A stretch of DNA of 54,783 nt, taken from positions 1 to 54,783 of the IMG/VR virus record IMGVR_UViG_3300023179_003650. One strand, written 5' to 3'. Under the pieces are notes generated by a model. It was not told the origin of the DNA. It was given only the letters and a program-made list of their open reading frames with translations, and searched no databases. Source of the stretch: a virus. Positions 1-54,783 of this stretch are shown one piece after another (positions within the stretch are counted from its first letter, which is position 1; every line of letters begins with the position of its first letter). Made by a program: the position numbers and the translations under genes.

Positions 1-1
1 T

Positions 2-3000
2 ACATTTGATTCAGGTACACCTGTTAGTGAATCATTTGTGAATCTAACTCCTGATTTAACAGCGTCTTTTGGAATACCCTTAAATAAAATATTTAGTGGA
101 TCATTTAATGGAAATACGTTTAGTGCTGCCGGGGCACGGACAACCCAAGGTACATATAATAATGATTTAAAGAAACTATATACATTTATATCTTTACCTA
201 ATAATGGGAATATTCCTGCTATAGCAGAAATTGATTTTAATCAATCACCACCAAAATTAATAGCTATTAATACCGGCAGCGCCGTATCAGCGGGTAGTGT
301 TATAACGTATAATAGTACCACTAAATCTGTTATACTCGGCAAGCTAAATTCATTTCAAATATTTGACGCATCGGTATCTCCAGTTAATTGGGCCTCACCT
401 GTTGCAACTTTTACACCGGCAAATAATCATTATTATATTACTAATGCTTTAGCTGTATCTAATAGTTTTTATGCCTTTGGATATTCCCCCACAACAGATT
501 TACTCTCAGTAGTTAAAATAACATCAGGTTCTAGTGGATACACAATTCAATCACAATCCTACGCACAATCATATGCAAACGGTGCCGCTTATTATGGAGT
601 ATCTAATCCATCATTTGCTTCAAGTTCAAATATAAATAAATTAATAGCTTTAGATAGATCTGATATAGGCCCTATAGGATACTCGGTTTTAGGAGGTACT
701 AATGAAACAATTGGAAGTAAACCTGCTCGAGCAGGATATGTGTATGCTATTGACACTGCTAGTTTAACAATAAGTAGTTATTATACACCATCTACTTTAA
801 TGTATATTAATGGTCCAAATAACTTAGTGGAGTTTAGATCAAAGACCGGATCATTATTATCATATGTAGACCCCGACGGTAAATTTATAGGTACTGCAAG
901 TTTAGCGAATAGATATTTAACTTCCAGTTTATCAATTTACAGCGGAAGTGCTACTCCGATTTTAATGACCCCATCAGCTTCATCTATTTGGTTTAAAGGA
1001 TCGGCAGTTACAGCTTCTATAGTTGGTACGGCGGTTACTATATCAATTGATGGTGGTGGAGGATCCGGAGTAACTATTAACAATAATATAAATGATTACT
1101 TAATTACAGCTACCGGAACTTCCAATACATTAAATGGTGAACAAAATTTAAGATTTAATGGTACTACATTATCTTTAACTGGATCAATGGTAGCATCCGG
1201 TACTGTATTTTTTCCTGCACTAACAACAACATCGCAAACAAATGTACTAACATACGATAGTAGTACCGGTCAATTATTTTATACTGCTTCATCAGCAGTA
1301 GGAGGAGGGCCAGAATCCGACCCAATATTTGTAGCAAAATCAGCTTCATTAGCAACAACAGGTTCTAATACTTTTATTGGAAATCAGACTATAACCGGAT
1401 GGGTAAGTGCATCAGCAGGATTTACCGGTTCATTATTTGGTACTGCAAGTTGGGCACAATCATCTTCAAATAGTTTAAACGCATCAACAGCTTCTTACTT
1501 ACCTGTTGGTACTTACAATATCACTGCTTCTTGGTCAATTTCAAGCAGCAATGCTTTAACTGCCTCCTTCCTTTCAACAGGTACATACAATATCACTTCA
1601 TCCTGGGCTACAAATGCAATATCATCATCGAGACCAATAACCGTAACCGGTTCAACTATATATTCAACAGCACCGCTATCAACTAATACTCCTAATACCG
1701 CCGATAGTATATTTTTAGGAAGTGGTGCCGGCAACGGAGCTACAGATGCAGCTGGATCAAACTTTTTAGGTCCTAGTGCTGGCGGTGGAGCTACAAACGC
1801 ATACGGTTCAAATTTTTTAGGTTCTAATGCCGGTGACGGAGCAACAAACGCATACGGTTCAAATTTTTTAGGTTCTAATGCTGGTGACGGAGCAGTAAAC
1901 GCAAGCAACTCAAACTTTTTAGGATATAGTGCTGGTGACGGAGCAGTAAACGCAAGCAACTCAAACTTTTTAGGTTCTAATGCCGGCGGTGGAGCTACAA
2001 ATGCATATCTATCAAACTTTTTAGGTCCTAGTGCTGGTGGTAATGCTATAGATGCCGCTGAATCAAACTTTTTAGGTTCTAATGCTGGTGGTAATGCTAC
2101 AAATGCATACTTCTCAAACTTTTTAGGTTCTGAGGCTGGATATGAAGCGACAGACGCAGCTGGATCAAACTTTTTAGGATATCTTGCTGGATATGTAGCT
2201 ACAAATGCAAACGGTTCAAACTTTTTAGGATATTATGCTGGTGTCACAGCTACAAATGCAAACTATTCAAACTTTTTAGGTTATAATGCTGGATATGAAG
2301 CGACAGACGCATACGGTTCAAACTTTTTAGGTCCTGGTGCTGGTGAAGGAGCTACAAATGCAAACTATTCAAACTTTTTAGGTCCTTATGCTGGAGCTAC
2401 AGCTATTAATGCTAATAACTCAAACTTTTTAGGCTTAGAAGCCGGATATACAGCTATTAATGCAAATTACTCAAACTTTTTAGGATATTATGCAGGTCGA
2501 GATGCTACTGAGGCATATCATTCAAATTTTTTAGGTTATCAAGCAGGTCGAGCATCATTTAGTGCATCTTACTCAGTCTTAATCGGATATCAAGCAGGAC
2601 AAGCAACTGCAGGTGGTAGTAGTATTAAAAGTAATAATATTATAATAGGTACTAATATTACTCTACCTAACGATACTCAAGATTCAATAAATTTAGGTGG
2701 GATAATATTTGCCACTGGATCATATAACAATCCAGTCGGTAATCCGTTTTCCGGATCAATGTCTAACGGTAGAGTTGGTATTAATAAAGTATTACCTGAG
2801 TATACTTTAGATGTTAGTGGTAGTGGTAATTACACTAATGGATTAAATGTAACTGGTTCTTTAATTGTAAGTGATGGTATTACTGGTTCATTATTTGGAA
2901 CATCTAGTTGGGCAATAACAGCATCACATGCACTTAATGTAACATCCCCAGGAACACCACTACCACCAGCATTAAATGTTTACATGTATTATAATTTCTC

Positions 3001-3004
3001 ATAA
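2..3004 (+). CDS. Tail fibre / adhesin protein, 5'-truncated
   Basis: The frame is open from base 2, so the gene begins upstream of the window. The in-frame GTG at 38 is not taken as the start. About the first 340 residues are Ser/Thr/Asn-rich beta-type sequence. Then come segments of the type GSLFGTASWA (twice, near 1429 and 2884), frequent in tail fibres of aquatic phages. Eighteen 17-residue repeats follow, and then a C-terminal section with VGIN and LDVSGSG motifs. No S74 self-cleaving chaperone domain is visible. The role is inferred to be host recognition as a trimeric fibre. Downstream are two further probable adhesion genes. Confidence 0.75.
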   Translation, partial: TFDSGTPVSESFVNLTPDLTASFGIPLNKIFSGSFNGNTFSAAGARTTQGTYNNDLKKLYTFISLPNNGNIPAIAEIDFNQSPPKLIAINTGSAVSAGSVITYNSTTKSVILGKLNSFQIFDASVSPVNWASPVATFTPANNHYYITNALAVSNSFYAFGYSPTTDLLSVVKITSGSSGYTIQSQSYAQSYANGAAYYGVSNPSFASSSNINKLIALDRSDIGPIGYSVLGGTNETIGSKPARAGYVYAIDTASLTISSYYTPSTLMYINGPNNLVEFRSKTGSLLSYVDPDGKFIGTASLANRYLTSSLSIYSGSATPILMTPSASSIWFKGSAVTASIVGTAVTISIDGGGGSGVTINNNINDYLITATGTSNTLNGEQNLRFNGTTLSLTGSMVASGTVFFPALTTTSQTNVLTYDSSTGQLFYTASSAVGGGPESDPIFVAKSASLATTGSNTFIGNQTITGWVSASAGFTGSLFGTASWAQSSSNSLNASTASYLPVGTYNITASWSISSSNALTASFLSTGTYNITSSWATNAISSSRPITVTGSTIYSTAPLSTNTPNTADSIFLGSGAGNGATDAAGSNFLGPSAGGGATNAYGSNFLGSNAGDGATNAYGSNFLGSNAGDGAVNASNSNFLGYSAGDGAVNASNSNFLGSNAGGGATNAYLSNFLGPSAGGNAIDAAESNFLGSNAGGNATNAYFSNFLGSEAGYEATDAAGSNFLGYLAGYVATNANGSNFLGYYAGVTATNANYSNFLGYNAGYEATDAYGSNFLGPGAGEGATNANYSNFLGPYAGATAINANNSNFLGLEAGYTAINANYSNFLGYYAGRDATEAYHSNFLGYQAGRASFSASYSVLIGYQAGQATAGGSSIKSNNIIIGTNITLPNDTQDSINLGGIIFATGSYNNPVGNPFSGSMSNGRVGINKVLPEYTLDVSGSGNYTNGLNVTGSLIVSDGITGSLFGTSSWAITASHALNVTSPGTPLPPALNVYMYYNFS
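1706..2623 (+). repeat. Eighteen in-frame 51-bp (17-residue) repeats in tail fibre
   Basis: The unit is SNFLGxxAGxxATNAxx, repeated 18 times without a gap. The first (SIFLG) and last (SVLIG) units are slightly divergent. The residues after FLG, after AG and at the unit end vary strongly, while the SNFLG, AG and A positions are nearly constant. The pattern resembles the left-handed beta-roll repeats of YadA-type adhesin heads, with variable side chains on the surface. That structural reading is an inference. The DNA copies are imperfect, with several near-identical neighbours (around 1800-1990), so unequal recombination could change copy number. Confidence 0.9.
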
Positions 3005-3016
3005 CAAAATAACAAT

Positions 3017-3451
3017 ATGGCACAAAACACATCACCAATCTTTGTACTAACACCTGATATAGGTACAGTAAGGTTAACAGCATCGTCCTCGGCAAGAGAT
3101 GGTTCTGTACAGTCAGTAAGTGGACTTTTCTTAGCAGGCCCATCAGGCTCTAGAGTAGAATCTGTTACATTTACAACAGCAACAACAGGGCAAACCACAG
3201 TAAACTCTGCGATGGTAGGTCGATTATATTACGCACCAGTTGCAGGAAGCGCTCAATCAAATTTAAGACTATTACAAGAGGTGGCAATAGCCGCGGTTAC
3301 GCCATCAGTATCAGCAATTGGTGCGACACAAACAATGTTTTTTCCTGGAGGCTTAATTTTGCCGGCAGGCAGCGCATTATCATGCTCAATATCAGCATAT
3401 GCTGGTAATCAGGATGCTACTGATGTTATAGCTCGAGGGGGTGATTATTAA
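3017..3451 (+). CDS. Small virion-associated protein, Ser/Ala/Gly-rich
   Basis: A 144-residue protein starting 12 bases after the tail fibre stop. The sequence is rich in Ala, Ser, Thr and Gly with beta-type patterning. It has no signal peptide or catalytic motif that I recognise. It contains a central segment LLQEVAIAAVTP and a later segment MFFPGGLILPAGSALS, which look like a compact beta-sandwich with hydrophobic strands. Position between a tail fibre and a propeller protein suggests a tail-fibre accessory or tip component. The stop overlaps the next start by one base (TAATG), so translation is probably coupled. Confidence 0.65.
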   Translation: MAQNTSPIFVLTPDIGTVRLTASSSARDGSVQSVSGLFLAGPSGSRVESVTFTTATTGQTTVNSAMVGRLYYAPVAGSAQSNLRLLQEVAIAAVTPSVSAIGATQTMFFPGGLILPAGSALSCSISAYAGNQDATDVIARGGDY

Positions 3452-4638
3452 TGGCATTATTTAATGATTTGGCATATGGTACACCTGTGGGTGAGCAAGA
3501 TAAACCATCGACAGGATATGGAGCATCGGTAGGATCTCCACAGGAGATGGCTTATGGATTTCCGTCACCTACAAATGCATATGTTGATGTTCTAAATGAG
3601 ATGCGTGCTATTGTGCGAGAAAATTCTGGTAATGCTAATCGATTGCCAACAATTACAAGAATAGGCTCAGGAACAACTACAAATTCATATTTTGGCGGTG
3701 TATTGGCTAGAAATGGTAGAATATATTGTGCACCGTCCACTGCAACCAATGTAATGGAAATTGATCCAATTCGTCGTACATTGACAACCTTTGGAACAGT
3801 TGCAGCCGGCGCTGCTAAGTACGCGGGAGGAGCATTAGGCCAAAATGGTAAAATATATTGTGCGCCTCTACTAGCAACGACAGTGTTAGAAATTGATCCG
3901 GATAGAAGAATAGTCTCTACTTTTGGAAATACTACCGGTTTTGGATATCAAGCAGGAGCCATTACACTGCCAAATGGTACAATTCTATGTGCTCCAGATA
4001 ACGGTGGAGTTAATAATGCAGCACTGTTAATAAATCCAACAAACAGAACAATTAGCAGATTTATATCACCACCAGCCGGAACTCAGTTACCCCAAGTAAT
4101 CGGCATTCAATTACATCCCCTTGGTATAGCAGTATGCGGCCCGCAAACGTCAAACACAATGTTGATTATCGACATAAATAATGGCACATATGTAACTGGT
4201 AGCGGTCCGTTAACACCGACTAACGGAGATTGGAATGCCGGAGCATTAGCCGCAAACGGAAATATTTATTTTGTACCACTTCAGAATCCAACAAGTGTCA
4301 TAGAATTCAATCCATACAGACGCATTGTTACTCAATTTGGAAGTATAACACCGAGCGGTACGCAAAAATATGGAAGCGCGTGTTTATCGCCCGATGGAAA
4401 CATATATGCAGCTGGTAACACCGGTGTAGTTTTAAGAATAAATGTGTATAATAGAACTGTATCAACATTTGGTTCTATTCCGGGAGTAATTCGCGGACTT
4501 ACCATGGCATTAAACGGTAAAATGTATGCAATTCCAACGACAGTTGGAGCTCCAGGGGGTACTTATGAGTTAGATTTTACTTATTTAAAAAAATTCAGTG
4601 ATAACCTAGTGTTATCAACTTACATAAACAACTACTAA
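3451..4638 (+). CDS. Beta-propeller-like putative receptor-binding protein
   Basis: A 395-residue protein. After about 70 N-terminal residues it contains seven repeats of roughly 45 residues with the core NGxIYCAP, followed in most by EIDP or INP plus RxxxTFG. Examples are NGRIYCAP, NGKIYCAP, NGTILCAP, NGNIYFVP and NGKMYAIP. Seven copies fit a seven-bladed propeller of the NHL/kelch kind. No enzyme motif is visible. Location directly after the fibre genes points to a distal adhesin or glycan-binding protein. Family assignment is by repeat pattern only. Confidence 0.65.
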   Translation: MALFNDLAYGTPVGEQDKPSTGYGASVGSPQEMAYGFPSPTNAYVDVLNEMRAIVRENSGNANRLPTITRIGSGTTTNSYFGGVLARNGRIYCAPSTATNVMEIDPIRRTLTTFGTVAAGAAKYAGGALGQNGKIYCAPLLATTVLEIDPDRRIVSTFGNTTGFGYQAGAITLPNGTILCAPDNGGVNNAALLINPTNRTISRFISPPAGTQLPQVIGIQLHPLGIAVCGPQTSNTMLIIDINNGTYVTGSGPLTPTNGDWNAGALAANGNIYFVPLQNPTSVIEFNPYRRIVTQFGSITPSGTQKYGSACLSPDGNIYAAGNTGVVLRINVYNRTVSTFGSIPGVIRGLTMALNGKMYAIPTTVGAPGGTYELDFTYLKKFSDNLVLSTYINNY

Positions 4639-4650
4639 AAAATAAAAGTT

Positions 4651-4869
4651 ATGAATGATTTAATCTATTTAGTTTGTCCAAACGACAACGTATCTAACAG
4701 CATCATTGATCAGGTGCGAGCAGAAAATTACAATAATTGGATAACAGTGCATTACCATCCAACAAACGGTTCGGTGGCATTGGGATTGCCAGGTTATGAT
4801 CAATATCAAAAATTCGGATTGCCAGAACTTATTGGTACTGGATCTTTGGCTAATGCCGGATACAATTAA
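4651..4869 (+). CDS. Small hypothetical protein downstream of the adhesins
   Basis: A 72-residue protein 12 bases after the propeller gene. It is acidic to neutral, without transmembrane segments, and contains an IDQVRAENYNNWITV segment and a Gly-rich C-terminal half (GLPGYDQYQKFGLPEL). I do not recognise it. It lies at the end of the adhesion cluster, followed by about 100 A+T-rich bases, so it may be the last gene of that transcription unit, perhaps a tail-fibre assembly or accessory factor. That role is a guess from position. Confidence 0.55.
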   Translation: MNDLIYLVCPNDNVSNSIIDQVRAENYNNWITVHYHPTNGSVALGLPGYDQYQKFGLPELIGTGSLANAGYN

Positions 4870-4969
4870 TTGTTTTGTAATTAATGAAACTATTTATTAC
4901 AAGAAACGTTTAATTTAATTTGTATTTTTCAAAATATATTCTTATTTTTATGAAGTAAAATAATAATAT

Positions 4970-5293
4970 ATGAAAGCACATCAAAAAATTCTTAAGAAAT
5001 ATCCAACGGCTAAATTATATACTGCTACAAATGGATATTTTATCGGTTACGAAACGGAAGATGGTAATTTAGTTAATATTCTGTCCGATTTACTGTTACC
5101 CAATCAGTCTACAAAAGAACAGGCCTGGGACTCTGCTTTATTATCGGTTAAAACATCTCAAAATTTTAATAGAACGCATCCATTAAGAGTAGATATGTAT
5201 TCTGAATTAGATAAGCAAGATCGTATTGAAACCCGTAAAAATAAAGGTAAAATTTCTAAAGAAAAATCTAACCGAGAGTATATTTATTTTTAA
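4970..5293 (+). CDS. Hypothetical protein, basic C-terminus
   Basis: A 107-residue protein opening a new group of non-structural genes after a 100-base gap. The N-terminal half (KYPTAKLYTATNGYFIGYE) looks like a small alpha/beta domain. The C-terminal third is strongly charged (DKQDRIETRKNKGKISKEK). There is no known motif. It ends 9 bases before the methyltransferase gene and is probably co-transcribed with it. Confidence 0.55.
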   Translation: MKAHQKILKKYPTAKLYTATNGYFIGYETEDGNLVNILSDLLLPNQSTKEQAWDSALLSVKTSQNFNRTHPLRVDMYSELDKQDRIETRKNKGKISKEKSNREYIYF

Positions 5294-5302
5294 ATAAAGG
5301 TT

Positions 5303-5932
5303 TTGAAAAACATATTTTCTATATTCAAAAAGAAAAAATCCGTCACGACGGAAACCGTTCCTGATACGTTTTTACAGGATGACTCTATACTAGTAGGTTA
5401 TTCGAATATTAACGAACAAATCTTAACGTACGGATCAGCACTTACTTTTTTTAATGTCAATCAATCAGTTTTGGATGTCGGCTGCGGTCGTGGGGATTTA
5501 TTTGCATATATTAAAGAACAATACGAAGATGTATTTTTAGATTCAAATTATTATGGAATTGATAATAATGAAATTGTTCTTAATGCGGGTAAAGAAAAAT
5601 ATAATATAGATAATATACATTTACAAGATTTTACTACGTTTAAAACTAATAACAAATATAATTGGGTAGTAGCTTGTAATTATTTTCTCGATCCTTTAGA
5701 TGATCAATATACTCGACTATTTAAGTCAGTAGATAAAATGTATAATATATGTAATTTTGCAGTTGCATTTAATGTAATTACAAACCAAGCAGATGTACAA
5801 GAAGATCAAATAACTTCATATTCTATATATGATGCAGGTAAAATATTAAATCACTTATTAACGACATATAAAAAAGTTATTGTACGCGCCGATTATTTAT
5901 TAGGCGATACAATGTTCTACGTATTTAAATAA
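5303..5932 (+). CDS. Class I SAM-dependent methyltransferase
   Basis: A 209-residue protein with the SAM-binding motif I VLDVGCGRGDL at residues 57-67, followed by the acidic loop YYGIDNNE, where Asp would contact the ribose of SAM. A later hydrophobic strand NWVVACNYFLDPL sits at the motif IV position. This matches the Rossmann-fold class I family, but the substrate is unknown because no DNA-methylase (D/N)PPY motif is visible. The start is TTG at 5303. No ATG exists upstream of motif I in frame, and an AAAGG precedes it at very short spacing, so the start is the least certain part. The first 20 residues are basic. Confidence 0.75.
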   Translation: MKNIFSIFKKKKSVTTETVPDTFLQDDSILVGYSNINEQILTYGSALTFFNVNQSVLDVGCGRGDLFAYIKEQYEDVFLDSNYYGIDNNEIVLNAGKEKYNIDNIHLQDFTTFKTNNKYNWVVACNYFLDPLDDQYTRLFKSVDKMYNICNFAVAFNVITNQADVQEDQITSYSIYDAGKILNHLLTTYKKVIVRADYLLGDTMFYVFK

Positions 5933-5943
5933 ACTATAAAATT

Positions 5944-6249
5944 ATGGACGATTACAACAGCTCATACGTTAATCATTCATTCGCGGTTAGCGATGAAAAA
6001 AAACAAGATGTAAGAAAAGGAAAATTTTTCTGGCATATTGATTTTGAATTTACTAATTATTTAACTGAACAAAATACTGCATACGGAGAAAATCCTACAG
6101 TAGGTAATTTAATTGTAGGTTCACATAAAATGCCGATTACATTATCCGAAGTAAATAAATTAATTGAAACATTACATGACGTTAAATTAACTTACGATCA
6201 GAAAAGAAAATTAAAAATGTACGATTTACCTAAAAAGAATAAGGAATAA
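5944..6249 (+). CDS. Hypothetical protein
   Basis: A 101-residue soluble protein 11 bases after the methyltransferase gene. It contains FFWHIDFEFTNYLTE and then VGNLIVGSHKMPITLSEVN, a beta-hairpin followed by a helix, and ends with a Lys-rich tail. I recognise no family. Start and stop are tightly fitted to both neighbours (1 base to the next ATG), which supports it being a real gene in the accessory operon. Confidence 0.55.
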   Translation: MDDYNSSYVNHSFAVSDEKKQDVRKGKFFWHIDFEFTNYLTEQNTAYGENPTVGNLIVGSHKMPITLSEVNKLIETLHDVKLTYDQKRKLKMYDLPKKNKE

Positions 6250-6250
6250 T

Positions 6251-6535
6251 ATGGAACTATTAATTTTAAGTATTATAACAGTATTTAGTGTTATTATTAA
6301 TACTGTATTATATAGAAAATATACTAATACAAAACGGCATTTATTCGAGGCAGAAGACCGTATTGAAGATCTAGATATGGTAGTAGCTGCATTGCAATCT
6401 GTTCAAGTAATGAACGATGCATCGAAGCCCAAGAAAAAACCTTCGAAAAAAGTTTCGAAACCTGCAGTTAAATCGAAACATAAAAAGGAAGTAGCTACAG
6501 CGCCAAAAAAGCGTGGACGGAAGCCGAACTCATAA
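6251..6535 (+). CDS. Small membrane-anchored protein with Lys-rich tail
   Basis: A 94-residue protein. Residues 2-20 form a hydrophobic helix (LLILSIITVFSVIINTVLY), followed by a short coiled segment, and residues 57-94 are a Lys/Pro-rich tail ending KKRGRKPNS. The end resembles an AT-hook core (RGRKP). The layout suggests an inner-membrane protein with a cytoplasmic, nucleic-acid-binding tail. Function is not recognised. It ends the first accessory operon and is followed by the 177-base gap. Confidence 0.55.
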   Translation: MELLILSIITVFSVIINTVLYRKYTNTKRHLFEAEDRIEDLDMVVAALQSVQVMNDASKPKKKPSKKVSKPAVKSKHKKEVATAPKKRGRKPNS

Positions 6536-6712
6536 TTAAACAAGAATTTGTATCCATGGATACAACTAGGCCTATTATTTACAAAATAAAATTTGGAAAA
6601 TTGAAAAAAATCATATAAATTTATATAAATAATTAATATTAATAAATTATATAATTAATATAATATAATATAAAATAAAATAAATTATAAATAATTAATA
6701 AAATATTTATAT
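6536..6712. promoter_or_regulatory. Intergenic region with 18-bp palindrome and a 102-base A/T-only block
   Basis: This is the longest gene-free stretch. It holds a perfect 18-bp palindrome at 6548-6565 (centre CCATGG) and then a run from 6613 to 6714 without a single G or C. Within the run are three perfect A/T palindromes: 6613-6626, 6632-6643 and 6645-6656. An ATATTTAT element sits at 6703-6710, directly before the next ATG. Such a region could be a promoter or operator block or a DNA-unwinding element. No terminator-type hairpin with a T-run is evident. Function is inferred. Confidence 0.45.
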
Positions 6713-7168
6713 ATGAATATGCCATTTGACAGTTTCCATATCGATAGTTCGGAATATGACTTTTATATGTCATTACCAGAAGACGAAAAACTTCTGTTTT
6801 TATATGACCTTATTTGTACGAATTATTACGATTCAGAAATTTCTGACTTTCCTTCGATTGACCAAGAATCTTTTTCTACTAATATTAATAGTAATTCGTA
6901 TAGAGAAGTTATTTCTAAAGTATTAGATCAAGCCATTGATTATAATTCTCAAGTTAATGTAATTTTCATCAATGAATTAGTTATATTCAACTCATATTCT
7001 AGAAAATATATGGCCTACGCAATTTTAGATATGTCTTTAGAAGGCGTAATTTTAGATAAAATTTCAATACCAGAGAATTTAATATCAGTTTTTAAAAAAC
7101 AAGAATATTGTGAAGTATATAAAGTGTTAGATATTGCTAATCCTATTGTACCAAAAGACAATGTTTAA
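6713..7168 (+). CDS. Acidic hypothetical protein
   Basis: A 151-residue acidic protein following the A/T-only block. Tyr, Asp, Ser and Glu are abundant in the first 60 residues (EYDFYMSLPEDEKLLFLYDL). The second half has regular beta/alpha patterning (VNVIFINELVIFNS, KYMAYAILDMSLEGVILD). No known motif is seen. An alternative reading frame at 6726 covers the same bases with poorer composition and is rejected. The gene overlaps the next by 8 bases. Confidence 0.55.
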   Translation: MNMPFDSFHIDSSEYDFYMSLPEDEKLLFLYDLICTNYYDSEISDFPSIDQESFSTNINSNSYREVISKVLDQAIDYNSQVNVIFINELVIFNSYSRKYMAYAILDMSLEGVILDKISIPENLISVFKKQEYCEVYKVLDIANPIVPKDNV

Positions 7169-7349
7169 AAAAGAAATTATTACGGTTAAAGACACTCTTT
7201 ATATCGTTAAACGTAAAGTTAAAAAAGATTTAGAACCAGTAGTAGAAGTTTGGAAAGAACACTTACATTGCGATATTGTTTTTCATAAAGATGAAATATA
7301 TTATTTTTGTCAAAAAATAGACGAAGCTCAAATCATAGAAAATGAATAA
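7161..7349 (+). CDS. Small hypothetical protein
   Basis: A 62-residue protein. I chose ATG at 7161 over the upstream in-frame start at 7134, because the earlier start would overlap the previous gene by 35 bases and adds a hydrophobic stub, while 7161 gives the usual 8-base overlap. The sequence is charged with a beta-hairpin feel (EIITVKDTLYIVKRKVKK) and includes HLHCDIVFHKDEIYYFC, whose His and Cys residues might bind a metal. There is no recognised family. It overlaps uvsE by 8 bases, implying coupling. Confidence 0.5.
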   Translation: MFKKEIITVKDTLYIVKRKVKKDLEPVVEVWKEHLHCDIVFHKDEIYYFCQKIDEAQIIENE

Positions 7350-8253
7350 TTTAGGGTATGCCTGTATTAATATGACCTTAGGTAAAAAAGGTATATTAAC
7401 GGGACGCGCGATGCGCAAATCGACGTTAGATGCTAAAGGACTTCCATACGCATCTCAGTTAGCGTTAGCTAACGCAAAGGATCTACGATCGATATTGGAA
7501 TGGAATGTAAATAATAATATAAATTTTTTTCGAATAGGTAGCGATTTATTTCCTTGGGGTAATAAAATTGATATTAAACAATTACCTGATTACAATGAAA
7601 TAGTTAAAGTACTTAATGATTGCGGCGATTATGCACGTATTAATAATATACGTTTAACTACTCATCCCGGTCCATTTAATTTATTAGCATCCGATAAAGA
7701 AGATGTAATTCAAAATACTATTTTAGATTTAGAAATGCATTCGACTTTATTTGATTTACTTAAATTAGATGAAACGCCGTTTAATAAAATTAATATTCAT
7801 GTAGGCGCTACGTATGGGAATAAAGAAGTTGCTATACATAGATGGAAACAGAATTTTAAACGTTTATCTTTATCGTGCCAAAAACGATTAACATTAGAAA
7901 ATGATGATAAAGAAAGTATGTATTCCGTTAAAGATTTATATGATTCGGTTTATCAAGATTTAGGAATTCCTATAGTATTTGATATTCATCATCATGATTT
8001 TAATACGGGTGGAATGTCTCATAAAGAAGCAATGGCATTAGCAGGTAGTACATGGCCTAAAAATATTCGACCGGTAGTACATTATTCGGAATCTAAAGCG
8101 TTACATGAAAATAATAGTAAAATAAAATTGCAAGCACATTCCGATTTTATATCGAATTATATTCAAACATATGATAATGATGTTGATGTTATGATCGAAG
8201 CAAAAGCGAAAGAGCTTGCATTATTAGAATATCGTAAAAAGTATAATATTTGA
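7342..8253 (+). CDS. uvsE: UV-damage endonuclease (UvsE/UVDE family)
   Basis: A 303-residue TIM-barrel endonuclease that nicks DNA 5' to UV photoproducts and starts alternative excision repair. Family landmarks in order: LGYACINMTL at the N-terminus, FRIGSDLFPW (63-72), THPGPF (107-112), INIHVGATYGNKEVAIHRW (about 150-168), LTLENDD (about 184-190) and IVFDIHHHDFN. His, Glu and Asp residues in these motifs form the three-metal site in characterised members. Length matches bacterial UvsE (about 300). A phage copy fits a lytic virus of sunlit water, which is an inference. It overlaps the upstream gene by 8 bases and ends an operon, since a promoter-like motif follows immediately. Confidence 0.92.
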   Translation: MNNLGYACINMTLGKKGILTGRAMRKSTLDAKGLPYASQLALANAKDLRSILEWNVNNNINFFRIGSDLFPWGNKIDIKQLPDYNEIVKVLNDCGDYARINNIRLTTHPGPFNLLASDKEDVIQNTILDLEMHSTLFDLLKLDETPFNKINIHVGATYGNKEVAIHRWKQNFKRLSLSCQKRLTLENDDKESMYSVKDLYDSVYQDLGIPIVFDIHHHDFNTGGMSHKEAMALAGSTWPKNIRPVVHYSESKALHENNSKIKLQAHSDFISNYIQTYDNDVDVMIEAKAKELALLEYRKKYNI

Positions 8254-8269
8254 TATTTATAAAATAAAA
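8252..8269 (+). promoter_or_regulatory. Late-promoter-like ATATTTAT motif
   Basis: GATATTTATAAAATAAAA overlaps the uvsE stop codon and ends its ATATTTAT core 18 bases before the ATG at 8279. It belongs to the recurring motif family described in the findings. Promoter function is inferred. Confidence 0.45.
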
Positions 8270-8278
8270 ACAACCAAT

Positions 8279-8461
8279 ATGAGAAATAAAAGAAACACAA
8301 TAGAAAAATTAGAAGCCCAGACTACTAAATTAAATACACTTAAAAAACGTATAGAAAATTCTGACATTAGCGGCGCCGAAGCTGTTAAAGTATTAGAATA
8401 TATTAACAAGGATTTATCGTATATTATTGAACGTTTAGAATTAGAATATGATGAAAGATGA
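8279..8461 (+). CDS. Small coiled-coil protein
   Basis: A 60-residue, almost wholly helical and highly charged protein (KLEAQTTKLNTLKKRIEN). The heptad pattern suggests a coiled coil. It overlaps the next gene by 4 bases (ATGA), so the two are probably translated together. The neighbour is a membrane protein with its own long coiled coil, so interaction is plausible but unproven. No family is recognised. Confidence 0.55.
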   Translation: MRNKRNTIEKLEAQTTKLNTLKKRIENSDISGAEAVKVLEYINKDLSYIIERLELEYDER

Positions 8462-9513
8462 ATAAACCAACGTTAAAAATATTATTAGGATTATTAGCAT
8501 TTTTATTAGCAGGTTGTGCTGGGTTCTTTTCAATAACTGGATTATCCATGTTATTTGCGGGCGCGGCATTACCTGTTATCATTATGGCCGGGGCATTAGA
8601 ATTTTCTAAATTAGTAGCGGCTTCGTTCCTTTATCAATACTGGAAAAAAATAAGCTTTGTTCTTAAAACGTATTTAACTATTGCAGTGGTTATTTTAGCA
8701 ATTATAACCTCTATGGGTATATATGGATTTTTATCTAATGCATATCAGCAAACGAAAATAGAATATAATTTAGCTAAAACATCGACAGATAGTTTAACGA
8801 ATAAAAAATCTTCATTTGAATTTCAAATATCTAATTTAAATAAACAGTTAGACCTTAAAAATAAACAATTAGAAGGATTAAATTCAAATTCAAAAACTAG
8901 CGATCAAGTATTAAGTACATTAGCTACGAACAATAGAAGTATAAATTCTATATCTAAAAATTTGGCACGTACTCAGGCAGAAATAAGTAAACTTAATTCG
9001 AATATAGATACAATTTTAAATAAAATTACAGTCTTACAAGATTCAGTATATACATATGATGTAGCTATTAAAGGCTCTGCCTTAAATGCTTCTAAAACAT
9101 CTGAATTAGGGCCATTAGAATATCTTTCAAACGTATCGAATGCTGATATGGATAAAGTAGTCAATTGGTTTATTTTATTATTTGTAATTGTATTCGATCC
9201 ATTGGCAATGGCATTATTAATTGCATTTAATTTTTTATCAAAAAAAGATGATACAATTGAAAATTCAATTGGTTCTTTATCAATTAATGAACCATTAGAT
9301 ACTGTATTAGACGATCGTATACAGCCTGAAATATTAGATCAACCTACTATATCTGAAGTTGAAGAAACTGAGGTTAAACAAAATGAAACGCCGGAAATTA
9401 TTAAAGATAATATAGTAGTAGAAAGTATATATGAAGAATCGAAAGAAAATAATTCGATTGATATAAAAAATATGCGTAATAAAATAGGTTATGCAGGCGG
9501 AATTTCAAATTAA
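8458..9513 (+). CDS. Multi-spanning membrane protein with large coiled coil
   Basis: A 351-residue protein. Hydrophobic segments at about 6-28, 32-58 and 68-94 are followed by a predicted coiled coil at about 100-205 (LTNKKSSFEFQISNLNKQL and repeats of N/L/S-rich heptads). A fourth membrane helix lies near 236-258 (FILLFVIVFDPLAMALLIAF), and the tail is acidic. The first helix ends in LAGC at 17-20, which mimics a lipobox, but the hydrophobic stretch continues, so a transmembrane reading is preferred. Possible roles are superinfection exclusion or envelope remodelling, both guesses. It shares an operon with the coiled-coil peptide upstream. Confidence 0.65.
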   Translation: MNKPTLKILLGLLAFLLAGCAGFFSITGLSMLFAGAALPVIIMAGALEFSKLVAASFLYQYWKKISFVLKTYLTIAVVILAIITSMGIYGFLSNAYQQTKIEYNLAKTSTDSLTNKKSSFEFQISNLNKQLDLKNKQLEGLNSNSKTSDQVLSTLATNNRSINSISKNLARTQAEISKLNSNIDTILNKITVLQDSVYTYDVAIKGSALNASKTSELGPLEYLSNVSNADMDKVVNWFILLFVIVFDPLAMALLIAFNFLSKKDDTIENSIGSLSINEPLDTVLDDRIQPEILDQPTISEVEETEVKQNETPEIIKDNIVVESIYEESKENNSIDIKNMRNKIGYAGGISN

Positions 9514-9518
9514 TTTAT

Positions 9519-9953
9519 ATGGGAACATTTAAAAAACTTAATTGCGATACATGTAATCGTATCGTCGAAAAGGTCGATGTTAAAGCTGCTAAAGTTAAAT
9601 GTTGGCGATGTGTAAGTAAAATGGTTAAAGGGCCGGAAATTAAAGGTAACGTTAAATCAGATAAACCGAGGGGATGGAAGTTCATGAAAGAATATGTACA
9701 TACAGATGGCACTGTATATCATAAAGGAATAGAACAAACGGAATTAAAAAATACTATAAAACCTACGGTTATGCCTATAAAAGAAGAAAAACAAAAAATA
9801 TCAAAACAAGATAAAGAACAGCTTAAAGCTAAATTAGGTACTGAAATACAAAAACTTAAGGCTTTAATGTTTAATGAAAACCGTAAAACAAAGAGAGCTG
9901 AACTTCAAAGATCTATACAAAAATTAAATAGGCAACTAAGTAAATTAAAATAA
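9519..9953 (+). CDS. Zinc-ribbon protein with helical C-terminus
   Basis: A 144-residue protein. The N-terminus has two Cys pairs, CDTC at residues 9-12 and CWRC at 28-31, forming a likely zinc ribbon. After a conserved-looking GWKFMKEYVHTDGTVYHKG segment, the C-terminal half is a Lys/Gln/Leu-rich helix (KLGTEIQKLKALMFNENR). It could be a nucleic-acid or protein adaptor. The exact function is unknown. It is followed by a 52-base A+T-rich gap. Confidence 0.6.
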   Translation: MGTFKKLNCDTCNRIVEKVDVKAAKVKCWRCVSKMVKGPEIKGNVKSDKPRGWKFMKEYVHTDGTVYHKGIEQTELKNTIKPTVMPIKEEKQKISKQDKEQLKAKLGTEIQKLKALMFNENRKTKRAELQRSIQKLNRQLSKLK

Positions 9954-10005
9954 ATTTTTTATTTACATAAAAAATCTATATATTAATAATAAATAAAAAT
10001 AAGTT

Positions 10006-10644
10006 ATGAAATTAAACAACAGCATGTATGACGATGAACCGCATAAAGAGGCATCGATAAATATTGGTAATAAAGCAGAATCTGCTACCAATCCAGATAA
10101 ATCGATATATAAAGAAATTGATTATGGGTTTAGCGTTAAAGATTCTATAATCTATATACATGGCGATATTGTATTAGGATTATTATTTGATTTTATATCT
10201 AAAGTACGTACTATTTTAGAAAATAGGGACGAATCGCAAAAAGATGCGCCGATTACAGTATTACTTAATTCTGATGGTGGTGACGTATATGAAGCTTTAG
10301 GTATTATTGATTATATCAAAAGCCTTCCTATTAAAGTTAATATGATTGCTAGAGGACGAGCAATGTCCGCTGCGGCATTGATGTTAGCTTGTACGACGGG
10401 CGCGCGAGCTGCAAGTAGAATGACTTCTGTTATGGTGCACGAAATTAGTACTGCTAATCAAGGTAAAGCATCGGATATCAGAGCGAATGCAGACCATTTA
10501 GAATCTTTAGAAGATTTAACATTTCAGTTACTTGCTCAACATTCTAAAATGGATTTGGAATTTTGGAGAAAACAAGCACGTAAAGATTTTTATATGACAT
10601 CTTCAATGGCTTTAGAATACGGGTTAATAGATACAATATTATAA
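10006..10644 (+). CDS. ClpP-like serine protease (S14 family)
   Basis: A 212-residue protein of the ClpP/crotonase fold. Visible landmarks are the oxyanion-hole segment LLNSDGGDVYEALGIID (86-102), catalytic Ser121 in GRAMSAAALML, catalytic His145 in MVHEIST, and Asp194 in ARKDFYMTSSMALEYGLID, giving a full Ser-His-Asp triad. Host ClpP is of similar length, but the N-terminal 40 residues here differ. It is distinct from the gp21-type prohead protease at 47603, so the phage encodes two proteases. Possible roles are head maturation, host protein turnover or interaction with ClpX, all inferred. It starts a run with an HD hydrolase and the late sigma factor. Confidence 0.85.
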   Translation: MKLNNSMYDDEPHKEASINIGNKAESATNPDKSIYKEIDYGFSVKDSIIYIHGDIVLGLLFDFISKVRTILENRDESQKDAPITVLLNSDGGDVYEALGIIDYIKSLPIKVNMIARGRAMSAAALMLACTTGARAASRMTSVMVHEISTANQGKASDIRANADHLESLEDLTFQLLAQHSKMDLEFWRKQARKDFYMTSSMALEYGLIDTIL

Positions 10645-10647
10645 AAT

Positions 10648-11382
10648 ATGTCTACAGATACAGCAATTAAAAATTGGGAAACCTTAATTAAGGTAATTGA
10701 TACTTACATTTCTAGTCCTAGAAAAGAGCAGTTAATTAAAATGTATGAAAAATTTGCGGAGCGGATAATGACCGCTCCTGCAAGTTCTCATGCAGATAGA
10801 CATAATTGTTTTCCTGGCGGATATTTGGACCACGTACTTCGGGTATGTGATATGTCAAAAGCTTTATATGATGTATGGAGTAAAGTAAACGCCGGAACAA
10901 CCACTTTTACTTTTGAAGAATTAATCTTTAGTGCATTAAATCATGATTTAGGTAAAATAGGAACTGAAGAAGGAGAATATTATATTCCTAACGATTCGCA
11001 ATGGCATAAAGAACGGGGGCAAATTTATAAATTAAATGGCAATATTGATTACATGAAAGTGCCGGATAGAAGTTTATATTTGTTACAACAACATGGAATA
11101 CCTGTTACTCAAAATGAATATTTAGCTATTAAATTACATGACGGTTTATATTCAAAAGGTAATGAAGGATATTTTATGGCACATAGTTCAGATATGGCTT
11201 TGAAATCTAATTTACCAATATTATTACATCACGCAGATCATTTAGCTACTTTAGTTGAAGACCATAATAAAGGAACTAAAGCAGAAGTAGTAACAGTAGC
11301 TACAAAACATAGTACTAAAAAAGTAAATGATCCGGTGGTAGATAATAATTTGAAAAATATGTTTGATGAATTATTTAAATAA
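10648..11382 (+). CDS. HD-domain phosphohydrolase
   Basis: A 244-residue protein 3 bases after the ClpP-like gene. The HD metal site is visible: His62 in YLDHVLRVCDMS, His99-Asp100 in SALNHDLGKIG, and a later LLHHADHLATL segment (about 197-207) supplying further ligands. HD proteins hydrolyse nucleotides, (p)ppGpp or cyclic nucleotides, and the substrate cannot be chosen from sequence here. It could modify nucleotide pools or signalling during infection. Confidence 0.8.
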   Translation: MSTDTAIKNWETLIKVIDTYISSPRKEQLIKMYEKFAERIMTAPASSHADRHNCFPGGYLDHVLRVCDMSKALYDVWSKVNAGTTTFTFEELIFSALNHDLGKIGTEEGEYYIPNDSQWHKERGQIYKLNGNIDYMKVPDRSLYLLQQHGIPVTQNEYLAIKLHDGLYSKGNEGYFMAHSSDMALKSNLPILLHHADHLATLVEDHNKGTKAEVVTVATKHSTKKVNDPVVDNNLKNMFDELFK

Positions 11383-11388
11383 TAAATT

Positions 11389-11676
11389 ATGATACTTACA
11401 ATAATATTACTTGTAATACTTTTAGGAATTAGTATTTACATTAACGTAAATCTCTTAAAAAGAAATGAGCAAATGGAAGAAGCTCAAGATTTAATTGCTA
11501 ATGATTACGAAGAACTATATAATAAAATGCTTTTATTTGAAGCAGTAATTGATGATGCAAATAAAAAGTTAAAAGAAATAGATTATAAAGGATCTTTTGA
11601 AAGCGATGATGAAGTTGGATTTTTCTTTAAAGAACTTAAAAATATCCAAGAAGATATAAATAAATTTTTACAGTAA
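11389..11676 (+). CDS. Small single-pass membrane protein
   Basis: A 95-residue protein. Residues 2-22 are a hydrophobic helix (LTIILLVILLGISIYINVNL). The rest is an acidic helical cytoplasmic or periplasmic part (QDLIANDYEELYNKMLLFE). It has the layout of a small spanin-like or anchor protein, but no lipobox partner is adjacent, so lysis is not proposed. Spacing to both neighbours is 1 to 6 bases. Confidence 0.5.
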   Translation: MILTIILLVILLGISIYINVNLLKRNEQMEEAQDLIANDYEELYNKMLLFEAVIDDANKKLKEIDYKGSFESDDEVGFFFKELKNIQEDINKFLQ

Positions 11677-11677
11677 C

Positions 11678-12406
11678 ATGGCAACAAGAAAAAAGAAAAA
11701 TTACTTTACTGAAGAAACTGAAAATGCAATTGTACAATACAATTTAACTACTTCGTTAGCTGACCGTAATAAAATTTATGAAGCTCATATTAAATATCCT
11801 TTTGATAAATTAGCTGAAAATATTATTCATACTTTTAAGTTTTATCATTTTGATATTCCATACGAAGATGTTAAACATGAAGTAGTAGCTTTTTTAAATG
11901 AGAAGATTCATAAATACACCCAAGGAAAAGGAAAGGCATTTTCATATTTCAGTATAGTAGCAAAGAATTATCTTATTAATCATAATAACAATAACTATAA
12001 TCGATTTAAAAATACAGATGCATTAGAAGTAGTCGATTCGCATAGAAAAGTAGTTAACGAAATTATTCGAGAAACTGATATAGAACATAAAAGAGAATTT
12101 ATGGACGTATTTATTGAATATATAGATTCTAATTTAAACGTCTTTTTTAAAACAAAAGAAGAAATTCGAGTAGCAGATTCAGTTTTAGAATTATTTAAAC
12201 AGCGACATAACATTGAAGAATATAATAAAAAGGCTTTATACATTATGATACGTGAACGTACGGGAATGCGTACGCAATATATTACTAAAATTGTTAATCA
12301 ATTAAAACGCATGTATTTTTTACTTTATCAGGAATATAAAATAACTGGTAATATCAATCCTTCCGTATTAAATCAAAAAGATACTTTAGTTGATAATTAT
12401 TTTTGA
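11678..12406 (+). CDS. gp55: Late-transcription sigma factor, gp55-like
   Basis: A 242-residue basic protein. The central segment IPYEDVKHEVVAFLNEKIHK followed by GKGKAFSYFSIVAKNYLINH matches the sigma region 2-like core seen in T4-type gp55 proteins, including the aromatic FSYFSIVAKNYLI stretch. The C-terminal half is helical with a TGMRTQYITKIVNQLKRMYF segment that could act as a helix-turn-helix. T4 gp55 is 185 residues and directs RNA polymerase to late promoters with the clamp. The assignment rests on pattern recall and is good but not certain. It lies just upstream of the baseplate genes and overlaps the next start by one base. Confidence 0.7.
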   Translation: MATRKKKNYFTEETENAIVQYNLTTSLADRNKIYEAHIKYPFDKLAENIIHTFKFYHFDIPYEDVKHEVVAFLNEKIHKYTQGKGKAFSYFSIVAKNYLINHNNNNYNRFKNTDALEVVDSHRKVVNEIIRETDIEHKREFMDVFIEYIDSNLNVFFKTKEEIRVADSVLELFKQRHNIEEYNKKALYIMIRERTGMRTQYITKIVNQLKRMYFLLYQEYKITGNINPSVLNQKDTLVDNYF

Positions 12407-12822
12407 TGGATTTCGATATAGAATTATTTAAAGGAAAAACATTTTCCGAATTAATGAAAGACGTTTATGACAATTCAAAAAAGAAAGAACGTCAAATTAA
12501 TTTACTGATTGCAGAGTTAAAACCCCTCATTAAAAATGTAGGGGATGCAACTTTAATAGTACCTCTAATTAAAGAATATTTAGAAGTAGGCGTTAAGAAT
12601 GACGAGCATTTAGTTAAATTAGCTGCGGTCGTTCAACGTTTAATTTCATCTAATACAAAAGCTCAAGCAGAAACGGGTAGCGGTTATCTACTTTCGGAAG
12701 AAGAAAAACAACAGTTATTAGCAGAATTAAATACAATAGAAAATTCCGATATAGAAATAAATTCTAAAGTAATTGATTTAGCTGCTGAACAAAAGCAATT
12801 GGATACGGGAGAAGATCAGTGA
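12406..12822 (+). CDS. Hypothetical helical protein before the spike gene
   Basis: A 138-residue protein. The start is set at ATG 12406 (TGATG overlap with the sigma gene), not the TTG one codon earlier. It is predicted all-helical: KKKERQINLLIAELKPLI, then VKNDEHLVKLAAVVQRLI, with a Glu/Gln-rich end. No family is recognised. In related phages such small helical proteins before the baseplate hub often serve assembly, but that is only positional. The end overlaps the next GTG start by 4 bases. Confidence 0.55.
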   Translation: MDFDIELFKGKTFSELMKDVYDNSKKKERQINLLIAELKPLIKNVGDATLIVPLIKEYLEVGVKNDEHLVKLAAVVQRLISSNTKAQAETGSGYLLSEEEKQQLLAELNTIENSDIEINSKVIDLAAEQKQLDTGEDQ

Positions 12823-13937
12823 GAAATTTCTCAATTAATAATCAAGAATTTCAATTTGCATTTGCAGAAGTATTAAGTGTAGAATATGAGGATACAAATC
12901 CTAATTTTATACAAAGTATTAAATGTAAAATATTAGGACCTGGCCAAGGAGAAGATGATGGCGATCCTTCCGCTGTACAAGCTAAACCATTAAATCCATA
13001 TTTACGTAAAGTACCAATTCAAGGAGAAATAGTAATGGTTCTTAAAGGGCCTAGCGCAGCTATATCTTCAATGGGCAGTAATACTACTTTATATTATTTA
13101 GATAATCTTAATATACAAAGTTTAATAGACCATAACAGTGTCCCTACCTCTGGTAAAGTTACTGCAAGTGGAGGAGCTGACGGATTTGCAGCAGCCGCGG
13201 CTGGATCGACTAAACAATCCGGTAATCCTGCAGTTGATGATAATTTCGAAGAAAGTAATAAATCTGCATTTATACAACATTACGTAGGCGACGTTATTTT
13301 AGAAGGCCGGTACGGACAATCATTACGTTTTTCTTCTACACAAAAAAATAAAGGCATTTTCAAAAAGCCTACAATGTGGGACCAAGGATCTGCAGGCGAT
13401 CCTATAACCGTTTTACGTAATAGTAAATTTCTAGGACCGGCGCATAAATTTTATGCAGAAGATCTAGAAAAAGATGATAGCCTTATTATCATGACTTCAG
13501 ACCAAAAGCTTCCATTAAAACCCGCATCGGATGCAAAAAAAGCTGCGAATGAAGTTAGTATACAAGCAAAATACGAAAAAAATCAAATACTTTTAAATTC
13601 AGGTCGTTTAATTTTAAATGCTAGGCAGGAAGATATTTTAGCGTATGCTAAAAAAGGCGTACATATATCAGCAGATAAAATAGCAATTGATGCTAAATCT
13701 AAATTTACTGTCGATAGCCCCGCTATTCATTTAGGGGCACAAGCCACTGAGCCTATTATTTTCGGTCAAAAATGGGCTACATGGATGAATAATTTAATTA
13801 CTGCATTAGGCGCATGCTTCGTAGCTACAGGGGTGGGCCCATCGGGACCACTAACAGGAAATCCGAATTGGTCACAGGTAGCGCAATTACAAGGACAAAT
13901 TAATACCTTATTAAGCCAGATATCTAAAACTAAATAA
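12819..13937 (+). CDS. Baseplate central spike/hub protein (gp5-like)
   Basis: A 372-residue protein starting with GTG inside a GTGA overlap. An N-terminal beta domain (about 5-105; EVLSVEYEDTNPNFIQSIKC, VPIQGEIVMVLKGPS) looks like an OB-fold. After a Gly/Ala-rich linker come VGDVILEGRYGQSLRFSST (about 156-174) and repeated short strands (ILLNSGRLILNARQEDILAYA, GVHISADKIAIDAKSKFTVD) typical of a trimeric beta-helical spike. No lysozyme domain is present, unlike T4 gp5. It would form the membrane-piercing tip of the contractile tail. Baseplate wedge genes follow. Confidence 0.7.
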   Translation: MRNFSINNQEFQFAFAEVLSVEYEDTNPNFIQSIKCKILGPGQGEDDGDPSAVQAKPLNPYLRKVPIQGEIVMVLKGPSAAISSMGSNTTLYYLDNLNIQSLIDHNSVPTSGKVTASGGADGFAAAAAGSTKQSGNPAVDDNFEESNKSAFIQHYVGDVILEGRYGQSLRFSSTQKNKGIFKKPTMWDQGSAGDPITVLRNSKFLGPAHKFYAEDLEKDDSLIIMTSDQKLPLKPASDAKKAANEVSIQAKYEKNQILLNSGRLILNARQEDILAYAKKGVHISADKIAIDAKSKFTVDSPAIHLGAQATEPIIFGQKWATWMNNLITALGACFVATGVGPSGPLTGNPNWSQVAQLQGQINTLLSQISKTK

Positions 13938-13974
13938 TTACTTTTCAGTATAATTATTTAAAAAGATATCTATC

Positions 13975-14442
13975 ATGAATACTAAAGAATTCGTACAAGT
14001 ATTACGTAAGATTATTAAGGAAGAAGTTAAGTCTGCGGTATCCGAAGCTATTAGAGATATATCTACTGACAGATTAATTGAAAATACAATTAAGCCTTCA
14101 GAACCCGTTTATGACTATAAACCTAAGCCTAAAAAAACTGTAGTACAAAAACAATTTACTAAAGATCCTTTATTAAATAGTTTATTAAATGAAACGGCTC
14201 GCACATCGGGCCCGATACCAGCAGAACATAACGACTATTCGGAATGGCCTACAATGGAAATGGGTGGTATGAATACTAATTTTGCATCGATAATGGGCAC
14301 TCCTAAATTTGTAGATAACAGAAAAATAGATGCTACTCCGGACGGCATACCGCCTCAAGCAGTTCCTGAAGAAGTGAAAACCGCTTTAACAAGAGATTAC
14401 CGTTCTTTAATGAAAGCTATTAATAAGAAAAAAGGTAATTAA
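13975..14442 (+). CDS. Hypothetical structural protein with KIIKEE N-terminus
   Basis: A 155-residue protein preceded by a 37-base gap with a weak GTATAATTATTTAAAAAG element. The N-terminus TKEFVQVLRKIIKEEVKS is an amphipathic helix like those of several head-region proteins in this window. The middle is Pro/Lys-rich and probably unstructured, and the C-terminus (PEEVKTALTRDYRSLMKAIN) is helical. It lies between spike and gp25-like genes and is translationally coupled to the latter (TAATG). A baseplate or internal virion protein is likely, but the family is unknown. Confidence 0.55.
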   Translation: MNTKEFVQVLRKIIKEEVKSAVSEAIRDISTDRLIENTIKPSEPVYDYKPKPKKTVVQKQFTKDPLLNSLLNETARTSGPIPAEHNDYSEWPTMEMGGMNTNFASIMGTPKFVDNRKIDATPDGIPPQAVPEEVKTALTRDYRSLMKAINKKKGN

Positions 14443-14897
14443 TGCCAACTAATGTACGTAAAATAAATCCAATTGATTTACTTCCGGACGTGGCTGTAGG
14501 TATAATGCTACCTATGACCGGAGAGGATGGTACATTATTTAAATTATCTTATACGACCCAAGAACAAGCAATAAGTAATTTAAAAAATTTATTATTGACT
14601 ATTCAAGGAGAACGTCCGATGCAACCATTTTTTGGAACGAATATTCAAAAAATGTTGTTCGAACAATTAAACGAATCTATATTTGAGCGTATAGACAGAT
14701 CCGTACGTACTGCAATTGAATATTGGTTACCATACATTATTTTAGAAGATTTAGAGGTCGAGGGCTTTTTTGGTACTGTTAATGGAATGGAACAACATGG
14801 AATTTATTTACGTTTATGGGTAAAAATAACTAATGATGGCGCAAATGTACCTATAGTAATATTTTATACTCCATCAACAATACAAGTAATAGAATAA
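14442..14897 (+). CDS. gp25: Baseplate wedge protein, gp25-like
   Basis: A 151-residue protein of the gp25 / GPW family, a conserved component of contractile injection systems that helps join the wedge to the sheath. The diagnostic segment is LKNLLLTIQGERPMQPFFG at about 46-64, followed by IQKMLFEQL, matching the E-R-P-x-P-x-G pattern of the family. Length is close to T4 gp25 (132). One base separates it from the gp6-like gene, the usual neighbour. Confidence 0.88.
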   Translation: MPTNVRKINPIDLLPDVAVGIMLPMTGEDGTLFKLSYTTQEQAISNLKNLLLTIQGERPMQPFFGTNIQKMLFEQLNESIFERIDRSVRTAIEYWLPYIILEDLEVEGFFGTVNGMEQHGIYLRLWVKITNDGANVPIVIFYTPSTIQVIE

Positions 14898-14898
14898 T

Positions 14899-16779
14899 AT
14901 GGCAAATAAAAAAGAAATAAACTATTTAGGCAGGGATTTTGCGCAATTTCGAGATAACTTAATCGAATTTGCAAAATCATATTTTCCTAATACATATAAC
15001 GATTTTAATGAATCGTCCCCTGGTATGATGATAATGGAAATGTCATCTTATATAGGCGATGTATTGTCATATTATACCGATTATCAATTTAAAGAAACGT
15101 TGCTTAATGAAGCAGCGGGTAAAGCTAATGTACTATCGATATCCAGAGCAATGGGGTATCAAAGCAAAAATTCAATACCGGCTATTGTAGATTTAGACGT
15201 ATATATTATAATTCCCGCAGTAGATGCAGGAGGATCTTATGCACCTGATTTACGTTATGCGTTAACTGTTAATGAAGGTATGCGAGTAGCAACAGAAAAA
15301 GGAATTGAATTTCGAACATTGGAACCTGCAAATTTTGCACAAACGTCTAGTTTATCTCCAACGGAAATTACCGTATATCAAATTAATGATTCGACAAAGG
15401 ATCCGGAATTTTATTTACTTAAGAAAACAGTTAAAGCAATTGCCGGTAATTTAAAAACTAAAACATTTGATTTTGGTAAAGCTAAGCGTTATGATAAAAT
15501 TATAATTGAAGAAGATAATCATGATATTGTAGAAGTCATAAGTATCGTTGACGCAGATGATAATACATGGAGAGAAGTACCGTTTTTAGCTCAAGATATT
15601 ATTTTAGAACCGATATCAAATACTAAAGATAATGACCCTGATTTATATGTATATTCTGATACTGCCCCGTATTTATTAAAACCTACAAAAGTACCTCGTA
15701 GATTTATTACTAAATTTAATTCTACTAACGATTTAGAAATTCAATTCGGAAGCGGAGTTAGCGATATTTCAGATGAAGAATTAATTCCGAATCCAGATAA
15801 TATAGGATCTGCATTATTAGGACTTCAAAAACAATTCGATTTTCCTATCGATCCTTCGAATTTCGTATATACAAAAACATATGGATTGGCTCCTGGAAAT
15901 ACAACATTAACCGTTAAATATACTACGGGCGGCGGTATAGCATCAAATGTGCCTGCCGGCACGATTACTGAAATTATCGAACGAGTATTTACTTTAGATG
16001 ATGAATTATTAGATGCCACATTAGTACAAAATACGAAATCTTCGTTAGCAGTAATTAATTCAAAACCAGCATCCGGCGGAAGATCAACTGAAACTATTGA
16101 TGAGATACGACAAAATGCATTGTCGTTATTTTCTTCTCAGCAAAGAGCCGTTACTAAAGAAGATTATTTAATTCGGTCGTACGCAATGCCTCCGAAATTC
16201 GGCGCAATCGCTAAAGTATATGTCACGCAAGATGATAATATTAATACAGCTTCAGTAACAAAGGATAGAATACCTAATCCATTAGCATTAAATTTATATA
16301 CGTTAGGATATACAGATACTGGAAAATTAACGCCATTAAATGATGCGATTAAACATAATTTACAAAACTATATTAAACAATATAGAATGTTAACGGATGC
16401 GGTAAATATTAAAGATGCATTTATTATTAATATCGGAGTATTATTTGATATAGTAACTCTACCAGATTATAATTCTAATGAAGTATTGTTAAAATGTATT
16501 GCTAAATTTAAAGAAACGTTTGATGTTATGAAATGGAAAATTGGCCAACCTATCATAATATCTAAACTTTATGTTGATTTAGATAGAGTCGAAGGCGTTC
16601 AAACCGTACAAAGTATTAAAATTGTAAACTTATTCGATACAACAAGCGGGTATTCAGGTAATGTGTATAATATAAAAGAAGCTACAAAAGATGGTATAAT
16701 TTATACCTCTCTAGATCCTTCTATATTTGAAGTACGGTATCCTGATGCTGACATAATAGGAAAAGTAGTAACATCATGA
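14899..16779 (+). CDS. gp6: Baseplate wedge protein, gp6-like (gpJ family)
   Basis: A 626-residue protein. The N-terminal YLGRDFAQFRDNLIEFAKSY and MIMEMSSYIGDVLSYYTDYQ, then FKETLLNEAAGKANVLSISR, are typical of gp6/J-like wedge proteins. In the centre lie VPAGTITEIIERVF and SGGRSTETIDEIRQNALSLF, then AVTKEDYLIRSYAMPPKFG, again as in this family. It forms the inner ring of the baseplate with gp25. T4 gp6 is 660 residues, so the length fits. It overlaps the next gene by 4 bases. Confidence 0.85.
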   Translation: MANKKEINYLGRDFAQFRDNLIEFAKSYFPNTYNDFNESSPGMMIMEMSSYIGDVLSYYTDYQFKETLLNEAAGKANVLSISRAMGYQSKNSIPAIVDLDVYIIIPAVDAGGSYAPDLRYALTVNEGMRVATEKGIEFRTLEPANFAQTSSLSPTEITVYQINDSTKDPEFYLLKKTVKAIAGNLKTKTFDFGKAKRYDKIIIEEDNHDIVEVISIVDADDNTWREVPFLAQDIILEPISNTKDNDPDLYVYSDTAPYLLKPTKVPRRFITKFNSTNDLEIQFGSGVSDISDEELIPNPDNIGSALLGLQKQFDFPIDPSNFVYTKTYGLAPGNTTLTVKYTTGGGIASNVPAGTITEIIERVFTLDDELLDATLVQNTKSSLAVINSKPASGGRSTETIDEIRQNALSLFSSQQRAVTKEDYLIRSYAMPPKFGAIAKVYVTQDDNINTASVTKDRIPNPLALNLYTLGYTDTGKLTPLNDAIKHNLQNYIKQYRMLTDAVNIKDAFIINIGVLFDIVTLPDYNSNEVLLKCIAKFKETFDVMKWKIGQPIIISKLYVDLDRVEGVQTVQSIKIVNLFDTTSGYSGNVYNIKEATKDGIIYTSLDPSIFEVRYPDADIIGKVVTS

Positions 16780-17885
16780 TACATTCATTCTTTCCTGAAA
16801 AGGATTCTTCAATATACGAAATTGACCCGTACAGAAATACGGGTTTAGATGAAATAATTGAATTGCAAAAACAGCCATATGCAATTTTAAGCGAATCTAT
16901 ATCTATTACTAAATACTATGAATCTAGAATATTAATGAAATTTAATACTATTAATATAGCTAGTTTTATTAATTCTAATAATGTAAATCTTAATAATTGT
17001 CAGTTTTTATTAAATTTATATGTAGCGGGACAAAGTGAATTGCCTTTTGATTATACAATTCAATCATATTCTGTATCAGGATCCTGGACTAATGGAACGG
17101 GCAGAAGATACGGTCAAAGAATTACTGATGGAGTAAGCTGGTCATCATTAAACGGTACTACATCTTCATTATGGTCGACAGCATCTGTAGATGCTGGTAA
17201 ATTTTGGTATAATAATAATGCCGGTGGAAGTAATTGGTATACTTCTAATTCTTCTTCATATGCTACATTTAATTATGATTCTCAAGCAGATTTGCAAATA
17301 GATGTAACGGGGCATTTAAAAGATTGGTTAAACAATATAATTCCGAATGACGGATTAATTTTAAAATTTGAATCTAGTTCATTTATAAATGAATCGTTTC
17401 CTAATACAAATATAAGTTATTATTCTTCTAATACTAAAACAGTATTTTCTCCGCAATTGCATTTATTATGGAATACGGGGTCATATACCGGAGTAACATT
17501 ACCTAGTATGTCTTTTAGAGATAATCCAGTTGTATATGTTAAAAATCTTAAAGCAGAATATAAAGAAAATCATAAACATAGAGTGTATTTAGGTACTAGA
17601 CCAAAATATCCTAGGCCTAGCTTTACACAAACAAATGAATTTGCTGTTAATAAAATATTGCCTGCTGCTTCATATTACCAAATATTAGATGCTCACACAT
17701 TAGATGCAATTGTACCATATAGCGAATATACAAAAATAAGCGGTGACGTATCCGGAAGTTATTTTGATTTTTGGACTAGCCCGCTTTATCCTGAACGCTG
17801 GTATAAATTTGAATTTAAAGTGGTATACGATGATAGTACAGAATATTATTCTAACAATGATTATATCTTTAAAGTTATAGACTAA
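16776..17885 (+). CDS. Virion structural protein, beta-rich (DNRLRE-like)
   Basis: A 369-residue beta-rich protein. The order SSIYEIDPYRNTGLDEIIEL, then SRILMKFNT, then WTNGTGRRYGQRITDGVSW and IDVTGHLKDWLNN recalls DNRLRE-type stalk or surface domains, in which paired strands precede a carbohydrate-interacting region. In phages of this kind it sits among baseplate genes and is likely a wedge-attached peripheral protein. It overlaps gp6 (ATGA) and the next gene (TAATG). Confidence 0.6.
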   Translation: MIHSFFPEKDSSIYEIDPYRNTGLDEIIELQKQPYAILSESISITKYYESRILMKFNTINIASFINSNNVNLNNCQFLLNLYVAGQSELPFDYTIQSYSVSGSWTNGTGRRYGQRITDGVSWSSLNGTTSSLWSTASVDAGKFWYNNNAGGSNWYTSNSSSYATFNYDSQADLQIDVTGHLKDWLNNIIPNDGLILKFESSSFINESFPNTNISYYSSNTKTVFSPQLHLLWNTGSYTGVTLPSMSFRDNPVVYVKNLKAEYKENHKHRVYLGTRPKYPRPSFTQTNEFAVNKILPAASYYQILDAHTLDAIVPYSEYTKISGDVSGSYFDFWTSPLYPERWYKFEFKVVYDDSTEYYSNNDYIFKVID

Positions 17886-19711
17886 TGGAATCAAAAGAAT
17901 TTTTAGTAGATAAAAATCGTATATTAACTGATGAATATAATAAACATCAAGTTAATCCGGCTAGAACCGTATTATATACGCGTAATAGCCAAGGAACATT
18001 ATATGTAGATAGTAACGCATCAGATATTAATAGACAACGTTTAGTTATTAATTTAGTAGGTACAAAATATGATTTAAAATCATATGAAAATGTTTTAAAA
18101 ACCGAATTTGAAGAATTTGTAGAGACTATTCCCGATATAACTATAGAAGAAACTACAATACAAGATATAACGGGGCAATTAAATGATTATCAAAACCAAA
18201 TAAAAACCCGCGACCAAAAAATAGATAATTTAAATGCTACAATAGAAGAATTGAATAATAAATTAAATTCAATAAATACTTCTACAGTAGCTCAAAGCGT
18301 TGACGTAGCCGGAACAATTCAAGCTGCAATAGATGCTGCAACAAAACAAGATAATAAAAAACCAAGAATATTCTCTGATGGAACATTAATACGCGACAAG
18401 GATCGGCTCGCATATTTTTATATTATAGAAGATGGTAAAAAACGTTTCTTTAACTTCAATGAAGAACTTCTTACAATAACCGCCAAGTCTATTGGAAAAA
18501 TTAAAGTAGTCAACGGACAAACAGTACCGGATTTAATTGACGTATCTCAACAGGTAATAGATGATATTCCTTCTGGAGCTCCATTCCTTAATTTTGATTT
18601 AGTTAAAAATGTAAACACTCCGCCGCCGCCCCCATTGGATTTAGGAGGAAATCGGTTAGTAGTAGACTGGATATATCCCGATGATAAAGGAAAAACACCG
18701 GATAATCCTATACTTATTGAAGTAACGGATCCTATACCCGCTAATAATAAATTAGTATTAGATTTACAAATTCAAGCAGCTACTGCAGAAGGTATAGTTA
18801 ATTTTCTAGAAGTATGGGACTGGCCAGAAGGTGTTCAATGGTTTGATGGCAAAATATCATTGCCAATTAAAGACGGCTATTCAACGAATGACGGAGATTA
18901 TAAATCATTTACTAATGTCGGTTTTATATCAGAAGTACGGCCCGTTAAAGTAATATTAAAAAATACATATTCATTAATATCGCCGGCTGGACCAGGAAAT
19001 GGACTTGCTTTTGCAGATAGATACGTGCCTATAACATTAACGGTTCAAAATCCGGAGTTTGATTTAGCATTAACTCCTAAAGTAGGTAATGATGTAGGCG
19101 ATACATATCATGCATACGATAAAAAATTATATGTAAAAATTAAATATATAGTTACAATGCCAGACGTAATAAATAAGAGCGAAGTAGATGCTATATCTTT
19201 AATTACTACTAAGGGAATTCCAAGAGCAAATATTACAGTAATTAATGGCCCGAGGACAAGCAATGTAATATTATTTAATAAAATTTCATCTAGTACTCCA
19301 TTAAAAAATACTTTAATGAACCTAAATACTCAAATAACAATAGTTAAATATTTACCTGTTAATATAAATATTATTCCCGGATTATTAGCGAGTAATACAA
19401 AAGTAGTAAATATTGTAAGGCTATTAAAAGCTTACGGATTTATAAATTTCGAAGTCGACGAATTCAGAAGAACTAGTTTTGGAATAGATCATACGGATGT
19501 ATATAAACTTAAGACTCTTACTACTAATATACCATTATCATTCACATTATCATTCAATACTAGTAACATTTCAGTACCATATAATGATATGCTGTATATA
19601 GGTTTAAATGTTAATAATGCTCGTTATAGTACGTATTATAATAAGTATTATTCTCAATTAACGGCTCAGCAAATTATACAAGAATTTAATCAATTAATAA
19701 CTACATTGTAA
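17885..19711 (+). CDS. Baseplate/tail structural protein with coiled coil and GKKR-type domain
   Basis: A 608-residue protein. Order: a beta N-terminal region (1-80), a coiled coil at about 90-132 (QLNDYQNQIKTRDQKIDNLN), a small domain at 163-190 with SDGTLIRDKDR and IIEDGKKRFFN, a run of five prolines near residue 246, and then several beta domains to the end. The small domain recurs in the next gene. Function in the baseplate is inferred from position between gp6-like and the 1341-residue protein. The proline run may slow ribosomes and call for EF-P. Confidence 0.6.
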   Translation: MESKEFLVDKNRILTDEYNKHQVNPARTVLYTRNSQGTLYVDSNASDINRQRLVINLVGTKYDLKSYENVLKTEFEEFVETIPDITIEETTIQDITGQLNDYQNQIKTRDQKIDNLNATIEELNNKLNSINTSTVAQSVDVAGTIQAAIDAATKQDNKKPRIFSDGTLIRDKDRLAYFYIIEDGKKRFFNFNEELLTITAKSIGKIKVVNGQTVPDLIDVSQQVIDDIPSGAPFLNFDLVKNVNTPPPPPLDLGGNRLVVDWIYPDDKGKTPDNPILIEVTDPIPANNKLVLDLQIQAATAEGIVNFLEVWDWPEGVQWFDGKISLPIKDGYSTNDGDYKSFTNVGFISEVRPVKVILKNTYSLISPAGPGNGLAFADRYVPITLTVQNPEFDLALTPKVGNDVGDTYHAYDKKLYVKIKYIVTMPDVINKSEVDAISLITTKGIPRANITVINGPRTSNVILFNKISSSTPLKNTLMNLNTQITIVKYLPVNINIIPGLLASNTKVVNIVRLLKAYGFINFEVDEFRRTSFGIDHTDVYKLKTLTTNIPLSFTLSFNTSNISVPYNDMLYIGLNVNNARYSTYYNKYYSQLTAQQIIQEFNQLITTL

Positions 19712-19712
19712 T

Positions 19713-22700
19713 ATGCAATATTCAAATAATGAAGAAATAATTAAATCTACAAGTAATTTAGACGCGGCTCGATTGGATGTTGCGGATAATGAATTATTAG
19801 TTAGTCAAATATTTGAAATTGCTGCATTAGACGAAAGTGCGAGAGATAATTTCGAATTACATGTTTACACTCCGGATGGAATTTATTTAACGGGAGATCA
19901 TAAATTAATATTCGATTCTTCTACTAATATTTCCGATAATAAAAGACCTTCTTACACCGTTCAAATTAATCTTAAAGACGAGCTTAATAAGTTAAATATA
20001 CAAAGAGGACAGTATAAAATTATCGTTAACTTTTTTGATACTTTAATAGGAGATATTGACAATAAAAGAGTTTGGGTAAAAGAAATTTCTAATACTAAAC
20101 AAGAAATAAAGCTTTCAATACCTAAATTATTTATACCATATCTAGATAAATTATTTGATTTACGGTATAATGCATATTTACAAGGATATGCATCTAATTT
20201 TGTTTTGAATTTTGGAAATAATTTAACGTATCCAATTCTTAATGCTAAATTAGAATCTAAATACGATTTAACACCGATACGTAAATATACTATACCAGGC
20301 GTTAATGTAACGGATTACGATGCCATCAAAGAATATACGATTGAAAATTTACCAAATGGCGCGATTATTAGATCAATTGATCGAGAAGGGCAGTTCGGTG
20401 ATTTTTACTTAATGGAAAATGGTAAGAAAAGACCGTTTAACGGAAATCAATGGTTATTATTCGAATTTTGTAAACTATTAGACGCAGCACGTTTTAATTC
20501 AAATGGAGATTTAGTACGAGCTGCATATCCTACGTTAATCGATAATGGCTATGGTACGATAATTCCGAATTTAATTAATATATCCGCGAGAGATATATCT
20601 TTTATAACAACGGGCGAACCAGTAACTATAAATGATTTAGTAGGTACAGAAGATTATATTAATTTAATTGTCAGATTATATAAACCGTTAGATGCTGCAA
20701 TAACTGAAAAATCTAAAGCATTTATTAGTAATGAATATAGAGAACCGTATACGGATACCGTATACTTAATTGATAAAGTTGAACCTATTCAATATAATCA
20801 ATTAAGACCTGCAAATTTTAATATTGACGCATATTCAAAACAAAGCATACCTACGGAATATAAAAGTTGGAATGATTTGTTAGATGCAAATTTAACAACA
20901 TCGCAAAAATTAATTGATACATATTTTTCTGGTAGTTTACAAGGCGTTAGGTTAAATATTAATTATGGTGAATTTGGTAATTTCGTACATTTTAGTTCAG
21001 CAGAAGAAAGAATAAAAAACTTTAGATATAAATTAGAATTAATACAATATTATACAGATAAAATTACCTCGTTATCGGGTTCAGTATATACCAATTTAAC
21101 TACGTTATATGAAAAAAGAAATGCTATAGTATCTACATTCGATAATTTTGAAAATTATTTATTTTATGATTCTGGCAGTTTACAATTATATACACACGTA
21201 TCATATAGTATAGATCCATGGCCAAAATTATCCGTAAATAATAATCCTAATGATCCATATACTCAATTTGGTAATTTATATCGAATTTCTCAAAGCGTAG
21301 CAGAAGATTATTACAATGATTTATTAGAACAAGCAATTACATACGATCATTATAATGTACACCGTTTGTTAAAAGCAGTACCGTTACATATACGAAGTAC
21401 AGAAGGTAATGAAGACTTTAATTTATTTGTAGATATGTTAGGTCATCATTATGATATTATTTGGACATATATAAATCATTTTTCTAAAATATATTCAAGG
21501 GAAGAGCATCCTCAAGACGGTATGTCTAATGATTTAATTTATCATGCAGCTAAATCCTTAGGACTTCAATTATATAACGGACGTTCTACAACAGAGTTAT
21601 GGAAATACATATACGGTACAGATAATTCAGGATCATTAAGTCAAGAAGGCGTAAACGGAGTTTATTCATTACCAGAGCGACAAGTTACCCATGAATATTG
21701 GAGACGCTTAATAAATAATTTACCTTACCTATTAAAAACAAAAGGTACTGAACGTTCTATTAAAGCTTTATTATCTTGTTTTGGAATTCCTAGTACATTA
21801 TTAACAATAAAAGAATTTGGCGGCCCTAGTACATTTGTCGAAGAAGCTACCCATTATCCTGAATATGTACATGAAAAATTTGCATTTGCATATAAAGTAA
21901 ATACAGGTACGTATGCAAATTATTTACAAGTATTACCTTCAAAAACAAATAATAAATTTTCTAAAAATGTTAATGCTTTAGAATTTAGATTTAGATCGGA
22001 TAACGAAGAAACATATACAGCTGGAACAGAATATAATTTATTTAGTTATAACACGGGTATTACGTTTGAAAATTCTAGTTCCATTACTACAGCTCCTAGT
22101 TTAGCAATTACAGTAAAAAAGGACAGTTTAACAGATACGGAAGGTACTTTAACATTACGTATATCTGGTAATAATGCTACTATTTCAAATATTAATATAT
22201 TTGATAATGAATTTAATTTACTTTATTTAGAACAAGCAGGTTCAAATACTACATTACAATATAGAAAAGCTAAGTATGGCAAAATCGTTGAAACCGGTTC
22301 TGCTACATTAACTACGACAGTAATGTTTGATGATATTAATACCGCTAATGCATTAGGAGCTATGCGTTGGGGAAATCCGGGCGCAGTAACATTAGGCGTA
22401 GGATTAAGTCCGTTTGTAGGACATATACAAGAAATACGTTTATGGAGCGGATCATTAAATACTGCTTCTTTAGATGAACATGCTCTTTCACCTAATACAT
22501 ATACATATAATGTTAATAGAGGCGGTTTAACTGGTAATGAAGCTTTAGAGCCATATAATCGTTTAATACAAAGATATACGTTATCAAATAAATATTTTAA
22601 TACATTAACTGCTTCATTTAGTACACCTAGTACATCAGATGGTTTCGCACGTACATATCAATTAAGTGCACATCCAAATCAAAAATTAGATGCATATAAA

Positions 22701-23738
22701 TTTGAAAACTTTTCTAATAATCAATTAGGGGGAGGTATCTGGCTAGTTAATGTATCTGGATCTGAACAAATTAATGAAGTATTTGACTCTTTCGAAGATA
22801 CATATTATACGCCATCTCCTTCTTTAGGGGGAAATTCTTTATATACAAATAAAGTACGTATTGAACAAAATTCTTTAACTGGATTTTTAAGTCCTAAAAA
22901 ACGAGTAGAAGCAAGTTCATTTGATAAATTCTCTGTCGATTCAAATAAAATCGGAATTTATTTTTCACCGCAAGATTCAATTAACGAAGATATATTTAAT
23001 CAATTAGGTTATTATGAAATAGATGATTATATTGGAGACCCTAGCGATATATATGGCGACCATTATCCGGCATTTGAAGATTTTGCTGCTGATTATTGGT
23101 TAAAGTACGATAATAAAAATGATTTTGAAGCATTTTTTAGAGCATTATCTATTTACGATACTAGTATATTTAGATATATTAAAGATACGTTACCCGCTCG
23201 AGCAAATGTGGTAGACGGATATTTAATCGAACCTAATGCGTTAGAAAGAAAACGATTTAGAACTACTAAACCTACTATAGAAAATTTATCTTATGAGGCT
23301 GAAATAGAAGCTCCAATACATGTACAAGAAGCATTTTATTTAACATACGAAGGATCGATAGAAAACCCAGCACCGGAAATTGATAGCGATTATTTAATAC
23401 AACCTGATGCGATATTAGATATTGCAAGTGCTATAGATATTATTGGGGATTGTTTAAATTTAGATATCGCTGAAATACCAGCTATAGATTCTAACTTAAA
23501 TAAATTAGGAAGTACATGGTATCAAAATAGATACGTAGGTAATTTTGTAGTAGAAGAAACTGGATCTTATACTCCGATTCAAACAATTATAACCGCTCAG
23601 CGTTATGAAATAACCGGATCTTCATACTCATTAAACTCATATTCCGGAAGTATAGCCAATGCATATCAATATATCGACGATGCTATTATTGTCGCTGAAA
23701 CGGGTGGCGGAGGCGGCGGATATACCCCTTCGGAATAA
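19713..23738 (+). CDS. Giant baseplate/tail structural protein (1341 residues)
   Basis: This is the largest single protein here. Residues 214-244 carry the domain NGAIIRSIDR...FYLMENGKKRPF shared with the upstream protein. The middle (about 420-720) is helical with AEERIKNFRYKLELIQYYTD and LINNLPYLLKTKGTERSIKA. Residues about 740-930 look like a concanavalin/LamG-type beta-sandwich (VGLSPFVGHIQEIRLWSGSL). The C-terminus has a Gly-rich tail. It is probably a wedge or tail-tip scaffold in the place of T4 gp7/gp10-type proteins, but homology to those is not shown. A promoter-like motif follows. Confidence 0.65.
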   Translation: MQYSNNEEIIKSTSNLDAARLDVADNELLVSQIFEIAALDESARDNFELHVYTPDGIYLTGDHKLIFDSSTNISDNKRPSYTVQINLKDELNKLNIQRGQYKIIVNFFDTLIGDIDNKRVWVKEISNTKQEIKLSIPKLFIPYLDKLFDLRYNAYLQGYASNFVLNFGNNLTYPILNAKLESKYDLTPIRKYTIPGVNVTDYDAIKEYTIENLPNGAIIRSIDREGQFGDFYLMENGKKRPFNGNQWLLFEFCKLLDAARFNSNGDLVRAAYPTLIDNGYGTIIPNLINISARDISFITTGEPVTINDLVGTEDYINLIVRLYKPLDAAITEKSKAFISNEYREPYTDTVYLIDKVEPIQYNQLRPANFNIDAYSKQSIPTEYKSWNDLLDANLTTSQKLIDTYFSGSLQGVRLNINYGEFGNFVHFSSAEERIKNFRYKLELIQYYTDKITSLSGSVYTNLTTLYEKRNAIVSTFDNFENYLFYDSGSLQLYTHVSYSIDPWPKLSVNNNPNDPYTQFGNLYRISQSVAEDYYNDLLEQAITYDHYNVHRLLKAVPLHIRSTEGNEDFNLFVDMLGHHYDIIWTYINHFSKIYSREEHPQDGMSNDLIYHAAKSLGLQLYNGRSTTELWKYIYGTDNSGSLSQEGVNGVYSLPERQVTHEYWRRLINNLPYLLKTKGTERSIKALLSCFGIPSTLLTIKEFGGPSTFVEEATHYPEYVHEKFAFAYKVNTGTYANYLQVLPSKTNNKFSKNVNALEFRFRSDNEETYTAGTEYNLFSYNTGITFENSSSITTAPSLAITVKKDSLTDTEGTLTLRISGNNATISNINIFDNEFNLLYLEQAGSNTTLQYRKAKYGKIVETGSATLTTTVMFDDINTANALGAMRWGNPGAVTLGVGLSPFVGHIQEIRLWSGSLNTASLDEHALSPNTYTYNVNRGGLTGNEALEPYNRLIQRYTLSNKYFNTLTASFSTPSTSDGFARTYQLSAHPNQKLDAYKFENFSNNQLGGGIWLVNVSGSEQINEVFDSFEDTYYTPSPSLGGNSLYTNKVRIEQNSLTGFLSPKKRVEASSFDKFSVDSNKIGIYFSPQDSINEDIFNQLGYYEIDDYIGDPSDIYGDHYPAFEDFAADYWLKYDNKNDFEAFFRALSIYDTSIFRYIKDTLPARANVVDGYLIEPNALERKRFRTTKPTIENLSYEAEIEAPIHVQEAFYLTYEGSIENPAPEIDSDYLIQPDAILDIASAIDIIGDCLNLDIAEIPAIDSNLNKLGSTWYQNRYVGNFVVEETGSYTPIQTIITAQRYEITGSSYSLNSYSGSIANAYQYIDDAIIVAETGGGGGGYTPSE

Positions 23739-23747
23739 TGTAACTAA

Positions 23748-23764
23748 TATATTTATTAATAAAG
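23748..23764 (+). promoter_or_regulatory. Late-promoter-like ATATTTAT motif
   Basis: TATATTTATTAATAAAG in the gap after the 1341-residue gene. The TTTAT core ends 17 to 18 bases before the ATG at 23774. Confidence 0.5.
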
Positions 23765-23773
23765 ATTATAATT

Positions 23774-24409
23774 ATGATATTAATACCATCACAGCAAGGC
23801 GGCGCAATATATCGGGTATTTAAAAACTATGGTGATTCTACAACTGGAAGGCAAACTGCTACACAAACATTACGTACGATATTAAAATTTTATTACGGTG
23901 ACGGCTATCAATATAATTTTTACGGCCGTGGTGTTGATAAAAATGGTAACATTATAAAAGCATTTGTTGATAGGTATAATGATTTACGTAATACAAATTC
24001 GGTAGCCGTCTCTATGGCTACTATTGAATCAGAAGGATGGGTTAATATTAGTTTTGTAAAAACAGAAAATCCTAGACTTGAATATCCGGTGTATAAAGAA
24101 TATAGAATACGCCCGTATAGTACAGTAGATCGTCATTTATTTGCTCCATTAGGATTGCAAAATTTAAAATATAACGGTTGTAAATTAAATGGAACGGGTA
24201 TCAACGCTAATAGTACAGAAACTACTGATGGCGGACCGGTTGTTAAAGTTACTTTAGTTAATCAAAATCAAATAGTATTTTCTAATAATAATATAACTAC
24301 TGCAAGATCTAATACAAGTGGATTACCCGTACGCCAATTAACATCACGAGATTTTTCTGCCGGCACAGGACGTATATCAGAAACAGTAAGCCAAGCACCT
24401 CAAGCATAA
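23774..24409 (+). CDS. Virion structural protein
   Basis: A 211-residue basic, beta-rich protein. The N-terminus GGAIYRVFKNYGDSTTGRQT is followed by KFYYGDGYQYNFYGRGVDKN and later Asn/Thr-rich segments. No domain is recognised. It has its own promoter-like motif and sits among tail genes, so a tail-tip, tube or connector role is possible. No tail-tube signature could be confirmed. Confidence 0.6.
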   Translation: MILIPSQQGGAIYRVFKNYGDSTTGRQTATQTLRTILKFYYGDGYQYNFYGRGVDKNGNIIKAFVDRYNDLRNTNSVAVSMATIESEGWVNISFVKTENPRLEYPVYKEYRIRPYSTVDRHLFAPLGLQNLKYNGCKLNGTGINANSTETTDGGPVVKVTLVNQNQIVFSNNNITTARSNTSGLPVRQLTSRDFSAGTGRISETVSQAPQA

Positions 24410-24425
24410 TAAAAATTTAACATTC

Positions 24426-24443
24426 GTATATTTATTAAAAAGG
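24426..24443 (+). promoter_or_regulatory. Late-promoter-like ATATTTAT motif with adjacent SD
   Basis: GTATATTTATTAAAAAGG: the core ends 19 to 20 bases before the ATG at 24454, and the motif's 3' end (AAAAAGG) could double as a Shine-Dalgarno sequence. Confidence 0.5.
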
Positions 24444-24453
24444 TATATAAATC

Positions 24454-25134
24454 ATGGGATATTTAGATAATAGTTCAATAACAGTTGATGCAATTTTAAC
24501 TAAAAAAGGACGCGAACTTTTAGCAAAAGGTCGAGATTCATTTAAAATTACTCAATTTGCATTAGCTGATGATGAAATTGATTATAATTTATGGAATCCG
24601 GCACATCCATTAGGGAGTTCTTATTACGGCATTATTATTGAAAATATGCCTTTAGTAGAAGCACTTCCTGATGAAAGTCAAGTAATGAAATATAAATTAG
24701 TTACGCTACCTAGAAAAACTGCAAGAATTCCTGTAATACAAGTAGGACAATCTTCAATAATTTTAACAGCACCAGGCCAAAATACAGTAATTACACCGAG
24801 CACTGTTAATTATGATCAAGCAAATAATACGTATGGATATACAGCGATATTAGCAGATTCGGATGTAGCTACATTAACTGTAACAAGAGCAGTTCCTACT
24901 ACAACCAGCGCGTCACCTACATTACCTTCATTCTATGGTGATACAAATCAAAGTGTATCTGCAATAGGATTAGAATTTAGAGTAACCGCTAAACAGCAAT
25001 TAGTAAGTGATAAATCTACTACCCTTACAATTGTTGGTAATGAAACTGGTGGTAGAGTAGTAGTTAATTTAACAGTAAGGAAAACTAATTTAGCTACTGC
25101 AATTGGTACTAATTCATTAGACTCTTCATTATAA
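24454..25134 (+). CDS. Virion structural protein, Ig-like C-terminus
   Basis: A 226-residue protein. The N-terminal 60 residues contain a compact conserved-looking block (SSITVDAILTKKGRELLAKG, then KITQFALADDEIDYNLWNP), of a kind often seen in tail genes of aquatic phages. The C-terminal half is Thr/Val/Ser-rich beta sequence that may be an Ig-like fold. It is probably a tail-surface or baseplate decoration protein. It is followed after 27 bases by the next structural gene. Confidence 0.6.
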   Translation: MGYLDNSSITVDAILTKKGRELLAKGRDSFKITQFALADDEIDYNLWNPAHPLGSSYYGIIIENMPLVEALPDESQVMKYKLVTLPRKTARIPVIQVGQSSIILTAPGQNTVITPSTVNYDQANNTYGYTAILADSDVATLTVTRAVPTTTSASPTLPSFYGDTNQSVSAIGLEFRVTAKQQLVSDKSTTLTIVGNETGGRVVVNLTVRKTNLATAIGTNSLDSSL

Positions 25135-25161
25135 CAATAAAAAATAAATAAAAAGAAATAT

Positions 25162-26442
25162 ATGGCAATAGGAGATAATCTATCCAGCGATTCAGTTAAT
25201 CGTTCATCCGCTCAAATGGCATCATTAGATGCGGCTACGCGCCCAATTAGTTCTACGACTACTGCATCGGAGTTAGAAACTGCGATACAAGAAAGAGCGA
25301 TGGCACTAGCACAGCGAATGCTAAATAATCAAATGAACGCAACTACATTAGCCGGATCCGGTAGAATTTTTACCCCATTTAATCAATCAACGGATGTAGT
25401 AGAGAATCAAAAAACTTTAGTAACCGCGGGATTATTTGCAGGATCTTCTGGTAGTATTAGTTCAATGTATACGTCATCCGCTCAAAGCGATACGTCAAAA
25501 CAGTATTATTATTCTGTATATAAAGATAATCCTTCTAGTACATTGACAGCTACATCGCAATGTGCAGTTGCATATGGTCATAGATTAGGAAGTGGAAGTT
25601 TTTCTGCAGGACAATTAAACGATAGCGCTACAAAAGCAATATATTCGCAATATAAACAATTACTTTTAAATCCAGGTGATACTACATTTACTTTTGGAAC
25701 ATCGGGAAATTCTGATTCAATATATGTTGTTAATTTTGACCGATCTAGATTACGTGATAGATTAGATCCAGGTAATTGGCAAGTTAGTTTAGCTCAATTA
25801 AGTGGATCATTTTATGCTAATAACGTGCATACAGGATCAAATGTTAAAATCGCACTACCAGGCGCTTCTGTTATATCATTAATAGATGATTCAGGAGATA
25901 CCGATCAATCTGTAGGATTTTCTGCAGCAGGTAGAGTATATAACATAATTTCTGGTACATTAACTAATGGCGGATATATTGTTAATAATGATTATGTTTA
26001 TTACGGATTAGCTTATCCTGATATGGGAATGTTAGTACTAGATGGTAACATGCTTAATATATCAGCATCATTTAATACGGTTACTGGATCAGGTATTGCG
26101 GGTGATAATGCTTGGAAATTATTTACGTCAATATCAGGAGCAATGTCAATTAACGGTTCAGTAAATTCATTTCAAGCACGTAATGAAGAAGTAGTTAATA
26201 GCACTCATTATTTCGTACGTGTTAAAAACGGTGAATATAATTTTTCAAATAATCCTTCATTTACTACCGGATCAGTCGGAGAGTTTGCTCAGGCTACCTT
26301 TATAGGCGATCCGAAAACATATATAACGACTGTCGGAATGTATAATGACAATCAAGAATTATTAGCTGTCGCTAAATTAAGTAAACCAATACAAAAATCA
26401 TTTCAAAATGAAGCATTGATAAAAGTTAAATTAGATTTTTAA
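25162..26442 (+). CDS. Virion structural protein, paralogous C-terminus
   Basis: A 426-residue Ser/Thr/Gly-rich protein with a helical N-terminus (SELETAIQERAMALAQRMLN) and a beta-rich body. The last 40 residues (ITTVGMYNDNQELLAVAKLS, then KPIQKSF) are clearly related to the last 40 of the protein at 26530, and VKNGEYNFSNNPSF also has a counterpart there. The shared end is probably a common docking domain. A strong terminator follows. Confidence 0.6.
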   Translation: MAIGDNLSSDSVNRSSAQMASLDAATRPISSTTTASELETAIQERAMALAQRMLNNQMNATTLAGSGRIFTPFNQSTDVVENQKTLVTAGLFAGSSGSISSMYTSSAQSDTSKQYYYSVYKDNPSSTLTATSQCAVAYGHRLGSGSFSAGQLNDSATKAIYSQYKQLLLNPGDTTFTFGTSGNSDSIYVVNFDRSRLRDRLDPGNWQVSLAQLSGSFYANNVHTGSNVKIALPGASVISLIDDSGDTDQSVGFSAAGRVYNIISGTLTNGGYIVNNDYVYYGLAYPDMGMLVLDGNMLNISASFNTVTGSGIAGDNAWKLFTSISGAMSINGSVNSFQARNEEVVNSTHYFVRVKNGEYNFSNNPSFTTGSVGEFAQATFIGDPKTYITTVGMYNDNQELLAVAKLSKPIQKSFQNEALIKVKLDF

Positions 26443-26469
26443 TTAATGTGTAATATCAATTGAAAAATG

Positions 26470-26496
26470 AAAGTCCCCCCAAAAAGGGGACTTTTT
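26470..26496 (+). terminator. Intrinsic terminator after the 25162 gene
   Basis: A nine-base-pair stem AAAGTCCCC / GGGGACTTT with a 7-base loop is followed at once by a T-run (26492-26496). G+C content is high for this genome. It closes the tail transcription unit, and a promoter-like motif begins 9 bases later. Confidence 0.9.
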
Positions 26497-26504
26497 CATA
26501 TTTA

Positions 26505-26520
26505 GATATTTATATAAAAG
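26505..26520 (+). promoter_or_regulatory. Late-promoter-like ATATTTAT motif
   Basis: GATATTTATATAAAAG lies between a terminator and the next gene, with the core ending about 17 bases before the ATG at 26530. Its place straight after a terminator is good positional support for a promoter. Confidence 0.6.
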
Positions 26521-26529
26521 AAATATATA

Positions 26530-28485
26530 ATGGCCGGAGTATTTAAAGCAATTCCATCGGAAGATCAAACAATAACACCTTTTAAAGTATATAAAAGCTG
26601 GGAATATACCGGTACCGGGAATACTGACTATTTATCATTTATATCACAAAGTATTTTAGTATGTACTGCAATTAAACCTAACCCGGCCAATTTTACAACT
26701 GGTAAAATCCCTTTAGATTTCGAGGAAGAATGTAATATAGATTATTCGGCCCATATACTAAATACGTCATTGCCAAATAATATTCCTGCCGGAGTTTTAT
26801 GGCATTCATTAAAACATTTATATTTTAATGATTATAATGGCCAAATTAATTCTGCGACTAACGCAGTGCCATATATTAATAATCCAGATAATTTAGATAT
26901 ATGGTCAGGTACTGCGTTTAAAAAAAATTTTACTGCTAACCAAAAATCATATGAAAATATAGAGAATATATTAAATGTATCTTCTTCCTATTTGTTAGGA
27001 AGTATAGCTTCTGTTATATCCATTCCGCAAAGTAAATTCGGAGAAGAAATAAAGCCAGGATCCGTACGGTTAGTTATAACATCTTCAATAAGTAATATGG
27101 TTTTAACTGATGATGGGCATGGAAATTTAATCGATTCTAAGATTTCATCAAGCGTTAAATTAAATAATAGAATTTATTATTTAGGATTTAATGAAAGTGA
27201 ATATGAAACGGATTTATCAAAAACAAATTTATCAGATCCGAGATATCCAACGGAAACTAATTTTTATAATGTAACGCCCGTTACCTCATTTATATCATCA
27301 GATATCGGAGAATTAGAAATACCGGGAGCCACGGAATTAGGGTATTACGGATTAGCTGGATATTTTTCTCAAAGTTATGTACGTTTAGACGGAACACCCA
27401 GTTATTTTAATCCTAGAACAGATGATAATTATGCAATTAGTTTTTGGTTTAAATTAGACTCATTGACACCCGGACATGGAAAAAATTCTTATTTAATATC
27501 CAAAAGAAATGTTATACGTAATTATGCACTAGTTACACCTGCCGGGCGTAGAATAGCAGGTAATTCATGGAACATGGCATCAAATATATTTCCTTATGAT
27601 GTAAGCGTTACGCCACTAGGTACTGTACAAGCAAAAGTAGGTGATGGTACTACTGTTAAAACACTTACATCATCTACTACAATATCTACTAATAATTACT
27701 ATCATTGCGTATTTCAAAAATCCGGATCTGCATATGAATTATGGATAGATGGGACGCGCGAAGATTCTGAATTAAATGTTACATTAAATAATATAGCAAA
27801 TTCTGCAGATATTTTTATAGGATCTTTAGGCACTGAACGTAATAATTTAGACACGCCATATTCTTATATGCACGGTAAAATTGATGAAGTGCAAATATTC
27901 AATACATTTTTAACTCAATCAGAAATACAAGTATTATCTTATAACGACACAGTAAATAATAATTTACTTAATCGCCATGGAGTAGGAAAAATACTATATA
28001 AAAATGGATTAATAATAATTAATAATCCTAATCCAAAATACGGGTCAAAATTTAACACAATGACCACATACTTTCCTGTAATACCTTTTTCTAGTGTATT
28101 ATATAACAATGGCCTAGGCTTTATTATACAAGGTTCTGGCGCCTATACCATCAATCAAGGTGCCAATGAAAAATTACAAACTAACGGATTATTTACGAGA
28201 TTAACATTACAATGGAATTCTACATTAACATTGTATGAAAATGAAATTCTTTGCAGAATAAATGAAGAAGAATTTAATTTTACTTTAAATCCTTCAATAT
28301 TAAAAGATTCAGAAAATGGGCAATTGCCTAAAGAATTTATTTATAATGATGAATTTGGTCCATATATAACTACAATTGGTTTATATAATGAAAATGCAGA
28401 ATTATTAGCAATAGGTAAGTTAGGCGGTCCTATTAAAAAACGAAGTAATGTAGATTTAAATATAATCGTAAGATTCGACCAATAA
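26530..28485 (+). CDS. Virion structural protein with LamG/concanavalin-like domain
   Basis: A 651-residue protein. Residues about 265-465 form a laminin-G-type sandwich: FSQSYVRLDGTPSYFNPRTD, YAISFWFKLDSL, then YYHCVFQKSGSAYELWIDGT and YMHGKIDEVQIFNTFLTQSE, the usual order of the LamG_3 family. Such domains often bind sugars. The C-terminal 40 residues (ITTIGLYNENAELLAIGKLG) match the preceding structural protein. It is likely a tail-peripheral protein. One base separates it from the endonuclease gene. Confidence 0.72.
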   Translation: MAGVFKAIPSEDQTITPFKVYKSWEYTGTGNTDYLSFISQSILVCTAIKPNPANFTTGKIPLDFEEECNIDYSAHILNTSLPNNIPAGVLWHSLKHLYFNDYNGQINSATNAVPYINNPDNLDIWSGTAFKKNFTANQKSYENIENILNVSSSYLLGSIASVISIPQSKFGEEIKPGSVRLVITSSISNMVLTDDGHGNLIDSKISSSVKLNNRIYYLGFNESEYETDLSKTNLSDPRYPTETNFYNVTPVTSFISSDIGELEIPGATELGYYGLAGYFSQSYVRLDGTPSYFNPRTDDNYAISFWFKLDSLTPGHGKNSYLISKRNVIRNYALVTPAGRRIAGNSWNMASNIFPYDVSVTPLGTVQAKVGDGTTVKTLTSSTTISTNNYYHCVFQKSGSAYELWIDGTREDSELNVTLNNIANSADIFIGSLGTERNNLDTPYSYMHGKIDEVQIFNTFLTQSEIQVLSYNDTVNNNLLNRHGVGKILYKNGLIIINNPNPKYGSKFNTMTTYFPVIPFSSVLYNNGLGFIIQGSGAYTINQGANEKLQTNGLFTRLTLQWNSTLTLYENEILCRINEEEFNFTLNPSILKDSENGQLPKEFIYNDEFGPYITTIGLYNENAELLAIGKLGGPIKKRSNVDLNIIVRFDQ

Positions 28486-28486
28486 T

Positions 28487-28900
28487 ATGAAAAGAAAAAA
28501 GTTATCTAAAGAAGCAGTTGCAAAAAAATATGGTTTTAAAAGTGGTTTAGAAGAAAGAATAGCTGACGTATTAACAGATAAAAAAGTTAATTTTGGTTAT
28601 GAAGTAGATAAAATCACATATACGATTCCAGAAACTTTACATAAATATACTCCTGATTTTAAAATAAACAAATCAGAAGGACGTATATTATATATTGAAA
28701 CAAAAGGTCGTTGGGTTACTGCAGATCGCAAAAAACTTAAATTAGTAAAAGAACAACATCCTGAATTAGATATTAGAATTTTATTTCAAAATGCTAAAAA
28801 TAAAATTAGCAAAAATTCTAAAACTACATATGGTGACTATGCCGATAAAATTGGTATTCCTTGGGCCGAAAAAACAATTCCTGAATCTTGGTTTGAATAA
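28487..28900 (+). CDS. Holliday-junction resolvase, T7 endonuclease I family
   Basis: A 137-residue protein closely patterned on T7 gp3. The catalytic set is visible: Glu22 in SGLEERI, Asp57 in KYTPDF, Glu71 and Lys73 in YIETKGRW. The characteristic EQHPELDIRILFQNA segment follows, then TYGDYADKIGIPWAEK. The enzyme cuts branched DNA and would resolve replication and recombination intermediates before packaging. T4 itself uses the unrelated endonuclease VII for this. Neighbours are recombination and primase genes, which fits. Confidence 0.93.
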   Translation: MKRKKLSKEAVAKKYGFKSGLEERIADVLTDKKVNFGYEVDKITYTIPETLHKYTPDFKINKSEGRILYIETKGRWVTADRKKLKLVKEQHPELDIRILFQNAKNKISKNSKTTYGDYADKIGIPWAEKTIPESWFE

Positions 28901-28990
28901 CGATATATTTTTTATATATTAGAGCCATATATGGAACAAACTAGATTATTGGAGTTAATTTAAATTTTTATTAGTTTTTTATTAGATTTA

Positions 28991-29004
28991 TATATTTATA
29001 TTAA
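28991..29004 (+). promoter_or_regulatory. ATATTTAT motif abutting a short ORF
   Basis: TATATTTATATTAA lies directly before the ATG at 29005. If this were a promoter, the 29005 frame would have almost no leader. The 104-base gap in which it sits has no hairpin terminator that I can see. Confidence 0.3.
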
Positions 29005-29184
29005 ATGGGACGTAAGAAAAAATTCTTTACAGACGAAGAAAAAAGAATAGCTCAAAATGAATATGCTATGTCTTATTACGAAAAAAATAAAGATATAATT
29101 AAAAAAAAAGCTAAAAAGAAATATGAATTACGAAAAAATATACAATCGAATAATACAGAATGCCATATTAGAAAATCGTATTAA
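29005..29184 (+). CDS. Short basic ORF, possible interrupted gene
   Basis: A 59-residue, very Lys-rich frame (FFTDEEKRIAQNEYAMSYYE, then KNKDIIKKKAKKKYEL). The first 45 residues look like the helical N-terminal part of phage endonuclease-type proteins. The last 14 (from about 29140) have a different composition. The HNH gene starts inside it at 29123 in another frame. It may be a remnant of a gene cut by arrival of the HNH gene, or a functional small DNA-binding protein. Confidence 0.4.
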   Translation: MGRKKKFFTDEEKRIAQNEYAMSYYEKNKDIIKKKAKKKYELRKNIQSNNTECHIRKSY

Positions 29185-29731
29185 AGGTAAAGAAATTTAC
29201 TACGAAATACATCATATTATTCCTAAATGCATTGGAGGAAATAATAAAAAAAATAATTTAGTTTTATTAACTGCAAAAGAACATTTTATATGCCATAAAT
29301 TACTTTGCAAAATATATCCTTTTAATATAAAATTAGTTTATGCATTTCAAGCAATGCATGTAATTAATAAAGGCAGAAAATATATAATTAACGCAAAAGA
29401 ATATGATATTATTAAAAATATATTAAAACATGATAAAAGTTATAAAATGAAAAATAATAATCCTATGAAAAATTTAAGTTTACGTAATCAAAAACGTATA
29501 GAAATGTTAGGAACAAATAACTTATATTTTAAATTAACGCCTGAACAAAAAAATAAACATGCAGTCAATGTAAGTAAATCTAAAATGGGAGACAAAAATC
29601 CAAACGCAAAAAAATGTATACATGTAAATACGGGTCAAATATTTGGAAGTGCCGCAGACTGTATACGTGCGTTAAAATTAAAAGGATCTGCAAATTATCT
29701 TTATAAAACTAAAATAATACAATGGATATAA
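29123..29731 (+). CDS. HNH homing endonuclease
   Basis: A 202-residue protein. The HNH core is YYEIHHIIPKCIGGNN with NNLVLLTAKEHFICHKLL (about residues 28-62). The C-terminal part has the NUMOD-type DNA-binding modules usual in free-standing phage homing enzymes: NNPMKNLSL, GDKNPNAKK and NTGQIFGSAADCIRAL. It overlaps a short frame upstream by 62 bases and the primase start by 10. A selfish insertion between endonuclease I and primase is the likely reading. It is not related in motif detail to the HNH of the portal intein. Confidence 0.88.
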   Translation: MNYEKIYNRIIQNAILENRIKGKEIYYEIHHIIPKCIGGNNKKNNLVLLTAKEHFICHKLLCKIYPFNIKLVYAFQAMHVINKGRKYIINAKEYDIIKNILKHDKSYKMKNNNPMKNLSLRNQKRIEMLGTNNLYFKLTPEQKNKHAVNVSKSKMGDKNPNAKKCIHVNTGQIFGSAADCIRALKLKGSANYLYKTKIIQWI

Positions 29732-30648
29732 ATTATAGTTCTAATATTTTAAATTTATTAAAAACGATCTTAGGGCCGTATAAACATACAAGTAAAAATA
29801 ATTACGCATTTCAATGTCCGTTTTGTCATTCAACTAAAAAAAAATTAGAAATTGATATATATTCACAACATTCACACTGTTGGGTATGTAATAAATCCGG
29901 TAAAAAAGTAACTACATTATTTAAAGCATTAAATGTAGATAAACAAAAATTTACTGAATTATATCGTATACTTCAAATATCTCCTACAAAAGTTAATGTA
30001 CAAGATACTGCAGAGCAAGTTAAATTGCCTAACGAATTTCATCCGTTGTATATAAAAAGACCTTCAGTAGAATATAAAAATGCATTATTTTATTTACTTA
30101 AAAAACGAGGTATAAGTGTACATGATATTATTAAGTATAATATAGGATATTGTGAAGAAGGAGAATATGCTAAAAAGATTATTATTCCATCGTATGATAG
30201 TAATGGTAAATTAAATTATTTTGTATCTAGAACATATTACGATGCAGAATCTTTTCGATATAAAAATCCTGAAGTAAGTAAAAATATAGTAGGATTTGAA
30301 AATTTATTAAGTTGGGACTTACCTTTAGTTTTAGTGGAAGGAGCGTTTGATGCAATAGCAATTAAGCGTAATGCAATTCCGTTATTTGGAAAAACTATTA
30401 GCGAAGACTTAAAAATGAAAATAATAAAAAATAACGTAAAAGAATTGTATATATGTTTAGATAAAGATGCTCAAAAGCAAGCTTTGCAACATGCAGAATA
30501 TTTTATTAATAGTGGAATAACAGTTTACTTCGTTAACTTAAATGAAAAAGATCCATCCGATATCGGATTCGTTAAAATGAAAAGTATTATACAAGATACA
30601 GAACCATTTTCTTTTTCAGATTTAATATCATTAAAATTAGCATTATGA
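29722..30648 (+). CDS. DNA primase, DnaG/gp61 type
   Basis: A 308-residue protein. An N-terminal CHC2-like zinc finger has CPFC (32-35) and CWVC (53-56). A TOPRIM domain follows with LVLVEGAFDAIAIKR (about 202-216) and LYICLDKDAQKQA (about 245-257), whose Glu and Asp residues bind metal. It synthesises RNA primers for lagging-strand replication. Length is near T4 gp61 (342). No helicase gene is adjacent. The stop overlaps the recombination nuclease start by 4 bases (ATGA). Confidence 0.88.
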   Translation: MDINYSSNILNLLKTILGPYKHTSKNNYAFQCPFCHSTKKKLEIDIYSQHSHCWVCNKSGKKVTTLFKALNVDKQKFTELYRILQISPTKVNVQDTAEQVKLPNEFHPLYIKRPSVEYKNALFYLLKKRGISVHDIIKYNIGYCEEGEYAKKIIIPSYDSNGKLNYFVSRTYYDAESFRYKNPEVSKNIVGFENLLSWDLPLVLVEGAFDAIAIKRNAIPLFGKTISEDLKMKIIKNNVKELYICLDKDAQKQALQHAEYFINSGITVYFVNLNEKDPSDIGFVKMKSIIQDTEPFSFSDLISLKLAL

Positions 30649-33600
30649 AAATAGACATAGGATTATCTTCAATTGATAAAATTTATCATGTTGCAGACGT
30701 ACATATTAGAAATCTTAAACGACATTCTGAATACAAAGAAGTATTTACTCGTTTAAAAGAATATATTTCATCTACAAAAACACCGAATAGTATAATTTAT
30801 TTAGCTGGTGATATTGTACATGCTAAAACGGATATGACTCCGGAATTAATACAAGCAGTGCAAGAATTTTTTAAAATGATGGCAGATGAATTACCTACTA
30901 TTTTAATTACAGGAAATCACGATTGTAACTTAAATAATAAAAATAGATTAGATGCTTTAAGTCCAATTGTAAATGCACTTAAACATCCTAATTTATTTTA
31001 CTTAAAAGAGTCCGACGTATATGAAATAGCAGATAAACATTTTGCAGTAATGTCTGTATTCGATAAAGCAGTTGATTATATTAAATCAGATTCATTTAAT
31101 GCTTCTTATAAAATTGCATTACATCATGGATCGGTAGATAATGCTACTACGGATGTTGGATTTAAGTTAGAAAATAAACATGTAAATAATGATACGTTTG
31201 CTGGATATGATTTAGTTCTATTAGGTGATATACATAAAGTACAGTATTTAGATTATAAAAAGACAATTGCTTATGCAGGAAGCTTAATTCAGCAAAATCA
31301 TTCTGAAGGATTAAATCATGGAATACTTGTTTGGAATTTAAATGATAAATCATCTGAATTCGTTCAAATACAAAATGACTATTGTTTTTATACATTAGAT
31401 ATTGATAACGGAAAACATGCTTCATATGATAATTTACCTAAAAACGTACATTTAAGAATAAGAGTTAAAGATACTGAATCAGATGTAGTAAATTTAATAC
31501 TTGCTGACTTCAAAACAAAATATAATGTAGTTGAAGTAGTAATACAAAAAACTAACGATTTTGCTCATAAACGCTCGACCTCGAAGAAAATAGATATAGG
31601 TGATATCCGCGATCCTGAAAACCAAAATACGCTAATCTATGACTATTTAAAGCAGAAATTTAACCTTGACGATACATTTTTAGATGGCGTTAGACATATA
31701 AATCGAAAGACAAATAGTAGTTTAGTTGCAGCAGATATTACTCGTAATATTATTTGGTTGCCAAAGAAGTTTGAATTTTCAAATATGTTTTCTTATGGCG
31801 AAAATAACGTAATTGACTTTACAAATTGTAAAGGTACGTATGGTATATTTGCTCCTAATGCAAGTGGTAAATCTACGTTATTAGAAGCTCTTTCGTATTG
31901 TATATTTGATAAATGTGCAAGAGCATTTAAAGCAGTAAATGTAATGAATAATAAAAAAGATTCATTTCATTGTAAATTTAATTTTGAAATTGATGGTGTA
32001 GATTATTTTATAGAAAAATCTGCGACACGTACTAAATCAGGACACGTAAAAGTAGAAATTGATTTTTGGTATGTAAATGAAGACGGAGATTCAATATACT
32101 TAAATGGACAAGAACGTAGCGATACAAATAATATTATTCGTAAATATGTAGGTACATACGAAGATTTTATTTTAACTTCCTTATCATTACAAAATAACAA
32201 TACTGCATTTATCGATATGAGTCAAAAAGATCGTAAAGATTTACTAGCTCAGTTTTTAGATATTAATGTTTTTGAAAGTTTATATAATATTGCTAACGCA
32301 GAAAGTAAAGATATATCAGTATTAATTAAAGAACATAAAAAGACAGATTATACTGGTACTGTAGCAAAACATGAAAATGAAATTCAAACATTAAATACTA
32401 CATTAATAAAATTAGAACAAGATAAGACTAAAGTAGATGATTTAATTTCCGAGTTAAATGATAAAATTGTATTACAAACAAGTTTACTTAAACCTATTGA
32501 TGTTAATGTAATTGATATACAAGAATCATTAGATAAGCGACAACGGTACGAAGATAACAGTTTAGAATGTAATACTAATTTAAATTTAATATTAGGACAG
32601 CGAGAAGATTTACAGCAAGAAATAAATCAGTTAACTGGCAGTTTAGACAACTTTAATAAAACTGAAATAGATAGTCAGTTAAATGAAATGAATAAGGTAG
32701 CTACGGAAAAATCTTCGTACGAAAGTATGTTAGCTCGATTAGCTACAACATATAAACATACAAAAGAAAAAGCAGATAAATTAGATACATTAGACTACGA
32801 TCCTAATTGTAAATTTTGTATGAATAATGTATTTGTTAAAGATGCGGTAGATGCTAAAAATAAATTAACTGAATTAGAATCTCAAGTTACTGAATTACAA
32901 AATAAAGTAAATGAGTATGATACTAAATTAAAATCATATCAAATTTGGATAGAGCAATCTAAATCATATACTTCTGTTATTGATATTATTACAAGAAAAA
33001 ACATTGCCCTTAATTCTATCAATACAAAGATTCAAACAATGAAATCTAATTGCGATACAATTGATAAATCATTAGAACAAATTAAAAAAGATATTGAACT
33101 TTATAAACAAAACGAAGAATCAATAGCTGCGAATAAAATTGTACAAGAAGTAATAAATGAATTGCAAACTAAAAAGAAACAAGCAACGGATGTTAGTAAT
33201 GCTTTGAATAAACAAATTATTCAACTTAATGGTAATATTCAAATGCACGAAGCAAATAAACAAACTGCATTAGATGCTATACAAAAGTTAGCTGATTTAG
33301 AAATACAATATAAATATTATCAATATTATTTAGAAGCAGTAAATCGTGACGGAGTTCCTTATCATTTAATTAGTTTAGCTATACCACAAATTGAACAAGA
33401 AATAAATAATATACTTATTCCTATTGTAGATTTTGTAATTAAATTAGATACTGACGGTAAAAATATTAATGCTTATATTGTATATGATAATGATAGTTTT
33501 TGGCCAATTGAATTAACTTCTGGTATGGAAAGATTTTTAAGTTCATTAGCAATACGATCTGCTTTAATTAATGTATCTAGTTTACCACGTCCTAACTTTT

Positions 33601-33791
33601 TAGCAATTGACGAAGGATTTGGAGTATTAGATTCTGATAAATTAATTAGTATATATTCGTTATTTAATTATTTAAAGACTCAATTTACTTCATTAATGAT
33701 TATTTCTCATATTGATTCGATGAGAGATGTAGTGGATAGTTTAATTGAAATAAACAAAATTAATTCTTTCTCCAAGATAGACTTCCGTTGA
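30645..33791 (+). CDS. Single-chain Mre11-Rad50-like recombination nuclease (gp47-gp46 fusion)
   Basis: A 1048-residue protein with both halves of the repair complex in one frame. The N-terminal part is a metallophosphoesterase: ADVH (17-20), GDIVHA (55-60), GNHD (90-93), LHHGS and LLGDIHK. The C-terminal part is an SMC-like ATPase: Walker A APNASGKST (403-411), a long coiled coil broken by a zinc-hook CKFC (722-725), the signature TSGMERFLSSLA and Walker B FLAIDEGFG (985-993). In T4 gp47 and gp46 are separate subunits that resect DNA ends for recombination-dependent replication. Here no stop or restart separates them. Confidence 0.92.
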   Translation: MKIDIGLSSIDKIYHVADVHIRNLKRHSEYKEVFTRLKEYISSTKTPNSIIYLAGDIVHAKTDMTPELIQAVQEFFKMMADELPTILITGNHDCNLNNKNRLDALSPIVNALKHPNLFYLKESDVYEIADKHFAVMSVFDKAVDYIKSDSFNASYKIALHHGSVDNATTDVGFKLENKHVNNDTFAGYDLVLLGDIHKVQYLDYKKTIAYAGSLIQQNHSEGLNHGILVWNLNDKSSEFVQIQNDYCFYTLDIDNGKHASYDNLPKNVHLRIRVKDTESDVVNLILADFKTKYNVVEVVIQKTNDFAHKRSTSKKIDIGDIRDPENQNTLIYDYLKQKFNLDDTFLDGVRHINRKTNSSLVAADITRNIIWLPKKFEFSNMFSYGENNVIDFTNCKGTYGIFAPNASGKSTLLEALSYCIFDKCARAFKAVNVMNNKKDSFHCKFNFEIDGVDYFIEKSATRTKSGHVKVEIDFWYVNEDGDSIYLNGQERSDTNNIIRKYVGTYEDFILTSLSLQNNNTAFIDMSQKDRKDLLAQFLDINVFESLYNIANAESKDISVLIKEHKKTDYTGTVAKHENEIQTLNTTLIKLEQDKTKVDDLISELNDKIVLQTSLLKPIDVNVIDIQESLDKRQRYEDNSLECNTNLNLILGQREDLQQEINQLTGSLDNFNKTEIDSQLNEMNKVATEKSSYESMLARLATTYKHTKEKADKLDTLDYDPNCKFCMNNVFVKDAVDAKNKLTELESQVTELQNKVNEYDTKLKSYQIWIEQSKSYTSVIDIITRKNIALNSINTKIQTMKSNCDTIDKSLEQIKKDIELYKQNEESIAANKIVQEVINELQTKKKQATDVSNALNKQIIQLNGNIQMHEANKQTALDAIQKLADLEIQYKYYQYYLEAVNRDGVPYHLISLAIPQIEQEINNILIPIVDFVIKLDTDGKNINAYIVYDNDSFWPIELTSGMERFLSSLAIRSALINVSSLPRPNFLAIDEGFGVLDSDKLISIYSLFNYLKTQFTSLMIISHIDSMRDVVDSLIEINKINSFSKIDFR

Positions 33792-33805
33792 TATTTATAT
33801 AATAT
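33790..33805 (+). promoter_or_regulatory. Late-promoter-like ATATTTAT motif
   Basis: GATATTTATATAATAT overlaps the TGA of the recombination gene, with the core ending 17 to 18 bases before the ATG at 33816. A good Shine-Dalgarno AGGAG (33806-33810) follows at 5-base spacing. It marks a switch from DNA-metabolism to structural genes. Confidence 0.55.
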
Positions 33806-33815
33806 AGGAGTTTAA

Positions 33816-35795
33816 ATGGCAAAAGGGCCGCAAGATCAAGTACAACAACCAAAAACTAATTCTTCGTACCAAGCATTGCTTGATTCGGGTATTCCAACTA
33901 CTGCGGCTTTATTCGAGACCGATTCTACTATTGATAAAAAAGAAATAGTATATAAAGAATTAGATAGAATACCCGTACGAGTTACTGATGTCGATCCAAA
34001 TTCTCCAAATTATTTACGCGTTACGTATTTACCAAATGAATTTAGTTTAGGAAAAAATTTAATACGTATACGACCTAATATTCCGGCATTTGCTGAAGAG
34101 TCCCAATTATATGTAGAAATAATTGATTATAACGGCGATCCTGTATATTATGAAATAGAAATAAATTCTGAAACAAAAGATTTATTTATTATTATTTCTG
34201 TTTATATTTACGAAGATACTCCTCCGGGACCATGTGCTGTATATATTTTAGGTACATTAAAAAACGTACCAATTCCAGAAGGCAATAAAATTTATCCAAT
34301 AAATTTTAGATGGACACAAATCATTAATATTGATACGTCGGAAAAAACTAAATCTCCGATAATATTTACTACATTACCAAAAGTATCGGTTATTGCAAAT
34401 ACTGCTTCATATGATATATTATCATATTCAGGCGGCGCGCCTTTTACTAGTAGTTATTTTTATAATGTGCATTTACATAATGGAGTTTTAAATCCTTCTA
34501 TTACTGCATTAAATACATCCGATACATTTAATTCTGCAATGATAACTGGGCAATTATACGCTAAATACGAAGATATTCAACTACTAATTCCTAATAGATT
34601 TTCTACAAATTATTTATTAGGTGGCGGCATAACGGCTAGTATACAAAATTATTTAACGAGTAAGTCATTAACATTAAATGAACCAATCGTTATATATCAA
34701 CAAAACAGAGCAGATCAGATAATTTTACAATCGGCAATCTTTAAAACTGCTAGTATAGCATATGAACAAGATCCGTCTGGTATTATTCAAAATACTTTTA
34801 AGAAACGATTATTAACAATAAACTTTACTGACTTAGATCCATTTGTCGGACAAATACGTAATGTTAAAACATTATATAGAGATACTGCATTAAAAACTAC
34901 GGAATATTTACTATTAAGCGATTTTATAGTACCATCAATAAATGTATCAAATGGATTTAATCCCATGACTGCATCATTTTCTTTAGTATTACCCGATGCT
35001 GAAATTGATGAGCATTATGATATACGTTTTGAATTTTATAATAATGAAACGGTGCCTAGTTTACAAGTCTTGGAAATTCGTGATATTATTGTGCCGGGAA
35101 TTCCTGACGTAATAGTAAATACCGATGGAATTTTAATGGTAGATCCTGTTGCAAGTACATTAGATGGTAAAAATATGGTTCGTACGTTATATCAAGATTA
35201 TGACATACATACATTATATACATCATCTTTAAAGATGCCAACGGGTAGCAGTTATCCTACGGTTAATTTATATTATTACGATCAACAAAAATCCATAGCA
35301 CAATTTACTGCATTTATACCTGATGGCGCTTCGTACATAACTGCATATTATAACGCAGCAGTAATTAATTTATCGCAAAAAACATTATCGGAAGATTTAG
35401 GATATTATAATTACAACGTAATGTTATCTGTATATGAAATGGCTACATCTTCATATACTAATTTTAGATATGATACTGACGAAATATCGTTACCAAAAGT
35501 TTTAACTTCAACGGCCAGTATTACAATGTATTCAGGAGATACAACAAACCATACTGCATTTGCGTATCCTATAAAACATACGGTACAATTACCCGAGACA
35601 GGTAAATTATATAGATTTTCTTTAGAACATAATATAACCGTTACTGGATCAATTGGAGGTATCAATTCTGCTTCATTTGACGTATCTTGCTCAATTAAAG
35701 ATATTGATATTTTATCGTCCGGATTTTTATTTGTAAGCGGGGCAAGGCCTACATATATATCGGGAGCGTATAGTTATAATATTCCAAGTATATAA
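33816..35795 (+). CDS. Large virion structural protein, beta-rich
   Basis: A 659-residue protein with a well-formed SD (AGGAG). After a Gln-rich N-terminus it is beta-type throughout (RVTDVDPNSPNYLRVTYLPN; YVEIIDYNGDPVYYEIEI), consistent with several Ig-like or fibronectin-like domains, and Ser/Thr-rich at the C-terminus. No catalytic motif is seen. It is likely a tail or baseplate-associated protein expressed late. I do not recognise its family. Confidence 0.6.
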   Translation: MAKGPQDQVQQPKTNSSYQALLDSGIPTTAALFETDSTIDKKEIVYKELDRIPVRVTDVDPNSPNYLRVTYLPNEFSLGKNLIRIRPNIPAFAEESQLYVEIIDYNGDPVYYEIEINSETKDLFIIISVYIYEDTPPGPCAVYILGTLKNVPIPEGNKIYPINFRWTQIINIDTSEKTKSPIIFTTLPKVSVIANTASYDILSYSGGAPFTSSYFYNVHLHNGVLNPSITALNTSDTFNSAMITGQLYAKYEDIQLLIPNRFSTNYLLGGGITASIQNYLTSKSLTLNEPIVIYQQNRADQIILQSAIFKTASIAYEQDPSGIIQNTFKKRLLTINFTDLDPFVGQIRNVKTLYRDTALKTTEYLLLSDFIVPSINVSNGFNPMTASFSLVLPDAEIDEHYDIRFEFYNNETVPSLQVLEIRDIIVPGIPDVIVNTDGILMVDPVASTLDGKNMVRTLYQDYDIHTLYTSSLKMPTGSSYPTVNLYYYDQQKSIAQFTAFIPDGASYITAYYNAAVINLSQKTLSEDLGYYNYNVMLSVYEMATSSYTNFRYDTDEISLPKVLTSTASITMYSGDTTNHTAFAYPIKHTVQLPETGKLYRFSLEHNITVTGSIGGINSASFDVSCSIKDIDILSSGFLFVSGARPTYISGAYSYNIPSI

Positions 35796-35803
35796 TTATT
35801 AAT

Positions 35804-37606
35804 ATGAATATAATCGCAGTTTATCCAGGTAGATTTCAGCCATTTGGCAAACACCATGCAGAATCATTTAAATGGTTACAGCAACAATTCGGACCTAAAA
35901 ATACTTTTATCGTAACTTCAAACGCAGTTAGTTTACCTAAATCTCCTTTAGATTTTAAAGATAAAAAACAAATAATATCTCAATACGGAATAACTAAAGT
36001 CGTACAAGTTAAAAATCCATATAAGGCAGAAGAGCTTTTATCTAAATACGATCCAAAAACAACTGCCGTTGTATTTATGGTAGGTCAAAAAGATATGGAC
36101 GAAGATCCTAGATTTACAATAGGTAAATTAAAATCAGGAGGCCCTACATATTTTCAAGACTATTCTAAAAATAAAAATAAATTGCAAGGATACGATAGAC
36201 ATGGTTATTTAATTGTAGCACCGCATGTATCATTAAAGATTCCGTTATACGGAGAAATGAGTGGCACTACCATACGTAAAGCACTTGCTAGTGCAACTAC
36301 AGAGGCAAAGCGTAAAGAATTATTTAGCGCAGTCTTTGGATGGTATGACAAAGCCTTAGCAAAAAAATTACATGATAAATTTAGTGCGGCAATGAAAGAA
36401 GGATATATGAGTCCTAAACAATCATTAGCTCATACACAAAAATTAGATAAATTAAAAGATTTTTTAGATAAAAATCACGGCCGTGAATTTGTTTATGATT
36501 TTGATATGTTTCCTAAAACCGTATATGGCGTTAAAATAGATGAACGCGCATTTTGGGATAACTTTTTTCAATTAGTAATGGAAGGGGGGGCGGGGGGACA
36601 CATGGCTCATCCATTTGATATACCTAGCGTATCAAGTGGCACTGATTTGTTAGACGTATTTAATAAATCCGTAGATTATTTAAGTAAAAAACCCGCTTCT
36701 GTAAAAATAGACGGTGTTAATGCATCTATTCGTTTAGTTAAATTAGGCAGTACACAACAGTTTGTAATGGACCGCGGTTCAAATAAACCTTTGGATGTAA
36801 AAGGAATTACTAAAGCAGAATTAACTGATCGATTCGGTGAAGGACATGGTATGATTAAAGTAGGCGGTACCGTATTAGATATTTTTAATGATGCATTACC
36901 TACATGTAAGACAGAATTGAAAGCATTAGGATTATTAGATAATCCAAATATAATGTTTAATATTGAATATGTAGCCGGTTCTACAAATGTATTATCATAC
37001 GGTAAAAACTTTTTAGCAATACATGGATTATTAGAAATAACTCAAGTAACTGAAAAGCGTAGAGCTACACATGAAATTCCATATAATAAAAGAACTATGC
37101 AAACTTTATTAAATAAATTAAATCCAATAGCACAAAATTATGGCTATGAAGTAGTTGGCTCTATACCAACTACATTGGAGGCTCAACCGGATTTTAATAA
37201 AGAATTGAATACTAAATATACAGTAAATTACGGTACTAAAAAGGAAACAAAAACATTAAAGCAATGGTTAACTTCCGCTAAAGTCCCTAGAGGCAATGTT
37301 AAAACGGTTGATGGAAAATCTATCGCTGCATTATCAAAAGAAGTGTTATTAAAAATTGCAGAAGGTACGCCTTTAAATAAATTTATAGCAGATCCAAAAG
37401 ATTATAAAGATGCAATCGACGGATTTGTTATATATACTGCTACTATGAAATTAGGAGACGCCGTTTTAGAAAAACTTACGTCTCCATTAGGACCTGTATC
37501 AGAACATGAAGGTATCGTAATTCGTGATCCAAAAATTTATAATAAACCGTTTAAAATTACCGGTAAATTTATCGTTGGCGGTTTAGCATCATCATTTACA
37601 AAATAA
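35804..37606 (+). CDS. Nucleotidyltransferase fused to DNA/RNA ligase-like domain
   Basis: A 600-residue fusion. The N-terminal domain (1-about 190) is a cytidylyltransferase/NMNAT-type fold with the HIGH-like GRFQPFGKHH (9-18) and SGTTIRKA (153-160). The C-terminal domain (about 280-600) has covalent nucleotidyltransferase motifs: motif I KIDGVNAS (301-308) with Lys301 the probable adenylated residue, FNIEYV (about 386-391), EGIVIR (569-574), and a motif V-like K584/K588. A Gly-rich GGAGGHMAHPFD joins them. It could seal nucleic acid, with the first domain making a nucleotide cofactor. The fused logic is inferred. Confidence 0.8.
   Translation: MNIIAVYPGRFQPFGKHHAESFKWLQQQFGPKNTFIVTSNAVSLPKSPLDFKDKKQIISQYGITKVVQVKNPYKAEELLSKYDPKTTAVVFMVGQKDMDEDPRFTIGKLKSGGPTYFQDYSKNKNKLQGYDRHGYLIVAPHVSLKIPLYGEMSGTTIRKALASATTEAKRKELFSAVFGWYDKALAKKLHDKFSAAMKEGYMSPKQSLAHTQKLDKLKDFLDKNHGREFVYDFDMFPKTVYGVKIDERAFWDNFFQLVMEGGAGGHMAHPFDIPSVSSGTDLLDVFNKSVDYLSKKPASVKIDGVNASIRLVKLGSTQQFVMDRGSNKPLDVKGITKAELTDRFGEGHGMIKVGGTVLDIFNDALPTCKTELKALGLLDNPNIMFNIEYVAGSTNVLSYGKNFLAIHGLLEITQVTEKRRATHEIPYNKRTMQTLLNKLNPIAQNYGYEVVGSIPTTLEAQPDFNKELNTKYTVNYGTKKETKTLKQWLTSAKVPRGNVKTVDGKSIAALSKEVLLKIAEGTPLNKFIADPKDYKDAIDGFVIYTATMKLGDAVLEKLTSPLGPVSEHEGIVIRDPKIYNKPFKITGKFIVGGLASSFTK
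36584..36597. other. G-tract (G7-C-G6) at the domain junction
   Basis: Seven G, one C and six G encode GGAGG at codons 261-265 of the fusion gene. GGG and GCG codons are very rare elsewhere in this A+T-rich window, where Gly is normally GGA or GGT. An ATG follows at 36602 (codon 267). The tract could promote slippage, a G-quadruplex, or an SD-like internal start. Confidence 0.6.
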
Positions 37607-37622
37607 TTATATATAAAATAAT

Positions 37623-38207
37623 ATGACAAAGTTACGTAATATAGACGCAATTAAAAAAATGTTAGACGGTACGCACCGTACACAAACTAAAACGTCAGTT
37701 TCATTAAATACATCAGAAGCTCCTATTAAAAGAGAAGTTGGCGAAAGATGGGTAGATGAAAATGGAAAAGAATGGGAACAGCGACAAGGTTATAAAATTA
37801 GTGTTACAAAAGCATTAGATGTTCTAGCAGAAACTCGTATGCCAGAACATTGTCCTAAATGCAGTAATCCAATGACAAAAAAGAATTTGGATGAAAAAAT
37901 GTGGAATATTCATAAAATGTGTTTTGATTGTGTAATTGATATGGAGCATCAATTACGTATTGAAGGCAAATATAATGAATATGAAACACAAAAGATTAGA
38001 GAAAATGCAATGTCTTGGTTAAGAGATGCAGAAAAAGATGTAGAAGATTTAGTTAGCGCTTATCGATATGCTTCTTTTGTTAATCAAGATGGTTCGGTAG
38101 AAAAATGGATAGGAGGATTATCCCCTGAAAATTTTGAAGCTAAAGTGCGAGGAGAATTTGATAAATTTAAAACAGAATTTATTGATAAATTGGAGATAAA
38201 AAAGTAG
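37623..38207 (+). CDS. Zinc-finger protein
   Basis: A 194-residue protein. A four-Cys zinc site is formed by CPKC (about 78-81) and CFDC (about 100-103). Before it lies REVGERWVDENGKEWEQRQG, and after it long helices (QLRIEGKYNEYETQKI; AMSWLRDAEKDVEDLVSAYR). The layout is frequent in marine T4-type phages, but its role is unknown. It abuts the HAD gene with no gap (TAG-ATG). Confidence 0.65.
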   Translation: MTKLRNIDAIKKMLDGTHRTQTKTSVSLNTSEAPIKREVGERWVDENGKEWEQRQGYKISVTKALDVLAETRMPEHCPKCSNPMTKKNLDEKMWNIHKMCFDCVIDMEHQLRIEGKYNEYETQKIRENAMSWLRDAEKDVEDLVSAYRYASFVNQDGSVEKWIGGLSPENFEAKVRGEFDKFKTEFIDKLEIKK

Positions 38208-39482
38208 ATGAGACAGTTAAAGATTTTTGATTTCGATGATACGTTAGCTAAATCAGAAACGCCCGTAATAATAAAAAAAGCGGACGGGTCTAGTATAACA
38301 CTGACTCCGGGACAATTTGCTACATATAAAATGGAACCGGATGACATTTTAGATTTTACGTATTTTAATAAAATGATATCAAAAGCAACGCCTATTAAAC
38401 ATAATGTAGAGTTGCTTAAAACGTATTTATCAAATCCGGGTAGATATAAAGTTACTATTTTAACTGCTCGTAGATTAGCATTTCCTGTACGATATTGGTT
38501 AAAGAAATTAACGGGACGAGAAGTATATGTAGTAGGAGTAGCGGGATCCGATCCTAAATTAAAAGCTAATTATATAGAAAAAGAAATACGTAAAGGATAT
38601 ACGGATATATTCTTTATGGACGATAGTTTACCTAACGTTCAAGCAATAAAAGATTTAAATAAAAAATACCCTAACGTAAATATAGAGGCTATTGTGGCAG
38701 AAAATATTAACGAACGCTATTTAAGACAAATAATAGCAATTACGGAATCTGTAAATGAAATTGAAAGTAGTAACTTTATTGAAGAAGATGATAATGATGC
38801 TCAAAAAGTATTAGATGATACACCTGATGATGTAGAAGATGCTTTAGCTAAATTCTTAAAAATGTCTCCGGATGAATTAGAAAAACAAGTACTAAAAAAT
38901 CCAGAAGGTAATAAAGAAGTTGAAGAAAGTATAGGTCTGACTTTATTAATGGCTGCTCCATTATTATTAGAATTAGCCGGAAAATTAATTAATAAAATTA
39001 AGACTTCTTATGCATTATCTCCTGACGATCAAAAATATTATGAAGGTTGGAAAGCTCGTAAAAAAGCGGCTAAAGAAGCAAAAGACGATACTAAATTAAA
39101 AGCTTTAGATAAAGAATATAATAACAGATTTGCTTCTAAATTTGGTAAAAATTTAATTGGAATTGGCCATGATTTACATAAAGCATATACCGCACCAATT
39201 GTGCAAGTACTTAAATTAGCAAGTTTCTTGCCTGGTAAATTTGGGGATTGGGCTAAAGATCCTGTAAAGCGTCAAAAAATTGCAAATATAATTTATGCAT
39301 GTACAATGTTCTTTTATGGCGGAGCACATGCTAAACATGGTTTACATGAATTATTAGCACAAAGCGGAGTAGACCCTGCTACATTTGCAGACACAATAGT
39401 TAATGCTGCTAAATCAGGTAAAAGTTTAAAAGATGTAGTTACTATAGGATTAGAAGCTACGAGCGGATTAGAAACTACGTAA
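38208..39482 (+). CDS. HAD-family phosphatase fused to helical/hydrophobic C-terminus
   Basis: A 424-residue protein. The HAD catalytic motif I is FDFDDTLAKS (about 6-15), motif II is the TILTARR segment (about 84-90), and the acidic motif IV is FFMDDSLPN (about 137-145). After about residue 180 an acidic linker leads to a hydrophobic helix (LTLLMAAPLLLELAGKLI) and a long amphipathic helical end. The phosphatase part resembles polynucleotide 3'-phosphatase or nucleotidase domains, which would complement the ligase encoded two genes upstream. The C-terminal part may bind membrane or the prohead. Both links are inferred. Confidence 0.72.
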   Translation: MRQLKIFDFDDTLAKSETPVIIKKADGSSITLTPGQFATYKMEPDDILDFTYFNKMISKATPIKHNVELLKTYLSNPGRYKVTILTARRLAFPVRYWLKKLTGREVYVVGVAGSDPKLKANYIEKEIRKGYTDIFFMDDSLPNVQAIKDLNKKYPNVNIEAIVAENINERYLRQIIAITESVNEIESSNFIEEDDNDAQKVLDDTPDDVEDALAKFLKMSPDELEKQVLKNPEGNKEVEESIGLTLLMAAPLLLELAGKLINKIKTSYALSPDDQKYYEGWKARKKAAKEAKDDTKLKALDKEYNNRFASKFGKNLIGIGHDLHKAYTAPIVQVLKLASFLPGKFGDWAKDPVKRQKIANIIYACTMFFYGGAHAKHGLHELLAQSGVDPATFADTIVNAAKSGKSLKDVVTIGLEATSGLETT

Positions 39483-39493
39483 TAAAGGAATAA

Positions 39494-40243
39494 ATGAAAA
39501 AGAATATTATTACAGAAGCTATTCAATATCATAAAGAAAATAAAATACCTTATAGCGAACCTATTTTTAGATACGGTTCAGTTAACTTTTTTAAATATAT
39601 AAATGAGTTACGTAAACTTAATGAATCTAAGCAAATTGAATTAGATGAAGATGCAAGATTTTTTGTTAGTACTGATTTAGGTAAAATTGGAAAGTATAAC
39701 GGGCGGGATGTTCTTTTAGATTTTCCGATGATAGAAAATACGATAGACGAAATCACTCATTTAGATTATATTAAACTTTGGAAATGGCTTAAAAAAGTAA
39801 AAGTTAATGTTACTCCTAAAATATATAAATCAATTGAAAAAATAGTACAAATGTCTATTATTGATCCATTAGAAACTTCTGATTCGATTATTGATTTTAT
39901 TATGGATCGATTCCCTGTATTAGGCGAATTAGGAATTGCTGAAAATATACATGAAGCAGAACATCATGGTAAAAAAGTAGATTTAAATTCTCCAAAACGC
40001 GGTGGGTCGAAGAAATTTTATGTATACGTAAAATCAGATGCAGGTAATGTAAAAAAGATTTCTTTTGGAGATACTACGGGATTAACTTCAAAAATTAAAG
40101 ATGCAAAAGCTCGTAAAGCATTTGCAGCACGTCATCAATGTGACAAGAAAAAAGATAAAACTAAAGCAGGATATTGGGCATGTAATTTGCCTAGATATTG
40201 GGATAAATTAGGTGGCGGAACTAAAATTAATGGTTATTGGTAA
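39494..40243 (+). CDS. Phage protein with C-terminal DUF5872-like domain
   Basis: A 249-residue protein with an SD (AAAGGA) 6 bases upstream. The N-terminus KKNIITEAIQYHKEN resembles head-targeting peptides. The C-terminal 80 residues (KKFYVYVKSDAGNVKKISFG, AFAARHQC, KAGYWACNLPRYW) match the DUF5872 pattern, found in head-gene clusters of T4-type phages. The domain's function is unknown. It may be an internal head protein. Confidence 0.7.
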   Translation: MKKNIITEAIQYHKENKIPYSEPIFRYGSVNFFKYINELRKLNESKQIELDEDARFFVSTDLGKIGKYNGRDVLLDFPMIENTIDEITHLDYIKLWKWLKKVKVNVTPKIYKSIEKIVQMSIIDPLETSDSIIDFIMDRFPVLGELGIAENIHEAEHHGKKVDLNSPKRGGSKKFYVYVKSDAGNVKKISFGDTTGLTSKIKDAKARKAFAARHQCDKKKDKTKAGYWACNLPRYWDKLGGGTKINGYW

Positions 40244-40259
40244 GATATTTATTATTACA
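40244..40259 (+). promoter_or_regulatory. Late-promoter-like ATATTTAT motif
   Basis: GATATTTATTATTACA directly follows the DUF5872 gene stop. The core ends about 17 bases before ATG 40270, and an AAAAAGG SD follows. The spacing helps decide the 40270 start. Confidence 0.5.
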
Positions 40260-40269
40260 AAAAGGTAAT

Positions 40270-40590
40270 ATGAAACATAAAGAATTAAGAAAAATAATTA
40301 GCGAAGAAATTCGTTTTGTATTAATGGAAGGCGATGTAATTCCAACAGGCCCTGACGGACAAAAAATAACAAATCCAAAAGTTATAAAAGGATTAAATAC
40401 TGCATTAAAATCAGTAGATTCGTCAATTCGAACAAAATTAATACAATTAATTGAAGACCCAGGTTCAGCGAAATCATTAAATAGCGCAGATAAAAGAGCT
40501 TCAATGATTGCTGCAATTGCAATTGCATTTGGAATGAGTGATCAAGAATTTGGTCAAATAATTACTAAAGTAAAATCATATTTAGCTTAA
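40270..40590 (+). CDS. Small head-region protein with ISEE N-terminus
   Basis: A 106-residue protein. ATG 40270 is preferred to an in-frame start at 40237 because it has an AAAAAGG SD and a promoter-like motif at the usual distance. The first residues KHKELRKIISEEIRFVLMEG look like a targeting helix with Glu cleavage sites. The remainder is helical (KASMIAA-type sequence near residue 78) with SDQEFGQIITKVKSYL at the end. It may be an internal head protein cut by gp21. The family is unknown. Confidence 0.58.
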   Translation: MKHKELRKIISEEIRFVLMEGDVIPTGPDGQKITNPKVIKGLNTALKSVDSSIRTKLIQLIEDPGSAKSLNSADKRASMIAAIAIAFGMSDQEFGQIITKVKSYLA

Positions 40591-40591
40591 T

Positions 40592-40858
40592 ATGAAACCT
40601 TATACGCAAACAATTAACGGAAATAAAATTCTTCGTGAATTTGCACATGATACTGATTCTCATGAATTGATATGGCATCGAGATAAAAAGGATCGTATAG
40701 TTCGTGTATTAGAGGGAAATGGATGGAAATTTCAATTAGATAACATGTTACCTATATTATTACATGAAGGACAAGAGATATTTATTCCTAAAGAAACGTT
40801 TCATAGAGTTATAAAAGGAACAAATACTCTTAAAATAGAAATAACAGAAAAGGATTAA
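40592..40858 (+). CDS. Cupin-fold small protein
   Basis: An 88-residue protein with single-domain cupin patterning: HELIWHRDKKDRIVRVLEGN, then LLHEGQEIFIPKETFHRVIK. The conserved His, Gly and Pro positions and the G-x-E-x-F-I-P-x-x-x-H run are typical. Such small cupins recur beside head genes of marine T4-type phages. Ligand and role are unknown. It is followed closely by a micro-ORF and a terminator. Confidence 0.72.
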   Translation: MKPYTQTINGNKILREFAHDTDSHELIWHRDKKDRIVRVLEGNGWKFQLDNMLPILLHEGQEIFIPKETFHRVIKGTNTLKIEITEKD

Positions 40859-40859
40859 A

Positions 40860-40910
40860 ATGAATTTTAGAGAACAATCATATTATAAAAATTTTCAAAA
40901 ATATTTATAA
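40860..40910 (+). CDS. Possible 16-residue micro-ORF
   Basis: The frame MNFREQSYYKNFQKYL starts 2 bases after the cupin stop and has an SD-like AAAAGGA (40848-40854) at proper spacing. It ends 15 bases before a terminator. The length is too short for composition tests. It is kept because of its SD and position, but could be chance. Confidence 0.3.
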   Translation: MNFREQSYYKNFQKYL

Positions 40911-40925
40911 AAATAAATAATATAT

Positions 40926-40960
40926 AAAATGGCTCTTATTGTAAAATTCGAGCCATTTTT
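40926..40960 (+). terminator. Intrinsic terminator before the packaging operon
   Basis: A ten-base-pair stem AAAATGGCTC / GAGCCATTTT with a 14-base loop, followed by T residues. It ends the cupin operon just before a promoter-like motif. Confidence 0.85.
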
Positions 40961-40967
40961 ACTGGAC

Positions 40968-40984
40968 CTATATTTATAATAAAG
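40968..40984 (+). promoter_or_regulatory. Late-promoter-like ATATTTAT motif at head of packaging operon
   Basis: CTATATTTATAATAAAG lies 8 bases after a terminator, with the core ending 15 bases before ATG 40992. The terminator-motif-gene order makes this one of the best-supported promoter candidates. Confidence 0.6.
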
Positions 40985-40991
40985 AAATACT

Positions 40992-41300
40992 ATGCCTTTA
41001 ATTAAACCAGTATTAGAAGCACAAATATTTTCTGCATTACAGGAATTATTTAATAACACTTCAGATCCTCCCATAGTAGCACAAAAAAAGATTGCAACTA
41101 AATTAGCAAATGCAATTGATGCATATATTAAATCTGCTACAATAATTGTACCGCCTGGTCAAGTGATTCAAGGCATTAATGCTCCGGGTCAAGTAGTGGT
41201 AGGCGGCAGTCCTGCAGGCCCCGTAGCAGGATCAACAACGACTCCTGGTACTGTTGCCGGCGCGACATCCGCTCCTTCGCCTCCCGCTCAAATATCATAA
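40992..41300 (+). CDS. Small protein upstream of terminase, Pro/Gly-rich tail
   Basis: A 102-residue protein. The N-terminal half is helical (VLEAQIFSALQELFNNTSDP, then KKIATKLANAIDAYI). From residue 52 it turns into a low-complexity Gly/Pro/Ala/Thr tail beginning IIVPPGQVIQGINAPGQVVV. The position where many phages carry the small terminase raises that possibility, but no HTH or ring-forming motif is seen. It is more likely a virion component. It sits 3 bases from terL. Confidence 0.55.
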   Translation: MPLIKPVLEAQIFSALQELFNNTSDPPIVAQKKIATKLANAIDAYIKSATIIVPPGQVIQGINAPGQVVVGGSPAGPVAGSTTTPGTVAGATSAPSPPAQIS

Positions 41301-41303
41301 TTT

Positions 41304-42899
41304 ATGGAAGGAAAAACATTAAAAGAAATAATACGTAGCGAATATACAAAATGTGCGGCAGACCCCGTACATTTTATGAGAAAATATTGTTATATTCAAC
41401 ATCCAAAAAAAGGAAAAATACTTTTTCATTTATATCCTTTTCAAGAAAATTCATTAACTGCTCTTAAGAATTTTGATTATAATATTATTCTTAAGTCTCG
41501 ACAGTTAGGCATATCTTCATTAACTGCGGGATATGCTTTATGGTTAATGACATTTCATCAAGATAAAAATATTTTAGTTATTGCTACAACGCAAGAAGTA
41601 GCAAAAAACTTAGTAACTAAAGTAAGGGTCATGAATGAAAATTTACCTTCGTGGTTAAAGCCAGTAGCGATAGAAGATAATAAATTATCATTACGATTTA
41701 AAAATGGTTCGCAAATTAAAGCAGTATCTAGTGCAAGCACATCCGGTCGTTCAGAAGCATTATCTCTTTTGATTATTGACGAGGCTGCTTTTATTGATAG
41801 AATTGAAGAAATTTGGGGTTCTGCTCAACAAACATTAGCAACCGGTGGTCAAGCTATAATTTTATCTACTCCTAATGGTACTGGTAACTTTTTCCATAAA
41901 ACATGGGCAGGTGCTGAAGAAAAAACTAATCCATTTAATACTATTAAATTGCATTGGACGGTGCATCCCGAGCGAAATGAATCTTGGAGAAAGAGACAAG
42001 ATGAATTGTTAGGACCACGTATGGCAGCACAGGAATGTGATTGCGATTTTGTATCATCCGGAGCTACGGTTATTGATGGACCTATATTAAAATGGTATGA
42101 TGAGACTTACGTAAAAGATCCTGAAAGCCGTAGAGGGTTCGATGGAAATTTATGGATATGGAATTATCCAGATTATAGTAAAACATACGTAGTAGTAGCT
42201 GACGTTGCTCGTGGGGATAGTTCCGATTATTCTGCTTTTCATGTATTAGACGTTACTACAATGGAACAAGTAGCAGAATATAAAGGGCAATTATCAACAA
42301 AAGATTACGGTAATATGTTAGTAGGTATTGCAACGGAATATAATGATGCAATGCTTGTAATTGAAAATGCTAATATTGGATGGGCGGCTATTCAACAAGT
42401 ACTTGATAGAGGTTATAAAAATCTTTATTACAGTACAAGAGATACTGGCTTTGCTGAAATAAATCAACAGTTAACTAAAATGGTTGATTTAAAAGACCAA
42501 TCGCAATTAGTGCCAGGATTTACTACATCGGCTCGTACACGTCCATTAATTATATCCAAGCTTGAAGAATATATGCGAGAGCAAGTACCTATTATACGTA
42601 GTAAACGCTTAATACAAGAGTTATATACCTTTATATGGAAAGGCTCTAGAGCAGAAGCTCAAGACGGATATAATGATGACTTAGTAATGTCTTTTGGAAT
42701 TGCTTTATGGATACGAGATACTGCTATTCGATTAAAACAAGAAGGAATGGATTTAAATAGAAAGTCATTGGATTACATGGTAAAGTATTCAGGTAATCAT
42801 GGTACTGGAGTTTATAATTCTCGTAATATAGGTAGTTCTAATCCATGGCAAATGAAAACGGGCGACGGCAATGAAGATATAACATGGTTAATCAAATAA
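41304..42899 (+). CDS. terL: Terminase large subunit (gp17-like)
   Basis: A 531-residue protein that is both the packaging motor and the headful nuclease. The ATPase part has a Walker A-like SRQLGISS (65-72), Walker B LLIIDE (155-160) and a coupling STPNGTGNFF segment. The C-terminal RNase H-like nuclease begins at VVVADVARGDSSDYSAFHVL (about 291), with Asp residues for metal binding, followed by VIENANIGWA. Length is near T4 gp17 (610). It docks on the portal encoded next. Confidence 0.95.
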   Translation: MEGKTLKEIIRSEYTKCAADPVHFMRKYCYIQHPKKGKILFHLYPFQENSLTALKNFDYNIILKSRQLGISSLTAGYALWLMTFHQDKNILVIATTQEVAKNLVTKVRVMNENLPSWLKPVAIEDNKLSLRFKNGSQIKAVSSASTSGRSEALSLLIIDEAAFIDRIEEIWGSAQQTLATGGQAIILSTPNGTGNFFHKTWAGAEEKTNPFNTIKLHWTVHPERNESWRKRQDELLGPRMAAQECDCDFVSSGATVIDGPILKWYDETYVKDPESRRGFDGNLWIWNYPDYSKTYVVVADVARGDSSDYSAFHVLDVTTMEQVAEYKGQLSTKDYGNMLVGIATEYNDAMLVIENANIGWAAIQQVLDRGYKNLYYSTRDTGFAEINQQLTKMVDLKDQSQLVPGFTTSARTRPLIISKLEEYMREQVPIIRSKRLIQELYTFIWKGSRAEAQDGYNDDLVMSFGIALWIRDTAIRLKQEGMDLNRKSLDYMVKYSGNHGTGVYNSRNIGSSNPWQMKTGDGNEDITWLIK

Positions 42900-42901
42900 T
42901 T

Positions 42902-42920
42902 ACATATTTATATTAAAAAT
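42902..42920 (+). promoter_or_regulatory. Late-promoter-like ATATTTAT motif before portal
   Basis: ACATATTTATATTAAAAAT sits between terL and the portal gene, with the core ending about 19 to 20 bases before ATG 42928. Confidence 0.5.
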
Positions 42921-42927
42921 ATATTAA

Positions 42928-45891
42928 ATGGATACATCATTAACGGCCAGGCTTAAACGATTATTTAGTTCAAATGTAGTAATTCGTAGAGTCGGTAAAC
43001 ATAAATTAAAAGTAATTGATGGCGATCATATGCAGTCGGTTGGCTCTAGAACCAACACTGGATATGTTGATAGATATACTAGATTACATGGCACTCGCCA
43101 ACATACGTATACTACCTATTCTCCGCACCATAATTATTACAGTTCAAAATTAGAATTGTATACAGAATATGAAACAATGGATATGGATTCTATTATTGCA
43201 TCTGCATTAGATATCTATTCTGACGAGACTGTATTAAAAGATGAACGTGGCAGTGTTTTATCAATTAAAAGTGAAGATGAAAATTTACAAAAAATATTAG
43301 AAAATTTATTTTTTGATATTTTAAATATAGATTTTAATTTATGGCCATGGGTTCGTAATTTAGTTAAATACGGAGACTTTTATTTAATATTGGATGTTCA
43401 AGACGATATTGGTATTGTTAACGTAACTCCTTTTTCTGCATACGAAATTATTCGTGAAGAAAATTATGATTTAAATAATCCATATGCAGTTCGATTTAAG
43501 TTAATGAATTCTGGTAATAAAATATTAGAAAATTATGAAGTAGCCCATTTTCGTTTATTAAATGATTCAAACTTTTTACCATATGGTAAATCAATGTTAG
43601 AACCTGCTCGTAAGGTATGGAAGCAGTTAACGTTGATGGAAGATGCGATGATGATACATCGTATTATGAGAGCGCCTGAAAAACGTATTTTTAAAGTAGA
43701 TATAGGAAATATTCCTCCTAATGAAGTTGACGGTTTTATGCAAAAAATTGTCAACCAAATGAAAAAGACTCCTTTTATGGACGATAAAACGGGTGATTAT
43801 AATCTTAAGTTCAATTTAATGAATATGCTCGAAGATTATTATCTACCAGTTCGCGGAGGCCAATCAGGTACGGAAATTGATACATTATCAGGAATGGAAT
43901 TTACCGGTATTGATGATATTGAGTATTTACGTAATAGAATGATGGCTGCTCTTAAAGTGCCTAAATCATTTTTAGGATACGAAGAAGGATTGTGTATATC
44001 ACCGGATACATTAATTCCGTTATTATCGGGAGAAGAAAAAACAGTACACCAAATAATACATGATTACGAAAATGGTATAAAAAATTATGTTTATTCTATA
44101 GACGAAGAAACAAAATTAATCGTACCAGGCGAAATCGAATGGGCCGGATTTACTAGAAAAAATGCAAAAATAGTACGCGTACATTTAGATAACAGAAAAT
44201 ATATTGATTGTACACCGGATCATAATTTCTTAACTCGAGACGGTAAATGGGTCGAAGCACAAGATTTATTAGAAGGTCAGCCATTAATGCCTTTATATAC
44301 AAGAGAATCGACACAGAAGAATATATCAAAATATACGGAAGTTTATCATCCGGGCACTAATAATTGGGAAATGGTTCATAGATTAGTAGCTAATTATTAT
44401 GGTATTAAACAAAAAGGAAAAGTTATTCATCATAAAGATTTAAATAAATGGAATAATACACCAGAAAATTTAGATGGTTCGATGAACTTTTTTGAACATA
44501 GAAAATTTCATCATGAATTAGCTAAGCAAGGCAATCATTCAAAAGCTATGCTAGAATATAGAAATTCTGATCATATTAAAATAAATGCTAGCGTTAACGG
44601 CAAAAAAGGCGGTCTTATATCTGGCAAAAAATTAGCACAATGGGTTAAAGAAAATGGGCCTGTTAATAAAGGCGTACGTACGTTAGATTATATCAAATGT
44701 AAAAATTGTAAAACATTAAATTATAACAAACAATATTGTAATCCGATATGTTGGGGCGAATTTAATAAAGGAAAAACGTATAATTGTAAATTTAATAATA
44801 TATCATACGATCAATTAATTGAAACCGCTAATTATAGCGTATCATTTAAAGATTTAGAAAACAAATTAGATATTACTAGAAATACATTAAATCGAATATT
44901 CGATAAATTTGAATTAGATAGATATAATTTTGTTCAAGAATATATGCCTTTAGCTAAAAATAATAAAGGATTTATAAATAATTTTAAAGGAGAATATGCT
45001 AATCATAAAGTGGTTAGTATAGAATTCTTAAACGAACAAATTGATACATGTGATATAACTGTAACGAAATTTCATAATTTTGCAACTTCAGCCGGGGTTA
45101 TCATACATAACTCGGGTAAAGCTACGTTAGCCGCAGAAGATATTCGTTTTGCACGTACTATTGAAAGAATTCAACGTATTGTATTAAGTGAATTAACGAA
45201 GATTGCAATTATACATTTATATTCTCAAGGATATGAAGGTGCAGATTTATTGAATTTTGAATTAGATATGACTGCCCCGTCAGTTATATATGAACAAGAA
45301 AAAATTGTATTATATAATTCAAAAGTAGATTTAGCAAAGAATATGCAAGATGCAAATTTAATGCCTAGAGAATGGATATATAAAAATATTTTTCAATTCT
45401 CTGACAAAGATATCGAAACTATCTCAGTTCAAATGGCTGAAGATAATAAACAGACATGGAGATTAGAAAAAATTAAATCTGACGGCGAAGATCCAATGAA
45501 TCCTCCGGCTCCGGTTGAAGCACCTGCAGCAGGAAGCGCTTCTACAGGTTCGGCAGCGCCAGGAGCAGAAACTAGTCCCACAGCAACTACGGCAACTGAA
45601 AGTTATACTAGAACAGTTAATGCAGGTAATGGCGATTATAAAATGCCAAAAGATGGATGGCCGGGTGCGGGTCGACCAGAAGAACCAATGAAATATAATT
45701 CACATGAACATCCTAGAGGATATGATCCGTTAGGTAGTCGTGCGCTTAAAAAAGCATATAAGGGCGGAATGAATTATGAGTCGGTAAATGCTTTAACTAA
45801 ACTAATGCCTAAAAAGAAAATAAATAAAGGAATTATAAAAGAAAATACTTCGTTTTTAGACGAAAATAATCTATTATCAGAAGATATTTAA
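42928..45891 (+). CDS. gp20: Portal protein (gp20-like) interrupted by an intein
   Basis: A 987-residue precursor. Exteins of 355 and 259 residues would give a 614-residue portal after splicing (T4 gp20 is 524). Portal landmarks are YDLNNPYAVRFKLMNSGNK, FLPYGKSMLEPARKVWKQL, MMIHRIMRAPEKRIFKVDIG and the junction KSFLGYEEGL / SGKATLAAEDIRFA. The dodecameric portal is the head vertex and DNA channel. The intein sits where it would block assembly unless removed. The C-terminal end is low complexity, then SFLDENNLLSEDI. Confidence 0.92.
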   Translation: MDTSLTARLKRLFSSNVVIRRVGKHKLKVIDGDHMQSVGSRTNTGYVDRYTRLHGTRQHTYTTYSPHHNYYSSKLELYTEYETMDMDSIIASALDIYSDETVLKDERGSVLSIKSEDENLQKILENLFFDILNIDFNLWPWVRNLVKYGDFYLILDVQDDIGIVNVTPFSAYEIIREENYDLNNPYAVRFKLMNSGNKILENYEVAHFRLLNDSNFLPYGKSMLEPARKVWKQLTLMEDAMMIHRIMRAPEKRIFKVDIGNIPPNEVDGFMQKIVNQMKKTPFMDDKTGDYNLKFNLMNMLEDYYLPVRGGQSGTEIDTLSGMEFTGIDDIEYLRNRMMAALKVPKSFLGYEEGLCISPDTLIPLLSGEEKTVHQIIHDYENGIKNYVYSIDEETKLIVPGEIEWAGFTRKNAKIVRVHLDNRKYIDCTPDHNFLTRDGKWVEAQDLLEGQPLMPLYTRESTQKNISKYTEVYHPGTNNWEMVHRLVANYYGIKQKGKVIHHKDLNKWNNTPENLDGSMNFFEHRKFHHELAKQGNHSKAMLEYRNSDHIKINASVNGKKGGLISGKKLAQWVKENGPVNKGVRTLDYIKCKNCKTLNYNKQYCNPICWGEFNKGKTYNCKFNNISYDQLIETANYSVSFKDLENKLDITRNTLNRIFDKFELDRYNFVQEYMPLAKNNKGFINNFKGEYANHKVVSIEFLNEQIDTCDITVTKFHNFATSAGVIIHNSGKATLAAEDIRFARTIERIQRIVLSELTKIAIIHLYSQGYEGADLLNFELDMTAPSVIYEQEKIVLYNSKVDLAKNMQDANLMPREWIYKNIFQFSDKDIETISVQMAEDNKQTWRLEKIKSDGEDPMNPPAPVEAPAAGSASTGSAAPGAETSPTATTATESYTRTVNAGNGDYKMPKDGWPGAGRPEEPMKYNSHEHPRGYDPLGSRALKKAYKGGMNYESVNALTKLMPKKKINKGIIKENTSFLDENNLLSEDI
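43993..45111 (+). mobile_element. Intein with HNH endonuclease domain in the portal gene
   Basis: A 373-codon in-frame insert (codons 356-728). It begins with Cys356 in LCISPDTLIPLLSG (block A). Block B is CTPDHNFLTRDGKW with Thr429 and His432, block F is DTCDITVTKFHNF, and block G ends VIIHN before the +1 Ser729. All residues for standard splicing are present. The middle carries an HNH homing domain, VIHHKDLNKWNNTPENLDG (about 499-517), and a four-Cys cluster, CKNC (591-594) and CNPIC (604-608). The reading is a full, active-looking mobile intein. Confidence 0.93.
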
Positions 45892-45903
45892 AACTTATAA
45901 TTT

Positions 45904-45922
45904 CAATATTTATTATTAAAAC
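45904..45922 (+). promoter_or_regulatory. Late-promoter-like ATATTTAT motif
   Basis: CAATATTTATTATTAAAAC lies after the portal gene. Its distance to GTG 45925 is short and to ATG 45937 is about 25, so it does not settle the start of the next gene. Confidence 0.45.
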
Positions 45923-45936
45923 AAGTGTGGACTTTA

Positions 45937-46782
45937 ATGAAAAGTATAAAACATTCGAAAATAAAAAACACTGGATTAATATTTGAATTATTAGTTCGGC
46001 AAATAGCGTCAGATACTTTAAATAATAAAGAATCTAAAGCCATACCTATTCTTAAAAAATATTTTAATAAGAATACCGAACTATCAAAAGAACTCAATTT
46101 ATATAAATCTTTAACTTCTGAAAAATTTAATAAGGAAGAAAAAGCAAATGCTTTAATTGAAGCGGTACTTAAGTCACATAGACAACTTAATAGTGCTGCA
46201 TTATCTAAACAAAAATATAATTTAGTTAAAGATATCAATGAAGTATTTGGAGTAGATGCTTTTTTTAGTTCAAAAGTTAATGAATATAAGGTATTAGCAT
46301 CTGTATATAAAATATTAGAATATAGCGAAGCTGATTCTCCTATAGAAATAGTAAATTCAAAATATACTATTATCGAGTATATCACGGGTAAAGAAATTAT
46401 AAAGGAAGAAATAAGTGAAGAATTAAAAACATTTATTTCAGAAGATAAAGACGTACGTTTAACAGCATATAAGTATTTAGTTAATAAATTTAATAATAAG
46501 TATAATACATTAGATACGAAACAGAAAAATTTATTGCGCGAATATATTAATAATGTATCTTCAACAGACGAATTAACTACATATGTAGTTAATGAAATAC
46601 ATGATATGTTAAAAGTATTACAAGTTTATAATAAAAAAGTAGATTCGCCAGTAGTAAAGATTAAATTAAATGAAGTATCGAATTTACTTAAATCTATGTC
46701 TAATGTAAAGTCAGTAAATGATAACCATATATTATCGTTACTTAGATATTATGAACTATTAAAAGAATTAAAGAAGGTATAA
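45937..46782 (+). CDS. Helical head-region protein
   Basis: A 281-residue, highly helical protein. The start is taken at ATG 45937, although GTG 45925 is also possible and adds MWTL. The opening KSIKHSKIKNTGLIFELLVR is followed by long Lys/Glu/Asn-rich helices (KEEKANALIEAVLKSHRQLN). It lies between portal and prohead protease, a place held in T4 by the core proteins gp67 and gp68, so a prohead core or assembly role is plausible but not shown by similarity. Confidence 0.6.
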   Translation: MKSIKHSKIKNTGLIFELLVRQIASDTLNNKESKAIPILKKYFNKNTELSKELNLYKSLTSEKFNKEEKANALIEAVLKSHRQLNSAALSKQKYNLVKDINEVFGVDAFFSSKVNEYKVLASVYKILEYSEADSPIEIVNSKYTIIEYITGKEIIKEEISEELKTFISEDKDVRLTAYKYLVNKFNNKYNTLDTKQKNLLREYINNVSSTDELTTYVVNEIHDMLKVLQVYNKKVDSPVVKIKLNEVSNLLKSMSNVKSVNDNHILSLLRYYELLKELKKV

Positions 46783-46783
46783 T

Positions 46784-47065
46784 ATGCCAAAATATCAAGG
46801 ACCAAATCCAATATCAGGGCCATATAGCGTTCCTAACGGAAGAACAATGTTAGGCGGCGGCAAATATGAACGAATCGTTTCTCAATCCGCTACATTTATA
46901 TGCACTGGCTCTTTTGGAGGCGTGGCTGCAGTATCTACGTTAGGAGGATGTACAGTTACATTAACGGGAGGTGGTATATTAACATTACCGTCAAATACTA
47001 TCGTACCAGTAGAAGTTTCAGTATACAGTATTACTGCAGGATCTGCAGCATTATATTATAGATAA
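46784..47065 (+). CDS. Small beta-rich virion protein
   Basis: A 93-residue protein starting 1 base after the previous gene. The sequence is Gly/Ser/Thr-rich beta type (CTVTLTGGGILTLPSNTIVP) with a basic start. It resembles small head-decoration or fibre-like proteins, but I do not recognise a family. It is followed by 1 base and then the next gene, so it is clearly within the head operon. Confidence 0.55.
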   Translation: MPKYQGPNPISGPYSVPNGRTMLGGGKYERIVSQSATFICTGSFGGVAAVSTLGGCTVTLTGGGILTLPSNTIVPVEVSVYSITAGSAALYYR

Positions 47066-47066
47066 T

Positions 47067-47606
47067 ATGAGTTATTTAAATAGCATAAAAAAACGTTTAG
47101 ACGAATGCTCGTGTCAAACTAATATACGAGAAGAAGACGAAATCGAAGAAATTTCCGATTCAGGTGCAGTAGCTCCAATAGCTACTCCATATGCTTTTGG
47201 AAATGCTGATGATGACACAATTGAAATGGACGGTTTTAAAAAAGTAACGAAAAAGAAAATAAATACTCAAAGCGAATCTGTATTTGCTAAAATGAGTAAA
47301 GAGCTTTATATTAATGAAGTATCATATAAGGATTATAAAGAATATCCTGGTATGAGTTCTAAAAAGAAAATAAATACCGCTATTCAAGAATGTAATTCTG
47401 CATTATATCAAATAGAAAGATTCCTTAAACAAAATAGAAAGTTGCGTGAAGAAGAAGGAATTGGTAACGATCAATATTGGAAATCAACAGCTATTAAATT
47501 AGTTAAAATGGATGAAAGATTAAAAAATCTTCGTCAAGAAATTAAAAACTTTGGATTAAAAGAAATGTTGATGCGTATACAAGAAGAGGAAAATAATAAC
47601 ATATGA
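47067..47606 (+). CDS. Hypothetical head-region protein
   Basis: A 179-residue protein. An acidic N-terminal part (REEDEIEEISDSGAVAPI) is followed by a basic stretch and a helical C-terminus (YQIERFLKQNRKLREEEG, then LKNLRQEIKNFGLKEMLMRI). The charged, helical layout suits a prohead core or assembly protein. It overlaps the gp21-like gene by 4 bases, so expression is coupled. Confidence 0.58.
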   Translation: MSYLNSIKKRLDECSCQTNIREEDEIEEISDSGAVAPIATPYAFGNADDDTIEMDGFKKVTKKKINTQSESVFAKMSKELYINEVSYKDYKEYPGMSSKKKINTAIQECNSALYQIERFLKQNRKLREEEGIGNDQYWKSTAIKLVKMDERLKNLRQEIKNFGLKEMLMRIQEEENNNI

Positions 47607-48199
47607 AAAATTTACTTATAGATTATATAACGTTTGATGTAACCCCTCAAATGGTTGCTGAGTCGATGGAAAAGAACGGCGGCCGATTAATTGTGTATGG
47701 AGTATTACAACGTGCCGAAGCTAAAAATCAAAACGGCCGCGTTTATCCTCGTCCTATATTAGAGCGTGAAGTAGAAAAATATTTAACTGAAAGCGTTAAA
47801 CAACGTAGAGCGTTAGGGGAACTAGACCACCCAGATTCTTCTATTATAAATTTAAATAACGTATCACATAATATTGTTGATATGGAATGGAAAGGAAATG
47901 ATTTAGTAGGTAAAGTAGAAGTATTAACTACTCCGGCAGGAAATATATTAAGAGAATTATTTAGAGCGGGTATTAAATTAGGTATTAGTTCAAGAGGAAT
48001 GGGAAGTGTTAAACAATTAGATGAACGTACGGTTGAAGTACAAGACGATTTTGAACTTATAGCATTTGACTTCGTTTCTAATCCGTCGACATATGGAGCG
48101 TTTTTACATCCTATGCACGAGTCAGCAGGCCACCGTTTCGTGGATAAATACGAAAATGTAAATAAAATTATTACTGATATATTAACAGGGTTTAATTAA
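47603..48199 (+). CDS. gp21: Prohead core protease, gp21-like
   Basis: A 198-residue serine protease that cuts scaffold and capsid proteins during head maturation. Landmarks are RLIVYGVLQRAEAKNQNGRV near residues 28-47, catalytic His76 in GELDHPDSS, Ser129/130 in KLGISSRGMGSV, and FELIAFDFVSNPS (150-162) with an Asp. These match the T4-type prohead protease. T4 gp21 is 212 residues. The family cuts after Glu with a hydrophobic residue two positions earlier, and such sites occur in the neighbouring proteins. Confidence 0.9.
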   Translation: MKNLLIDYITFDVTPQMVAESMEKNGGRLIVYGVLQRAEAKNQNGRVYPRPILEREVEKYLTESVKQRRALGELDHPDSSIINLNNVSHNIVDMEWKGNDLVGKVEVLTTPAGNILRELFRAGIKLGISSRGMGSVKQLDERTVEVQDDFELIAFDFVSNPSTYGAFLHPMHESAGHRFVDKYENVNKIITDILTGFN

Positions 48200-48558
48200 T
48201 GAAACTTAAAAATCTTTTAAAAGAAGTATCAATATCAGAACCACCTGAATCAGTATTAAAGGGGGCATTGGATATATTTCGTAAACAAACAAATTTACCT
48301 GTCGCTACCCCTACTATTGTAAAAAGTACTCCGTCATTTATATCTTATAAATCTTCATTAGGTAAATTTATTACGGGCGCATTAATGCCATTAGTAGTTG
48401 ATGCCGCTAATTTATTGATAATTGTAACTCCTTCAAAAAATTCAATAGGTGGTTATAAATTTCAATTTTATGCTAAAATACAAACAAAAGACGGTAAAGA
48501 AACCGGAGGGCTTCTTTTAACCGTATTATACGTAAATAATAAATTTAGGGTAATGTAA
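48199..48558 (+). CDS. Small head-region protein with LLKE N-terminus
   Basis: A 119-residue protein coupled to gp21 (TAATG). The first residues KLKNLLKEVS match the candidate head-targeting motif seen in neighbours. The rest is a small beta-rich domain (LLIIVTPSKNSIGGYKFQFY; LLLTVLYVNNKFRVM). It overlaps the next start by one base. It is perhaps an internal head protein. No family is recognised. Confidence 0.55.
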   Translation: MKLKNLLKEVSISEPPESVLKGALDIFRKQTNLPVATPTIVKSTPSFISYKSSLGKFITGALMPLVVDAANLLIIVTPSKNSIGGYKFQFYAKIQTKDGKETGGLLLTVLYVNNKFRVM

Positions 48559-49523
48559 TGCCAGCAAAATCACAAGCACAACAAAAATTAATGGGACTTG
48601 CATTAGCAGTTAAACGTGGTAACGTACCTAAAAGTAAAGTATCAAAGCAAATACAGCAATTGGCTAAATCTATGTCTGAAAAAGACTTGAAAAAGTTTGC
48701 CGGTACAAAGCTTAAAGGATTACCTTCTAAATTAAAAGAAGTTGCGTCTGAATCTGATATGGAACAAATGGATACAGGTTCTTTATTAGGTATGCAACGT
48801 ATTATTGCTTTAACCGATGATCCTAAACAATATGAAGAATTAAATACATTATTAGGTATTGAATTAAGTAAGCGCGGCGTTAATTTAAGAAAGAAAACGG
48901 TTCCTAATAATATGTATTTAGGATATGCAGATAATAAATTAGGCAGTAATTTTCCGCAAAGAGAATCAAAAGGACAAGATATGAAATTAAAATCTATATT
49001 AAACAATATTAATGAAAATACGGAAGAGCAGGTTCAAATTTCCGAAGAACAAAAAAATGCTTTTTTAGAGCATATTAAATCATTTAATGTATTTGGTGAA
49101 GCTATTTATAGAAGCCAAAATATTATTGAAGCTTTAAAAGAAATTAAAAACATTGTTGAAACTGCCCATCATTTAACATTACAAGAAACTGGTGATTGGT
49201 TTGATAAAGTTACTGTAAATCGTCATATGAAACAATTAAAAGAGTCTTATAAGACTTTTGAAAAGACGGCAAACGAAATGTATACATTACAGCAACGTTT
49301 AGAAGCTTGTTATGAAGATATGGGAAATACATTAAATAAGTATTATAATATATCAGAAGATGCAGCTCCTAATTTGCAAGAAAAGGAAAGTGAATATCAA
49401 AAAACATTTTCTAAAGTAATGAAAAAAACGGGTATCGAATCTCCTGCGGATTTAGAATCGGAAAAACAAAAAAAGCAATTTTTTAATCAAGTTGCAAAAT
49501 CATATAAACCAAAAGAAAAATAA
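48558..49523 (+). CDS. DUF3008-like N-terminus joined to helical core-like protein
   Basis: A 321-residue protein of two parts. Residues 1-58 (PAKSQAQQKLMGLALAVKRG; KKFAGTKLKGLPSKL) match the DUF3008 pattern of phage head clusters. Residues 142-321 begin with a fresh LKSILNNINENTEE-type N-terminus and are helical (FNVFGEAIYRSQNIIEALKE). An SD-like AAAGGA (48968-48973) stands 7 bases before Met142 (48981), so a 180-residue second product is possible. It probably belongs to the prohead core. Confidence 0.65.
   Translation: MPAKSQAQQKLMGLALAVKRGNVPKSKVSKQIQQLAKSMSEKDLKKFAGTKLKGLPSKLKEVASESDMEQMDTGSLLGMQRIIALTDDPKQYEELNTLLGIELSKRGVNLRKKTVPNNMYLGYADNKLGSNFPQRESKGQDMKLKSILNNINENTEEQVQISEEQKNAFLEHIKSFNVFGEAIYRSQNIIEALKEIKNIVETAHHLTLQETGDWFDKVTVNRHMKQLKESYKTFEKTANEMYTLQQRLEACYEDMGNTLNKYYNISEDAAPNLQEKESEYQKTFSKVMKKTGIESPADLESEKQKKQFFNQVAKSYKPKEK
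48968..48983 (+). promoter_or_regulatory. Possible internal ribosome binding site and start (Met142)
   Basis: AAAGGA at 48968-48973 is followed 7 bases later by ATG 48981, in frame with the DUF3008 gene. The protein after this ATG begins like other head-region N-termini. Internal initiation is inferred. Confidence 0.4.
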
Positions 49524-49538
49524 TTTAAACAATTAGTT

Positions 49539-49775
49539 ATGAAAAAAAAGAATAAAAAACAAAGAATTTACGAAACAGAATTAGGTGGTTGCCACGTAAT
49601 GGTAGTAGAAAAAGATATTGAATTAGCTCTACGTATATTGAGACAAAAATTCAAATCTTCAGAAAAAGTAGAAATACTACGAGAACGTAAAGAATTCGTT
49701 AAACCGTCAGTTAAACGTAGAAAAGAAATTTTAGCTGCTGTATTTAATGAGCAGGTTAGAAATAGACAAAAATAA
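49539..49775 (+). CDS. rpsU: Ribosomal protein bS21 homologue
   Basis: A 78-residue basic protein. Residues 20-66 follow the bS21 pattern: VVEKDIELALRILRQKFKSS, then VEILRERKEFVKPSVKRRKE, with the diagnostic KPSVKR core and Arg-rich helices. The 18-residue N-terminal extension is unlike cellular bS21. bS21 sits near the mRNA exit and anti-SD region of the 30S subunit, and phage copies can join host ribosomes. Here it is set between head genes and before a terminator, suggesting late expression. Replacement or competition with host bS21 is inferred. Confidence 0.82.
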   Translation: MKKKNKKQRIYETELGGCHVMVVEKDIELALRILRQKFKSSEKVEILRERKEFVKPSVKRRKEILAAVFNEQVRNRQK

Positions 49776-49783
49776 TATATAGT

Positions 49784-49812
49784 AAAAACTTCCAATCAAA
49801 AGGAAGTTTTTT
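49784..49812 (+). terminator. Intrinsic terminator after bS21
   Basis: A ten-base-pair stem AAAAACTTCC / GGAAGTTTTT with an 8-base loop, ending in a T-run. It separates the bS21 unit from scaffold and capsid. Confidence 0.85.
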
Positions 49813-49821
49813 ACGTTATGC

Positions 49822-49837
49822 GTATATTTATATTAAG
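49822..49837 (+). promoter_or_regulatory. Late-promoter-like ATATTTAT motif upstream of scaffold
   Basis: GTATATTTATATTAAG starts 9 bases after a terminator. Unlike other copies it stands about 100 bases before the next gene, leaving a long leader that contains a 7-bp inverted repeat (49893-49899 with 49905-49911). Confidence 0.55.
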
Positions 49838-49937
49838 TATGCCAAATATTTTATTTTATATATAAAATCGGCTTAAAAAAATTAACCCTTATTATAGTTT
49901 TAATAACTATATTTCCTGATTAAAATAGAGGGATTCA

Positions 49938-50831
49938 ATGAAAGACTTATTAAAAGAAGCAATCGCAGATGCAAAAGCAGTACGCGAAACAGCATTGGCA
50001 AATGCTAAACTTGCTTTAGAAGAAGCTTTTGCGCCTCGCATTCAATCAATGATTTCTAGCCATTTACAGCAAGAAGCTGAAGAAGAAATGATGGACGAAG
50101 AAGATGATGATATGACTGCAATGGGGGACAGTGAAGCTCCTGCTGAAGAAGAAATGCCAGCAGAAGAACCAACAGAAGAGCCAGCACCAGCGCCTGCTCC
50201 GTCTGACGATGAAATGACAGAAGATGATGACATGGATTTAGAAGAAATTATCCGTGAATTAGAATCTAGCGAAGACTCTGAAGATACAATGGACGAAGGT
50301 GATGATGAAATGATGGACGAAGCTGATGACGAAGAAATGACAGAAGCTGACGACGAAATGATGGACGAAGGTGAAGATGAAGAAATCGACATCCAAGAAG
50401 TAATCCGTGCATTACGTGAAGAAGATGAAGAACCGGTTAAAGAAGCAGAAGATGAAGAAAAGAAAGAAATGGAAGAAAACTTACAAGAAGCTTATAAAGT
50501 AATTAAGTTTTTACGTAGCAAGATTAATGAAGTTAATTTGCTAAATGCAAAACTTCTTTATTCTAACAAGTTATTCAGAACATATTCTTTAAATGAAAAT
50601 CAAAAGCTTAAGGTTATTGAAAACTTTGACAGAGCTCAAAATCTTCGTGAAGTAAAACTTCTTTTTACTGCTTTAGCAGAAAACTTTACTGGTAATAGAA
50701 ATAAAAAAGCAATTAAAGAAAGCTTTGCATCTAAACCGGTAGGATCTACGAAACCTGCAGAAAAAACAGTATTAAATGAAGGCGACGTTTTAGCTAACCG
50801 TTTCAAAAAATTAGCTGGTTTAATTAAATAA
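49938..50831 (+). CDS. gp22: Prohead core scaffold protein, gp22-like
   Basis: A 297-residue, extremely acidic protein with an SD (GAGGGA). It starts KDLLKEAIADAKAVRETALA, then carries a long Asp/Glu/Met/Ala/Pro repeat region (about 48-180), and ends in a helical part (YKVIKFLRSKINEVNLLNAK; FRTYSLNENQKLKVIENFDR). The order scaffold then capsid, after gp21, is the T4 head order. It forms the prohead core and is cut by gp21. Antisense frames across the acidic repeat are artefacts of composition. Confidence 0.82.
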   Translation: MKDLLKEAIADAKAVRETALANAKLALEEAFAPRIQSMISSHLQQEAEEEMMDEEDDDMTAMGDSEAPAEEEMPAEEPTEEPAPAPAPSDDEMTEDDDMDLEEIIRELESSEDSEDTMDEGDDEMMDEADDEEMTEADDEMMDEGEDEEIDIQEVIRALREEDEEPVKEAEDEEKKEMEENLQEAYKVIKFLRSKINEVNLLNAKLLYSNKLFRTYSLNENQKLKVIENFDRAQNLREVKLLFTALAENFTGNRNKKAIKESFASKPVGSTKPAEKTVLNEGDVLANRFKKLAGLIK

Positions 50832-50844
50832 TAAAATAACAAAA

Positions 50845-50850
50845 AAGGAG
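50845..50850 (+). promoter_or_regulatory. Strong Shine-Dalgarno of the capsid gene
   Basis: AAGGAG, 5 bases before the ATG at 50856. This is the best SD in the window and is placed before what is normally the most abundant phage protein. Confidence 0.85.
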
Positions 50851-50855
50851 ATAAA

Positions 50856-52601
50856 ATGTCTTTAAAAAATATCTTAGGCGAAAGTAACGGAATGATCCGT
50901 CGCCAAATGGAAGAGACAAAAGGTCTTGTCAACAAATGGGAAAAGACAGGTCTTTTGGAAGGTCTTGATAAGGATTATGAGCGTCATGGAACGGCTATCC
51001 TATTAGAGAACCAAGCAAAACAATTAATTTCAGAAGCTTCTGCAACTGCAGGTGCTGATAACGCAGAACAATGGGCAGGCGTTGCTTTACCATTAGTACG
51101 TCGTATCTTTGCTGAAATCGCTGCTAAAGAATTCGTTTCTGTACAGCCAATGAATTTACCTTCAGGTCTTGTATTCTATCTTGATTTCAAGTATGGTACA
51201 GCTCAACCTGGATTCAATACTTCATCAACTCGTAACTCACGTTCTTCATTCCAAAACAATAGCGTATTTGGTATTACAGAAACTACAGGTGATGCAAATG
51301 GCGGTCTTTATGGTGCTGGTCGTTTCGGTTATTCATTAAACGAAGCAGTATCTACGTTAACTGTAACAGGTTCGACTGGAACTATTTCTTCTACTAACGC
51401 TAATGCTTATACATTAGTTGGAACAGGTGGAGATGATGATGTTTGGAACTATGATTCTAAATTCTATGCTGCATATAGCGCATCTATCGCATTAAATCAC
51501 TTTAAGAAAATCGTTATGTCTGCAACAGGGTTTGCAACTAACGCAGATCTTAATGGTGTACGTGCATTTAAGATTTCAGGATCTTCTACAGGTGTTGTAG
51601 ATACATATTTCCCGCAATTTACGAAATATGATGCATCTGCAAACACTATTACATTCGTTGTATCTGGATCAATTGGTGGTACTACTTCTACATTTACATT
51701 AGCTTCTGCAGCTACTATGTATGCTGTATATCAAAAGCAGCCAGGTGGTGTAGATGCATCAAATGGCATTACTGCAGGTCAAGGTGGTTCAAATTACCGT
51801 GGCGATTTTGAAGATTCAAATCCTAGCTCAACTAGTGATATTAATATCCCAGAAATTAACGTTGAAATGCGTTCTGAAGCAATTGTTGCTAAGACACGTA
51901 AGTTAAAGGCAGTTTGGACACCTGAATTTGCTCAAGACTTGAATGCATATCACTCAATTGACGCTGAAGCTGAATTAACTTCAATGTTATCTGAGTATGT
52001 ATCGCAAGAAATTGATCTTGAAATTCTTGATATGTTGATCCAAAATGCAGTAACTACGGATAACTGGTCAGCACGCGTCGGATATGAATATGATTTAGCT
52101 TCAGATCAATTCGTTACTGCTGGTAACTCTAATGCATTAGCTTATAACCAAGGTACTTGGTATTCAACTTTAGGAACTAAGATTCAGAAAGTAAGTAATA
52201 AAATTCATCAAAAGACAATGCGTGGTGGTGCTAACTTCCTTGTAACGTCTCCTGATGTTTGTACTATTTTAGAATCTATTCCTGGATATGCAGCTTCTAC
52301 AGACGGTGACAAAATGCAATTTGCAATGGGCGTAACGAAAGTTGGTGCTATTGCTAACCGCTTCACAGTATACAAGAACCCATATATGACTGAAAACTTA
52401 ATCTTATTAGGATATCGTGGTACTCAGTTCCTTGAAACAGGCGCTGTATATGCTCCGTATATTCCATTGATTATGACTCCGCTTGTATATGATCCGACTA
52501 ACTTCACTCCACGTAAGGGTGTAATGACTCGCTACGCTAAGAAGATGGTTCGTCCGGAATTCTATGGTTTAGTAAAAGTGCATGGTTTAAATTTAGTTTA
52601 A
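50856..52601 (+). CDS. gp23: Major capsid protein (gp23-like)
   Basis: A 581-residue protein. The N-terminus SLKNILGESNGMIRRQMEET leads to AILLENQAKQLISE, where gp21 would cut after Glu60 (I-S-E), leaving ASATAGADNAEQWAGVALPL as the mature start. VRRIFAEIAAKEFVSVQPMN and MNLPSGLVFYLDFKYG are classic gp23 features, and the C-terminus has FTVYKNPYMTENLILLGYRG and KKMVRPEFYGLVKVHGLNL. T4 gp23 is 521 residues. Codons contain more C/G-ending forms (AAC, ATC, CGT) than neighbours, typical of high expression. Confidence 0.95.
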   Translation: MSLKNILGESNGMIRRQMEETKGLVNKWEKTGLLEGLDKDYERHGTAILLENQAKQLISEASATAGADNAEQWAGVALPLVRRIFAEIAAKEFVSVQPMNLPSGLVFYLDFKYGTAQPGFNTSSTRNSRSSFQNNSVFGITETTGDANGGLYGAGRFGYSLNEAVSTLTVTGSTGTISSTNANAYTLVGTGGDDDVWNYDSKFYAAYSASIALNHFKKIVMSATGFATNADLNGVRAFKISGSSTGVVDTYFPQFTKYDASANTITFVVSGSIGGTTSTFTLASAATMYAVYQKQPGGVDASNGITAGQGGSNYRGDFEDSNPSSTSDINIPEINVEMRSEAIVAKTRKLKAVWTPEFAQDLNAYHSIDAEAELTSMLSEYVSQEIDLEILDMLIQNAVTTDNWSARVGYEYDLASDQFVTAGNSNALAYNQGTWYSTLGTKIQKVSNKIHQKTMRGGANFLVTSPDVCTILESIPGYAASTDGDKMQFAMGVTKVGAIANRFTVYKNPYMTENLILLGYRGTQFLETGAVYAPYIPLIMTPLVYDPTNFTPRKGVMTRYAKKMVRPEFYGLVKVHGLNLV

Positions 52602-52617
52602 TCTAAATATAACTAAT

Positions 52618-52646
52618 AAAAGGGGGTAGAAATATCCCCTTTTTTT
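52618..52646 (+). terminator. Intrinsic terminator after the capsid gene
   Basis: An eight-base-pair stem AAAAGGGG / CCCCTTTT with a 10-base loop, then a T-run to 52646. It ends the scaffold-capsid unit. Confidence 0.85.
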
Positions 52647-52697
52647 ATGTTTGGCGGTTCTTTTATTGATTGTAATAGATCGTTGTTTATAGAACGT

Positions 52698-52714
52698 GTA
52701 TATTTATATTAAAG
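52698..52714 (+). promoter_or_regulatory. Late-promoter-like ATATTTAT motif before the 52725 gene
   Basis: GTATATTTATATTAAAG follows a terminator and ends its core 17 to 18 bases before ATG 52725. Its 3' end merges with an AAAGGA SD. Confidence 0.6.
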
Positions 52715-52724
52715 GATTTTATTT

Positions 52725-52991
52725 ATGGATAAGAATAAACAAGTACGCTCTTTAGTTAATAAAATTATAAAAGAAGAAATAACTAACTTTTTACCAAATG
52801 AACATCATGATCATGAAGCTAAAATGGCAAAAGCGGAAATTCGTGATATGCTTAAAAATGGTGTAGAATTATATAATATGATACAAGAAGGACAAAATTT
52901 ACCAGGATGGGTATCTGCTTATATAACTTTATCATCTGATTATATTCATAGCGTATATGAATATATGATTGAAAATGAAAATAATTATTAA
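52725..52991 (+). CDS. Small conserved phage protein with KIIKEE N-terminus
   Basis: An 88-residue protein with an SD AAAGGA. The first part KQVRSLVNKIIKEEITNFLP resembles the targeting helix of other head-region proteins. The remaining part (AEIRDMLKNGVELYNMIQEG, then WVSAYITLSSDYIHSVYEYM) is a helical block that I associate with small proteins next to head genes in aquatic T4-type phages. Function is unknown. Confidence 0.65.
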   Translation: MDKNKQVRSLVNKIIKEEITNFLPNEHHDHEAKMAKAEIRDMLKNGVELYNMIQEGQNLPGWVSAYITLSSDYIHSVYEYMIENENNY

Positions 52992-53002
52992 TTTTATATA
53001 TT

Positions 53003-53686
53003 ATGGAACAGCAAAATGCGAGTTCAAATTTGAACAAACGCAAACCAAAAGGGCCTATCAAATTTAATATTACGTTAAATGAAGAACAAAAACAGGCAAA
53101 ACAACAAATATTGCACAATACCGTTACGCTTTTAAAAGGCGCTGCTGGTTCCGGTAAAACATTATTAGCGTGTCAAATTGCATTGGATATGTTTTTTACT
53201 AGACAAGTAGAGAAGATTATAATTACTCGTCCTGTAGTAGAAGCAGCAGATCCAATAGGATTTCTTCCAGGAGGAATGAAAGAAAAAATGGATCCATGGT
53301 TGGCTCCTATTTACGCTAATTTATACATGTTATATGAAAAAGCATTTATTGATAAATTAGTAGAAGAACAAAAAATTGAAGTATTGCCATTTGCATTTGT
53401 AAGAGGACGTACTTTTGTTAATGCTTTTGTTATTGTCGATGAATGTCAAAACGTTAATCATAACCAAACGGAAATGATTATTGGACGTTTAGGATTAAAT
53501 AGTAAAATGGTTTTTTGCGGGGATACTTCGCAAATTGACTTACGAAATAAAAAAGAATCAGGAATTGATTTCTTTAAAATATTAGAAACAAGAGTAGACG
53601 GCGTAAAAGTAATTACTCTTAAGGAAAACCATAGACATCCTATAGTTCCTTTAGTTTTAGATATTTATAAAGAATATTATTCATGA
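53003..53686 (+). CDS. phoH: PhoH-like ATPase
   Basis: A 227-residue P-loop protein of the PhoH family. Walker A is GAAGSGKT (46-53). Then come KIIITRPVVEAADPIGFLPG, the Walker B-like VIVDECQN, and FCGDTSQIDL, all diagnostic of PhoH and related SF1-like ATPases. PhoH genes are very common in marine phages. The role may be RNA metabolism or phosphate-stress response and is not settled. It overlaps the next gene by 4 bases. Confidence 0.92.
   Translation: MEQQNASSNLNKRKPKGPIKFNITLNEEQKQAKQQILHNTVTLLKGAAGSGKTLLACQIALDMFFTRQVEKIIITRPVVEAADPIGFLPGGMKEKMDPWLAPIYANLYMLYEKAFIDKLVEEQKIEVLPFAFVRGRTFVNAFVIVDECQNVNHNQTEMIIGRLGLNSKMVFCGDTSQIDLRNKKESGIDFFKILETRVDGVKVITLKENHRHPIVPLVLDIYKEYYS
53660..53675 (+). 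promoter_or_regulatory. ATATTTAT motif inside phoH end
   Basis: GATATTTATAAAGAAT lies in the phoH coding end, with the core ending 15 bases before ATG 53683. It could be a promoter embedded in coding sequence, or chance. Confidence 0.3.
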
Positions 53687-54003
53687 CAGAATATAAAAAA
53701 CAATATTTAACCTGGGACCAAACGACGTATCCTATTCAATGGGACAATAATCCGTATACCTGGGAAGAAGTTTTTATATTAATTGAAATTGCTCAAGCAT
53801 TAGAAAATGGCGGCGGAGATTTTGAAGATATATATGGCGGGCTAGATAAAAAGAAAAAACAAACTCTTATTAAATTAGTTGCACGGATTGAAGGGAAAGA
53901 ATATAAAGAATCAAAGTATAAAAAAGAAAATATTAAAGTAATTGCTAAAGGCGTTAAACTTGCTATTAAGGAAGTGTTAAACGTAGATATAAAGGTAGAA
54001 TAA
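53683..54003 (+). CDS. Hypothetical protein after phoH
   Basis: A 106-residue protein overlapping phoH by 4 bases. It has an aromatic start (YLTWDQTTYPIQWDNNPYTW) and an acidic helical middle (EEVFILIEIAQALENGGGDF), ending in a basic region. No family is recognised. Coupling to phoH suggests a functional or expression link. Confidence 0.55.
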   Translation: MTEYKKQYLTWDQTTYPIQWDNNPYTWEEVFILIEIAQALENGGGDFEDIYGGLDKKKKQTLIKLVARIEGKEYKESKYKKENIKVIAKGVKLAIKEVLNVDIKVE

Positions 54004-54004
54004 T

Positions 54005-54580
54005 ATGTATACATTTTTTACGGATAAATCAGAAGTATTTGAATGTAAAATATCATTGCAAGGTGCAAGTATAAACAGCTCTAAAGCTCGTTTAGTTTTA
54101 GAGTCAGAGAATATGAATTTTATTTTTTATGGTAAAATAAATTCAGACGGTAAATGCACTATACCAGTAAACAAATTACGTAATTATTTATCAGAAGATA
54201 CTAAAGGCACTGCTAAATTAGAAGTTATTGCAGAAGATACATATTTTCAGCCATGGAGCGATAAATTTGAAGTTAAAACTTCTAAAAAGATTACCGTTGA
54301 AGTTAAATCAAATTTTAATGAAACATTATTAGAAAATGAAGGCACGGCAAAAGTAATAGTATCTGAAGTAAAAAATATCAAGTCAAATGTTAATAAATTA
54401 TTGGCAATTACGGAAGAATTTATTAAATTATTAAATAAACGAAATATTACAATATATAATTTGTCAGAGAATAAGAAAACTTTAAATACGTTAGGACACC
54501 ATATAGTTAATCGATATAAATTAACAGAGTCTCAACGTTTACAATTAATTAATGCAGTAATCAATAAATTATCTAAATAA
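54005..54580 (+). CDS. Hypothetical protein, beta N-terminus and helical C-terminus
   Basis: A 191-residue protein. The N-terminal part (about 1-100) is a beta-sandwich-like block (CKISLQGASINSSKARLVLE; TAKLEVIAEDTYFQPWSDKF). The C-terminal half is helical (NVNKLLAITEEFIKLLNKRN). No family is recognised. It sits 1 base after the previous gene and 5 bases before the tail-fibre-like gene, perhaps an assembly factor or virion protein. Confidence 0.55.
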   Translation: MYTFFTDKSEVFECKISLQGASINSSKARLVLESENMNFIFYGKINSDGKCTIPVNKLRNYLSEDTKGTAKLEVIAEDTYFQPWSDKFEVKTSKKITVEVKSNFNETLLENEGTAKVIVSEVKNIKSNVNKLLAITEEFIKLLNKRNITIYNLSENKKTLNTLGHHIVNRYKLTESQRLQLINAVINKLSK

Positions 54581-54585
54581 ATTGA

Positions 54586-54783
54586 ATGTCACAAGACAAT
54601 TTTACGGGCCAATTCATAAGCAGTACATTTCAAAGATTACTGCAATTATCAGATAACGGCGATTATATTACAGATGGTACTGGATCGGTAGTCACTTTAC
54701 CCAGTGCTAATACATCTTCACTTTTAACCACTGCTTCTGTATCTTCAAACACAATTACGTTTACAAAAGGTGATGGAAGTACA
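54586..54783 (+). CDS. Start of tail-fibre-like gene, truncated at window end
   Basis: An open frame of exactly 66 codons from ATG 54586 to the last base. The N-terminus SQDNFTGQFISSTFQRLLQL looks like a particle-attachment segment, and the later SSNTITFTKGDGST is a run common in tail-fibre stems of aquatic phages. The 3' end lies beyond the window. If the shared TACA of the two window ends is collapsed, the frame runs into the fibre gene at the window start (see findings). Confidence 0.65.
   Translation, partial: MSQDNFTGQFISSTFQRLLQLSDNGDYITDGTGSVVTLPSANTSSLLTTASVSSNTITFTKGDGST

Follow-up and report, generated by a model that had tools for sequence, protein, structure and literature searches.

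A phage bS21 with an N-terminal extension in a T4-like head module, and its association with Shine-Dalgarno leaders on structural genes

No ribosomal protein is encoded by phages more often than bS21, which raises the question of why they carry it. Phage bS21 proteins (PMC6375957), N-terminal extensions of these proteins (PMC7162821) and their place near head genes (PMC9723584) have already been published. The bS21 of the Pelagibacter phage HTVC008M enters E. coli ribosomes (Mizuno et al. 2019, PMC6375957), and the S21 proteins of huge phages possess a basic N-terminal extension, for which a role in favouring the phage's own mRNAs has been proposed (Al-Shayeb et al. 2020, PMC7162821). Chen et al. 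2022 (PMC9723584) describe phages with inferred Bacteroidota hosts, whose bS21 gene lies near those of TerL, portal, protease and capsid and is transcribed late, and whose protein has an aromatic residue at position 54. The Microcystis phage Mel-JY01 (PP395634) encodes an RpsU with an N-terminal extension, in the slot between the protease and scaffold-capsid genes. On the cellular side, Bacteroidota ribosomes ordinarily disregard SD signals: bS21, bS18 and bS6 of Flavobacterium johnsoniae hold the 3' tail of 16S rRNA and block Shine-Dalgarno (SD) pairing, Tyr54 of bS21 stacking on A1534 and hiding the anti-SD, while rpsU is autoregulated through a very strong SD (PMC9976891). Strong SDs are used more when F. 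johnsoniae bS21 carries Y54A or is truncated at its C-terminus; upon loss of bS21 or with Y54A, the gain is confined to very strong SDs, a weak SD faring better on wild-type ribosomes (PMC9976891).

The window, i.e. the whole stretch of DNA analyzed here, is a 54,783-base IMG/VR fragment of a T4-like phage. Its genes follow the order TerL, portal with an HNH-bearing insert, protease, DUF3008 gene, bS21, scaffold, capsid and PhoH. This is the T4-like head-module order (TerL, gp20 portal, gp21 protease, scaffold, gp23 capsid), as assigned by PHROG matches, except for the scaffold, which was identified from its syntenic position and its homology to Mel-JY01. The bS21 gene stands within the TerL-portal-protease-capsid region, on the strand of the head genes, and starts 15 bases past the stop of the DUF3008 gene. 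A first-pass annotation of this DNA had placed it between the DUF3008 gene and the scaffold and capsid genes, and the PF11450 and PHROG matches together with synteny bear this out. The features of this region are the following.

47603-48199, + strand: prohead protease (gp21-like; phrog_207, E 2e-56), with SD AGAGGA, duplex -5.9
48558-49523, + strand: DUF3008-domain gene upstream of bS21 (PF11450)
49539-49775, + strand: bS21 gene, an exact open reading frame with a product of 78 aa (basis: PF01165 above cut-off, PDB phmmer, SD energy)
49539-49592, + strand: N-terminal extension, residues 1-18 (MKKKNKKQRIYETELGGC), preceding the Pfam core
49701-49718, + strand: KPSVKR motif of bS21 (translation, alignment)
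49743-49745, + strand: Phe69 codon, aligned through the 7jil chain with F. johnsoniae Tyr54
49784-49811, + strand: terminator-like hairpin with a U run directly 3' of bS21 (-13.7 kcal/mol, z -5.6; reported by the scan on the - strand only)
49928-49932, + strand: SD-like GAGGG before the scaffold gene, duplex -6.3
49938-50831, + strand: prohead scaffold gene (gp22-like), assigned through its homologue at the corresponding position in Mel-JY01
50845-50850, + strand: SD AAGGAG before the major capsid gene, duplex -8.9 kcal/mol
50856-52601, + strand: major capsid protein (gp23-like; phrog_138, E 2.5e-70)

A second hairpin follows the capsid gene (52618-52643), and with hairpins at both places bS21 may close one transcription unit, scaffold and capsid forming the next. 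SDs are sparse in the window: they are borne by the capsid, scaffold and protease genes and a few others, and none was seen on TerL, portal, the two recognisable replication genes or most other window genes. The AAGGAG element agrees with the initial description of the capsid gene as SD-bearing. Three further genes deserve mention. The portal gene (42928-45891) seems to contain an intein-like insert with an HNH endonuclease match at about residues 360-740. The SD-bearing gene at 38208-39482 encodes a polynucleotide-kinase-like N-terminal domain. Lastly, a DUF6923-like gene (3451-4638, + strand, 395 aa) is preceded by the extended SD GAGGGGGTGA at 3435-3450 (duplex -15 kcal/mol), which equals host rpsU genes in strength; since it lies across the 3' end of the preceding gene, it may have arisen by chance from RGGDY codons.

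Pfam PF01165 (Ribosomal_S21) matches residues 19-67 of the product significantly (32 bits vs a cut-off of 27, E 1e-7), and the NCBIfam equivalog TIGR00030 ends marginally below its own cut-off (28.9 vs 28.95). Translation and alignment concur with this match, so that the 78-residue protein with a bS21 core and KPSVKR, as first annotated, stands. Its best solved relatives by sequence (phmmer against the PDB) are the bS21 chains of 9i5v and 7jil, the latter being the F. johnsoniae ribosome. AlphaFold, from a 39-row alignment, predicts the bS21 helices at residues 27-40, 43-49 and 56-77 with a pLDDT of 80; the N-terminus is uncertain (55-62). Foldseek comparison of this model with the PDB reports mostly bS21 or mitochondrial/plastid bS21; the E-values are weak, at 0.2 or above, which is to be expected of a protein so small and helical. 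The nearest phage copy, in the syntenic locus L002, is 96% identical. A protein search of the phage collection with the bS21 query returned no match at E 0.01, probably owing to the short query; a profile search of the collection recovered the copies of Mel-JY01 and of the uncultured huge phage LR756508.

The Pfam core starts at residue 19, and the segment before it aligns with the NKKxKxxx[ST]IVPG-type extensions of head-module relatives, many of which display a basic stretch, an IVPG or similar turn, and then V-x-V. Helix 1 is preceded by 26 residues in the window protein, against a median of 24 in head-module phages and of 11 in both hosts and Chen-type phage copies. The 18-residue extension, at first called unusual, is therefore real but ordinary for its lineage. 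A start at Met21 rather than Met1 is ruled out, since L009 and L028 lack that methionine and yet keep the extension. The N-terminal helix of bS21 covers the anti-SD, where the mRNA would bind (PMC9723584), so an extension there could affect release of the tail or contact with the mRNA. As to position 54, tyrosine is present in all 80 Bacteroidota host rpsU loci, while the 109 head-module copies have Y or F in 32 cases and a non-aromatic residue in 77. The window protein is aromatic at this site (Phe69); simple loss of masking is thus not evident in it, and the extension would have to matter. Loss of Tyr54 is also insufficient as a common cause, since Y or F combined with an extension likewise accompanies SDs, and since nearly all short forms with a non-aromatic residue come from the L228 clade, a clade devoid of Bacteroidota promoter signal. 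In this sister clade, bS21 has Leu, Val or Arg at the Tyr54 position and a mostly short N-terminus.

T4 encodes core proteins between its protease and scaffold genes, and the [LI]-x-E cleavage motif is known from T4. The window bS21 occupies the same slot, which raises the possibility that it serves in the virion or outside the ribosome, packaged with the head core or bound to phage RNA, and packaging was suggested by Chen et al. 2022 (PMC9723584). However, alignment of the relatives' extensions revealed no conserved [LI]-x-E site, so a capsid-targeting or protease-processed N-terminus was dropped as the main idea, and the ribosome-facing core of the protein is conserved; we consider such a role very improbable.

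To relate bS21 to SD usage, genes were taken as the longest ATG open reading frames and SD strength as the energy of the duplex formed with a generic anti-SD tail; the cut-off, -5 kcal/mol or below, was picked during the analysis, and a motif criterion yields the same contrast. Among 187 distinct capsid loci, a non-random sample gathered by searches with five related capsid queries, 109 have bS21, in every case on the same strand as the capsid gene, which it precedes by 1.0-3.9 kb. The capsid gene carries an SD in 99/109 loci with bS21 vs 6/78 without, and the median fraction of neighbouring genes with an SD is 0.50 vs 0.08. A FastTree capsid tree offers nine independent contrasts on supported branches, of which about six agree with the association and essentially none goes against it (sign test about 0.03; several analyses having been tried, by locus, gene class, residue 54 and extension, p-values are to be read as guides throughout). 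Mel-JY01, LR756508 and many IMG/VR contigs share bS21 in this slot; no bS21 was found anywhere in Flavobacterium phage immuto or Rhodothermus phage RM378. In L181-L183, the loci closest to the window phage after L002, the slot holds a different gene of 254-267 aa and the capsid gene has no SD, and their whole records contain no full bS21 match. Exceptions occur both ways: L524 and L650 are SD-bearing capsid loci with no bS21 within their 48-54 kb fragments, and L491 and L582 have bS21 without SDs; the SDs of G028 are weak.

Part of this raw association can be traced to a shift of host, given that the L228 clade, whose host seems to belong to another phylum, has bS21 and SDs on both structural and replication genes but no Bacteroidota motif. 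On these grounds this clade (L228, L517-L595), together with three doubtful loci, was left out of a reduced set, an exclusion decided after seeing the data; capsid SDs then number 56/63 with bS21 vs 5/76 without, the neighbour SD fraction is 0.47 vs 0.08, and seven contrasts remain, of which about five agree and none disagrees (sign test about 0.06). The trend persists without the L228 clade, but few independent events lie behind it.

The SDs that accompany bS21 are unevenly distributed over the genomes. Genes were sorted into classes according to their homologues among the annotated genes of immuto and Mel-JY01, either structural or replication/metabolism, and with this reference list, set after seeing the data, the extended-bS21 phages bear SDs on 80/152 structural vs 11/82 replication genes (p 2e-9). 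Their clade mates devoid of bS21, one of which is a Flavobacterium isolate, have 4/70 and 1/40, respectively, and long records without bS21 (157-183 kb) are almost SD-free throughout. A generic preference of T4-like phages for SDs on late genes was not seen in T4, cyanophage S-CAM1 and HTVC008M, which together give 10/20 structural and 17/30 replication genes; the late bias is therefore not a general T4-like habit. Neither class bears SDs in the Chen-type phage G007, and in Mel-JY01-type phages the early genes are SD-bearing too. That this bS21 goes together with SD leaders, chiefly those of structural genes, is well supported. This association could reflect host matching, if bS21 phages infected SD-reading lineages of Bacteroidota or allied phyla, such that bS21 and SDs both track the host and bS21 is not the cause. 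The SDs on both classes in Mel-JY01-type phages and in the L228 clade would fit, but the early genes of the extended-bS21 phages are mostly SD-less when their late genes are not, which would be odd in an SD-reading host, and the association survives exclusion of the side clade. The promoters of the same genomes, Bacteroidota in type, also argue against host matching, which we hold to be unlikely though worth keeping in mind.

TAnnTTTG is a mark of Bacteroidota promoters, and the genomes were searched for TTG-N19-21-TAnnTTTR. Immuto, which has a known Flavobacterium host and served as positive control, contains 23 copies for 0.7 expected, and enrichment is also seen in G030 (25/1.3), G034 (8/0.7), G028 (8/0.9), G029 (6/1.1), G026 (5/0.6) and Mel-JY01 (20/1.1); the motif is absent in T4, S-CAM1, HTVC008M and RM378, and the L228 clade gives no such signal. 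When the spacing was scanned, Mel-JY01, G030 and G018 showed a peak at exactly 20, and this motif also emerged from a broader search for dyads. The window has two copies for 0.2 expected, a small count. Judged from these promoter motifs, the clade likely infects Bacteroidota, and the window phage does so with less certainty. The listed host of Mel-JY01 (L335-L338) is a cyanobacterium; with promoters of Bacteroidota type, its true host may be a Bacteroidota member of the culture.

The host rpsU genes of the 80 Bacteroidota loci have a median SD of -16.1 kcal/mol, whereas none of the phage bS21 copies has one at or below -8 kcal/mol (0/78 and 0/107). The window gene is devoid of any upstream SD, let alone a strong autoregulatory one (duplex about +2 kcal/mol). 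The phage copy would thus be free of host feedback and could be produced even with host rpsU shut off. This would suit a function in supply or competition only, in which bS21 keeps ribosomes replete or displaces host bS21 with SD use unchanged, the SDs serving mRNA stability or translational coupling. An SD-independent role must exist in the Chen-type phages at least, which combine a bS21 bearing a host-like Tyr54 with almost no SDs. However, this explanation accounts neither for the joint change of bS21 gain or loss and SD leaders nor for the concentration of SDs on structural genes, and we find it improbable.

The best reading of these data, which we put at about an even chance, is that this bS21 re-tunes ribosomes late in infection in favour of SD-led late phage mRNAs. 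We infer each step of the mechanism, namely late synthesis, incorporation into the 30S subunit, release of the anti-SD and preferential translation. A bS21 paralogue would have been retained in the head module of a T4-like phage clade infecting Bacteroidota. Its SD-less message would be translatable by the unmodified host ribosome and escape the autoregulation that acts on host rpsU through a strong SD. The protein would replace host bS21 on the 30S platform, where its extension, helped in many relatives by a non-aromatic residue at the Tyr54 position, might make the hidden anti-SD usable; late in infection, SD-led virion genes of the phage would then have the advantage over host messages that lack an SD. 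In its most specific form, the extended bS21 is a late translation switch that turns SD-blind Bacteroidota ribosomes into SD-reading ones, virion genes being marked by SDs and picked over SD-less host messages. We advance this form tentatively, with somewhat less than even confidence: the phage SDs are moderate (-5 to -9), whereas the F. johnsoniae data favour very strong SDs, and since loss of bS21 or Y54A does not help a weak SD there, the phage protein would need to do more than open the pocket. The first-pass suggestion that phage bS21 may alter the use of SD-bearing mRNAs such as that of the capsid has strong comparative support, but Phe69 retains the aromatic masking residue. Together, a distinct form of bS21 and SDs on late genes, in likely hosts that hide their anti-SD by means of bS21, offer a testable answer to why phages carry this protein, namely that the virus makes specialised ribosomes.

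A literature search that covered few subscription papers and no preprints did not find the coupling of bS21 with SD leaders, its concentration on structural genes or the missing host-type SD of phage bS21, and the novelty of these points is therefore provisional. Compared with F. johnsoniae rpsU, the phage gene belongs to the same family and its product would face the same anti-SD pocket, but the host gene has an extended SD and the phage gene none. The huge-phage S21 proteins of Al-Shayeb et al. share a basic extension with the window protein; in that work, however, SD usage was tied to S1-like proteins and not to S21 (PMC7162821). In the huge phage LR756508, bS21 occupies the slot seen in the window, but the protein has no N-terminal extension and SDs are few. 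HTVC008M resembles the window in encoding bS21, but there the gene lies at 91 kb, outside the head module, with the capsid gene at 74 kb, and SDs occur on both gene classes. Mel-JY01 shares slot and extension, and differs by a lysine at position 54, by SDs on early and late genes and by the cyanobacterium listed as its host. As for the phages of Chen et al. 2022, the available part of the text (PMC9723584) mentions neither an extension nor a survey of phage SDs. Their bS21 is encoded on the opposite strand and comprises 61-64 aa with a host-like Tyr54 and a short N-terminus, in genomes with almost no SDs. In contrast, the window bS21 is encoded on the same strand as the head genes, as are all 109 copies of our sample, and combines an N-terminal extension with SD-bearing late genes.
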